Made by a program: the position numbers and the translations under genes. A DNA stretch of 64,000 bases from Liolophura sinensis (Eukaryota; Mollusca; Polyplacophora; Chitonida; Chitonidae): contig NC_088307.1 in the NCBI RefSeq assembly GCF_032854445.1, positions 25,369,953 to 25,433,952 of the forward strand, written 5' to 3'. Each line of letters begins with the position of its first letter. Positions within the stretch are counted from its first letter, which is position 1. This document shows positions 1-64,000 of the stretch, piece by piece. The notes beneath the pieces were generated by a model, which saw nothing but the letters and a program-made list of their open reading frames with translations, did no database searches and was not told the DNA's origin.

Positions 1-11
1 GAGCTATTCAC

Positions 12-3000
12 CGTGTGGCATGCGCACCTCTAATTTTTCCCATCTCGTCAATTTTGGCTATCACCGCCTCTGGCGTCTGCTCATCATGGAGAGTCACAAG
101 CTCTTCGAAGTTTCCCGAGAAACTGATTAGTGTTACTCTCGTGCCGTCGATCTTCCTGGACACGCCCACCTGCCAATCAAACAAGTTTTTATTAACAAAG
201 CCCAATAGGTTTTCTGGTTAGACTAGGTGGTAGAAAAGGTTTACTCTAATGTTTCACATAATTACCTTTCCGGATTAAATTTTTAATAAAATGATTTTCC
301 GCTTCCCTAAGGCGAACGTTTAATTCCCTTGTCCAGTGTTGGGCTACAGACTAGAGGATTTGATTCTACTAATAACTGAGGTAAATTGACAAGAGGGTGT
401 TTTTTACACTGGTTATATCTGACCATCTTTCAACCGTCACTCTGTTGTCGCTGTTGTAATTTTACAGGCTATGTTGTTGTCTTTTATATTGGCTTGGCGC
501 CTACATGTACCTTATCAACGATAGCCTTGCAGAATTCCTTTGTGATATTCAGAGCCTCTGAAGAAATACTCCCCGAGACATCGACGAGGATGTACAGATC
601 CACTCCGAACTGGTAACCAATGTTAATGGCCCGTCCAGTGCTGTTGTCATGCACCAGGGTCAAATTTTCTCTTAGTTTCGCCCCCAGTTTGCTGTCAGAC
701 GTCTCTATGGATATCTGGTCTAGTTTTTCGCCAAACAAAATGGCTGCCTCCTCAGGGTCCCTGTAACTGTACTTGTCTAGGGAAAAAATAAAGAGGAAAG
801 GATTTAGTTGCGAAAGAATAAATGTATCTCTTTGCGTCTTTGATTGATTGAGTTAGTTATTTCATTGATGTTTTACGACGTACTCAAGAATATTTTACAT
901 ATTCCAAGGCAGCCAGCAATATGGTGGGAGGAAACGGGACAGAGCTCGCGGAAAACCCACGACCATCCGCAGGTTGCTGCCACGTACGGCCGGAGAGGAA
1001 GCCAGCATGAGCTGGGCTTGAACTCACAGCGACCACTTTGGTGAGAAGATTGTGGGTCATTTGACTTGATTTGATTGCATCTTCTGTTAAAATAATACAC
1101 ACTAGTATCTAAATAGATTATGGTGGAAATTTCCTTAATAATACCGCAGTTGTCTTTAGGAATTTGACTTTAAATATTGTTTCACTGGTTGACGTCCTGA
1201 ACTGTGATTTTGCTAGTTCGCTTACTACTGGGATATGATGATGGAAGCAAAAGATATCGATTTTGAAACTTTTAAACGTTTCCAACATTTGCACATTGTC
1301 GAAGCAACAATTTTTCCGGTTTTCTCTAAGGAGAAAAAGACATTTGAAAATATTTTTGTATGGTGGGTATTTTGGACCGCCACTTGGTATATATCGTCTA
1401 AATAATCTCTAAATAAGGATGTGACCCAAGTTCAGTGTGTACATTTGGGCTTGAAGTTTTACTTTTCTTCTGACAAATGCTTTAAACAAGTATTTTAATC
1501 ATATTTATATTTATAATATATTTCAATATATTATCATCATTCAGATTTAACGCATGTGTTAAATATAAACAACAAATTTACAGTCAAATTAACTCATTAG
1601 AAATGCACCACGTCATAATATGGAAGTTTTAAGTTAAAGCCATGTAAACCAAAAGCTGATCATAAATACCCACCATACAAAAATTATTTCCCAATGTTCT
1701 CTTTTCCGTAAAGAGAAATGAAAAAAATATTTAAAATCATATTTACAAATAAGTTTTCATTCCTTTTCATCTGAAACTTGCATTATTTTTATGTTTTCTT
1801 CCCCTTCAACAATCGGTATGCGACTACTTACAACGACAGTAGGTTTCCGTCCCTGACCACATTCCGTTTTTCAGACACACCCGGTTGGCGGAGCCCTCCA
1901 AGAAGAAGTCTGACCCACAGGTGAAGGTCACTGTGTCACCGATGTTATAACTCTTACCGACCTTCACAGCTCCGATAGGAGTGCCAGGATCGGGACAGTC
2001 GGAATCTGAACGGTGAAAATCAATAAAAGTTTTGTAAAATAACATTCAAATGAAAAAAAAATGGAAGTTGTTCATGGTTGTGGACGCATTATATGTATTT
2101 TAAGTAGAATTTATGCTTTTTCATTTAAAATCCCATGGTAAAGGTAAAAAAGCAAAGATACAAAAGTAATATCTCCGTCAAAATAAACTTAAAGTAAAAA
2201 ATGTCTTGACTCTCTTTATTGAAAGTGGTCAAAACACTTCCAGATCCTCACATGTTGCACTTATCCTAGGCCTAGCAGCTTCGCAAATATTGCTTGTCCC
2301 CTTATAACCACAAGCATGTACGTCTTCCAAGGAAAGTTAGAGTATGCTCTGTTATATCAAATGTATATGGTTCCGTTAAAATTATATCTCTCTCTATATA
2401 TATCTGTATTAAAATATTATGATGCTAATTGTATTCATGAAACTGGTCTTTGGGAATTTGAATGTGCTTGATATTGTTTTACCGATTAACGAACGGTCTA
2501 AACGGTGACTTGGATAGTTAGCTCGCCACAATATCATATAGTAATGGACGATCGCGTTATGCTAGACTCCATGCTTACCTCCCTTCTCACAAATGGTAAG
2601 CACCCCACTCCACTGAGCGTTTGGTAGACATGTTCGGTTCTGGGAGCCCATGAGGGTAAAACCAGTCATACACTTAAACTTCACTGTGTCCCCCACGAAG
2701 AAAGAAGAGCCAATCCGGCGGCCGTGTTCAGGTTGCGAGGGATCCGGACAGGTCACAGCTGAAGATGTAAAAATGAATTGGAATGAATGTAATTAAACTG
2801 GGATTCATTTCTTCCCATTTATTGTAAGGTTCATGAAGGGATAAAAAGTATCTGAACCTTCCTCAGGCAGCGAGCAAATCTCGTACTTTCTCGCGAGACA
2901 TGGCGTTAGGTTTTGGCCTGTCACATTCCGACTGATGTTAGTTTGCTAAAAAAAAGGCAGGAATGACCAATACTCTGTGCACAGCTTATATGGGCTTCAG

Positions 3001-6000
3001 CTGCTTTGGGAGGGAAAAGTTCACAATTTTGAAGAATAAGTTACTTTTACCTATGTATTACTAACTCGGACAATCTCTACCACTCTAACAACCTGCATCG
3101 TCTCTGTGCATATCGATCAAACTCATGGAAAATTAGTATTAGTTTAGGATTAGTCGTAGCATTTAAATGCCCAGAAAATCCTCACAGCTTTTATCTTGGG
3201 ACGTTTAAACTAGGCCCTAGCTGTCAGTCTGGCAATTATTTAGCCAACAGTCGTGACGTCGACGGTGATATTTGTCACAACAACTCCAACTGACTGTCGC
3301 TGAGCTGGTTCCCTTTTCTCTCATCGATGACGTCGAAAAGTTACGACCATTAACAGAAAATATGCGTACAACAGAGGAGTTATCAAGAAATGTAAAGATT
3401 GCCTCAAACTTTTTGCATCATTTTCTACATTTCCCTTAAAACGATAAAACATTTTTGTGTGTCTTTTAGAATGTTGTCTTAGAATATCCAGGTGAACTAT
3501 GTAAGGTGTTACCTCTGCAATACGGAGTGTAGCCACTCCATTCGCCGTAACGGTCACATGTCAGAGTGGCAGGGCCAATAACTTCGTGATTCTCCAGGCA
3601 CTGATACGTCACGCTCTCTTGGTAATTGTAGGAATCCTTCACTGGATAGTGAGTGCCCATAAACACGCTTTCTGGTGGACGACATCTTACAGCTGTAGGG
3701 GACACACAATATAAAGGTGGCTTAATAATTATATTTACTAAACACACATTCGGGTGGAAGACGTCTTACAACTGTAAGAGACACAAAATATAAAGTCGAC
3801 TTAATTATATTTACTAAGCACACTTTCGGGTGGAAGACGTCTTACAACTGTAGGAGACACACAATATGAAGGCGGCTTAATAATATTTACTAAACACACT
3901 TTCTGGTGGAAGACATCTTACAACTGTAAGAGACACAAAATATAAAGTCGACTTAATTATATTTACTAAGCACACTTTCGGGTGGAAGACATCTTACAAC
4001 TGTAGGAGACACACAATATGAAGGCGGCTTAATTATATTTACTAAACACACTTTCGGGTTGCCAGCGCTAATATAGTTGTCATTACCAAGACAGTTGACA
4101 TAAACAACGCAGTTATCATTGCCAATAAAGCTGTCATTAACAATGCAGTTACAATTGCCAATACAGTTATCATCACCAATACAGCTGTCATTACCAATAC
4201 AGCTGTCATTATCAATAGAGTTGGCATTGCTAATACAGTTGGCATTGCCAATACAGTTGGCATTGCCAATACAGTTGCCATTACCAATACAGCTGTTATT
4301 ACCAATACAGTTGGCATTGCCAATACACCTTTCATTACCAATACAGTTGCCAATACCAATACAGTTGTCATTACCAACACAGTTGCCATTACCAATACAG
4401 TTGGTATTGCCAATACAGTTGTCATTACCAACACAGCTGCCATTACCAATACAGCTGCCATTACCAATACAGCTATCATTACCAATACAGCTCTCATTAC
4501 CAACACAGTTGTCATTACCAATACAGTTGCCATTACCAATACAGCTGCTATTACCAATAACAGTTGTCATTACTAATATAGTTGCCATTGTCTTGGCGAC
4601 ATTGCATTACCTTCACAGTTCCCGAAGCCTACGTCCCACTCTCCGTGTACAAGACACCGCATTTCTTTGTACTCGTCGAAGCCGGGCGATAAGGTAGCCA
4701 GGGTTGCATGTGTATTTCACGTAGTCCCCGGGCTCAAAGTCTTCAAGGTCAAATCGTTTATGGTTGTCTTGACAGAGTTTGGCAGTTCGCCAGGTCTTGG
4801 CATTTCAGTGTTTCCTGAATGAAGGAGTTAAAGATATGTTAATACAATATCACGCAGCCTCAAGTTTAAACGTTTTAAGCATTTTTATTTGAAAATACAC
4901 TCTTTACAAAACCTCTGAAAAAAACCTATACAATTTCATACAATTTGATTTTAATTAACCGTTAATGCCTACAACGACGTACCAGAGGTTATGGAAAGAG
5001 ATTCAATTTTTTCACATCACAAAACATCTTTCGATGAGGGCTATGGATCTAGACCAAGTTCAACCAGGTATGCATGTTTACCCCCCATTTAGCACACAAA
5101 AACAGCCAGTGATTGTATAATTTCTTTAAAGTCGTACTCTGTTTCGGCAATATATTCTAAAATATTTTCCCTGTATGACAATGATTTGGGGTAATACAAA
5201 TGGTAGAGCAACAGCATTGAGAGCAGCGACGATAGTGTCATAGTTAGCAAATGGTAACACTGACCCCCCCCCCCCCCCCACCCTCCCCTCCCCACCTCCC
5301 CTCCCCAACATACACCACTCACTCATTCACTGGTGTTTGATGGCCACAAGACAGTATTAAAGCTGGCTCCTTTCAACCCCACTTCCCAACACCCTCATGA
5401 AAACCAACCAACAACAACCAGCTGAAATTCGGTAGGCTCAAACTCACGTCGACATCTCGGTGCAGTGCGCACTCCACTGACCGCTCGGCAAACAGCTGGC
5501 TTCCACTTGCCCTTCAGTCTCTAAACCATCGAGACAAGAAAACCTCACGCTCCCCGCATTTGCCCCACTATGACGAGTGACGTATCCACCTATCGGTGGG
5601 ATAGGCTCTGGACATTCAACTTCTTCTGAAATCGGGATATGTATTTATTACATTACTTGTAACATCCATTTTCTTTTCCTTTATTTAAAATTTACTTTAC
5701 CTTGGCAGACCTACTATTGGAAGTGACAGAGGGAGCTTTGCCTTGGCAGACCTACTACTGGGGAAGTGACAGAGGGAGCTTTGCCTTGGCAGACCTACTA
5801 TTGGGAAGTGACAAAGGGAGCTTTGCCTTGGCAGACCTACTACTGGGAAGTGACAGAGGGAGCTTTGCCTTGGCAAACCTACTATTGGGAAGTGACAGAG
5901 GGAGCTTTGCCTTGGCAGACCTACTATTGGGAAGTGACAGAGGGGTCTTTGCCTTGGAAGACCTACTATTGGGAAGTGACAGAGGGGAGCTTTTTGCCTT

Positions 6001-8355
6001 GGCAGACCCTACTATTGGGAAGTGACAGAGGGAGCTTTTGCCTTGGCAGACCTACTATTGGGAAGTGACAGAGGGAGCTTTGCCTTGGCAGACCTACTAT
6101 TGGGAAGAGACAGGGGGACTTTGCCTTGGCAGACCTACTATTGGGAAGTGACAGGAGGGAGGTTTGCCTTGGCAGACCTACTATTGGGAAGAGACAGAGG
6201 GAGGTTTGCCTTGGCAGACCTACTATTTGGGAAGTGACAGAGAGACTGCCTTGGCAGACCTACTATTGGGAAGTGATAGGGGGACTTTGCTTTGGCAGAC
6301 ATACAATTGGGAAGTGACAGAGGGACTTTGATTTGACGGACATCCAGAACAGTTCAAAGTATGTATATTAAAATTAAAAAGTTTGCGATTTGCAACATGT
6401 TAAGGCGAACGCAGAGAGGCGGCGCTGTGAGGAATTTGGTAAGAAACTAATAACATGTCCTACTTTTCCTGCATGCTAAAGGAAATCCCGTCCAGCGTCC
6501 GCGTCTACAAGTCCGCTTCGATTGGCCTCTTTTCGTCACGTGACCCAGCAACACACTGGGTTGTCACTGTGGCTCCGGCGGGAAAACCCCTGATGTGGGT
6601 GACCTTGTGGTCGCGATGATGACGGTATTTAGCGTATAGTCGTGGTTCTTTACATCCGGGCACTGTAATTAAAGTAAAAAGTACAAGATATATAAAAACG
6701 TTTCATGAAGTATGTTACCTTGGGTAATTGCTTCAGTCTGTCGCTTCAACTTACGTGAATAGGGGCTAGACCTTTACAGGAATTAATGAGTCCAGTGAAA
6801 CTTTCCTTTGCTCAAAATCATGGACGAAGTGAAAATTTCGCGAGGAAAAAAAGGCGCGTCTTTTCAGGTGAATGGACATTAGTAATGGGTTATCAGTCAA
6901 TAATGTATTTGTATAATTTATTCGTTTGTTGAGCTGCTAATGCTGCATCGTACACCCCGATCCTTTCAACCAATTAGAGACACGCTGCTAGGTTACACGC
7001 GGTCTCTCAAATCTCCATACTATTTGGACTGATTCGCGTATAAAGTATAGTCTGTCCAATTTAGAGAAAACCGTAAAAAAGGTTAAATATACAACAATAA
7101 CATTCTCCATGCTGTATTTCAAAACGATGACGTATAAATGATTACTGATTGATTTGTTTTATGGTGAGTATACATGTATAGGCCTACTCGAAGAATTCTG
7201 AGCTAAGATCAAGTGGTTTGGATCTAACTAATTGGAGATCACTCGTCACTTCCCCGTATCGCCTGAAAGCCGAGAACGGATGATATCCGCGGCTCTTGAC
7301 AATTTTACCTAAATGAGGGCCGGAACTAGGTCTGCTCTTATCCTTGTTAATGAGATCAACGTGTCAACATAGATTGGGCTTATCCGCAAGTCACAAATAG
7401 TTAATTAAGCCATTCATTTAATATGGCCACTTAATATACTTAAAATATGAAAGGAAACTACCAGTCAAATGAAATCAATGAAAGGGGAACTTTGACAGCA
7501 AGTTTTACCAAGCTCCTGAAACCGCATGTGTGGTTTTTCCCACTCACTTTACATCACTGGACAAGTTTGACTTTTATACCCTAAATTTGTGTGGCACACA
7601 AGGGCTTGTTTATATGGGTTAAGCCTCCCATTAATGTCCTCAAGTGAACCTATTATTAACATTCTTTAACAAAAATAATTCTGATCAAAAGTGGTCTGCT
7701 AGAACGATGTTTTGCGCATTTTGGGTAAACAGAATGCTTATGTATCAAGTGTTAATAAATAAATACTTTTTTTTTCTGATTGTGACGCAAGTGACCTTGC
7801 TGTTATTCAGGATTGATATTCAAGATTTGCCATAGGTGGAATTAATGTAATGCGAGTTTAGAGAGGTGCGCATGCGCTGTGAGGATTGTGACGCTGTGGA
7901 CACAAATTTACGAAGCGCGCGTGCACGGTAAAAATGACACGTGTGTGTGAGGAGCAATTCGATGGTCACGTTCTCGAACAAATGTTGAAAGTGTTTTGAT
8001 AAAATTTTGTACTACAAAAAGATTTCCTAAGTCTGTTGCGCGCGCAATGGATTATGAAGAAGAAAACTAAAATTGGTTGCCACAGAGCTCCAATAGGGGA
8101 GCCAGCTTTGCCCCCCCCCCAAAGAAAAAACAAATAAAAAAATATCGCGCGCGACAAAGTAAATATGAGAATATTAAATAAGTAGGGAGATCATATAGTC
8201 AGCTGAATTAGGTCAGCCAGAGGCCGGATATACCTTCTATAAATGAGAAAGGAGGTAGACAGAGGTTCTTACCCAACAACACACTTACCCCGTCCGTTCG
8301 CACTTGCCAAAAAAACATACAAAAATCCCAGCCAGACTGTGAGGCCAGCAGTCAT
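12..8355 (-). CDS. CFB: Complement factor B/C2-like protein, 5' part of gene (signal peptide, six CCP exons, start of vWA)
   Basis: Secreted complement component; in the family it binds C3b through the CCP and vWA domains and supplies the serine protease of the C3 convertase. Exons on the minus strand: 8355-8289, 6662-6464, 5625-5448, 4814-4611, 3692-3513, 2758-2579, 2005-1832, 776-511, 169-12. Exon 1 encodes a hydrophobic signal peptide starting MTAGLTVWLGF. CCP exons show the four-Cys plus Trp pattern; the sixth (CPDPGTPIGAVKVG) resembles CCP3 of factor B. The vWA exon carries the MIDAS motif DVSGS within DLYILVDVSGSIS. CCP exons are bounded by phase-1 introns as usual, but the first three have frame problems (separate entry). 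The last exon ends in a split codon at a GT donor, so the gene continues off the left edge; a trypsin-like domain is expected but not seen. Other sushi/vWA proteins remain possible. Introns hold a SINE (846-1062) and repeat arrays. Confidence 0.8.
846..1062 (-). repeat. SINE family A copy, reverse orientation, in factor B-like intron
   Basis: The reverse strand reads as the window's commonest SINE: a tRNA-like B box (AGTTCAAGCCC), then the core with CATGCTGGCTTCCTCTCCGG, CAACCTGCGGATGGTCGTGG and CTCAAGAATA-type end sequences, and a tail of short TGAT/CAAT runs. It lies in the intron between the sixth CCP exon and the first vWA exon. Confidence 0.75.
3690..4062 (-). repeat. Tandem array of a splice-acceptor/exon edge (about 76-bp units)
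   Basis: About four extra copies of the 5' edge of the adjacent CCP exon (true exon 3692-3513) follow one another, starting near 3743, 3820, 3895 and 3970. Read on the minus strand, each has a pyrimidine stretch, an AG acceptor (CTACAG or TTACAG), then codons resembling V-R-C-x-P-P-E-S-V, as in the true exon, followed by intron-like AT-rich sequence. Two variants (one with GTCGAC, one with GGCGGC near the middle) alternate, so the array probably grew as dimers. Confidence 0.8.
4063..4595. repeat. 18-bp minisatellite
   Basis: About 29 copies of a unit close to CATTACCAATACAGCTGC lie in the intron between two CCP exons. Because 18 is a multiple of three, all frames stay open and give long repetitive reading frames (e.g. 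repeated C-I-G-N on the minus strand). These are not taken as protein because the array ends directly beside a recognised CCP exon donor at 4611. Confidence 0.9.
5256..5305. repeat. Poly-C / C-rich tract
   Basis: An uninterrupted run of C followed by CCACCCTCCCC-type sequence within an intron. The minus strand is correspondingly G-rich and could form a quadruplex. Such tracts are also prone to length error in assemblies. Confidence 0.7.
5700..6340. repeat. 42-bp minisatellite, about 15 copies
   Basis: Tandem copies of a unit beginning CTTGGCAGACCTACTATTGG and ending near GACAGAGGGAGCTTTG. They occupy the intron between the first and second CCP exons of the factor B-like gene. Copies differ by single bases and small indels. 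Open frames across the array are a by-product of unit length. Confidence 0.92.
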
Positions 8356-9239
8356 TGTGTGGTAAATATCGCCCAATATTCAGAAGTCTATAAGTTTAAA
8401 ATCTAAACAAGAAATAAAACGACGGGCTTAAACTATCCTCGTGTTCTTAAAACTATCAGCGATGTATACTTTTCAGTACTGTGCAGTGTTAGGTCTCGAT
8501 CGATGAGAATATCTCCATAGCAACTGTGGAAAGTAGGATTCTTGCTTGCTCCTTTTATACCCTTAACAAGTATAGATACGTGTCGCAAGTATACATATAT
8601 GTATAGACGTAGCCTATTCCAATTATCGGATGACCGGGATTTGTGTTGCGGATGTGAGCTCTTAGGCGTGTGGATATAGTCACTCTGTGTAGTCAGTATA
8701 AATAAACATGAAGTATAATGAAACATAATTCATATAACTACACACTGGGGAATTTGGATAGTCATTTCTGGGAAGTATAAAATTTAATTTGTTCAAACTC
8801 GGCTTTGAACGTTGTCGGTGGTTTATGTCTGGCACTCCGCGCTTTCCCCCAGTAAAATTGACAGATGAAACTTTCAAGAGTATGGCGTTAAAGAACAATA
8901 AAATAAATAAATAAATAAATGTTTTATTTATCGTAATTTCGTACGCCTCCTATCGGACCTTGCTGGCTAGTTTGATAAAAGCGCTTTGCTGTCCGAAGCT
9001 GATTAGTCGCTAACAAAATAAATCCGATTCTAATCAAACTCCCTCTTCGGGTTCAGTAGTGCATTTATGTTGGAAGGTTTGTCTGGTACACCTGGCAAAG
9101 AGAGGTGGTTAATTCAAGGCAGCAGGCTGAATTCTACGAAATTGTGCAGTTATAGAAAAATCTGTCTCTTGGGAGCACCAAACCCCTTGTGCCATCTTGA
9201 GACTGAAAACAGGATTTTCTATGTATAGTGCTATTTTAC

Positions 9240-9510
9240 CCCTCTGTTCCCTTCAATTGTTTGAAGTATAGATCCCCTACTGACACTTTTACATCTCTTC
9301 CCCTCAACTGTTCCAAGTATTCTGTCACTTTTACATCTCTTCATTTCAACTGTTCCAAGTATACTGTCACTTTTACATATTATCCCCTCAACTGTTCCAA
9401 GTATACTGTCACTTTTACATATCATCCTCTCAACTATTCCAAGTATTCTGTCTCTTTTACATATCATCCCCTCAACTATTTCAAGTAATCTGTCACTTTC
9501 ACGTCTCTTT
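9240..9510. repeat. 42-bp minisatellite, about 6-7 copies
   Basis: Repeated unit of the form CTCAACTGTTCCAAGTATAC followed by TGTCACTTTTACATATCATC. Copies vary at a few positions and the array decays at both ends. Confidence 0.9.
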
Positions 9511-9714
9511 CCTTCATTTTCCCCCCATTACGACATCATTTTCAATATTTGATCGGAGCTGTGAAGGCCCCAGTGACTAATAAGTACTGAATCAACTACC
9601 CCCAACATTCTAAGTTGCATGACCATTTCACAAACCTTTGTATAACCGTGATCTATTTATTTACTTATTTATTTATTGATTTATAGATTTATTTGTTTAT
9701 TTATTAGATTGTCG

Positions 9715-9840
9715 CTTAACGCCATACTGAACTATATTTAACTCGTACGGATGGTGTTCAGTTTTTTTAGTAGAGAAACTTGCAAAAACCACCGACCTTT
9801 GGCAAGTTACTGATGAGCAACTATCCCACGTGTGACTATC
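9715..9840 (-). repeat. Dispersed repeat family C, partial copy
   Basis: Shares the block AACCACCGACCTTTGGCAAG with TTACTGATGA and CACGTGTGAC-like sequence with regions near 41570 and, more diverged, 60510. In the fuller copy at 41540-41740 the right end contains GGATTTGAACACGC, the reverse of a tRNA B box. The family is therefore probably a tRNA-derived SINE in reverse orientation. Confidence 0.5.
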
Positions 9841-12800
9841 CTTATTGCAGCAGTTTGATTTGTTAAATATAGCACACATTTTTTTATGAATTTAATGTAA
9901 AGACTTGTTGTTATACTGAAAGGATATATGTTAAATATGGCACAATATATTTTGTTGAATATGGCAATATATTTTGTTATAACAGAAAACATTCTAGCAT
10001 TACTCAGGCGGCAGTTTTTCTATTAATTTTATAACGGATTTTTTTTTTACATTACCAGGAATGTGCCTGGTGTCACGTGTCAGTCGTGTGTTTAGTGGAT
10101 ATACGCGGAAGTTGCGCGCCGGATTTACTCAACACCAGCATAACCACAGCCCTGGTTCCGGGAATTGTGCAAGTCAGTATTGCAGTGTCTATATATACAT
10201 GCAAGGCAAGGATATTGTGGCAGAGTTTCGCAGTATGACGATATTATTAATCATGGACAGAAAATAACACAGGAAAGAAATTAAAAGTAATTTTATTTAT
10301 ACAGTGGTGTCGAATTGGAATCCCTTTTGAAGTGGTGAATTACGGGTCAAATATACTTGGACCTCCACTTTTTACGTGCGCGTAGAATTTGACCTGCTGG
10401 AAATGCAAAGTATACTCTAACGCATCGCTGTCAAATTCATCTTTTACTACAGGCTTACTAAAGTGATCAACAAAGCCTTGATCAAACGGATTAAGTACCT
10501 TCAGGAATGATTCTTATTTGTAACTCAGTCAGACCAAATAGACACTTTTGGGTATAGGCCTACAATTCAGAACTAGATTCTCTTTGGTTTTCACAACTAA
10601 CGTGAAGTAAGAAATTATTCAAAATTATGTTACGTATCATCTGTAGATGAGATAGGGCTCTTTTTACGGAGCCTTTTAAAGGTATTCACAGTGGCAAAAT
10701 TGCGACGCCCTCATCTGTGGCTGGCATATGAAAGTCGTGGCCCCAACTTTAAAATCGGGATTCGACTTCTAACTTCTAAACTCGGGGCACTCGCTTTTAT
10801 CCTTTGATTCGCCCCTCCCCACCCAACTTTTACGGCTCCATACTCTTAGACTCTAAGTGGACACAGACCCCCATTACAACTTCCGTTTTTCAGTAGGGTT
10901 GTAGTTCTGTGTACTTTAGGGTGTAAAATCTTTTTTGCGGCCAGCCTGCCGTTTTTGGTGTACAGGTGCATGCTTGGTATGAAAATGATGGAAATTGTCT
11001 AAGCTTTGGGCAGGTATGAGTTTTAATGATGAAAATTTGAAATTCTGGGCGAGAGGACACAAGGAGACAGGTGGTGATGAGGCTTCGAGTGACGTCCCCT
11101 TGGCGTTGCTAGGCACCCCTCCCAGCTGCCGGCATAGATAGGTCCAGATTTTGACGGCCAATCTATGTCAAGATTTTTATGGCTTCTTCTCACAGGCTGG
11201 GCCAGGTATGCACGAAAGCTTACTGGCCTCGGAATGTTTGGGACTGAGCTACAGCGCTAAACGTTAACATTGTCGCTTATGGAAAACTAATGGGGGTCTG
11301 TGGCCAAGTCTCGGGACACCAATTAATGTTGAATTGGAAGTCGTCTATACAGGTACAAGAACACATGTATATGTGCCTAATGAGCCTGGATAGAACTGAA
11401 CTGACCTCATAACCCGCCTCTTCTCCCGCTTTTAATGTTTTCAACAGGTCATTTTTACGGCTCCGCTATTATGTTGTTATCAAATGCAAGCCATAGACGT
11501 CGCTATATACTTCAATGGATAACGCTGGAGGAATCTTTTTCTGAAAAATGGTCACTGGTACAGAATTTGAACTCTGAAACGCGTGGAAATAGACAATATA
11601 GCCATTCACTACCCAATCGCTACATCTATTTTACGTGTAAGGCAAACTGCATGGGGAATCCCCCCACCAAACCTCCCGGATTTTCCTCAACTGCTAATGT
11701 GACGTCACTTTACTTTTACGGGCTACTGTTTAGCTGGATAAATACAATTAACTTGAAATTGTTTTAAATTGTCAGAGGATATAGCATTCAAATAGATAAT
11801 ATCGAATAAAATATGGGGGTGACAGGAAATCACCGAATGTATGAGGAACATTTATAATGTCGTCATGGGGACGAATTTTGTCCTTCCACGAGGACTATGT
11901 TATGCATATCTACATGTAAACTGCCTATCACACATGTTTTTAGATACCTCTAAAACACTCAAAATTTCAACAACAACAAAAAGTTAAATTGACCGGAATT
12001 TATTTATTTATTGGATTATTTTTAAATGCCATTCTCAAATTTTCCACTTGTGCAATGGTTATCAGTTTTATGGGTGTAGGAGGACACCGTATATGTCCAC
12101 ACACCTAACCATTTCACGTCGTAATATTACTGAAACCGCAGCCAATTATTCATTGAGAGATTGAGGCACTAGCCCTATTAACAACTAGATCCCGTTCCTC
12201 TCCCTTACGACAGAATGATGAGTATCAAATAAAAATTGTGAGTCAGCAAACCACGTTTTGTCTTACGCGAAAACAATATGACTGGATATAATATCCAGAT
12301 ATAATAAAATTTAAAAAAAGAACTTCTTCAGAACCGCCTAACTATTTGCGTTAAAATGAAATGACCAAAGGGGTTAATAAGTTTTAAAATTGTCTTGAAC
12401 TTGGTTGAAAACTGTAGAAAGTCGCCATACTATAGTTTTTGATTAAAATTAATTTGCAAAACGCAGTAATGACGAATTTTGTCCCACTTTAGGGTCCACT
12501 GGAGACTTTCCCCCTTTCTGGTTTTGGGACAGTCGTGGGATGGAATGACACGTACTTTTATTTCTCCCTTTTTTTCAACGTAATGTCTTGACATTTTATA
12601 CACATGTGGCTGCATACTTTTAACGGATACACAATCGATTCTGATTGGCTGGTGTGAGAGATAGCATGTCCAAGCTATGTCTAGCCTCGGCTGAATTATA
12701 GGTATGGCAGATTTGTTCTAACGTGACCAAACCTGTTTAACCCAGTTTAACCCAGGCAACCCTACCCTTACTGTCAGCCAATCTAAGCTTTAAAAATGCT

Positions 12801-13099
12801 CTCAAGAATTGTTGATATGTTATCTATTTTTAAAGATATTAGTAAAAGAATATAAATTTTTAAATTTTGAAAGTTTTAACTTTAAGTAATCCTTTAGAAG
12901 TATCTATATGATGAATATTAAAAATCTGTGCCACAGATTTTTTAGTTTAAACATTAAAATATGCACTTAAACAATAAAATTTTGACAATATATCAAATGA
13001 CACAAGAGATACGAGTCCAAGCTCTGTGTTCAGTTGAACAGAAACTTGTTTTATTTCCCCGCTCTCCCTGTTCTTGGGGCCCTTGGGGATAATAAGCTG

Positions 13100-13255
13100 T
13101 CGACGACGCCCATGTGGTCATTTGGCCGATTCGGTGAAGACCGCATGTCTTTCACCAGTGTGGTGTGGCATATCTGTAAAATACGCTTACGGGGAAAGTT
13201 CGTTTCTAACTAACTAAATTTACGACGTTAAACCCCAAGCACTCACTCTAACTAA
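13100..13255 (+). repeat. SINE family B, 3' fragment
   Basis: Ends in TTTACGACGTTAAACCCCAA followed by GCACTCACTC, the same end as the fuller family B element at 20150-20525. The upstream half is diverged and the tRNA-like head is not visible. Confidence 0.5.
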
Positions 13256-13789
13256 ATTCCTGAAGGTTTACGCCTGCATGGTGCTCCGGTTTCCTCTTCC
13301 CACAAAACTTATCACTATCGTATAAAGCAAAAAACAACTCTTGTGTGTATGTCGTACTTAAACAAACAAACTAACTAACTAACACAACTAACTACTAATA
13401 AATAAATAATTAGCTAACTAACTAGCTAACTAACGGAGCAACTTTCTGCGTGATACCATACACTATGACGTTTAGAAATGCCTAACCCTGCTCAATTCAG
13501 CGAGATTTAACACATTAGGATATAACTAACCCTGCCCATTCAGCGAGATTTGACCACATCAGGATATAATTAATGCTAAACATAATATGTCCAAGCCTGC
13601 TAAAACTAATCAGTAATTTTACAATTGTCTGATAAATCTATACCTTGTTGTCTTCATTTTATCTCCGGGTTAGTCCGTCTCAAATATAGGCCTGTATGTA
13701 TATATAGCCTATACAAATATGCGTTTTACAGCGTATACAATACTTCCTTATACTGTCATTATAATTGTCACTATAATTATAAGCACTAT

Positions 13790-14715
13790 AACTGTATATA
13801 TAGTGGAGACAATAACAAGTGCATTTATCTGGTTGAGACAATGACAGGTGTATTTATCTAGATGACACAATGACAAATGTATTTATCTAGTTGAGACGAT
13901 GACAGGTGTATTCATCTTGTTGGGACATGCAATGACAGGTGTATTTATCTGCTTGAGACAATGACAAGTGTGTTTGACAGGTGTATTTATCTAGTCAAGA
14001 ACGTGACAGGTGTATTTATCTAGCTGAGGCAGGTGTATTTATCTAGTGGAGAACGTGACAAGTGTGTATATCTAGTGGAGACAATGACAGGTGTATTTAT
14101 CTAGTTGAGACAATGACATGTATTTATCTAGTTGAGACAATGACAGATGTATTTATCTGCTTGAGACAATCACAGATGTATTTATCTAGTTGAGATATGC
14201 AATGACAGGTGTATTTTTTCTTGTTGAGACATGGAATGAGAGGTGTATTCATTTAGTTGAGACATGCAGTGGCAGGTGTATTTATCTTGTTGAGACATGC
14301 AATGACATTTGTATTTTTCTGGTTGAAACATGCAATGACAGGTGTTTTTATCGAGTTGAGACAATGACAGGTGTATTTGTCTAGTTGAGACAGTTATAGG
14401 TGTATTTATCTAGTGGAGAACGTGACAGGTATATTTATCTAGCTGAGACATTGACCGGTGTATTTATCTAGTTGAGACAGTGACAGGTGTATGTATCTAG
14501 TTGAGACAATGCCAGGTGTATGTATCTAGTTGAGACAATGCCAGGTTTATGTATACATCTAGTTGAGACAATGACAGGTGTATGTATCTAGCTGAGACAA
14601 TGCCAGGTGTATGTATCTAGTTGAGACAATGACAGGTGTATGTATCTAGTTGAGACAATGACAGGTGTATGTATCTAGCTGAGACAATAACTAATCGCTG
14701 AGACAATGACAATGC
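13790..14715. repeat. Minisatellite of about 29-31 bp, about 30 copies
   Basis: Tandem units of the form TATTTATCTAGTTGAGACAA plus TGACAGGTG. Unit length and sequence vary: TATTTATC dominates on the left and TATGTATC on the right, indicating spread of variants along the array. Confidence 0.92.
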
Positions 14716-15599
14716 ATGGTGTCATTCAGCTAAAAAGACAGGCCTTTTCTCTTCCCTCTCATGTCCCGTTAAAGCGATTGACAATAACGAAGGGGTGCTA
14801 AGTGTTATATTTTATCATGGGTTATTCGTGGGACTGCTGATTCTCCAGCTTTCAGTTGATTTTATAAATTTACAACTGAAAATAGGTCACGGGTTAAAAT
14901 AAACAGATTATAAACTTTGGTCTGTGAGGGTTTTTTAAGCACCAACATTGGGAACAAGACTTTATTTTCACAAATCTCGGATTGGTGTTGAGCATTTTGA
15001 AAAATCATTTTGTAAATCTATAAAAAAAAGAGGCCAATGTTTAAATCTTCAAAACCAGGTTTTACATACATTTCAGTTGTATTAGCCCCTGATTTAAAGC
15101 TTTAAAAATGACCCTTATTTTCAAACCTTTTAAAATGACAGCTTCACTTCTGGAATTTTATACAATTTTATTTGTATAATTTGTATGATTATTTTATATA
15201 ATCAGTCTCAAGCTTCAAAAATACGAAATAATGAGCACAAATAACGTGACGTCGTAGAATACAATTTATTTCCTCAGCAGTATAAACAGAGTTAAACGTG
15301 GAGATCGTCTAAACTCATCTCCATATTGTCTGCAGATCGTCAGGTAATCCAAGACAGTTGGCGTTCAGCGAGACTACTCTCGCATGGGCGCGGTCAAAGT
15401 TTGTTTAACTTTAGCAGTCTCAAAATGTAGTTTGAAGGGTTAACACAGGCGTTTACGAGAAGACAGGTGTATTTATATACTTCGTGTATTCAGTCTACGA
15501 TGCATGTTAGACCGTATATGAACGCCATTAATCGGTGTGCGACTTTCTTGAACGGTGCCTGACCACATCGCGTGGTTCCTCTGTGAAGCAGTCTAAGGC

Positions 15600-15890
15600 A
15601 TAACCATTTCGACACAACGGAAGTGACAATGACAGCATAACTGAAATTAAGAAGTTTTGACTTCCGTATAATACTTTTGACAGAAATATCAGACAGCTTG
15701 TGACTCGTCAGAATCTTAGTGGGTTGTCAAAATGGCCTCCTGAGGACGGCTATTTTGGACGAAGGACTAGTATACCAGACTAAAGTCGTCGTTGTTGTGG
15801 TTATTGTTGTTGTTGGAAGAGTGACTGTCTGCAAAGGAATTTCTTGGAAGAGATCTTTCTAATACCATTTGGCACACGTCGAGACGGGTG
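15600..15890 (+). promoter_or_regulatory. Candidate promoter and non-coding first exon of MVB12
   Basis: ACGGAAGTGAC near 15618 resembles an ETS/GABP site and CAAAATGGCC near 15730 resembles a YY1 site, both common at housekeeping promoters. A good donor (ACGG followed by GTGAGTCC) lies at about 15886. The first coding exon of MVB12 at 17267 begins at an acceptor, so an upstream non-coding exon is required; this is the best candidate seen. No transcript support. Confidence 0.25.
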
Positions 15891-16944
15891 AGTCCATTTA
15901 ACCAGTGGTGCTACTGTATAATAATGAAGAAAGTCCATGAAGAATGAGAGCTTAAAGTTTCCCTTGGTCAGTAACTGAGTAAGGCGCCGTCACCGGGTGA
16001 AGGAGGGGCACAACAACAACAACATAAGTGTTGACTATCCTATTTTAAGTGGCTGAGTTTTTTGTCATTGTACGTATGTCATTGTACGTATGTCTTAGTT
16101 CGAAATATTCATTATTTCCGGTAGAAGACATATCTGTCATCGTTTTGAAAACAAATACTAATCTGTTATGATAATGGGAAGGACATGGGCCTATGATCTG
16201 ACGATGTACTGATGAACCAAGCAGTACAGAGCAGCACTCATACCTGGCAGAAATCAGACAGGACTGAGTAGCCTGTTATGGCAGTCACGTGACATGGTGA
16301 TTCCCGTGAGAAAAACATAGCAGACATAACTTGTAGATACCAGATGAAGCAACTCTGTTAGAACTATCAGCAGTACAACTTTACAAGCTCGGTCATTTGT
16401 GAACGTCTTCGGCCCTCAATAAAATCCGTGTACACAAGACTTTGTTCACCCAAGATGAAGACCCTGCCAGTGATAACACATGGATGGATTCTAACTGAGA
16501 AAATGTTAGTAAGGAAACGCTACATAGGTTCTAAGTGCAGATAGGAAAATACCCAGCGTTTTGGGAAGGGACCTCAGTTAGATGTTGTATCATTAGCATA
16601 CAATGTTTTATTCATGAGGCTATAGTTTTTACTGATTTCTCATTGTTTAAAAACATGGTGAGTTGTTTTATTTACAAATATACTATAAAATCATTCATTT
16701 TGCTATATTCTGTAACATATCATGCAATGAATTCATGTTATAAGCGGAATCCTTTCTGTTTCTTGTAGAAACCTCAGGATTTGAACTTCCATCAGACAGT
16801 ATTTTTGATCTGTAGTCCATAGTCTGTATAGCACTGGAACATTTAATTTATTAGACACATGTGATATGTGTGTGTTACTTCTTTTTGTTGGAAGTTGTTG
16901 AAAATAGACTTCAACATTACATTTTATTGAGCCAGGAGCCTGTC

Positions 16945-17150
16945 ATCAATTCAGCCACTGTGAGTTCAAGTCCAGCTCATGCTGGCTATCTCTCCAGCTG
17001 TACAGGTCTTCCAGCAACCTGCAGATGATTGTGGGTTTCCTCTGGGCTTTGCTCGGTTTCCTCCAGCCAGTATGCTTGTCGCCAACGAATAAGTGAAATA
17101 TTCTTGAGTGCAGTATAGAGCACAAATCAAATGATAATAAATCAAATAAT
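16945..17150 (+). repeat. SINE family A copy
   Basis: B-box-like GTGAGTTCAAGTCCAGCTCA followed by CATGCTGGC, GCAACCTGCAGATG and TGAAATATTCTTGAGTGC, with an AATAAATCAAAT tail. The A-box part is poor. It lies just upstream of the first MVB12 coding exon. Confidence 0.7.
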
Positions 17151-17270
17151 TTTTGTTGAATCAAGCTGTTGCTAGTACTATGTTTTAAAGATCCAATAAT
17201 GGTCATTTGACCTGTATTTAAGGATTTGGTAATTGAATTTGTAGGTTTTCCTCTGTGTCTTTGCAGGGAA

Positions 17271-20200
17271 ATGCAGGATATGCGAGATGCCCTCCCTGGG
17301 GCAGATGTCATGCCGGTCACAGGGTTGTGCATTGTAGCTGACCCATCTAACTGCCCTCCAGGTCATACTCTGGTAAGTCAGTCAGCTGGTAATGGATACT
17401 GATGCAATGGTTGACTGATAGACTGATAAAGTTGTCGGTGAGTTCTTCCTTTAAGGAGTGTTCCTAACAAATGTATCCAGTAAATGTTAAAAATTTGGCA
17501 TTTAAAACACAGATTGACTGATTAATTATGTTTTTTCGTAATTCTAAGTCTCTATTGTACTTAATTATTCCTAGGGTTTTATTTCAGTAAATCATGTAAT
17601 AAATGAATTAGAGTTTTACATTATCTGTACAAAATCTAGGGGGCATGCAAAGAAAAAAAAATGTATATAAAATTTATTTATTGAAAGCAATCTTTGTACC
17701 AAATGTGTTTTAACTGAGGCCATCATTAAAAATATGTTTGTTGAGGGTAAAGGTAATATGACCAACACTCCAGAGCATTCTAATATGTGTACATTGCTGT
17801 AGATTGACAAGACCTATGACAGACGTGAAGATGCTGACTTATGGAAAGACAGGTTTTTTGGAAGACGGATCACCAGGTACATGTGTATGGAGAACTCTAG
17901 TCCTACTACGGTAAGTCAGGCACTAATTAGCAATCGAAAAGCCATAATTACCAATGTGGTTGCCGCGAGTTCAAATCCAGCTCATGCTGGCTTCCTCTCT
18001 GGCCGCAGGTGGGAAGATCTGCCAGCAACCTGTGGAGGGTTGTGGGTGTCCCCAGAGCTCTGCTTGGTTTTCCTCCCACCATAAAGCTGGCCGCCATCAT
18101 ATATGTGAAATATTCTTGAGTGCAGTGTAAAACACAAATGAATCAAATAAATAAATACAGGCTATAATCAGATGACCCCTTCTTCATTCACTTTCTCCCT
18201 GCTCTCACTATTCAGGGGGCAAAGATGAGAACAAGCCGCCGAAAAAGGCTTAGTCTAACTTCTGTTGAAAACCACTAGTCTTGCTCCAGTGTGGCATGTA
18301 ACCTTATAGAGTAGGTTATACGTAGGAAAGGCCATTGATTCACCTGGGCACATTGGTTTCCTCCACCTACCAGTATGGCATGTAACCCTATACAGTAGGT
18401 TATACGTAGGAAAGGCAATTGATTGGCCTGGGCACATTAGTTTCCTCCACCTGCTAGTATGGCATGTAACCCTATGCGGTAGGTTATACGTAGGAAAGGC
18501 CATTGATTCACCTGGGCACATTGGTTTCCTCCACCTACCAGTATGGCATTTAACCCTATACAGTAGGTTATACGAAGGAAAGGCAATTGATTGGCCTGGG
18601 CACATTGGTTTCCTCCACCTGCTAGTATGGCATGTAACCCTATGCGGTAGGTTATACGTAGGAAAGGCCATTGATTCACTTGGGGCACTTTGGTTTCCTC
18701 CACCTACCAGTATGGCATGTAACCCTAATCAGTAGGTTATACGTAGGAAAGGCTGTTGATTCACCTGGGCCCTTTGGTTTCCTCCACCTACCAGTATGGC
18801 ATGTAACCCTATACTGTAGGTATAGTAGGAAAGGCCATTGATTCACTTGGGCACTTTGGTTTCCTCCACCTACCAGTATGGCATGTAACCCTATACAGTA
18901 GGTTATATGTAGGAAAGGCCATTGATTCACCTGGGCACATTGGTTTCCTTCACCTACCAGTATGGCATGTAACCCTATACAGAAGGTTATACGTAGGAAA
19001 GGCCATTGATTCACCTGGGCACATTGGTTTCCTCCACCTACCAGAATGGCATGTAACCCTATACAGAAGGTTATACGTAGGAAAGGCCTTTGATTCACCT
19101 GGGCACATTGGTTTCCTCCACCTACCAGTATGGCATGTAACCTTATATGATAGGGTATATGTAGGAAAGGCCATTGATTCAGCTTCGCACTTTGGTTTCC
19201 TCCATTTACCATAAAACTAACTGCCATGGCATATTGAAATGTTAGTAGGAAAGTTGCAAGTAACTTGGTTGAATTGGTCGATTTCAGGGCTTCACAAAAG
19301 TATAATTTTATAAGTCAGCACCGAATACTGCCTTCAGAGTATACTTGAGTAAACATTTTGCAAACATGTAAAAAGGTTGAAGAATTACAGAAAGTGATAA
19401 ATTCTTCAGTTTGGTGTTTGACATCAATGAGAATAATATTGATTTATTTATTCAGCATCAGCATGGATATGGTTTATGCAGTTTTCAATGATAATATGCA
19501 CATTGATTGAAACATTTAGCTTCAAGTCTTGTTTTAGTACGGTTTTGTTTGCTGTTACATTGAGGGGAATGTTTGAATTTTGCTTTTTTCTTTGTGTCTT
19601 CAGGAGAAGGATATTTTGGTAGACATCACTGTTATCAATGAAAAGGATCCCGTACCGGCTGGCTATGCTTGTCAAGAATATACCCAAGACACCCGTGAGT
19701 TCATGCAAGTCACTTTACTGGGCTGGAAATGGAAAGTGTGAAGCCGTTGTGTTAGAGAAAAAAAAAAAGACAACACTAGGCCAAATGTAAAAACATGTAT
19801 GTTCATAATAAAGTAGCCCACGTATGCTTAAAAAGCATAATTTTTATATTTTTGTTATCTTGCATAAACGGAGATGTCTCAGTTCAAAGTTAAGCAAGCA
19901 AGAACGATCAAAAATAAAAAAAGCACAGCCATGTTGTCAGTTTTAGCCAATCATGCACAAGCTATTTCTGTCACCCAATGACACAGCTGTTTCCACTTAC
20001 ATCACCCAAAGTCCATTTTGCTTTTCATTCATGTACAAGTGGTCACAAGATACAGTGGTTCAGATTGTTTTGACACAAGTTCTTTGCTGGTTTGGAAACC
20101 CAAAATGCAAAGTGTTTAGTGATGTTCTGAATCATTTTCATCAAATAACACACCGGCCCGGATAGCACAGTTGGTAGAGCGTCCACTTCGGGACTGGTAG

Positions 20201-23200
20201 ATCCAGGATCAATCCTTGATCGAGTCACACCTAAGACTTTAAAAGAGGAATTTGTAACTTTCTCGCTTGGCGTTCAGCATGAAGGGGATAGTGCAACGAC
20301 TGGTTGACCCGTATCAGTATAATGGCTTGGGCGGGGCGGCTTACTTGCCTTCGGTAAGTCGTCTCAGTGAAGCAGCACTAAATAAAAGAGCGGTGGAAAT
20401 CCGTCCTGCAACAAGGAGGCACATTACACGTACATGCACCCTACTGATTCATTCGTTGTCATATGACTGAAAAATTGTTGAGTACGATGTTAAACCCCAA
20501 GCACTCACTCACTCACTCACTCATCAAATAACAACAACGACATAACAACATGGAAGTCCGTTATCTCAAGCTCAAGTTCAAAATGTAATTTGTAGGTCCA
20601 AGTGGAACACACAGGAATTCAGTCCATGCAAACTAGTTTAACTTAGGGTTGGACTCAAATTGCCAAGTTCGTGTAGTTCTCAGTCAGTGATTTAAATGCA
20701 GATAGACATATTTAGATATACAAGTACATGTACACTTGCACTTTACCTGAAAGCAGTGATTGGCAATTTATTTCTGAAGACCAGTCAACCAGGTTGCTAG
20801 CAAAGCCTGTCCCGAATGTCCCTCAAATTGCTCTACTTGCCAAACTATTTCCAAGATTTATTTATTTATTTATTTGATTGGTGCTTTACGTCATACTTAT
20901 TTTCAAGAAATCCAGGACACGGCCGGCCACAGGGGCTGTCAATCTGGCAATCTTTTTCCAAGAAATCAGTTCATTAGGTTAAAGTAATAATAACTGTATA
21001 GTGATTATAAAGGTTAAGGTTAATTTTTTTGAACTAATACCAGTGAAATGAAATGTGGGGCATATTTGCTGTCTTGTAATGACAATGAGAGTTAATGCAC
21101 GCATTTCATCAGCACTCAGGATTTTTCAAAACTGATATCAGAATCCAGGGTCATTATAGCAGGAAGCCAGGTATAGGGGACTATACATTAACTTTAGTGA
21201 CTTTATCACATATTTGTCTCTGACCTGGTTTACCTGACAGGTGAGAAAGCTATGAAGAAGAAGCAGCTGTGCCTACGGTGGATGAACATTTCGCTGACCC
21301 AGGATGCTATATCTGAGATCATGTTGATGAGCCGCGGGAGGCGCACGCCTGCCGGTTTCACACTGGTAGGGTAAGTTGTCTTTATAGGCCTGACGGTCTT
21401 TATGGGTGTGACAGTCTTTATAGGCGAGAATCTTTATGGGCATGATGGTCTTAATAGGTGTGGCAGTGTCTATGGATGTGACAGTCTTTATAGACATCAT
21501 GGTCCTTATGGCATGACAGTCTTCATTGGCATGACGATTTTTATAGGCATGACAGTCTTGATAGGCGTGACAGTCTTTATAGACATGCCAGTCTTTATAG
21601 GCGTAACGGTCTTTATAGGTCAGAGTCTTTACTGGAGTGATAGTCTTTATAAGCGAGAGTCTTTATAGGCGAGAGTCTTTATTGGTGTGACGGTCTTTTA
21701 TAGGTGTGACAGTCCTTATACACATGATGGTCTTTATAAGTGTGACGCTGTTTATAAGCATGACGGTCCTCTATAGACATGATGATCTTTATAGCCTTGA
21801 TGGTCTTTATAGGCTTGATGGTATTTATAGGCTTGATGGTCTTTAAAGGCATAACGTCTTTATAGGCGAGTCTTTATTGGCGTGACAGTCTTTATGGGCT
21901 TGATGGTCTTCAAAGGCGTGACGGTTTCTAAAGACATAACAGTCTTTATAGACATGACGGTCTTTATGGGTGCGACAGCCCTTACAGGCGTGACGATCTC
22001 TATTCGCATGATGGTCTGCCAAGCCAAAAACAGAGCTACCTCTTAGGAAAAGACTGCTTAAAAATGAAGTGAGCATAAAGGTAGTCGCCATTGATAACTG
22101 TCTCTTAAAGTAGAACCCCAGCACTGGACCTTCCGAACTGTACATAAATGCTTTTATGTTCACTTGATCGATTGTGATCACTTAAAATGTCAAAAACGGT
22201 AGAATTTATTGATCAAAGAGCAGAATCTACTCCATCACGATTGAGCCATGGTTAACCTTGTGACGGCTCGGCTCCAAAAAGACCACAAAGAGAAAATTTG
22301 AACCAGACCTCATTAAAAACACCCTTTGATTACGGAGGATTCTGACATGCCTATTAAAACATTCTGCCCTCCAACCCACCCACCCCCCACCCCCCATATA
22401 TACACACACACACACCCAAAAGCCAAGACAAAAGAAAAGAAGACCAGAAGTTGTTTCGTTACTTGCTTGTTTGAAACATCAGGCTGTGACATCAACTGTA
22501 GGAAGATGTTATCCTTTGCCCTACATCGACCACCTCGCCTACAGGCCGCTGTGCGCGCGTGATATCCCACACCATGCCGTGCCTAGAAGCCTGTAATGGG
22601 AACTCAAACTCACTTTAAATCAACCTTTCTAGGTGTTACCAATCGCTGTTTCTATTCATTAGAATTCAAGCTTTATTTATTTTTCCCTATGATACTTTTT
22701 TCAAACCTGAAAGATTGGCTCGATTGTTACTTTAACTGGCATTGAGCGACAGACTGTTCTTGTCACTGCAACTTGCATTCAGCTGGCCCAGACGCATGGA
22801 TCCTCGTGTCCCAACCAATAGGCCTATTGCTCGCTATAAATGTTTATAGTCTGTGGACTGATAAACTGCATCAAATTCTCCAGATGAGAGCACGTTTGCA
22901 CCATCTACGGTGGCCGGAAAGTTGAACGAAAATCATCATATCACCCAGTCGCTATGCTTAACACTCTTTTCCAGGATCTAATAAAACTCTTTCAAAGTAT
23001 TTCTTATAAAACTGATTCAGTTGTGTGATTTTCAGGGTGCTAATTGAGAGGTGTAAACAGAGGTAATTACAGATTTAGTCGTACGATAGCTTCAGGAAAA
23101 GCACAAAGTGGGTGGGCCTAATGCATAGATTTTTGAGTGCTTTGTAGGGCCTTTCAATGCATAATCCCAGCAGGTCTTACTGGCGTTACATCACCTGACC

Positions 23201-26200
23201 AGGGCTCCATGGCCGGCAAGAAGGGGAGACGCTCCAACTTTAATGAGTTTTTTTAAGTGGAAATAGTTAAAATAATATTTTTTTTCTCTCATCGTCTCTT
23301 TGCCTGTTTGCATTGCAACTTTGCCACTTTGCGTTGCTACTTCGCCCCTTCGTTGTGTCACAACTTCATCCCCATTGGCATCCCAACTTCGCCCCTTTGC
23401 AATGCAACTTTCTCCCTTCATATCGAAACATCGCCCCTTCACATCGCTACTTCGCCCCTTTCTCCTATCACAACTTTGCCCCATCACATCACAACTTCGG
23501 ATTATCATCTCTTCGCCCCTTTGCATTGCCCCTTCACATCGCCCCTTTGCATCTCAACTTCACCCCTGCGTGTCATAGCCCTTGATGTTACTGAAGGCAT
23601 TCTGTGGCCCTTACCATCCATCATATCATTGCATACATGAGTCATTCTTGAGCATGTCATTAAGAAGCAGTTAAATGAATAAATATGTAAATAAATAAGT
23701 GGAATTAATAACCACATGCTTACTAATTTACTGAATTTGTTAAAATGGCATTGAAAAGAATTTTTTCACTGTGTCAGAGAGCTGAACAGTTTATTGAAAC
23801 ATGCATAGAAAAGAATTGCTTTCTGCTTCAAAGAGCTGACCAGTTTACTGAAATGTGTTAAAATGACATGGAAAAGAATTACTTTCTACTTCAAAGAGCT
23901 GAGCAGTTCACTAACATTTGTTGAAATGACATTGAAAAGAATGGCTTACTGTTTCAGAGAGCTGAACAATTTACAGCTGTGCTTTAAAATGGGGCAAATA
24001 AGTCGTCCCTCTCCCACGGAGACTGTGGCTAACAGCTTGCCCCCCTCATACATGTCAAAACCCCCCACATACACCATGGATGCTCGACTGAACGGGTGAG
24101 TGCACAGTTTACCTCTCAGACATGCCTGGTTGTCACGATGTAGAAGCTGAAATTGGTACTGGTTATAAAGATTGTGAGAATCCTTTACCCTTGGCTGAAA
24201 GGAATCATTTGTGCAGCTTGTGAAAAAATTTTTTTAATGCACCTTTTATTAATTTTTTTTTAATGCACCTTTTTTGCTGATGAAAGTTGGACCTAACAAT
24301 TTGAAATTTAACAGTTTCATAAAGTGTAATTTTCAGCCTGAAAAATGTTCTCTTGTGCAAAATGAATTTCTGGATGGGTAGATTTTAATATGCTGTATGA
24401 CGTTTTGACATTCCTGGGGGGTTTTGTTGTCTTTAGTCCTCCAGCCACTCAGCTCCCATATGGCGTCACTCCTAACCATAGCAATACCACGTCTTCGACA
24501 CTCCAAAGGTCCCCACCGGGTGACAGACATTTGCTAAATCGTAAGTTGTCCTCAACTCTCAGCTGTTTGTATGTGTTGTACGTATATGTTGGAGAAGAAA
24601 AATAGGGTAACACAAAGTGTTAGGGTCATGCTTGCAGCATTTGTCTTACTAACATTTGTTGATTGATTTGATTGGTGTTTTATGTCACACTCAAGAATAT
24701 TTCACTTATACGACGGCAGCCAGCATTATGGTGGAAGGAAACCGGGCAGAGCCTGGTGGAAACCCACGACCATCCGCAGACCTTCCCACGTACGGCTAGA
24801 TATTTTGATTGTAACTTTGCATCACCTTTCAAATAAATAAATAAATACAACAGCAGCTTGTGTGAGCTTGACAGAGGGGTTTTCTCGGTTTTGTAGACAC
24901 GTAGGTGTGTGAGTTGTAATTTAAATGAAAGATTCTCGTGTACAGCATGATGCCTGAAGGGTCTCCCACTGAAGGATGATAAACAACTGCTGATATGTGA
25001 GGGACAAGTTTTGCACCTGTGATAACTACGTTGTGTGGTAGCTATGTCTCATCAGCTGAGCATATGATGTCACTGTAGCTCCAGGTGTGGATTAAATACA
25101 AAGGGGAAATGCAGGAAAAGTTCGTGAAAGATCTACAAAATTGATTCTCTGCCTATAATCGTCTTAGTAAATGACAAGTTATCTTTGTTCTCGCCACAGC
25201 TTTAGCAGGAATACCTTGGCAGCTCAACCCCAAGCTAACTGCAGACACTAGCTTTAGAAATGTAAGTACAAATGTATTCTTGCATATCAGAAAGGTGGCT
25301 ATGGCATTCACCCATGAACTGGCACACTTTTTACCCAACATTTTCAAACTCTTAAAATACTGTTAGAATAATAATGTCTTCAAATTCTTCTTTGATTTGT
25401 TAACTGCATGCCACTGAGCTGTACATCTTTAATAGCCGCTATTTCTGATTATGGTTAAACAACACAATTAAATAATTCGTAAATCACAAACCGAATAAAT
25501 AAATGAACAACATCAAAATGTAAGCCCTGTGAGTCAATAAAGACCAACCCAGATTTTGACAAGGAAAAACTGCAAACTTACCAGTTAATTTTTATGTATT
25601 GCAAAGTTCGAATTTTACCTAAGAAATCCCATTTAATAATGCTAACACATTTAACTTTTTTTTCAGTTTGCTAGAAATTTTGTTAATGAATATTTTCTTT
25701 TTCTTTTTTAGGACACAATAACACAAATTTCTTTTAAATCATATGCGGATATTGAAAATCAGGTGAGTAATCAATGAATCTCTTTCATGGTAGAACTAAA
25801 GTACTGTAAAACTTGTGTAAAACCTCCAGTGCCCAGGGTCAAGAAAAACATTTAAATGTCAGGTTTTGACGAGGAGTTGGTGTGTGCAGTAACAGCAAGA
25901 AAGTGCCCCAGGAATAAATTTTACAGCGTTAGATGTAAATATAATAATGAAGTAACGTTACTAAAGTGATCTCGAGATTTGCGTATAGGACAACTGTGTT
26001 TCACCGACAGCTTAGAAATTTTCAAGTGACATTGTTGATTCTGTTTGATGGTTATAAAGGGCCACTCAGCTTGATTGTTGGTATGAAAAATGTCATTTTG
26101 AGGCCTTAATGTGCTTCTTAAAGTGAATTTTTACATTCCAAACATTAGTTGAAGTATAGCAGCTAGAAAATTCATGTAATACAACACAACATTTTGCACA

Positions 26201-27978
26201 TTATACGCAAGTATGTATATTGTGAACGTGAAGAAAACTGAATTCTAGAGTTCGTCTGTAAGACTGCCCGGAAGTTGTACAAAGAAACATCATATAAGCA
26301 CTATAGAAATACTGTAAATCTTCAACCTTTTCAACCACTAGAACACTTTTTATCGTGGAATTTATAATTTATTTTGAAAATGACAATAGAAATGATTTGT
26401 TGGTGTCAAGAAAGATGCAACTTCATAAAAGTGTGCAATTATTTCTCTACCCTACATGTGTCCTTTCAGAATGTTTCAGAATATTAGTTGCTGATGTGGT
26501 TGAAAAGGTTGAAGGATTAGGGTATTCAGACTCACTGGAAAAATGAAAATATAGAGATCCAACGAATAAGCTATCACTCACAGTGATTCCAAAATTTATA
26601 CGACTTTTCGTGATTTTCCCCCAGATTCTGCCCATTTTCCTCTCGCCATATTGCTAGCCGCTGTTTTATAAGAGAAAAATTCTTGAGTACGGCTTAAAAT
26701 ATCAATCAAATAAATAAACAGATCATCACCGTGTCTGCACAAGTAAAGCATGTTCAGGTGAGGAAACTAACAATGAGGTGTCCAGGTCTCGTGACTAGTA
26801 GCCCTACACGTACATCTCTAAATATACCCATGAATGGAATCGAATTTCAAGGTATGACCACGCCAAACAAGGCATATAAATGCACAATGTACACTGTAGA
26901 CGAACCGATTATTTGGGTTATGCCTATGTGGATGTCACCTCACACCTTTAACTGGTGAACAGCTGTCTGCTGAGAGTCCTCATTATGCAACGAATATGTA
27001 TACAAATGTATTTCAGTTAAAAAATTTCACTGAGGAATATCTGTCATTCCCGTGTTCCATGTAATTCCAATTAAGTATGTCAGTCTACACGCGCTTTTTG
27101 TTTCTTTACAGTCAGAACTATCCTTCTATTGCAGAAGAGTTCCTTTTCCTGCGTTTTTATGTGGGGAACCTCTTATTAAACACAGAAAACATACTCCGTG
27201 CGAGGTTTGTGAAAACCACCGCGATTGACATATACCCCTTTTGAGTAACGCTGTATGAGAGTCTGGTATATCGGGATATATTTAACTTTACGATGGCAGT
27301 CAGCATTATGGTTAGAGGAAAGCCACGACCATCTGCAGGTTGTTGCAAGACCTTCGCACTTACGACTTGAGTGGAAGCCAGCATGAGCTGGACTCCTGGG
27401 TCATTACGCTGCGTTAGCGCGCTAACCAACTGATCCACGGAGCCCCCCCACCCACCCACCCCCACCCCCCCCAACTCCCGGTATACTGAGATACAGGACT
27501 TGTTTGATTTGTTATCAAATCTTGAGTTCGCACAACACCGTGACTGGTTTTATAAACAAAATGTTGCCAGCGACAGATAGCATTATTGTTTTGCCTTTCA
27601 CTAGCAAAAATCATGCGATGGATGGGTAGACACATGAAAATTTTGAGTCCTGTGATTGTAAGTGGATTAGATCTACATGTAATTAAATCTGTATGACTAA
27701 AATTTCATCTCAGAGGACTCATATTTATGAACCTATGGGCGGAAGTTGACAGTCTTTCAAATTACACCAGAATGAATAGGAACTGTTTAGCTGCATTAGT
27801 CCTAATGCAGATGTGTAGGTGTCGAGTCACAGGGCGAAACTTATGGTCATTTACCGTTAACTGAATAAAAATAAAGTTTGATTTTTGCCAATATTATTTT
27901 GCTTTCTCGTTGCAGTATTCCTACAAGTTTACAACCGAGCACAGTGCAGCAGCTAGGATGCCCCCAGAGCTTAGCTGA
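17271..27978 (+). CDS. MVB12B: Multivesicular body subunit 12 (MVB12A/B-like), ESCRT-I component
   Basis: ESCRT-I accessory subunit; in the family it helps sort ubiquitinated membrane cargo into multivesicular bodies on endosomes. Coding exons: 17271-17372, 17803-17910, 19604-19694, 21241-21370, 23958-24095, 24437-24540, 25200-25261, 25712-25762, 27916-27978. All junctions are AG/GT and phases join without a break to give 282 codons, similar to human MVB12A. The MABP domain covers about residues 5-155 (DALPGADVMPVTGLCIVAD; DADLWKDRFFGRRITRY; GELNNLQLCFKMG). A proline/serine/threonine-rich linker follows. The C-terminal UMA domain is about residues 225-282 (GIPWQLNP ... ISFKSYADIE ... YKFTTEHSAAARMPP), the ESCRT-I core-binding part. 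The start ATG is the first in the exon opening at the acceptor at 17267. Introns hold SINEs and four repeat arrays. A Y/F-rich match to MVB12B's C-terminus makes the family call firm; A versus B is not resolved. Confidence 0.92.
17955..18160 (+). repeat. SINE family A copy in MVB12 intron 2
   Basis: Begins in the B-box region (CGCGAGTTCAAATCCAGCTC), continues through CATGCTGGCTTCCTCTCTGG and CCAGCAACCTGTGGAGG, and ends with TATTCTTGAGTGCAGTG and a CAAATAAATAAATA tail. The A box is not clear. It lies 120 bp before the 84-bp array, which may derive from such an element. Confidence 0.8.
18280..19225. repeat. 84-bp minisatellite, about 11 copies
   Basis: Units contain GTATGGCATGTAACCCTATA, GGTTATACGTAGGAAAGGCC and TTTCCTCCACCTACCA. 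The period measured from 18373 to 18457 is exactly 84 bp. The last, diverged unit reads TTTCCTCCATTTACCATAAA with ACTGCCATGGCATATTGAAA, resembling the 3' half of SINE family A. Since 84 is a multiple of three, long repetitive open frames appear on the minus strand; they are not genes. The array lies in MVB12 intron 2. Confidence 0.92.
20150..20525 (+). repeat. SINE family B, full-length copy with tRNA-like head
   Basis: Head: GGATAGCACAGTTGGTAGAG (A-box-like) and GATCAATCC (weak B box). Body includes GTATAATGGCTTGGGCGG and CACATTACACGTACATGCAC. The 3' end is CATATGACTGAAAAATTG, TTAAACCCCAAG and a (CACT)n tail. A second copy lies at 41140-41430. It sits in the MVB12 intron before exon 4. Confidence 0.75.
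21375..22015. repeat. About 18-bp minisatellite directly after an MVB12 donor site
   Basis: Some 35 degenerate copies of GGCGTGACAGTCTTTATA-like units begin within ten bases of the splice donor at 21371 and fill the start of the intron. Variants such as GACATGATGGTCTTTATA alternate with the main form. Confidence 0.88.
23285..23590. repeat. Pyrimidine-rich minisatellite, units about 15-20 bp
   Basis: Repeats of CTTCGCCCCTTTGCATCGCA-like sequence, irregular in unit length. Three overlapping plus-strand frames stay open because the sequence lacks TAA, TAG and TGA, so the apparent reading frames are artefacts. It lies in the MVB12 intron before exon 5. Confidence 0.85.
23735..23965 (+). repeat. 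Tandem array of an MVB12 splice-acceptor/exon edge (about 55-64-bp units)
   Basis: Four successive copies share ATTGAAAAGAAT, a pyrimidine stretch, then CAGAGAGCTGAAC or CAAAGAGCTGA and CAGTTTA. The last copy is the real acceptor and start of exon 23958-24095 (GELNNLQLCF in frame). The first upstream copy near 23774 keeps an intact CAG acceptor; the next two carry CAAAG instead. Confidence 0.8.
24660..24800 (-). repeat. SINE family A copy, reverse, 5' truncated
   Basis: Begins on the plus strand with TTGATTGGTGTTTTATGTCA and runs through CTCAAGAATATTTCACTTAT, CAGCATTATGGTGG, GAAACCCACGACCATCCGCA and CACGTACGGC, then stops before the tRNA-like head. It lies in the MVB12 intron after exon 6. 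Confidence 0.8.
27225..27450 (-). repeat. SINE family A copy, reverse, with head, beside a C-rich tract
   Basis: The reverse strand carries an A-box-like TGGATCAGTTGGTTAGCGCG, then CCAGCTCATGCTGGC, GCAACCTGCAGATGGTCGTG and a decayed 3' end. On the plus strand it is followed by a C-rich run (about 27443-27478) with four CCC-or-longer blocks, so the minus strand is quadruplex-prone. It lies in the last MVB12 intron. Confidence 0.75.
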
Positions 27979-30894
27979 AACGCTGGTTGTTACAGTCAGT
28001 TCAACAACAACAGTGACAAGAACAACAACAAGTGAATTCTGTCCAGTCAATTTATAGTGTACAAGCTGTAATATTGGATGTAAACTTGTGGATATGCGTT
28101 GCAAATGAATAAAAATAGAAAGTGTGACGTGCTACACAAAGGCATGAAACCAAGCTCTCCATCTGATGTATCTGTGTACATAAACCCATGCAAGAGTTTC
28201 CGTTTTCGAGGTAACAAAATACTGCCTTTGAAGGGGTCATGTCGCTTGGCATGCTTAGAGGAGAAGAAAATTTAATTATCACTCAAATACGATTGAAAAG
28301 AGTATGTATTTCTTCGCAGGTGCATGCCATAAAAAAATTCTGATATATACCTCAAGTTGATAAATTATAGGTAAAGTCAGCGCCAAAATCTGCTGTGGGC
28401 GACTCCATTGTGCCAAAGAACTAGTCCTGAAGTCTTCTATGTTAGAAGGAGAATTGCCGTCGGAAACCGCAGAAGTGCAGTGTGTACATTTCCGGTAGAA
28501 CTCCTCTTCCCATAAGGAAGGGAACAGTACAGTTCTTTTTCCGCTTGACCATCGGGAAACCGGAATGTTGGACGAAGGTTCCGAGTTTACACGAACAAGC
28601 CGGCAGTTTTAATGACTCTCACTGGCTGAGTGGCAACACACCCCTGGCATAAAGTACAGGGTGTTAAAGATAAAGGATGCGATGGACTCCGCGATTTATA
28701 CCAGCTTTGCCATTTTTAGGCTTTGCGTGTATGGCGAGGAAAAATCGCAAAATTATGCAGCAGGCACCACGAGATAGAATGTTATGTTTTCTAAGTTTTC
28801 TTCTCCTTTAAGGCAAATCCGTGCATCTTAGCAAGGGTGGGAATGTACTATAATGACTCTTATCTACAAAAGATGACTGTGAAGATTTCTTGACTTACCT
28901 TGCAAATCCACGATTATAAACATTTCATGAAGTAAGCCATGGATTATGGATAATGTTAATCGCAGTAAATCACCTGAAATATGATTCCATGTGATTTTTC
29001 ACCAACTAACCCACCAGGTCTACTAAGTTAGCTGCCAAAAAAAAAAAAAAAAGAAAGAAAGAAAAAGAAACCAGTTGTACTGTTATGTCGAACTTAATTC
29101 TTGATTCTTTTTTCTTACCAACTGATCACCCAAGTTGCACTAAAACATCAAACACTATAGAGCAAAAAAAGTCACCTTTAACATTGTTGTAAGATCATAA
29201 TTGGAAAGCCACGTTTTTGTGTTCATCGCTCTTGACCACAGTTTAAAGCCTAGGTATGAATTTCAATGGTCTCTTTTGGGGCAATAACATTGTTTCTTGT
29301 TAAAAGAATTCTTGAGTAATGTCCAATCAAATAAATCTAATCCAAGAAGGCGTTTGTCTTTATATTGATGGTACACTGGACAAAGTCTAGAGTAAAACTG
29401 TCTGCCAAAACAGAGCATTATAACTACTGCTCACAGTTGCTTTGTGGCTGTTCTGTGTGCCACTGTTTCATCAGTACAGGCAGATATCATCGTACAATGC
29501 AGTTCAATGCACAAAATGATCAAAATGAATGATAAATAATGTTGTGTGTGTATACAAGGTCTGAAAGTCTTAATAGCTTTGAAGTTCTTTCTTGGGGATG
29601 ACATTTTATTGAGATCAGATGCTCATCATCCTGACATCAGATGATAGACAGTTAAAAGTTACTGTAAAAAGTGATAAATTGTAACATTGTAGAAGTTTTG
29701 CTCCAATCAAGTTGTGACGTAAAATTGGCTTGTAACCGTTATTGGCATCAAAGGGGAGACAATTGTGATGAGGTTTGTCTGATTAGGAGGAGAATTTGCC
29801 GGAACCAATGCTGTAAAGGAAAAGACGACTGAAAACTGAAGTATGCATGATGAGAACGCTCAAATCTATATCCAAGAGTACTTTTACTCGCTGATTAGTC
29901 CTGAGATTAATATTGATGGACTATCTTAATCCCAGGTATATTCTTGAGTACGGCGTAAAAAAACAATCAAATAAATTTATCCCAGGTTATTCTTTTTAAA
30001 ACTGAATTAAATGCATTCAAATGTTTGAAGTCAAATGTTGGTTTCATGAACCATATTGCAGGATTCTATGATGTCACATCACCTTTTTCCTCATTGGTTT
30101 CACCAGCCTTGGTAATTTTTATGGATGCTATTTATGTATGTTTTTTTTTTACCTGTAAGTAAGAAGAGCTATTCCAGCTGTGTTTAGAGTGGGGAGACCT
30201 TCATGGACACCTGCTTTATAGTTCATAAAGTCCAGCATCCGGTTCAAACGGTTGAATAATGCATTTAATTTAAAAGAAAAAAACATAAAATTGTGAAAAA
30301 AAAGGGTAAAGGTATTTTTACGCATGGTTTTCAATTGTCGATCTGAAGGAACTTTCTTTATTTTTGGTTATCTTGCACTTTAATGATTTCTAACAGTTAG
30401 TGCCAACACATTACATGGTATGTATTATTAATACTTAATAATATCTTTTTTTTTTGCTTTCAAAAGAGATCTTTTTGTTGAAGAAGAAAAGTTTAAAACC
30501 AACATGAATGCTCTATGCGAATATATGAATATAAACTATTGTGGAAGACACATGTACATACATCTGTACTATCTTTTCTGCAACTGTTTGCTTGATACCT
30601 TTGTCATAGAAGTAGCACATTTTTTTTTTAAATAGTAATTTTTTTGCCTGTTTGACCATGATTTATGTACATGTAGGTGTCATTGATGTATTCAAGAATA
30701 AGAATAAACTTTTCTTCATAGTGAAGAGCTTCCTGCTATAATAATGGCTTTCGTGATCTGCTGTACCCTACAATTATTCTACATCTTAACAATATATACA
30801 GACAATGATTTAGGCTTTGTAATGTTGATTTTAATTCTGTGTTCTTTTCTGTTTATGGAAATTTTCTAGTTTGTATATGGCATACAGTATAATA

Positions 30895-31129
30895 TACACT
30901 CAACAAAAGTATAAACCCAAAAACCAAAAATAACCTGCTATTTCTGACCACTCTGTTTTCACGCTGCCATAACTCCTGGATTATTGCCCTAAAATGTGAA
31001 AATCTGGTGGAAATTGAAGCCCCAATTGATAATGAATATTTACCCAAATTGTTGAGTTAACATCCTATTTAATACTGAGAGAAAACAATAAAAAGTTTGC
31101 TTGATGCGTTTATATTTTTGTTGAGTATA
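30895..31129. mobile_element. MITE-like element with about 22-bp terminal inverted repeats
   Basis: Left end ACACTCAACAAAAGTATAAA and right end, read on the other strand, ACTCAACAAAAATATAAACG match over about 20 bp as inverted repeats. TA dinucleotides flank both ends, fitting a TA target-site duplication. The 190-bp interior has no coding capacity, so it would be non-autonomous. The superfamily is not recognised with certainty; TA-targeting (Tc1/mariner-like) is only a guess. Confidence 0.6.
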
Positions 31130-31894
31130 ATATCTGTAGTATGTGGTATTCATTTAAGCTCTTTGGAGTATTTTGGTTTTAAGATTGAAATGCTCTTGTT
31201 AGTGAGTATGATGTATTTTAGATTGAAGTGTATTTCAGAGTATGTTGATATTTCAGATATGTCAGCTAAATATACATGTAGGTGTTTTTTCCATGATTCA
31301 TGGGTTCAAATCTGACTTGTGACCATTTGTTTTCTATGTAAGTAGATCAGCTGACTGATACTAGCAGCCACATATATGTTTCATGTAACTAATTAGACCT
31401 GGCACTTTGTGTTAATTTTAAAACTTGGAAAACTAAACATTAGAATCTACAACAGATCCACATTGTGGTGTTCTTTGTTTTTTATTTAAAGCTCTAGTCA
31501 CTTTCCTGTCTGACTGTTTTATATGCCCTCTTCGCCTTAAACGAAAAAATTAAATCTTCATGTAAATACATGGAAGTGTTTTATGTTGATTTTTGTTGTT
31601 GTTGGTGGTGTTATTGTCTCGTATAGAGTAAACATATTGCAACCGTAGGCAAACTGTTGCATAAGGGTTATCTTGCCGAGCCATGGACATGACTGTTCAT
31701 TTTTTGTGTGTGTGTGTGTGTGAATTTTGTTACCATTATACTTTAACATGACCATGATAGCCTCGCCATTAAGCTTTAGCCAACGATATGAAAGCTTTAG
31801 CCAACGATATGAAAGCTTTGCCAACCGTCAGTAAAAAGGTTTTGACAGTAAGAAGACATTCTCAAAAAGAAAGATTTGTCAATGCAGAGGCTTT

Positions 31895-32085
31895 GCCTGC
31901 ATTGTTAATGAGAAGTCTTGTCAGTTAGAAGGCTTTGTCAGTAAGATAGACTTGTCAGTTAGGCGTTGTCAGTAAGATAGACTCGTCAGTTAGAAGTCTT
32001 TGTCAGTAAGATAGACTCGTCAGTTAGAAGGCGTTGTCAGTAAGATAGGCTTGTCAGTTAGAAGGCGTTGTCAGTAAGGTTGCGG
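31895..32085. repeat. About 33-bp tandem repeat, about 6 copies
   Basis: Units of the form GTCAGTAAGATAGACTCGTC plus AGTTAGAAGGCGTT. Just upstream (31765-31825) is a smaller set of three copies of GAAAGCTTTAGCCAACGATA. Both sit between MVB12 and the C1orf53-like gene. Confidence 0.8.
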
Positions 32086-32935
32086 TATTGAAGCGATGAT
32101 GACTTCATGTCACTGATTCGCAGGATAGCAGCATCAACCAACGTTGTGAAGCAAAATTCAGTCAAACACAAATTGACACACAGTGTTGCATGTACTTCAA
32201 ATCCTTCTTCAGTTGCTACTTAAAAAAAAAATAGACAGTAAGAAAAAATGTTTCTTGATATATAATTTACATGTTCCATGTTTCGACAGAACTTTGTTTT
32301 AAGCTAGGTTCGTTTATGGGACACATCTGCACGTCCCATTTTGACAAAGTTTGTCAATAACTTTCCAAAACTCAGTCATTTACCGCGGCCACTCAAGTTG
32401 TGATCATGCTGTCGTAAAAATGGTCTCCATCACATGTGAGCAAATTCTTGGCATATACATGTTGTCAGATACATTAAATTGAAAAGTTTTTGAGCACCAA
32501 TCAAATAAATAAATAAATCACTAAATATGTATGAGATTGTTATTTTCTGTAGGACTGTGTGGAAAGTTTTTATTTCAGTATTTGTATGTTTATTATGTGT
32601 ATTTTAATGTCTTTGGTTTGCTCACGTCTCTTTGGGACGATTCGGAGTATTAGTCCTCTGGAAAGCATTCCACCGGTCCTGTACCAGGTTCGAGTTTTGG
32701 AAGTACTTTGTTTTTTGTGGCGAGTCCGAGCACAAGAAAATTGATGTTGCAGAAAAAGGGAATTCTTAACTGATTACAGTATCTCTAAGTTACAACGCAG
32801 TGGTATTGTTCTACAGTAAGGTGATTACTTTATGTCCACTCTCCGCGGCGCTCAATCGTCCCATTTCCACGTCAGCTGGAGTGTCGATACTCAAAGTCGT
32901 CTGCTTTTTGTCTAACGAAAATTGGACCCCTGTTC

Positions 32936-36248
<3,313 letters not shown>

Positions 36249-36770
36249 CCTTAGTACATGAATATAGTTTTATTGTTATTTACTTCAACTTTTTGGAAGT
36301 CAGCAATTTATTTATTGTATCTTGTAGTTTTATTTAAAATTCAGGATTGGACAATACTCTTGTTAGATTTTCAAATATTTAATCTTCGTTCACTTCACTT
36401 TATTTTTTTTTTGATCTATACATTAATTTCTCCTCCTAATATTGAGACTGAAATATGGGAAACTTGGTGTAATTAAATGATGTTTGTGTTATGAGTAATT
36501 TTTTTGGCAGCTACATGTGCGGCAGATTTGTCTCCCCTTGAAGGAAACACATGACTTACACAATTGGCACGTTGACTGTGATTAAAAATAACCTCCATAT
36601 GACTAGTAATCATTAAGTCACAATCTTTTTTTGAAACAGATGTATTCAGATATATATTGTACAGCTGTATAAATGGCCATGGATCAGTTGGTGTTTTATT
36701 TGTGGCCAGTCCACAGGCTCTCGTACCAACCCGACGGGCCCAGTCATACTACAATATGTGTGCTATACAT

Positions 36771-36922
36771 AGATGGTTTGCAGTAGCAGTCATCTTTGAG
36801 GTAAGTTTGTGCATATTGCCCAGCCAAGGGCCTCTGCCCAGCTTATGACACCTCTAATAATAGACACCCAGTGGGCAATACTCAATCTTACATCAAAGAT
36901 GACTGTCACTGCAAACCACCTA
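36771..36922. repeat. Inverted repeat, about 51-bp arms, 49-bp loop
   Basis: Left arm 36771-36822 (starts AGATGGTTTGCAGTAGCAGT, ends TATTGCCCA) and right arm 36872-36922 (starts TGGGCAATACTCAATCTTAC, ends TGCAAACCACCTA) are reverse complements with a few mismatches. The paired region does not extend further outward. It could be a small foldback element or a transcribed hairpin; no coding sequence is involved. Confidence 0.75.
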
Positions 36923-36997
36923 TAAAGACAGACAAGGTCGGAAACAAAGTCTGCTGATTTTAGAAATAAAGCAATTCTCCCTAAATTCTCTGTATAC

Positions 36998-36999
<2 letters not shown>

Positions 37000-37062
<63 letters not shown>
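37000..37062. repeat. (AT)n microsatellite
   Basis: An uninterrupted AT dinucleotide run of about 60 bp. Confidence 0.97.
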
Positions 37063-37067
<5 letters not shown>

Positions 37068-38054
37068 CATGATTTTACGCTCCGGTGTATTTCATGGTGT
37101 CCTGTGTGCCTCACACAGCCAGACGGAATCCATCAAAACTGCAGCTTCTCAGTTAGTGATTTATCTGGACACAGCGAAGTCTACTCGATCCCAATTACCA
37201 AGGTCATGTTACGGGATAAAATAGACAGAAGACAATGGCACTGTGTAAAGAAAAATCCCTAATCTGTGTGCTGTCATTTTGGTTTATTCTGTCCACATTG
37301 TTGACATATCCGACAGACTGTTGGTGGCTAAAGGCTCTCGGTACATCATGAAGTACAGATCAGAGTAAAACTAATGGATGTCTCGTTTCCAATTTTGACC
37401 TTGTTAAATAACATGACCGGGCGTGTAGGATCAATATGAGGGCCTGTGGACAATCACAGTGGTCCATTTGTCACGCTAAATCTAGGCAAGAGGTAGGCTA
37501 CTTCCTGTGTAGAATTTGTGAGCTTAACCAAATTGAATTTACCTGGAGCATCAGAGAGTTCTGGCTCATCAGTTTTTACTCACATGACATTCCATGGACA
37601 TCAGCAATTAGACTGCGTGTTTCTTTCTTGTAATATATTTCAGCTTGGCATTGTTACGAGTATTTTTAAATGAGCGCAAATTATCAACTTTTCTCGTCCT
37701 TGAAGCAGCCTACACACCTTCAGTCCAAATGAGTTGCTCATTTGTGAAAAATCCTGTGAAATTTTGTGGTGATTTACACTCCTTTCTGATGTAAACATGG
37801 CAATGACAATAGCCTGGATGTTACACAGTGCCAAAGTGTTGAAGTCTTGTCTACCTTTATGTCATATTCTTTATTCTGTTCACTTTAGGGTGAAATTAAG
37901 GATAAAACTTGATGTATCAGAAACAGTATAAGTATTGTAAATGATTTTAGTCACACATTGTCATTTGCTATATGTTAAATTACCTAAAATTTTGCCCAAG
38001 TGAGTGAATTTTCTGAGGCAAAATACATGATATAAAATATTGCTTTTGGGGTTT

Positions 38055-39960
38055 AAGCGAGCACTTTTCCAACAGGATATCACGCTATCTCCCCCAAAAA
38101 AACCTATTGTCTAACATAACAGAACTCACAGAATTACTTTTCCAGCAGGATATCACGCTACCTTCCCCAAAAAATCTCAAAACCATTGTCTAACATAACA
38201 GAACTCACAGAATTACTTTTCCGGCAGGATATCACGCTACCTCCCCCAAAAAATCTCAAAACCATTGTCTAACATAATAAAACTCACAGAATTACTTTTC
38301 CGGCAGGATATCACGCTAACTCCCCCCAAAAACTTCAAAACCATTGTCTAACATAACAGAACTCACTGAATTACTTTTTCAGCAGGATATCACGCTATCT
38401 CCCCCATAAATCTCAAAAACATTGTCTAACATAACAGAACTCACAGAATTACTTTTCCAGCAGAATGTCGCGCTATCTCTCCCAAGAAACCTCAAAACTA
38501 TTGTCTAACAGAACTAATAGAATTACTTTTCCAGCCGGATATCGCTCTACCTCCCTCAAGAAACCTCAAAACTATTGTCTAACATAACAGAACTCACTGA
38601 ATTACTTTTCCAGCAGGATATCATGCTACCTCCCCCTGGAAACCTCAAAACTATTGTCTAACATAACAGAACTCACTGAATTACTTTTCCAGCAGGATAT
38701 CATGCTACCTCCCCCTGGAAACCTCAAAACTATTGTCTAACATAACAGAACTCACTGAATTACTTTTCCAGCAGGATATCGCTCTACCTCCCTCAAGAAA
38801 CCTCAAAACCATTGTCTAACATAACAGAACTCACAGAATTACTTTTCCAGCAGGATATCACGCTACCTTCCCCAAAAATTCTCAAAACTATTGTCTAACA
38901 TAACAGAACTCACAGAATTACTTTTCCAGCAGGATATCACGCTACCTCCCTCAAGAAACCACAAAACCATTGTCTAACATAACAGAACTCACAGAATTAC
39001 TTTTCCAGCAGGATATCATGCTACCTTCCCCAAAAATTCTCAAAACCATTGTCTAACATAACAGAACTCACAGAATTACTTTTCCAGCAGGATATCACGC
39101 TACCTTCCCCAAAAATTCTCAAAACTATTGTCTAACATAACCGAACTCACAGAATTACTTTTCCGACAGGATATCGCGCTACCTCCCCCAAGAAACCTCA
39201 AAACTATTGTCTAACATAACAGAACTCACTGAATTACTTTTCCAGCAGGATATCACGCTACCTCCCTCAAGAAACCTCAAAACTATTGTCTAACATAACA
39301 GAACTCACAGAATTACTTTTCCAGCAGAATATCACGCTACCTCCCCCAAAAATTCTCAAAACTATTGTCTAACATAACAGAACTCACTGAATTACTTTTC
39401 CAGCAGAATATCATGCTACCTCCCTCAAGAAACCTCAAAACCAGTGTCTAACATAACAGAACTCACAGAATTACTTTTCCAGCAGGATATCACGCTACTT
39501 CCCCCTAGAAACCTCAAAACTATTGTCTAACATAACAGAACTCACAGAATTACTTTTCCAGCAGGATATCACGATGTCTCCCTCAAGAAACCTTAAAATA
39601 ATTGTCTAACATAACAGAACTCACAGAATTACTTTTCCAGCAGGATATCACGCTATCCCCCCCCCCCCCCCCCACAATCTCAAAACCGTTGTCTAACATA
39701 ACAGAACTCACAGAATTACTTTTCCAGCAGAATATCGCGCTATCTCCCCCAAGAAACCTCAAAACTATTGTCTAACATAACAGAACTCACAGAATTACTT
39801 TTCCAGCAGAATATCACGCTACCTCTATCAAGAAACCTCAAAACTATTGTCTAACATAACAGAACTCACAGAATTACTTTTCCAGCAGGATATCACGCTA
39901 TCTCCCCAAAAAATCTCAAAACCATTGTCTAACATAACAGAACTCAAAGAATTAGCAGAG
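38055..39960. repeat. 79-bp satellite-like array, about 24 copies
   Basis: Units contain TTACTTTTCCAGCAGGATAT, CACGCTACCTCCCCCAAGAA, ACCTCAAAACTATTGTCTAA and CATAACAGAACTCACAGAA. The spacing 38134, 38213, 38292 gives a period of exactly 79 bp. Copies are well homogenised except in the C-rich segment, which expands to a poly-C run at 39657-39673. Units are not multiples of three and contain stops, so no protein is implied. Confidence 0.95.
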
Positions 39961-40519
39961 GCAAAATGTGCAAATTGATCATGGGCAAAATTTGAGATCC
40001 TGTGTAATATTTAAATATAACAATAATATTGAAATCTTTTGAGCCTGTTTGTATAGGGTTTATTTGTAAATATATGTGTGGTACAAACGTCTAATATTGC
40101 TCTCTACGATACGACTGAAATACAGCTGAACACATGTCATAATTATACATTCTTAACTTTATATATCTTTATATCTCCGTATTACTGTAATAATTATGAA
40201 TCAGGGAAGGTGTATGTACAATTTAAAGAAGCTACACAGCAGATTTTTTTGTTAAATCGATCAGCACAAATCCCATCAAATTTTTGCTGTTATTTTAGAG
40301 TGGCCCGAATAATTACCTTCATAAAATATCAGGCAGAATTAGGTAAAAAATGCAGTGATTTTCATTGCAATTTATTAAACTTAACAGTCTGGAATTATTA
40401 TTTTCCCAAAAATCTCCAGTATAGCTTCTTTAACTGATTATTATGTCACACAAGAGAAGAAATAAATAAAGTCGGAGTATTATAATTGCAGTTTTGTGTA
40501 GTAAATTGATACCAAGTAC

Positions 40520-40795
40520 GGTCTTTGGTTGTAATATGAGGTCAGCGTGGCTCACTTGTGGGGTTTACGCTAAGTTGTATGGGGTCCGCTTCTTGGTTCC
40601 AATACGTGGACAGCGTGGCTCACTTGTGTGGTCTCACACTAAGTTATATCGGGTCCGGTTCTTGTTTCCAATAAGTGGACAGCGTGGCTCACTTGTGTGG
40701 TCTTACACTAAGTTATATCGGGTCCGGTTCTTGATTTCAATAAGTGGACAGCGTGGCTTATTTGTGTGGTCTTACGCTAAGTTATACCTTGTCTT
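40520..40795. repeat. 69-bp tandem repeat, 4 copies
   Basis: GCGTGGCTCACTTGTG recurs at 40545, 40613, 40682 and 40751 (periods 68-69 bp), with GGTCTTACACTAAGTTATAT and GGGTCCGGTTCTTG between. The period is near a multiple of three, giving an apparent 117-codon frame that I do not regard as a gene. Confidence 0.88.
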
Positions 40796-40984
40796 CCTTG
40801 ACGTAAGTCACGTGAGAGAGTTTGCCATGAAATTTGCCAGGTATTAGTGATTCATTCCAAGCACAACAGATTCATCGTATAGTAAGTAATTGTTGACTAT
40901 GGCGTTAAACAACAATCAAATAAATAAATATATATATTGATATGAAGAGCCCTCGTTGGCTCAGTGCCTAAAGTGCAGCTGCTA

Positions 40985-41470
40985 CTAAGGACAACAGTTA
41001 CTATGGACAACTTTTATTATAGACAACAGTTACTTTGAAGGTTACTATGGGAAACTGTTACTATGGACAACTGTTAGTATATATACAACAGTTACTATGG
41101 ACAACTCTTACTATGGACAAGAATCGTTTTGGTGACCTTATGGTTAGGGCGTCCGTCTCCAAGCCGGGAAACCCTGGGTCGAGTCCTGCCAAAGAAAACA
41201 TGACTGGTTGGCGCGGTGTCAGTATGATGTGATTGGGTGGGGTGTCAAGTCTAGTGTCTTCGGCATGATACTTTAGTGACGGCAGCACTTTAGCAGCATG
41301 GGTCTCCCTGCCACAAGAAGACATGGTATATGTACATAAACTTAATAACTCTTAGTTATCATATGACTGAAAAATTGTTGAAAAAAGTACGATGCTGAAC
41401 TCCAAGCATACGTACATACATACATGCAGATTATGGACAACCGTTACTATGGGCAACTGTTACCATGGAA
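40985..41470. repeat. 15-bp repeat array split by a SINE insertion
   Basis: TTACTATGGACAACT-like units occupy 40985-41120 and resume at 41430-41470. Between them sits a family B SINE (about 41140-41430) with a tRNA-like head (CTTATGGTTAGGGCGTCCG, GGGTCGAGTCC) and the same CATATGACTGAAAAATTG end as the copy at 20150-20525. Confidence 0.75.
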
Positions 41471-41539
41471 AAGAGGGGTGTTAATTTTTGTGTAATACAG
41501 TACACAAAAATTTGTCACTTATACGATAACGGTCATTTT

Positions 41540-41740
41540 CATGCGTCGAGACGACCGGAGTACCCGGGGTAAACCACCGACCATTGGCAAGTTACTGATG
41601 AACTTTCTTGCGTGTGACGTACATGTACTGATATGCACATCGTCATATAGGCGGAAGGCATTCCTTGCCCAAGGCCGGATTTGAACACGCATCTCGTGTG
41701 TCCTTTAACGACTGAAAGGCAAGCTCGCCTCTATAACCAT
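41540..41740 (-). repeat. Dispersed repeat family C (probable SINE, reverse)
   Basis: Contains AAACCACCGACCATTGGCAA and TTACTGATGAACTTTC, shared with 9715-9840 and, more loosely, 60480-60790. Near the right end, GGATTTGAACACGC reads on the minus strand as a B box, followed by GACTGAAAGGCAAG as tRNA-like head sequence. Confidence 0.55.
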
Positions 41741-42548
41741 TTGAAGAAATGGCAATTTGTTTACCATGTTATGGTAACCGAGGAAATGGACAGTTATCAT
41801 GCACCACTAAAGGGGCCTGTTCCATGGCAAAATACAGCGAAGAGGTACGTCAGCACAGTAAACACGCTAGACCTAGTGCTGTATCCATGTATCCGTCGAA
41901 AATTAAAACTACGCTTGCAAACCAATTATGGGCTGTACAAACGGGACAGAAAAAAATATCCCGATGCCACGATATGATATTCATGTATGTGCACGTATTT
42001 TAAACTTATACGATATCGGTCAGTTTTATAGGCTTAGAAAAACCCCTAAGACTACCAGATTAAAAGTTGATGACAGAGTCACCAAGAACGTCAAAAAAGT
42101 GTCTGCGGCCGTATAGGCCTGTTAATATACATAATACACGGATGTCAATGCAGAGGGCTGTTTCTCAAAGCGGTCATAACGTTACGCCAGACGCAAATGC
42201 CAAGGCGGCATATGCATCGTTGTGTAACGTTACCACCCAGTTGAGGAAACACCTCTCCGGATGCTCTCCCAAGGTCAATCTGAAGTAAGAAAAACTCGTA
42301 AACAATGCTGAATTATGCAACTGCGGGGAAATAAAATTTCGTGAACCAAAGAAACCTGCGGGCACTTGAGCGTAACGATATGAGCAATACTGGCCGCCGT
42401 ATTTCGTCAGCCTGTCGTTTGTGAGGTTACTTACTGCCAGGTAGGCCTACATATAAGCTCGCACACGCTACACGTACGTGTTAAACCAGTCACACAGTGT
42501 TCAGTGTGCAACGCTCTCTTAACGGACGGCGCTAGACAGAAATCGACC

Positions 42549-42674
42549 ATGGCTTCCGATCTGATCAGTTTTAGTAATCCAGTATTCGCCCAGTATGCGT
42601 TTTACTCCGGCGTCGTTTTGTGTAAGACAATGGACATGAGCCTGCTGACAGTGTACTATAGGCTGAAAAACAAG
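42549..42674 (+). CDS. MGST1: MGST1 alternative first coding exon 1a
   Basis: Encodes 42 residues, MASDLISFSNPVFAQYAFYS onward, ending YYRLKNK at a phase-0 donor (AAG followed by GTGAGC). It aligns to the MAPEG N-terminus (luminal end plus first membrane helix) and shares about 25 of 41 residues with exon 1b at 45820-45942. Spliced to exons 49016-49089 and 49844-50087 it would give a 147-residue microsomal glutathione S-transferase 1. The initiator context ACCATGG is strong. No second or third exon lies between 1a and 1b, so it is either an alternative promoter/first exon or the remnant of a partly duplicated gene; the intact frame, start and donor favour use. Confidence 0.75.
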
Positions 42675-42827
42675 GTGAGCCAAAAGTAAGGATATTATGT
42701 TATTACCATGTAGATGGTAAAGCTTTGGTGCTCGGTTAAGCTGATCTCTGAGACGCACGCTTCCTGCTCTGTTAACATACGTATATAGCCTAACAAGTCT
42801 TGGTTCACGTTAACGTGCTAGCGCAGC

Positions 42828-43013
42828 ACAATGACTCAAAGGCTTCTCACCAATGTGGACCTTGTCGGTTCAAGTCCAGCTCATGGTGGCTTCCTTTCCG
42901 GTCAGCAACATGCGTGGCTTGGTCATGGTTTTTCTCCCACCTCAATGCTGGCCGCAGCCGGCGTATAATTGAAATATTCTTGAGCACGACGTAAAACAGT
43001 AATCAAATAAATA
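42828..43013 (+). repeat. SINE family A copy
   Basis: TCAAAGGCTTCTCACCAATG with a B-box-like GGTTCAAGTCCAGCTCATG, a shortened core, then TTGAAATATTCTTGAGCACG and a CAATCAAATAAATAA tail. It lies just downstream of MGST1 exon 1a. Confidence 0.78.
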
Positions 43014-43654
43014 ATTCTAGACATAGCGTGATTGTGTCAGTTGTACAGGAACAAGTACCTCTTTCTGACGAGTTATAGCGGCTACGCGGTATCATTGCAT
43101 TAGTTAGTTCGAAATCGTTAAAACACACAAGATGTGAGTTCGAACCCGGTCTTTAACAGAGGATTTGTACATTCTTCCGCTCTGGATGTTGATAACAATA
43201 AGCGGTCGGCTCCGCTTGTGGGACCCTGTACAGTGTCTGACATGCGACCACTTGTGTTTCAGCAACAGGCCTATACTAGCTATGTTGTGCAAATCTGTTC
43301 ATTGCATGTTGGGAAGTTCATCAGGAACTTGCCAGAGGTCGATTTTGCCTGGGTACTCAAATCTTCTCCACCCACATAAAACTGGTCGTCGTAGTATAAG
43401 TGAAAATTCCGTATGACCTTAATGAAAAATCAAGTATATTATAAACTCGGAGTCCTTTGTGCCTGATTAAATATTAGTGATCCATAATACAAGAGTGTAT
43501 GCTTTTAGAAGTAACCGAAGTAACTTCGACATACAGGACAACAATAGTCACTGCTCAGGTTGCAAGATAATGGAATTTACTGTTCCAGCTGCATTGTAAA
43601 ACATATTGTTCGTTGATTCATTAAGATAAAACTTACCGACCAGGATTATGATTT

Positions 43655-43795
43655 ATTTATTTATTTCATGTATTTGATTGGTGTTTTACGACTTACTCAA
43701 GAATATTTCACTTATACGACGGCGGCCAACATTATGGTGGGGGAAAACGAACAGAGCCCGCGGGAAACCCACGTCCATCCGCAGGTTTCACCGAG
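43655..43795 (-). repeat. SINE family A copy, reverse, 5' truncated
   Basis: Plus strand reads TATTTGATTGGTGTTTTACG, CTCAAGAATATTTCACTTAT, GCCAACATTATGGTGG and CCACGTCCATCCGCAGG, then stops before the tRNA-like head. A preceding ATTTATTTATTT run is its tail. Confidence 0.8.
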
Positions 43796-43964
43796 ATTAT
43801 GCTTAATCATGAAATTCTACTGTTTGTGAATGTATAATGATGAAATTCTCTGTTCGTGTTTACAATTAGATGAAACTGAGAGTGATAAAAAAAAACCTTA
43901 GTGACCAAGATGACTGAACTCCCTGGAACAGTTTGATGTTTTCGATGAAACTCATGCCTTGACC

Positions 43965-44800
43965 AGGATGAATAATGATGCTGATGAATAATGATGACAT
44001 TCACCATGATAGGACCAAGATGTATATTATAATAAAACACAGCATTCATGGATGAATAATGATGCTGACGAATAATGGTGACATTCACCATGATAGGACC
44101 AAGATGTATATTATAATAAAACACAGCATTCATGGATGAATAATGATGCTGACGAATAATGGTGACATTCACCATGATAGGACCAAGATGTATATAATAA
44201 TAAAACACAGCATTCATGGATGAATAATGATGCTGACGAATAATGATGACATTCACCATGATAGGACCAAGATGTATATAATAATAAAACACAGCATTCA
44301 CGGATGAATAATGATGCTGACGAATAATGGTGACATTCACCATGATAGGACCAAGATGTATATTATAATAAAACACAGCATTCATGGATGAATAATGATG
44401 CTGATGAATAATGATGACATTCACCATGATAGGACCTAGATGTATATAATAATAAAACACAGCATTCATGGATGAATAATGATGCTGATGAATAATGATG
44501 ACATTCACCATGATAGGACCAAGATGTATATTATAATAAAACACAGCATTCATGGATGAATAATGATGCTGACGAATAATGGGGACATTCACCATGATAG
44601 GACCTAGATGTATATAATAATAAAACACAGCATTCATGGATGAATAATGATGCTGATGAATAATGATGACATTCACCATGATAGGACCAAGATGTATATT
44701 ATAATAAAACACAGCATTCATGGATGAATAATGATGCTGATGAATAATGATGACATTCACCATGATAGGACCATAATATAATAAAACACAGCATTCATGC
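43965..44800. repeat. 84-bp minisatellite, about 10 copies
   Basis: Units contain GATGAATAATGATGCTGACG, ACATTCACCATGATAGGACC and ACACAGCATTCATG. The 84-bp period and lack of stops in one minus frame produce a 318-codon repetitive frame (28-residue units). No signal, domain or splice context supports translation. It lies between MGST1 exons 1a and 1b. Confidence 0.93.
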
Positions 44801-44854
44801 CGGCTTTCGACATACTCACATTCTCACCCCGCCTCACCCCACGCTTATTCCAAC

Positions 44855-44990
44855 TACCTCCCCCCCCCCCCCACCCCCACCCCCGAGCTCTGCCCGGTTT
44901 CCTCTCACCACAATGTTGGCTGCCGTCGTAGAAGTGAAATATACTTGAGCACGGCGAACACCAATCAAATAAAAAATAAATACCCCAACC
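44855..44990 (+). repeat. C-rich tract plus SINE family A 3' fragment
   Basis: Poly-C with CACCCCCACCCCC (44862-44884) runs into GAGCTCTGCCCGGTTTCCTC, then GTAGAAGTGAAATATACTTG and CAATCAAATAAAAAATAAAT, the 3' end of family A. The minus strand of the C tract is quadruplex-prone. Confidence 0.75.
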
Positions 44991-45819
44991 GCGTCGTGTC
45001 TCGTGTCATCTTACACCGAGATCCCTCGTTAAAAGAATGGGCCATTTGAAACAATTGTGTATTGTGTTAAAACATGGGATGCTAAAATCTGATCGATCCG
45101 CAGACAGAACGACCCATATATAAGAACAGCTTAATTAGCAGCCACTGTCAAAAATTCCTGCGTCCGGATCAACAGTGACATTTAATCTGTTGATCTTCTG
45201 TGCATGGCCAAAACATCTGCAAAATTTGATACAAATCCCTGAATAACTGTTTTATTCTTGAATTTGCTAATTTGTCTGTAAATTTACGAAAAATACGCGG
45301 GTTGGCCTTCGGCTGAAGACCAGGCTGACAGATAGAAAGACAGAAAGACATACAGAGTGAATGACAAATGAAGGCCGACAAGAGTGATGTCACAAACGAT
45401 GGCTAGATAAAATGCCGGAATATTAAATCATAACGAAATCTTTGCTTTTCGGAATTAGACTACTTGTGTATTGAACTGCCATGTTACCGATAGGCCTGTA
45501 TGTAGCGAGTATTGTAGGCCTATACGTAGCGAGTATAACTTGCACGCCGTTATTCATGTAGGCCTACATTCGCTTTGTGTATGAACATTCAACTGCTCCC
45601 CTTCTGTGAAGCTATAAAATACTAAGTGAATGTACTTTGACCCTCTTCGTGTGGCATAGATATGTTAGGTCTCCACCACGCTGCTCTGGGCTAGATCCGG
45701 ATACCTAGGTTCATGGTTGAACTGTGTATGTGAATAGCCGTAGTAGACCTATTGTGTTTGTAAGGCATACCCGGGAGCCGTCAGTCCCGTACATTGGCCT
45801 ATTTACAGCATCCAGCAAC

Positions 45820-48800
45820 ATGACGAGTGATTTCAGCTTTAAGAACCCGGTGTTCGCGCAGTTCGCTTTTTACGCTGGTATCGTGATACTCAAGACTCTG
45901 GCAATGAGTCTGGCTACCGCCTATCACAGGATAACGAAAAAGGTGAGAGAAACCATAAAAATTATAACGCTTGTGTACGCTTGCAAAAGGAAGTGAATGG
46001 TTTGCGAGTGATGCAGGTGGAACGGATCAAGCAAAGGTAGACCTGGGAAGCTTACGAACTAATATATGATGCAAGCTATACAACCAGGTATAATAATTAG
46101 CCTGATGCATCGATCTGGTGATTTGTTTATCTGTGCCTGTCTAAATATGTTTTGCGTCCTTGAAGAGCATTGCACTGCAGCTTATGTCTAAATTAGCGCA
46201 TGACTGCATGTAGATTACAGTCAAGCTACGAGTGTACCCCTTCCCTCTCCCTCCATCGCCTAAAAAGAAAGTAGAGAAAGAAAGAGCGTTAGCTTTAGCT
46301 TGCGAAACCAGCGTGGATCGAAATGGATTTAGCTCTGTTCGCTGACCTATATTTTAACCCAGTGAAAAATGCCCACTCAGAGCATTTACAGTGTGTATAG
46401 GTACTTGTAAGCGTGTGTTAGTCGCGACGATCCAGAGGTGCATGGAAGCCTTGAATTGTCGCTTGGTTATTCTTAGTTATAAGTACCTGTGTCAAGTATA
46501 TCCGTTCTACACAAGACTATCGTCGACCCATGCTATCTGTCTTCCAGCAACCTGCGGGTTATCGTGGGTTTCCGCCGGGCTGGCCACCGTCGTTCAAGTG
46601 AAATATTGTTGAGTACGGCGTAAAACACCAATCAAATAAATAAATGAATAAATCAAGCCATCTTATCCGTCTTTCCGTGTCATAGTGAGTGTCATCAATC
46701 CATGCTGTCCGTGTTTCCGTGCTAAAAAAAGAGTATCGTCAATCAATGCTATCCGTGTTTCCGTGCTAAAAAAAGAGTATCGTCAATCCCTGCTATCCGT
46801 GTTTCCGTGCTAAAAAAAGAGTATCCTCAATCCATGCTATCCGTGTGTCCGTGCTAAAAAAAGAGTATCCTCAATCCATGCTATCCGTGTGTCCGTGCTA
46901 AAAAAAGAGTATCGTCAATCCATGCTATCCGTGTGTCCGTGCTAAAAAAAGAGAATTGTCAATGCATGCTATCCGTATGTACATGCTATACAAGACTATC
47001 ATCAACCCATGCTATCCGTGTTTCCGTGCTATACAAGTATATCTGTATCCATCTCTGTTATCTGCGGGTATCGTCAAGCCCCGTTACATGTGTTACAAGA
47101 GTATCGTCAAGCCCGGTCAACTGTATTACAAGAGTATCCTCAATCTCCGTTACCTGTGTGTGTTGTCAAGCTCCGTTACTTGTGTTACAAGAGTATCGTC
47201 AACCCCGGTACTTTTGTTACAAGAGTATCATCAATCTCTGTTATCTTTGTTACAAGAGTATCGTCAAACCATGTTACCTGTGTTACAAGAGTATCGTCAA
47301 TCCCCGTTACCTATTTTACAAGAGTATTGCCTTTCGTCAGTCCTATATATTTGTAACACAAGAGTGCCCAGAGTTAATACCCGTTACCTGTGGTGCAAGA
47401 GTACCCGGAGTTAATACCCATTACCTGTGGTGCAAGAGTATCCGGAGTTAATACCCATTATCTGTGGTATAACAGTGCCCGGAGTTAATCATCATTATCT
47501 AGGGTGCAAAATAACCGGAGTTAATACCCATTACCTGTGGTGCAAGAGTACACGGTGTTAATACCCATTATCTGTGGTGTAACAGTGCCCGGAGTTAATC
47601 CTCATTGTCTAGGGTGCAAGAGTGCCCGGAGTTAATCCCCATTATCTGGGTAGCAAGAGTGCCCGGAGTTAATCCTCATTATCTGTGGTGCAAGAGTCCA
47701 CGGAGTTAATCCCCATTATCTGGGTAGCAAGAGTGCCCGGAGTTAATCCTCATTATCTCTGGTGCAAGAGTCCACGGAGTTAATCCTCATTATCTGGGTA
47801 GCAAGAGTGCCCGGAGGTAATCTCCGTTATCTGGGTAGCAAGAGTGCCCGGAGGTAATCTCCGTTATCTGTGGTGCAAGAGTGCCCGGAGTTAATCTCCA
47901 TTCTCTGTGGTGCAAGAGGGTCTGTATCTCCGTTGTGTAACACCCTTTTGTCGAACTCCTTTTTCTGTTTGTCAGTTTTAAGAAAACTTATCTGTGTAAC
48001 AGGGTTTGATGAGGCCCTCTTACCTGAGATACACTGACGTCGCTAGTCACGTTTATGAGCGGAGGCATTGGTGGACGAGGTGGTTAGCACACCAGCGCTG
48101 CGCAATGATACAAGAGCCTCTCACCAATGCAGTCACCGAGAGTTCAAGCCCAGCTCAAGATGGCTTCCTCTCCAATCTTACGTGGGATGGCCTGTCAGCA
48201 GCCTGCGGATGATCGTGGGTTTCCCCCGGTTTTCTCCCACCATAACCCAGGTCACCGTCGTATAAGTGAAATATTATTGAGTACGGCGTAAAACGAATTA
48301 AATACATAAATAAATAAATTTATGAACGTTACGTGTTCTTATCAATGGCCTTGGTCTCATTTCCTTTTGTCACCACTCCCTTTTTGTTTATGCTCAGTAT
48401 TGTCCGTATTCCTGTGCATCTCTGTTACAGGTTGTTCTGATTCCTAGTTATCTCTGTTACACCTTGCCTTTACTCACATTCATCTCTGATGCAATGGATT
48501 CATCCATGCCCTTCAGTTTTATTATTTTTTTATTCACTTAAAACATTGGTGTTTTACGCGGTGCTCTAGAATATTTCACTTATACGACGGCGGACAGCAT
48601 TATAGTGGGAGGAAACCGGGCAAAGCACGGGGGATCCACGACCATCCACAAGTTGCTGGTAGACCTTCCCACTTACAGCCGGAGATTAAGCCAGCATGAG
48701 CTGGGCTTGAACTCACAGCGACTACATTGGTGAGAGGCTATGGGTTATTATGCCGTGTTGGCGCACTACCCCCCACGGCGCTCCCCCAAACCTCCTTCCC

Positions 48801-50087
48801 CTTCATAGAATACCACCTTTCCTTTTTATTCTGAAGAGTTGAAGATTTCCATCGGCCAAAGACCATTAGTTTTCGCTACCGATTTCAACGCATGAGCCCT
48901 TTTTATCTTTGTCAAAGATTTCAATAGATCCCGTTTACCTTTGTTTCAGGTATAGATTAATACCGCCTTTCTTCGATTTACAGATTTTGATCAGTCCCGT
49001 TCTTCTTCTTTACAGGTTTTCATCAATCCCGAGGATAACCCTGGTGGAAAGGTTACCCCTAATGACCCAGACGTTGAGAGGATCAGACGGTAAAGACGTC
49101 TGTTTTGACAGCGTACAGAATAGAATAACGGAATATTCTTACTCATTTGTTATAGTCAGTGTCCTTAAAATAAAATCAGACAGTTGGGGTTAGAATAGTG
49201 TGATATAGATATGTAAGACTGCCGTGAAGTTAGAGATCACGTGATCACCCTAGCATGGCAAAAACAAAATGACCGCCCCATGTTGAAGCATACGGAAGGA
49301 TGCCAATCTTTTCCACTCTGTCAGCCACCTGGTTGTACGAAAAAAACAAACAAAAAACATCCCGCAAGCTCTACAGAAATACTCAGACTAACTGGAAAAC
49401 TGAATATTATACAAATCGAACGAATAAACTACCACTAATATTGGTTCAAAAATAGGCATTTTCCTATGCTATAATGTCGGGAGGACAGTTGACTTCACTC
49501 ACGTCGTCTGTCACTCAGGAGATCACGTAGTCTATCTTCCGGGCCGTCTTACAGAATTCCTGAGTACGGAGTAAAACACCAACCAAATAAATAAATATGG
49601 AACTAAATTATGTGGAGAATACATTAGTATACCGATCTTATCTGGTAACTTTTGTACAGGGTTACATTATTTTTTTTATCCCATTTTGTGTAGGCCTATG
49701 CGGTAGGCCTACACAGACATTACCAATAGGAAATCCTTGTCCAGTCCGATTCGGGATAATTTCTCCTTCACCACCATTTCTTAGAATTTGTTCGTTTAAT
49801 GTGTTGTATTTAATGTGTTGTACTTGACCTTGACTCTCCACAGGTGTCATCTAAATGACCTTGAGAACGTTGTGCCTTTTGTGCTGATTGGCGGATTGTA
49901 CGTCCTGACAGGACCTAGTGCGCATGCCGCTGCTCTACACTTCCGCATTTTCGCCGCCGCCCGGATATTCCACACGATATCCTATCTCTTCGCTCTGCCT
50001 CAGCCGTGCCGAGCTTTGTCGTTTGTTGTGGGATATATGGCTACAGCCTCCATGGCTGTAAACGTCATAAGATCAGGCGTGATGTAA
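45820..50087 (+). CDS. MGST1: Microsomal glutathione S-transferase 1 (MAPEG family)
   Basis: Integral ER/outer-mitochondrial-membrane enzyme, a trimer in the family, that conjugates glutathione to lipophilic electrophiles and reduces lipid hydroperoxides. Exons: 45820-45942 (1b), 49016-49089, 49844-50087; phases 0 and 2 join to 146 residues (human 155). Exon 1b starts MTSDFSFKNPVFAQFAFYAG, the first membrane helix. Exon 2 gives VFINPEDN ... DVERIRR with a loop several residues shorter than in mammals. Exon 3 gives CHLNDLENVVPFVLIGGLYV, HFRIFAAARIFHTISY and LPQPCRALSFVVGY, the MAPEG signature with its conserved arginines and three further hydrophobic helices, ending GVM and a TAA stop. The mammalian ARIYH tyrosine is Phe here. 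The 3-kb intron contains three minisatellites and SINE copies. Exons 2 and 3 can also join exon 1a (42549). Confidence 0.92.
46540..46655 (+). repeat. SINE family A, 3' fragment
   Basis: CAGCAACCTGCGGGTTATCG, GGCTGGCCACCGTCG, TGAAATATTGTTGAGTACGG and CAATCAAATAAATAAATGAA. It abuts the start of the 44-bp minisatellite. Confidence 0.78.
46675..46985. repeat. 44-bp minisatellite, about 6-7 copies
   Basis: Units contain CATGCTATCCGTGTGTCCGT, GCTAAAAAAAGAGTATC and GTCAATC; the period from 46721 to 46765 is 44 bp. It is the first of three adjoining arrays in the MGST1 intron. Confidence 0.9.
47080..47345. repeat. About 31-bp minisatellite, about 8 copies
   Basis: Units contain CGTTACCTGTGTTACAAGAG and TATCGTCAATCC. 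It shares the AAGAGTATCGTCAATC core with the 44-bp array immediately upstream and TACCTGTG..CAAGAGT with the array downstream. Confidence 0.88.
47370..47925. repeat. About 38-bp minisatellite, about 14 copies
   Basis: Units contain GGAGTTAATCCCCATTATCT and GTGGTGCAAGAGTGCCC. Sub-variants with GGGTAGCAAGAGT alternate with GTGGTGCAAGAGT. It lies in the MGST1 intron before exon 2. Confidence 0.9.
48065..48322 (+). repeat. SINE family A, near full-length copy
   Basis: Head ACGAGGTGGTTAGCACACCA and B-box-like GAGAGTTCAAGCCCAGCTC, core GATGGCTTCCTCTCCAATC and CAGCAGCCTGCGGATGATCG, then GTATAAGTGAAATATTATTG and an AATTAAATACATAAATAAA tail. Confidence 0.82.
48525..48790 (-). repeat. SINE family A, near full-length copy, reverse
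   Basis: Plus strand: TTGGTGTTTTACGCGGTGCT, AATATTTCACTTATACGACG, CAGCATTATAGTGGGAGG, CCAGCATGAGCTGGGCTTGA, CTCACAGCGACTACATTGG and a tRNA-head remnant (GTTGGCGCACTACC). It faces the copy 200 bp upstream, so the two could pair in a transcript. Confidence 0.82.
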
Positions 50088-51920
50088 TTTGTGACGTATA
50101 CGATTGCTAATAGTAAGGTCGTACTGTTGTACATTTCTCTATTTTTTGTTTGTGTGACTGTATACGTATAATGACGAGAGTAGTAAGAGTAGCAGTCACG
50201 TGGTAGAGTAAAGTCAGTTCATAGAAGAATGTGATTTTCACAATGAACATCTGAAGAGCCAGCAGCACCCGATTATTTTATAATCTCCATTATAAGACGA
50301 GAGCTGTGTGCAAAGTAGTCTGGTACAATCCCATATTGTGTAGCATTTCATGCTGTCCGGCTAGCTGAAGAGGACCCGTGAAAAAGTTCAAAATACGACA
50401 AGAACAACAACAACATAGATATGTTTTACGATGATGGCGTCCGTGAGTTTTAATTAGCTCACTGGCACATATATGAAGTCTGTTCAGATTTCTTTCTGAT
50501 CCACAAAGTAAAATCAATCCGAAAACCCGAATCCCGTTCTACAAAACTGTTCATGGAAGATACGCCAGGCGCATGTTGCGACCGTTTAGTAAAACAGCCC
50601 CCTAGATATCTAATGTAGCGATGTAAAAGGAATTGTTATATATGTATCATAGGGCTTACATGATAATCATGTGAATTCATGAAATGTGACCAGTGCATCA
50701 TGACTGAAGTCAAACCTTCTTTTGTTGATCACATATATATATTTTTACTATATACTGATTAAATGACAACTTTGATGTCACACCATCAAGCCGTATTGTT
50801 TGAGCCGTATTTCTCCCAAACATTGACAGAAATAAGGTTTGGTAGCATCGTTTACAACACTTACATCCTAAGGTAGTACAAAAGTTTACAATTGATCGAT
50901 TGATCGATTGATAGATGTGGAAAGGTCTTCCAGCAACCTGCGGATGGTCGTGGGTTTCCCCCGGGCTGTGCCCGGTTTCTACCCACCATAATGCTGGGCG
51001 CCGTCGTATAAGTGAAATATTCTTGAGTACGGCGTAAGTCACCAATCAAAAAAAAAAAAAATCAATCGATTGATAGATTGGTATTTCACGTTATAGTTAG
51101 GCAATATGATACAAATATATTGCAACCGGAGACGTCCAACGGAGTGCTGGATACGCATATACGATGATCGCAAGGAATTCCGTCAGAAAAAATAGTTCCA
51201 TGAAGTTCAGCACATCTTACTTTCTCTGTATAGCTCTCATGTTTACGTCATTAGCCCATACCATATTTCCAAGGGCGCGAAATTAATGGTCATTAGTCAG
51301 AGCTCTGCCAGTCCACGCAAGAATTTGGTTCAGACCATAGGAAGTCTTACAATCGTGACCGTAGATAGGGCCTTTATCAGCTATCTTGATGATGTAACAG
51401 ATCTTAATTCCGCGAGGAAAATTTGACAGTGGCCTCCGATGTGCACGGTTTACACAGATGTGGCAAAGGCATTTGTGCTCTTACTGGCTTCCTCTCTGGT
51501 GGTACGTGGTTTTCCCCGGGCCCTTCCCGATTGGTTTACTACGGCAACTGTTGTGTGACCGTGATGAGAGGCCATAAAGATTTTCCGCTCCCAGTTTGTA
51601 AGCATAAAAGACAGTCACGCTTCAGTTTCCCTACGTTGTGTAAAATGTTGCTCTGGAAGTCTTAAAGTTGAAATACCGAAGAAAGAGTCTATCAATGTCG
51701 CTTCGCTTGGGAATCATCGATTCCCATACTTTGATTGGATCGTTGATTGCTAGCGCCCCCAAGCGGCCAGTCACAGAAGAACGACTGTTCTGAACCAGCG
51801 GGAAGGGCGAGAGAAGTATGAGCGACGCTGGTTACACGAGTGTAACTAGTCAACGATGCATATACAACCCATATCCCAGGTTAAGCTTAATTCTAAAGAC
51901 GCATTTGGCGAGACCCTCAC
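50088..51920. other. MGST1 3' flank
   Basis: Follows the MGST1 stop at 50085-50087. No canonical AATAAA was obvious close by. It contains a SINE family A 3' part at 50918-51062 (CCAGCAACCTGCGGATGGTC to a poly-A-like end) and a decayed copy near 51480-51545. The rest is unique DNA without a recognisable gene. Confidence 0.5.
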
Positions 51921-51924
51921 AGTC

Positions 51925-53075
51925 TAATCCAGTACCCTATACCTGATCTCCCTACAAACGACACGGTTTCGCAGCAAACAACGGGGTCTAGCAACAACGA
52001 CGGGGTCTCCCAGCAAATGACGGTCTCGCTGTAAACGACGCGATTTCCCTACAAACGACGGAGTCTCGCAACAAACGACGGAGTCTCGCAGCAAACGACG
52101 GGGTCTCGCAGTAAACGACGCTGTCAACCTACAAATGACGGTTCAACTACAAGCGACGCGGTCTAGCAGCAAAAACTACGCAGTCTGGTAACAAACGACG
52201 GAGTCTCGTAGTAAACGATGCGGTCTCCTTATAAACGTCGGTCCACCTACAAGCGACGCGGTTTAGCATCAAACGACGGAGTCTCACAGTAAACGATGGG
52301 GTCTCGCTGCAAACGATGGGTCTCGAAGTAAACGATGCCGTCCCCAAATAAACAACTATTCACCTGCAAGCCACGCGGTCAAACAGCAAACGACGGGGTG
52401 TCGCTACAAATGACTGGGTCTTGCAGTAAACGACGCCGTCTCCCTACCAACGACGGTCCTGCTACAAACGAAGGAGTCTCGCAACAAACGACGGAGTCTC
52501 GCAACAAACGACGGAGTCTCGCAGCAAACGACGGGGTCTCGCAGTAAACGACGCTGTCAACCTACAAATGACGGTTCAACTACAAGCGACGCGGTCTAGC
52601 AGCAAAAACTACGCAATCTAGTAACAAACGACGGCGTCTCGCAGTAAACGATACGGTCTCCCTATAAACGTCGGTCCAACTACAAGCGACGCGGTTTAGC
52701 ATCAAACGACGGTGTCTCACAGTAAACGATGGGGTCTCGCTGCAAACGATGGGTCTCGAAGTAAACGACGCCGTCTCCAAATAAACAACTATTCACCTGC
52801 AACCCACGCGGTCAAACAGCAAATGACGGGGTGTCGCTACAGATGACTGGGTCTCGCAGTAAACGACGCCGTCTCCCTACCAACGACGGTCCTGCTACAA
52901 ACGACGGAGTCTCGCAACAAACGACGGAGTCTCGCAGCAAACGACGCGGTGTCACAGTATACACATATATCTCCCTATAAACAACTGTCCACCTATAAGT
53001 GACGCGGTCTCGCAGCAAACGATGGGCGCTGTCCCTCAATAAACGATGGTCCACATTCAAGCGACGCAGTCTATC
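51925..53075. repeat. About 20-bp minisatellite with a 433-bp higher-order repeat
   Basis: Degenerate units such as CAAACGACGGAGTCTCGCAG cover the region. Landmarks recur 433 bp apart: CTGTCAACCTACAAATGACG at 52121 and 52554, and TCCCTACCAACGACGG at 52441 and 52874. The region from about 52070 to 52940 is therefore two copies of one large unit. The array is CpG-rich against an AT-rich background. Confidence 0.9.
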
Positions 53076-53394
53076 AGCAACGAGGACGCGTGCGTGCGGG
53101 AATCCAGTATTCCCATATTCGTCAAGGACCAAAGCGCTCTCTAAGTCAGGAGACTTGTTACGTAAACCTGGGCGTGGTTTCCAACACAAATAAATCAATA
53201 AATAAATAAAACCAGAACAGCGATGAGCAACGACAGTGTGAAAGTTGGCAAATAGTCACACGTAACCGATGAAACACGGCCTCTTGTCAGTTTACCTCAG
53301 TTATGGTTATATTCTCACTGTCCGTGTGGATGCTCAAATAGCAGCAATTTAGATATCATCGGGGGATCAGTCGCAAATTATTTGACTTTTCTCA

Positions 53395-53610
53395 GAGGAT
53401 ATATAAAGTCCATTTTTGTCACGCACATGTACTTCACAGGTTACAACAATAACGAGCTGTTTATATATGTTTCATTTTTTGTCACGAACATTTACTTAAA
53501 ACGTGAGAACACATACGAGCTGGTGTTCATGTTTGTCACAAACGTGTACTTGGCGCGTCACAACAAAACTAGTTGAATATATGTGTTTCATTTTTGTCAC
53601 GAACAAGACG
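53395..53610. repeat. About 66-bp tandem repeat, about 3.5 copies
   Basis: TTTTGTCACGAACATGTACTT-like blocks with GTTACAACAATAACGAGCTG-like spacers recur. The copies are diverged. Confidence 0.75.
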
Positions 53611-54114
53611 GATCAGCAGGGTCCACCACAGCTTTGTAGTGTCATAGCTACTCTGAGCCAATCATCTGCGCACTCTTTGGTCACGTGACTACAATAGCGC
53701 TACTGGAGGTGATAGGCCCTGACGCTGATTGCACCATAAATATAGCATTGTGGTCAGGAATTCTGTCAGAAAACCAAAAAACACGATCAGAATGTGCCTA
53801 ACCTTCGTACGTGTTAGTATCCTATAGTTTTAGACGTCAGCTATATGAAGATTCTTGAAACCTCCAAACGTTTCACTGAAGAATTAGACTCAAGTACACG
53901 TACAAGGATACCTCCTCTTGGGATTTCTCTACTCTCTATAGCACGATTCCTCACAAAGACCTCCGTTACAGAATTTCATCTAATTTTTTTCGTTGTTTAA
54001 TAAAACTGGTCACCGCTACATTTACATCAATGGTACCAAAATCTTCATCAGTTTGGCACTTCATATACTTTCCTACTTCTTTAGTGGTTTGTGCATAAAG
54101 TCGTTTTCGTGAGT

Positions 54115-54265
54115 GGGAAGGTCCTTCAGCAACCTGCGGATGGTCATGGGTTTCCCTCGGGCTCTGCCCGGTTTCCTCACACCATGACGCTGGCCGCCGT
54201 CGTATAAGTGAAATATTCTTGAGTACGGCGTAAAAAACCAATCAAATAAATAAATAAATAAATTG
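54115..54265 (+). repeat. SINE family A, 3' two-thirds
   Basis: TTCAGCAACCTGCGGATGGT, GGCTCTGCCCGGTTTCCTC, GCTGGCCGCCGTCGTATAAG, ATATTCTTGAGTACGGCG and a CAATCAAATAAATAAATAAA tail. The tRNA-like head is missing. Confidence 0.85.
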
Positions 54266-54484
54266 AAGTCGTTTTGGGAATTAGCGATTTGCGATTATTG
54301 ACCTGGAACGTACTTTTGATTGATGTCTGGAATACGACAGTCTGTTTCAACGCATCGATTTCAATTTTAGGAATCCGCAAAACTCAGCATTTCGCCCATT
54401 TAGCTCAATGTTATTTGTCCCCTAGCGTTTCCATGCGAATAACCCGGATGCTAGAAAAGATAGCATACGGTTACCCTGTGCCGG

Positions 54485-54950
54485 TGAATAGCCACATTTC
54501 TTCTTGTCAGTCAGTGCCCAGGTGACAGAGATTTAAGTCATACTGACATTTATTTTAGCCATACCGTTGAAATATGTGTAAAAGCCACATTTCATCATGC
54601 TAGTCAGTGCCCAAGGAATAGCAAGTGAAGTCATATTGGCAGTATTTTTAGCCATACGTGGAATATGTGTAAAAGCCACATTTCGTCATGCTAGTCAGTA
54701 CTCAAGGGTTAGCAAGTGAAGTCATATTGGCAGTCTTTCAACCATACCGTTGGAACGTGTAAAAGCCACTTTTCATCATGCCAGTCAGTGCCTAGTGGTT
54801 AGAGATTTAAGTCATTTTGGCGGTGTGTCAGTCATGCCGTTGGAATATGTGTAAAAGCCACATTTTGAAATGCCAGTCAGTGTCCAGAAGCTCAAGGTTA
54901 ACGTCAGATTGGCGGGGTTTCAGCAATACCGATGAAATACGTGTAAGGAC
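54485..54950. repeat. About 85-90-bp tandem repeat, 5 copies
   Basis: Units contain AAAGCCACATTTCATCATGC, TAGTCAGTGCCCAAG, AGTCATATTGGCAG and CCATACCGTTGGAATATGTG. Copies vary moderately in length and sequence. Confidence 0.88.
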
Positions 54951-57900
54951 AACAGAAAAAAATCCACAGCACTTGGATTAAATGTATACGTCTTTCTTTT
55001 ATTTACACCATAGAAATGCCGGGTTGATACACTCAGCGTTGCTGGCATTATGCCGCGTTTGAAAGTAAAATAGTCAATAAAAATTACAGCATATATAATC
55101 AACATGTCTAAAGCTGACAATGAATAAAACTTCTCGTTACTCACAAGAGACAAAGGAACAGAAAAGGAAAGATAAGAAAAACGTAACAAACGAAAGGAAA
55201 AATAAAAAATAAACAGAAACAAATGCTACTTATTCAAGACAAACAGATTTATATTACGATACGGCAGCTGTTGTCAAATTCACCCGACTCCAGAGGTCGC
55301 TCCGCTGGTTTGCGAGGAGGTTTTAACAACCAGCGTCATGCCCAGCAGTATTTCAATGTAGTAACCATGGTAACGTAAATATCACTGTTTAAACCAGAAG
55401 TCACGTGAAGAGCACGAAATAACAATTACATCTGACTGTTGGACAAGTTAAGATCGAAACAACGGACAGACAGAAGGTCGCGGAGGGGCAAGGGATTGGT
55501 AAAGACAAAGGACGTGCTAGTTACGCAATACCGCTCGTGCATTGGGGCTATTTCCTTGCAATAGTGTGCATGTGCTAGCTGGCCAATCACCTGGTACGCG
55601 TAGACAAAATGGAGCACTTTCAGCTGGCTGTAACATGAACTGGCAATCTTCCAAGCCTAAACTGAAATCCAACTTCAAATTACACAACTCATCCACGATA
55701 TTACTTGTGCTGATCAGATGAAATCGACTATGTAAAATGTGCATACATCTGACGCCACATTGCGGCTGATGTGCGTACATTAGACGCCACGTAGCGGAAG
55801 GAAACGGCCTGGTACTTGAAGAAATTATCCCTCATCTTGTATTATGTAAGGTCTCCGAAGACAAACCATTCTATCTGCTCCGATCATCTGGCCAGCACTA
55901 GTGGACAAACATAACTCTCCGAAGCTAAAGCATCGGGCACATCTACATGGAATGGGGCAAATCGCCAAGGGGGAGTGGGGGGGGGGGGGGGGGGGGGCTG
56001 CTGTCACCTTGGGAGCCTGAAGTTCAACTGGTACGACACAAGTCCTTCATAACGCGAGGCCTACACATTGAAACAAGGCGGCACATTTTTTTTGCGTCGC
56101 ATTTTTTGTCTTTTAAACTGCTGAACAATTAACAATACTTACATCATTTTTAGCAAACACTTTTTTCCAAGTGAAAATCTGCACAATAAATCAACTTTCT
56201 TCTGACTCGTGCCTTCACTTCTCTCTCTATATATATATTTAACAAAAATAAAAGAAAAAAAAAGAACAAAAACACAAGCTCGTGGTGCAAAATGGGAGGT
56301 ATAATCGGGAGATAGCGGCCTTGTCAATAAAGAATTATGCAAGTCAAAACCTGACTCAGAAGCACACTTGAATTGTTTTTTTTTATTGGTTCTGAAAAAA
56401 CAACAAACTTGTTGTCATTTTCAGACGTGTACCTTGCGGACAAACATACAGCACAAGTACGCACCATGAGTAGACTAGAAGTAATACATTTGACTGTCCA
56501 CAATAGAAGCTACAGTACGTCAAGATTCTACACCATTTTCGTTTCGTGTTTTTAAACTTCTACAAATGTGATCATGTACACTATATAGCGGGTATAAAAA
56601 TAGAACTCTCCATGGCCCGCTCAAGTCTTAGCTCCAACATGTTCTGATTGGATAAAAATGTTGGGCTGCAGAAGAGCGGGCCGATGAAAAGATGCTGAGT
56701 CGAATGACATCACAACCTTCTGTATTAGGTGACCAGTTGAAAAATGTTAATCCAAAAAGACAAAAGAAAAAAGAAAAGAAAAAACATAAATGTATGAAAT
56801 TATGCCAAAAAATTCAACTGCGTGAACATGAATGCATTTCTGAGCACAAATACACCTCTAGTATCTTTGGGGGAAGGGGGGATTTTTGTAACTATTTTTA
56901 TCAACCAACAATGTTTAAATATTTGCCAGAGGCCACCATCATGAAAGGCCAACTAGCCTTTTTTTTGCATTATGTACAACATGTAATGACAAACTGTGAG
57001 TCCACTAACATTCAACTCTAATCGCTGTCCTCTAATGTCAATGTCACGTGGATTCAAACGTGACTGCCACATGCGCAGTCGCCAATGCGATGCATATTTC
57101 AACCAATTGTGCCCAATCAGAGAATGATGCATCTCACCACCCTTTGCATCGAAACGGCATCTGCGAAATACAAATATGACCAGGACATACCGAGAAAAGA
57201 TTATGCCGGCAGATACACATCCTCTAACGTTCTCCTCTGTAAGGGGAGACAACTTATGACTTCTAACATCCAGCAATAACACCACACGGGATTCATATAA
57301 CGTGATTGGTCGATTGATTGAAAATTACAAGACCAGCAACCCACATGACCTGAAAATGCGTGTGGTTCCAAAGGACATGTTTTGAAAAAAAAAAAAAGAA
57401 GAAATGTTTCAAACATACAGTCCTGTAATGCAATGAAATATGGCAAACTATTGCACATACGACAGATTTCCTAGTACAAAGGCAGCCACGAGACTTAAAC
57501 ATGAAGCTGTATGAATGTGGTGTGACGAGAATTGAAACGCATATAAAGGAGCGACATAAAAATATCGTAAAAATGCAGTCTACATAAATAAAACATTATG
57601 TTGGTAGTGGTACTATCCTTCACTTCTATATATACATGCATATAGATCTATCATAATAATAATAATATTAAAGGATTTAACAAATCTATCTGCTGACTCA
57701 AAGACATCACATGAATAAGACAAAGATACTGATTGGACAAATGTAACACAGGCTGTGATTGGACAAAACGCACATGTATCAGATCTACTCACAAACCATA
57801 CACAGAAACACAGGCAGCAATGACCAGTAATAAAAGAACACGTACACAGTAAAACATCCATAATTAAATTAACAGACACAAGACTTTCTTTTTTGTGCAG

Positions 57901-59574
57901 TGAAAAAAAGACAGGGGCTTAAACTTGATCTCTTAGAGATTAATGTTCGCTGAAATCTTTCGGTCTTTGTAATAAAGTCCAAAGGACAACATATTAATTT
58001 GCCAGTTGCCAGGGCAGTCATATTAACACCCATATGTAAATGACTGGCACTGCTCCTTGCACCACTTTCTGTTCTACATTATACTTGACACTAGGCCCTG
58101 TATGGTTTTATCTATCCTTGTTACAGGGCCGGGCCAAATGTCATTTACATATGCATCAATGTCATCGTTTGTAGTCTAGAACTGTGTGCACACTAGCTCA
58201 ATCCACACACATCTGTTCAATCAAATGCCAGGTGACATTGTTCATAAAGAATGCTGGTTCTGGGCCTGGTAATCTCCAGGTCATGCAACGCATGTTCCCG
58301 GTCCCGTGGCAACAAGAGAAGTCATACACTGTAGCTTAGTACTTGCTGCCCCATTTCTGAATATCATGAGTGTTGACACAACCAATGCTAGGAAGGCAGG
58401 AATTCGTCCCCAAGAGGTTTTCAAGTCCAAAGGGCGAACAACTCTTTATTATGGCACTTATTGCAGCATCTTCTTTGCAGGGTATTTCCATTGGTTGCAC
58501 ACTAACCAATGAATAATGTTGTTACAAGCAGTAGCCCCCCTGAGCCAGGCTTTTCTCGACCAATGGTTGTGAGACAAACACTAACGCCAGAATTCTCTGA
58601 CTACAGAAACTAAAAATCACACAAATTTTGAGCAATGTACAATTAAAAGTCATGCTAAACATACTGATTTAAAACCTTTGTCGTGGAAAACGTGATCTCG
58701 ATATCCCGTCCCCTCCCCCCATATAAGAATTCTTCATTTGAAACCATTAATAAAGACTCAGGTATGGGCATATGTGTTCCAAAACATGTTCCCACTGAGT
58801 CTCTCCAAGTCCGTAATGCCACGCCAACTTTGCCACACCTCACTAACTTGGCAACTCTTCCTCAAAGTAGCACAGACAGACACGTCCTTTTTCCGGCAAA
58901 TGCACTGGATGTCTCTGGCTTGGGAGGCCATTTCCGATTGAGGTAAGAGACATTTGCCCCCACCACATACATATATCACAAATAAGAGCCTTCTGGGCGT
59001 GGAATCTTTGCCAGTCGATACTGACGGGCTGTTCTTCAGAGTTCACGTTTTAGGATATAGTCTGTCTTACAGGTCAAGTTTTGTTCGGTTTTCATCCAGC
59101 TGAATTTTAGCTCCTCTACCAAAATATGACTGACCTGATAGGAGGTAAAATTTAGCAGATGGGTCTCACACAGAAACCAGGGCAGATCCATCAGTTGTAG
59201 GCCTACAGCATGTGCTCACTAAAATGTACAATCAGAATTCAGGTTAAATCCAAGTCCAGCCAATAGAAACAGGAAAGACATGCCCGTTCTGCCAATCACA
59301 ATGGGCTGAGTCCTACTCTTGTCGGTGTCAGATCTTCATTATCTTCCAATCAGATTTATGGACACTTCACTCTTGATCAATCAAAAGAGGCCACACATTC
59401 AGCCAATCAGACACAGGGATGGCATATGATCCACTGATAAAAAAAAACTCGGCCAATTGAATGTTAAGACATTTCTGCTTTAAAAGCAACAGACCAAGTC
59501 TTCAGCCAATTACATGTCAGCACCAGGGTGACGTGATCTTAAGCGTTCAACAATGACATTCAACAACAACATAC
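54951..59574. other. Mostly unique non-coding DNA; possible long DDR 3' UTR on the minus strand
   Basis: No minisatellite or SINE was recognised over most of this stretch, in contrast to the rest of the window. It lies directly 3' of the DDR stop codon at 59575, so part may be 3' UTR. Noted inside: a poly-G run at 55976-55997, a small hairpin at 56614-56682 and repeated CCAATCA motifs at 59230-59520. Open frames up to about 110 codons have no recognisable domain. Confidence 0.4.
56614..56682. other. Imperfect 69-nt hairpin
   Basis: GGCCCGCTC (56614 on) pairs with GAGCGGGCC at the far end. Inward, AGC with CCAACAT pairs with ATGTTGG and GCT, around a 17-nt loop. The two paired blocks are separated by an asymmetric internal loop of about 6-7 nt. 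It could be a structured RNA element or chance; no family is recognised. Confidence 0.35.
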
Positions 59575-62500
59575 TCAGCAGACGGGGACTTTAATTTGGC
59601 TCAGTTTCTCGTCCTTTGGGTTATAGCCCATGTTTTTCCGCTGGAGGAACATGTGGATTTCTCGGAAGCTGGGCCTTTCCAACTCTTGCCTGTTCCAGCA
59701 TTCTCGCATCAGGTCGTAGATCTCCCGCGGGCAGTTCGGCGGCTGGGGTAGGTAGAGTTGCTGATTGTCGTTGCGGTAGTAGTGACCGGCGTTTTCGATC
59801 ACCTGTTCGTCGGTGAGCGAATCATACGGCTGCTCCTTGGCAAAGGTCAGCACCTCCCAGAGGGTCACCGCAAATGACCACACATCACTTTTCGTTGTGA
59901 ATTTACCCTAAGACAACAACAAAGACAAGAATATAAACTTATTTAGTTAATTATTACTGTTTGATTTGATGAATATACTCAAAAATATTTCACTAATACG
60001 ATCGCACGATGGAGCCCAGAAAGTCTCCAACTCCTTTTCTTACACTGGCCTGACGTCGTTTGAGTCTTGACGCTTACAATGTTAATTTCCTACTCAACGA
60101 AGGTATAGGCCGATTCTCTTTGTCACTGAACAAGTCTCGCATAAATAAAAGATACCAAACTGAAGACCTGCTTTCTGCACCCACAGCCCTGCCACCATAT
60201 GTTCCTACTCGATTTAGAGTAGATTTATTATAGCCACGAAGGCTTCCATGGTATTCTCTCCTCAGCAAATGCAGCCATCTTCCCACTGTTCCACTATGAA
60301 GCAGGACAAGCGCGCAGCTGCTCAACATTCGGCAGTTGCCGAGGAGCATGTAACGTGGAAGCCTTCATGGCTATAATAAGTCTATTCTAAATTGAGTAGG
60401 GACACATGGTCTACACTCCAACGACACTAGGCCAGTATAAGAAAAGGACTTTCAGGGCTAGATGGTAGTCATTTCTACGGGTGGAGGAAACTGGAGTGCA
60501 AAGTGTAAACCACTGAGCTTTGGCAAGTTAATGACAAGCTTTCAAAATGTGACTTACAGATATACACACCATACTGGTGAAAGATAAGTACTCGTCAGGG
60601 ACCACAAGTCTGCACAAATGGTTAAATGAGCGCCAGTGATCGCATATCATCAAGGCGCCACACAGAGAGAATCTACCAATTGCTTGTCCAACACTGGGTT
60701 TGAAATGGTACCTTGTGCATCCTGGCGACTGACAGGCAAGTCTACAGCATGGCCTGTTACATGTAGCTAACCTGACAAACAATCCTATTTGTTGCGATTG
60801 AAAGCCATGGCCAAATCGGCAAAACCTAACCAGTAGTCTGCAGCCTCACTGGTCAGAGGCAAATCAGCTTAAGCCAATATGCCAGCGTCCGTCACTATTC
60901 ACAAACGATTGACGTCTTGGGGAATGTTTTTTCTGAAAAGGTTCTAGGGAGAAGGAAGTATAAACTGCATGGGCCATTATCAACATAAAGCCGTAAACAA
61001 GTTCAAACAAGGGATCTCAGTTGCCAAGGGCTATCTGTCTGCCAAACAAGTAAACATTAGGTCTTTTGATTTATTTATGTGATCTGAAGTGTTTTTGCCG
61101 TATCGGCACTCAGATATTTCACTTATATGACAGCAACCAACATTATGGTGGGAGTAAACCCACAACAAACATTATGGTGGGAGCTAACCCAAAACCAACA
61201 TTATGGTGGGAGGAAACCCAAAACCAACATTATGGTGGGAGGAAACCCACAACAAACATTATGGTGGGAGGAAACCCACAACCAACATTATGGTGGGAGG
61301 AAACCCAAAACCAACATTATGGTGGGAGGAAATCCACAACCATGTGCTGGCTGATGACAGATCTTCCCACATATGACCGGAGAGGAAGCCAGCACGAGCA
61401 GGACATAAACTCACAATGATCACATAGATGAAACGCCCCTGGACGTCACTGTGCTGCACTAGCCTGCTAATCACAAGGCCACCCAAGGCCTTGGGTTTTT
61501 TTAGGACAATCTGATAAAATGCTGCTTTTGTTCCCTGATGATACTCACCAGTAGTATACTCTCCCAGGCCATCCAGCGGATAGGTAACACGGCCTTTCCT
61601 TCTATCCTGTAATAGTCAGCACTGTACAAGCTACGGCTCATCCCAAAATCGGAAATCTTAATGCAGAAGTGATGACCGACAAGACAGTTCCTGGTGGCCA
61701 GGTCGCGGTGGACCATGTTCAGGGATTCTAGGAACTTCATTCCGGAGGCGATCTGAGACGAGATGAAGATGAGGCAGCCATAACTGAAACAAAGAGAGGA
61801 AACACTTTGGTTACAATTTGTTGCTGGGTGAGGTGGGTGTGGATAAGGGGGTTTGTGGTGGTGGCGTGGAAGAGCTGAATAAAGTAAGTGGAAGAACAAT
61901 ATGTTGGTGGTTGTAGTGGGAGTGGGTGTGGGAGGTTGGCAGGGTCGGGGAGTGGGGCGTTGGAGTGGGGAATGAAATAATAATCATGAAATAATAATCC
62001 TAAAACAATCAAGCTCTATTTCAAGAGAGCAAACTATGTTAAAATGGACAAACTGCCAGTGTGAGAAGAAAATCCTGAGTATGGCATTCACTAAAAACAA
62101 ACAGACTAGTAGTCTAACAAGCCCACCAAAAAGATCAGTAAATATCACACACCTTAAATATTTCGCATTAGTTGCTATAGCAACAGGGCTTTCCGGAACA
62201 TGGTCTTGAAGGAATTGATGGAGGTCTCCATATTTCATATACTCGACAATCATGCACAAGGGTTCCTCCGTGGTGCACACGCCCATCACCCGCACGATGT
62301 TAGGGTCCTTCAACTGGGACATTATCTTTATCTCTTTATGAAAATCGGCTCTGAAATACAAAATTGAGGTGCAGATTGTGAAATATACAAAGTGCTAAGC
62401 AAGAGAAAAACGTTTAACAACAGAGCTTATACTGTTTTTTTTTTTTATATAATTTACTATATCCAACTACATTCCCATAAATATTCTACTCAGCTGATGG

Positions 62501-63774
62501 ACTTGCCCCCTTCCCCCACGAAAAAAATCAAAATGAATGTACATTATCTGTTGAGAAACAATGATGAGTTCAACACTTTTTAATCTCCCAAACTATATTA
62601 ATTTAAATTATACTTAAATTTAAACATTACACAAAAAAGTAAGGTGAGCTTGAGTTTCTGAACATCATGGCCGTCTTGGTGAATAGCAGACATGCTGTGG
62701 TTCATACCTTGCCCTATCATCAGCCTCCCGACGTAACATTTTGACGGCAACGAGCATGCTAGAGGATCGGGAGGCCGTCCTGTTGACCACGAAATCGTCC
62801 TGTAAGTACTCTGTTATCCGCACTGCTTCACATAAATGCACCTGAGGGGAACAACAACAACGGCTGGTTAATAATGATAAAAAAAAAAAAAAACACTTGA
62901 ATGAGCACACAAATCCTATTTTAGCCTACCTTGATAAAAAAATGAGTCCATTGTTTTAGTGTTTAAGCTTTTAAATGATGTGCAAAAACTAAATAATCAT
63001 ACTATTTGCCTAAAGCAAAGGTGTTAACGAAGTCATTATTAAAGGTCAGAAAGTTCCACTTGATAAGCACATTCTCTTCTGAAGGTTTTGAGAATCTTAA
63101 TTTCTTCAAAGTTTTCTACTTTGGCCAGTTTGACTGATTCTCCTCTTGTAGAACACAAGCACATGGCTCACAAACTGTCATTGCAAACAGAAAAATCAAC
63201 CAATAGACTACTCTTCTACTGTATTTCTCCTTAAGTCTGGGCAGTAAAATGTACTTGCAGAAGCTATAAAGGCCTTAAACTCAGACTGGTGTGATCACAA
63301 AGTTTTTCAGATACAAAATTAACGAAACTTCGCAGCGGCCCTGTAAATGAGATAAACCAGTCAGAATCAAGTAAAATGTTTACGACTAAACGAATAAAAT
63401 TCATGTAAGCCCACCCTGACTTACCTCCCCAAACTGCCCCTCTCCTAGCACCTCGATGAACTTCAAGTTTTCCCGTGGGAACTCCATGACAGAGTAATCC
63501 ATGCTCAGCAGCAGATCGCTGTTCTGGGAGGCGTACACGTTGTTCCCACTCACTCCCTGCAGATTGGACATGTTCGGACCTGAATGGACATTGATAATGT
63601 CTGCTGCAGCGTAGAGGGCGTCGTAGCTGATTGGCTTCTCCAGGGTGTTGGTCATGTTGGGTGTGGTCACTGGTGGTGGTTTAATTGGCCGTGGAGGACG
63701 CGAGGGTGGCAGCGCTACAACCAGCGAGGATTTTGTCACATCGGGCACAGCGTAGTCTCGAGACGAGTAAGTGT
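59575..63774 (-). CDS. DDR2: Discoidin domain receptor tyrosine kinase (DDR), 3' part: juxtamembrane and kinase domain
   Basis: Collagen-activated receptor tyrosine kinase of the plasma membrane. Exons on the minus strand: 63774-63425, 62841-62708, 62350-62153, 61783-61549, 59907-59575; all junctions are AG/GT and phases match, giving about 416 codons. Juxtamembrane exon: [11 protein letters not shown], a proline-rich stretch, [14 protein letters not shown] and [13 protein letters not shown], as in DDRs. Kinase: glycine loop [18 protein letters not shown] lysine, [19 protein letters not shown], catalytic loop [28 protein letters not shown] with the paired activation tyrosines, [23 protein letters not shown] and [12 protein letters not shown]. 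It ends KVPVC then TGA. The discoidin and transmembrane exons lie beyond the right edge. Invertebrate DDRs may predate the DDR1/DDR2 split, so the number is by resemblance only. Introns contain a foldback repeat and a SINE-borne array. Confidence 0.92.
60012..60460. mobile_element. Foldback (inverted-repeat) element in the last DDR intron
   Basis: Left arm sequence (AAAGTCTCCAACTCCTTTTC, TTACACTGGCCT, then after a gap of about 130 bp TCCTACTCGATTTAGAGTAG, ATTTATTATAGCCACGAAGG, CTTCCATGG) is mirrored by 60350-60455 (CGTGGAAGCCTTCATGGCTA, TAATAAGTCTATTCTAAATT, GAGTAGGGA, TAGGCCAGTATAAGAAAAGG). Pairing continues weakly inward (CTCCTCAGCAAATGC against GCAGTTGCCGAGGAGC). The left arm carries an extra insert. 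There is no coding sequence, so it would be a non-autonomous foldback transposon or an inverted duplication. Confidence 0.65.
60480..60790 (-). repeat. Dispersed repeat family C, diverged copy
   Basis: AAACCACTGAGCTTTGGCAA and GTTAATGACAAGCTTTC parallel the 41540-41740 copy. GGTTTGAAATGG and GACTGACAGGCAAG near the right end correspond to its tRNA-like head read in reverse. It lies in the last DDR intron. Confidence 0.45.
61065..61490 (-). repeat. SINE family A, reverse, with an internally amplified 29-bp minisatellite
   Basis: The flanks are ordinary family A: TTTCACTTATATGACAGCAA on the left, and on the right GACCGGAGAGGAAGCCAGCA, CTCACAATGATCACATAG and a tRNA-head remnant. Between them the SINE segment AACATTATGGTGGGAGGAAA plus CCCACAACC is repeated about seven times with a 29-bp period (61141, 61170 and so on). 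The amplified block is normally present once per SINE. It lies in the last DDR intron. Confidence 0.85.
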
Positions 63775-64000
63775 CTGGAAAACAGTAGAGAGGGCCAGAA
63801 AACCATCAATACAAGGGGGTTAACTGTGAATAAAAATACACCACAAACAACTTAAAATCATTTCGATTCGTAGTCTCACAAAGCTAATACTGGGTCATAT
63901 TTAGACTAAAACCTGTAATTCCAACCTGTGTGAGTATCTACAGATAAGTGAAAGGTAAATTGGCTTCATCATACAGAGGTTTTTCTCAAAAGCCTTAATT

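Follow-up and report, generated by a model that had tools for sequence, protein, structure and literature searches.

A chiton MGST1 gene with two homologous N-terminal coding exons, probably used as alternatives

The window analyzed in this study is the 64,000-nt stretch at C13:25369953-25433952 of the Liolophura sinensis genome. The window is N-free and has no assembly gap. It contains an MGST1 gene on the forward strand, in which two N-terminal coding exons precede one exon 2 and one exon 3. Exon 1a (42549-42674) has 42 codons from its ATG to a phase-0 donor and is translated as MASDLISFSNPVFAQYAFYSGVVLCKTMDMSLLTVYYRLKNK, and exon 1b (45820-45942) has 41 codons, also from an ATG to a phase-0 donor, and is translated as MTSDFSFKNPVFAQFAFYAGIVILKTLAMSLATAYHRITKK. 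Each of them encodes the MGST1 N-terminus and the first membrane helix (TM1), as indicated by the translations and by homology to rat MGST1 and, for 1a, to 1b and a paralogue described below. The donors are AAG/GTGAGC for 1a and AAG/GTGAGA for 1b, where the slash marks the exon boundary, and are identical through GTGAG.

Exon 2 (49016-49089) encodes the TM1-TM2 loop (VFINPED...VERIRR) and was delimited by the splice signals CTTTACAG/GTTTTC and CG/GTAAAG and by a frame test. Exon 3 (49844-50087), preceded by the acceptor CTCCACAG, encodes TM2-TM4, that is, the catalytic part, and the stop codon; it was identified by a match to Pfam MAPEG (PF01124) and by the frame test. The codon split at the exon 2/3 junction (AGA CG/G TGT) is completed by exon 3 to give ...VERIRRCHLNDLE, and the rat counterpart is VERVRRAHLNDLE. 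When joined to exons 2 and 3, exon 1a gives an open MGST1 frame of 147 aa with a terminal stop, and exon 1b gives one of 146 aa. The positions and frames that an earlier sequence-only reading had assigned to exons 1a and 1b, with phase-0 donors fitting 49016-49089 and 49844-50087, were thus obtained again. In vertebrate MGST1, the exon boundary before VFANPED is the same as that in the chiton gene.

The values for the Pfam MAPEG matches were E 7.7e-29 for the 1b isoform and 9.8e-28 for the 1a isoform, and the scores of the two isoforms were 100.9 and 97.3 bits against a gathering cut-off of 23.4. The best PDB match of both isoforms was rat MGST1 (E 1.5e-40 and 2.3e-39). Compared with the other MAPEG structures, the protein is nearer to MGST1, with 141.6 bits for rat MGST1 vs 94.6 bits for mPGES-1, and chains of LTC4S alone or of MGST2 alone were absent from the PDB matches at E <= 0.001. 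All of the rat residues K26, R38, K42, R73, R74, H76, N78, E81, and R130, whose catalytic or glutathione (GSH)-contact roles are described for rat MGST1 (PMC5554250), are present in the chiton alignments. The chiton protein thus belongs to the same family as vertebrate MGST1 and conserves K26, R38, K42, and R130. Judging from the conservation of K26, R38, and K42, both isoforms should bind GSH.

Exons 1a and 1b were then compared with each other. In an ungapped core, 22 of 36 residues are identical, and the runner-up to the 1b core among 127,780 six-frame window positions reached 9 of 36. The tblastn match of 1a with 1b had an E value of 2.5e-13. The whole genome, when searched with only the exon 1b sequence, returned 1b (E 2e-20), 1a (E 2e-9), and exon 1 of the paralogue (E 0.08) and nothing more; that is, no additional copy of exon 1 was found. 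A chance likeness of 1a and 1b is excluded. Re-alignment with one codon indel gave 25 of 41 common residues, the same count as that reported in the sequence-only reading. At the DNA level the two exons are 63% identical; in the comparison that included the flanking DNA, the match over the exons was 66% and ended near the donor.

The downstream exons occur once. The genome search, in which only the best candidates receive a score, gave a single occurrence each of this gene's exon 2 and exon 3. Neither a sensitive tblastn search of the window nor the genome search gave a second exon 2 or 3 save those belonging to the paralogue, and the window search found no relics of exon 2 or 3 between 1a and 1b. 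The proposal that 1a and 1b share a single set of exons 2 and 3, with no separate set for 1a, is therefore borne out by both searches.

The MGST1 paralogue lies at C13:17700800-17705081, on the contig of the present gene and at a distance of 7.7 Mb, and has its own exons 1, 2, and 3. Its exon 1 is MAVASDLFNDKLFRQ..., its exon 3 is 53% identical to that of the present gene, and its exon 2 is seven codons longer, like that of rat MGST1. The examined region extends 5.3 kb beyond its exon 1 in the upstream direction and holds no second copy of that exon. Two further MAPEG matches are located on the C4 contig.

From the genomic arrangement, we think it quite probable that this is one MGST1 gene with a tandemly duplicated TM1 exon, in which either 1a or 1b is combined with exons 2 and 3 to give two predicted enzymes. 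That is, the N-terminal coding exon of a single gene would have been duplicated in tandem, and each transcript would take 1a or 1b, never both, and join it to the sole exon 2 and exon 3. The products would be a pair of microsomal glutathione transferases with differences confined to residues 1-42. We infer that both 1a and 1b are transcribed.

The choice between the two exons could lie with separate promoters, an option that seems more likely at 1a, or with mutually exclusive splicing of a non-coding leader to one exon or the other, which is possible for 1b. Promoter choice was the mechanism named in the sequence-only reading, and the motifs seen here would fit it better at 1a than at 1b. A pattern scan found a possible promoter element, TATAAG (42452-42457, forward strand), 97 nt before the ATG of 1a. 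It is suggestive only, as is the TATAAG found 99 nt upstream of the paralogue's own ATG. The possible element of 1b, TATAAA (45613-45618, forward strand), stands 207 nt before the ATG and is weak, being a common motif. No antioxidant-response element (RTGAYNNNGC) occurs in the 1 kb upstream of 1a or of 1b; two occur at the paralogue and were not judged significant.

Before 1b, on the other hand, there is a possible 3' splice site, TTTACAG (45802-45808, forward strand), which ends 11 nt before the ATG. Given this suggestive site, 1b may be internal, preceded by a non-coding leader exon, and be chosen by mutually exclusive splicing. In the full form of this alternative, there are no separate promoters, and a shared non-coding leader, located before the 42.5-kb point, is spliced to 1a in some transcripts and to 1b in others. 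TTTACAG is likewise found shortly before the exon-1 ATG of the paralogue, and the 64-kb window has only 11 copies of it on the forward strand. Non-coding leader exons are also known in vertebrate MGST1. Against such splicing stand the TATAAG upstream of 1a and the poor pyrimidine tract at the AG before 1a, where 6 of 16 positions are pyrimidines, compared with 10 at 1b and 15 at exon 2. All of these promoter and leader signals are short, weak motifs that were recognized post hoc. Taken together, separate promoters have in our judgment slightly better than an even chance, and mutually exclusive splicing is a tenable but less probable mechanism; the small remainder belongs to some other arrangement or to no use. 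A transcript containing both exons would give no enzyme. When 1a was joined to the one acceptor-like site of good quality upstream of 1b, on which this test was made, the frame read ...LKNKHPAT* with the stop five codons on, so any functional mRNA must contain just one of the two exons.

A different explanation is that 1a is a relic: a tandem MGST1 copy would have lost its exons 2 and 3, and its first exon would have stayed behind without further use. The lack of any exon 2 or 3 between 1a and 1b agrees with this explanation, and the evidence for the use of 1a is genomic. However, the frame of 1a is open and its donor is intact, and the substitutions point in the other direction. The identities of 1a and 1b at codon positions 1, 2, and 3 are 73, 80, and 34%. 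By the method of Nei and Gojobori, pS was 0.90, which is saturated and beyond correction, and pN was 0.23, far under the neutral expectation; the bootstrap range of pN/pS was 0.15-0.38. When 1a was simulated as neutral through one fourth of a divergence with a total dS of 1.5, a pN as low as the observed value appeared in 0.25% of runs, and in simulations with 1a drifting freely for at least a quarter of the divergence, pN was too high when the total dS was at least 1.5. The contrast between pS and pN indicates that both exons have been kept as protein-coding sequence by selection since an old duplication. The old duplication with two intact frames that the sequence-only reading had described thus agrees with protein-level constraint on both. 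The constraint on 1a may have been lost only lately, over roughly 10% of the divergence or less.

The distances to other MGST1 sequences also bear on the relic explanation. Exons 1a and 1b are equally distant from the paralogue (12 of 32 residues identical for each), which argues against a decaying 1a, and they match rat MGST1 at 11 and 13 of 32 residues, respectively. We therefore regard the relic explanation as unlikely. The identity of 1a with 1b (19 of 32) is above that of either exon to the paralogue, and thus the duplication probably occurred later than the split from the paralogue.

It is much less probable still that 1a is part of another MGST1 gene, with exons 2 and 3 of its own at some other place or absent from the assembly. 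Assemblies can miss sequence, and the genome search scores best candidates only, but the window is free of N, and apart from those of the present gene, exons 2 and 3 were found just in the paralogue, where an exon 1 accompanies them. An assembly artefact in which two haplotypes were placed end to end might be thought of because the genome is heterozygous (about 1.2%; PMC11068029), but it is ruled out by the divergence of 1a from 1b, which is far past that of alleles, and by the flanking DNA of the two exons, which has no common sequence beyond SINE-like and 84-bp tandem repeats.

Returning to one gene with alternative TM1 exons, we considered how the two helices would differ in function. In rat MGST1, GSH lies near the TM1 residues A35, R38, L39, and K42; K26 forms an ion pair between TM1 and TM2 with D79; F36 closes the lipid-side entrance; and T40 is near a bound lipid (PMC5554250). 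In the alignment to rat MGST1, the two chiton isoforms agree in K26, R38, and K42 and also in having Tyr at position 36, while D79 and the catalytic R130 are encoded by the shared exon 3. At the differing positions, 1b has L25, A29, A35, I39, and T40, and 1a has C25, D29, V35, L39, and K40. The isoform with 1b looks more canonical, since A35 and T40 are as in rat, and that with 1a looks more derived. The maximum 19-residue Kyte-Doolittle mean was 1.2 for 1a, 1.72 for 1b, and 1.78 for rat.

We speculate that D29 of 1a, an Asp within the membrane helix one turn from K26, could disturb the K26-D79 ion pair, and that 1a with its less hydrophobic helix could be the poorer enzyme. More generally, the choice of exon would plausibly alter the pocket for GSH or for the second substrate, the lipid contacts, or the stability. 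An effect on membrane targeting, which had been suggested from the sequence-only reading, appears less likely, because the differing positions include some whose rat equivalents are close to GSH or the bound lipid, or are separated by one helical turn from the ion pair linking TM1 and TM2. The two helices would rather tune the site for glutathione and the lipophilic substrate, or the lipid contacts.

To our knowledge, the alternative first exons of mammalian MGST1 are non-coding, and Drosophila Mgstl may have isoforms with differing N-termini. Among the open-access papers searched, none was found that describes MGST1 with coding alternative first exons or MGST isoforms in molluscs or insects. 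Provisionally, coding alternative first exons would be new for MGST1.

Similar arrangements are known in other genes. The vertebrate UGT1A (UGT1) cluster also encodes detoxification enzymes by tandem homologous variable first coding exons and a common downstream set, so that the N-terminal part varies and the remainder is shared (PMC3325998). In the chiton gene, too, homologous N-terminal exons each join one shared downstream set in frame. In UGT1A, however, there are many first exons, each with its own promoter and each encoding a large domain (PMC3325998), whereas the chiton gene, of an unrelated family and known here only at the genomic level, has two exons that encode one membrane helix. 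Oyster AOX is a stress-related membrane enzyme of a mollusc in which exon 10 is duplicated in tandem and used alternatively, and, as in chiton MGST1, one copy is canonical and the other is derived near key functional sites (PMC5589949). The AOX exon is the last one, in contrast to the N-terminal exon of the chiton gene, and its expression was shown under air exposure (PMC5589949).

It is possible, at somewhat less than even probability, that this UGT1A-style exon choice is shared by many chitons or molluscs and provides MGST1 trimers with two types of TM1 and differing substrate or lipid preference or stress response. Mixed trimers would also be possible because glutathione sits between subunits. 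MGST1 protects membranes from lipid peroxidation. If the proposal is true, an isoform pair differing only in TM1 would be a natural experiment on this helix, which borders both the glutathione site and the substrate entrance on the lipid side, and it would represent a one-gene path to enzyme diversity in an intertidal mollusc under strong oxidative stress.

The introns of the gene contain several kinds of repeats. Between 1a and 1b there is a ten-copy tandem array of an 84-bp unit with 95% matches (43966-44799). On the reverse strand it contains a 338-aa open frame of 28-aa repeats, which is most likely fortuitous: 84 is a multiple of 3, and therefore the frame stays open through the array. 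SINE-like elements (CGTATAAGTGAAATATT..TTGAGTACGGCGTAAAAC...), which we take to be of a type present in other mollusc genomes, lie in and between the introns at 42930-43015, 44898-44977, and 48540-48780. The intron before exon 2 carries long minisatellites with 44-, 33-, and 37-bp units (46687-49034), and a two-copy 32-bp repeat (48969-49031) spans the exon 2 acceptor itself. The 33-bp unit resembles this acceptor and the first bases of the exon (TTACAG...TCATCAATCCC), with a score reached by 0.15% of shuffles and 0.13% of background tiles, which is suggestive. A derivation of the 44- and 37-bp units from the acceptor was unsupported in the same test, and the likeness of acceptor and minisatellite was weak in a single-probe scan. 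Expansion from the splice site, with acceptor-like copies left behind, is a possible origin of the array.

Two other features of the window lie on the reverse strand. Exons of a tyrosine kinase domain are found downstream of MGST1 (59575-62394), and an open frame at 484-852 has a partial, sub-threshold match to the von Willebrand A domain.
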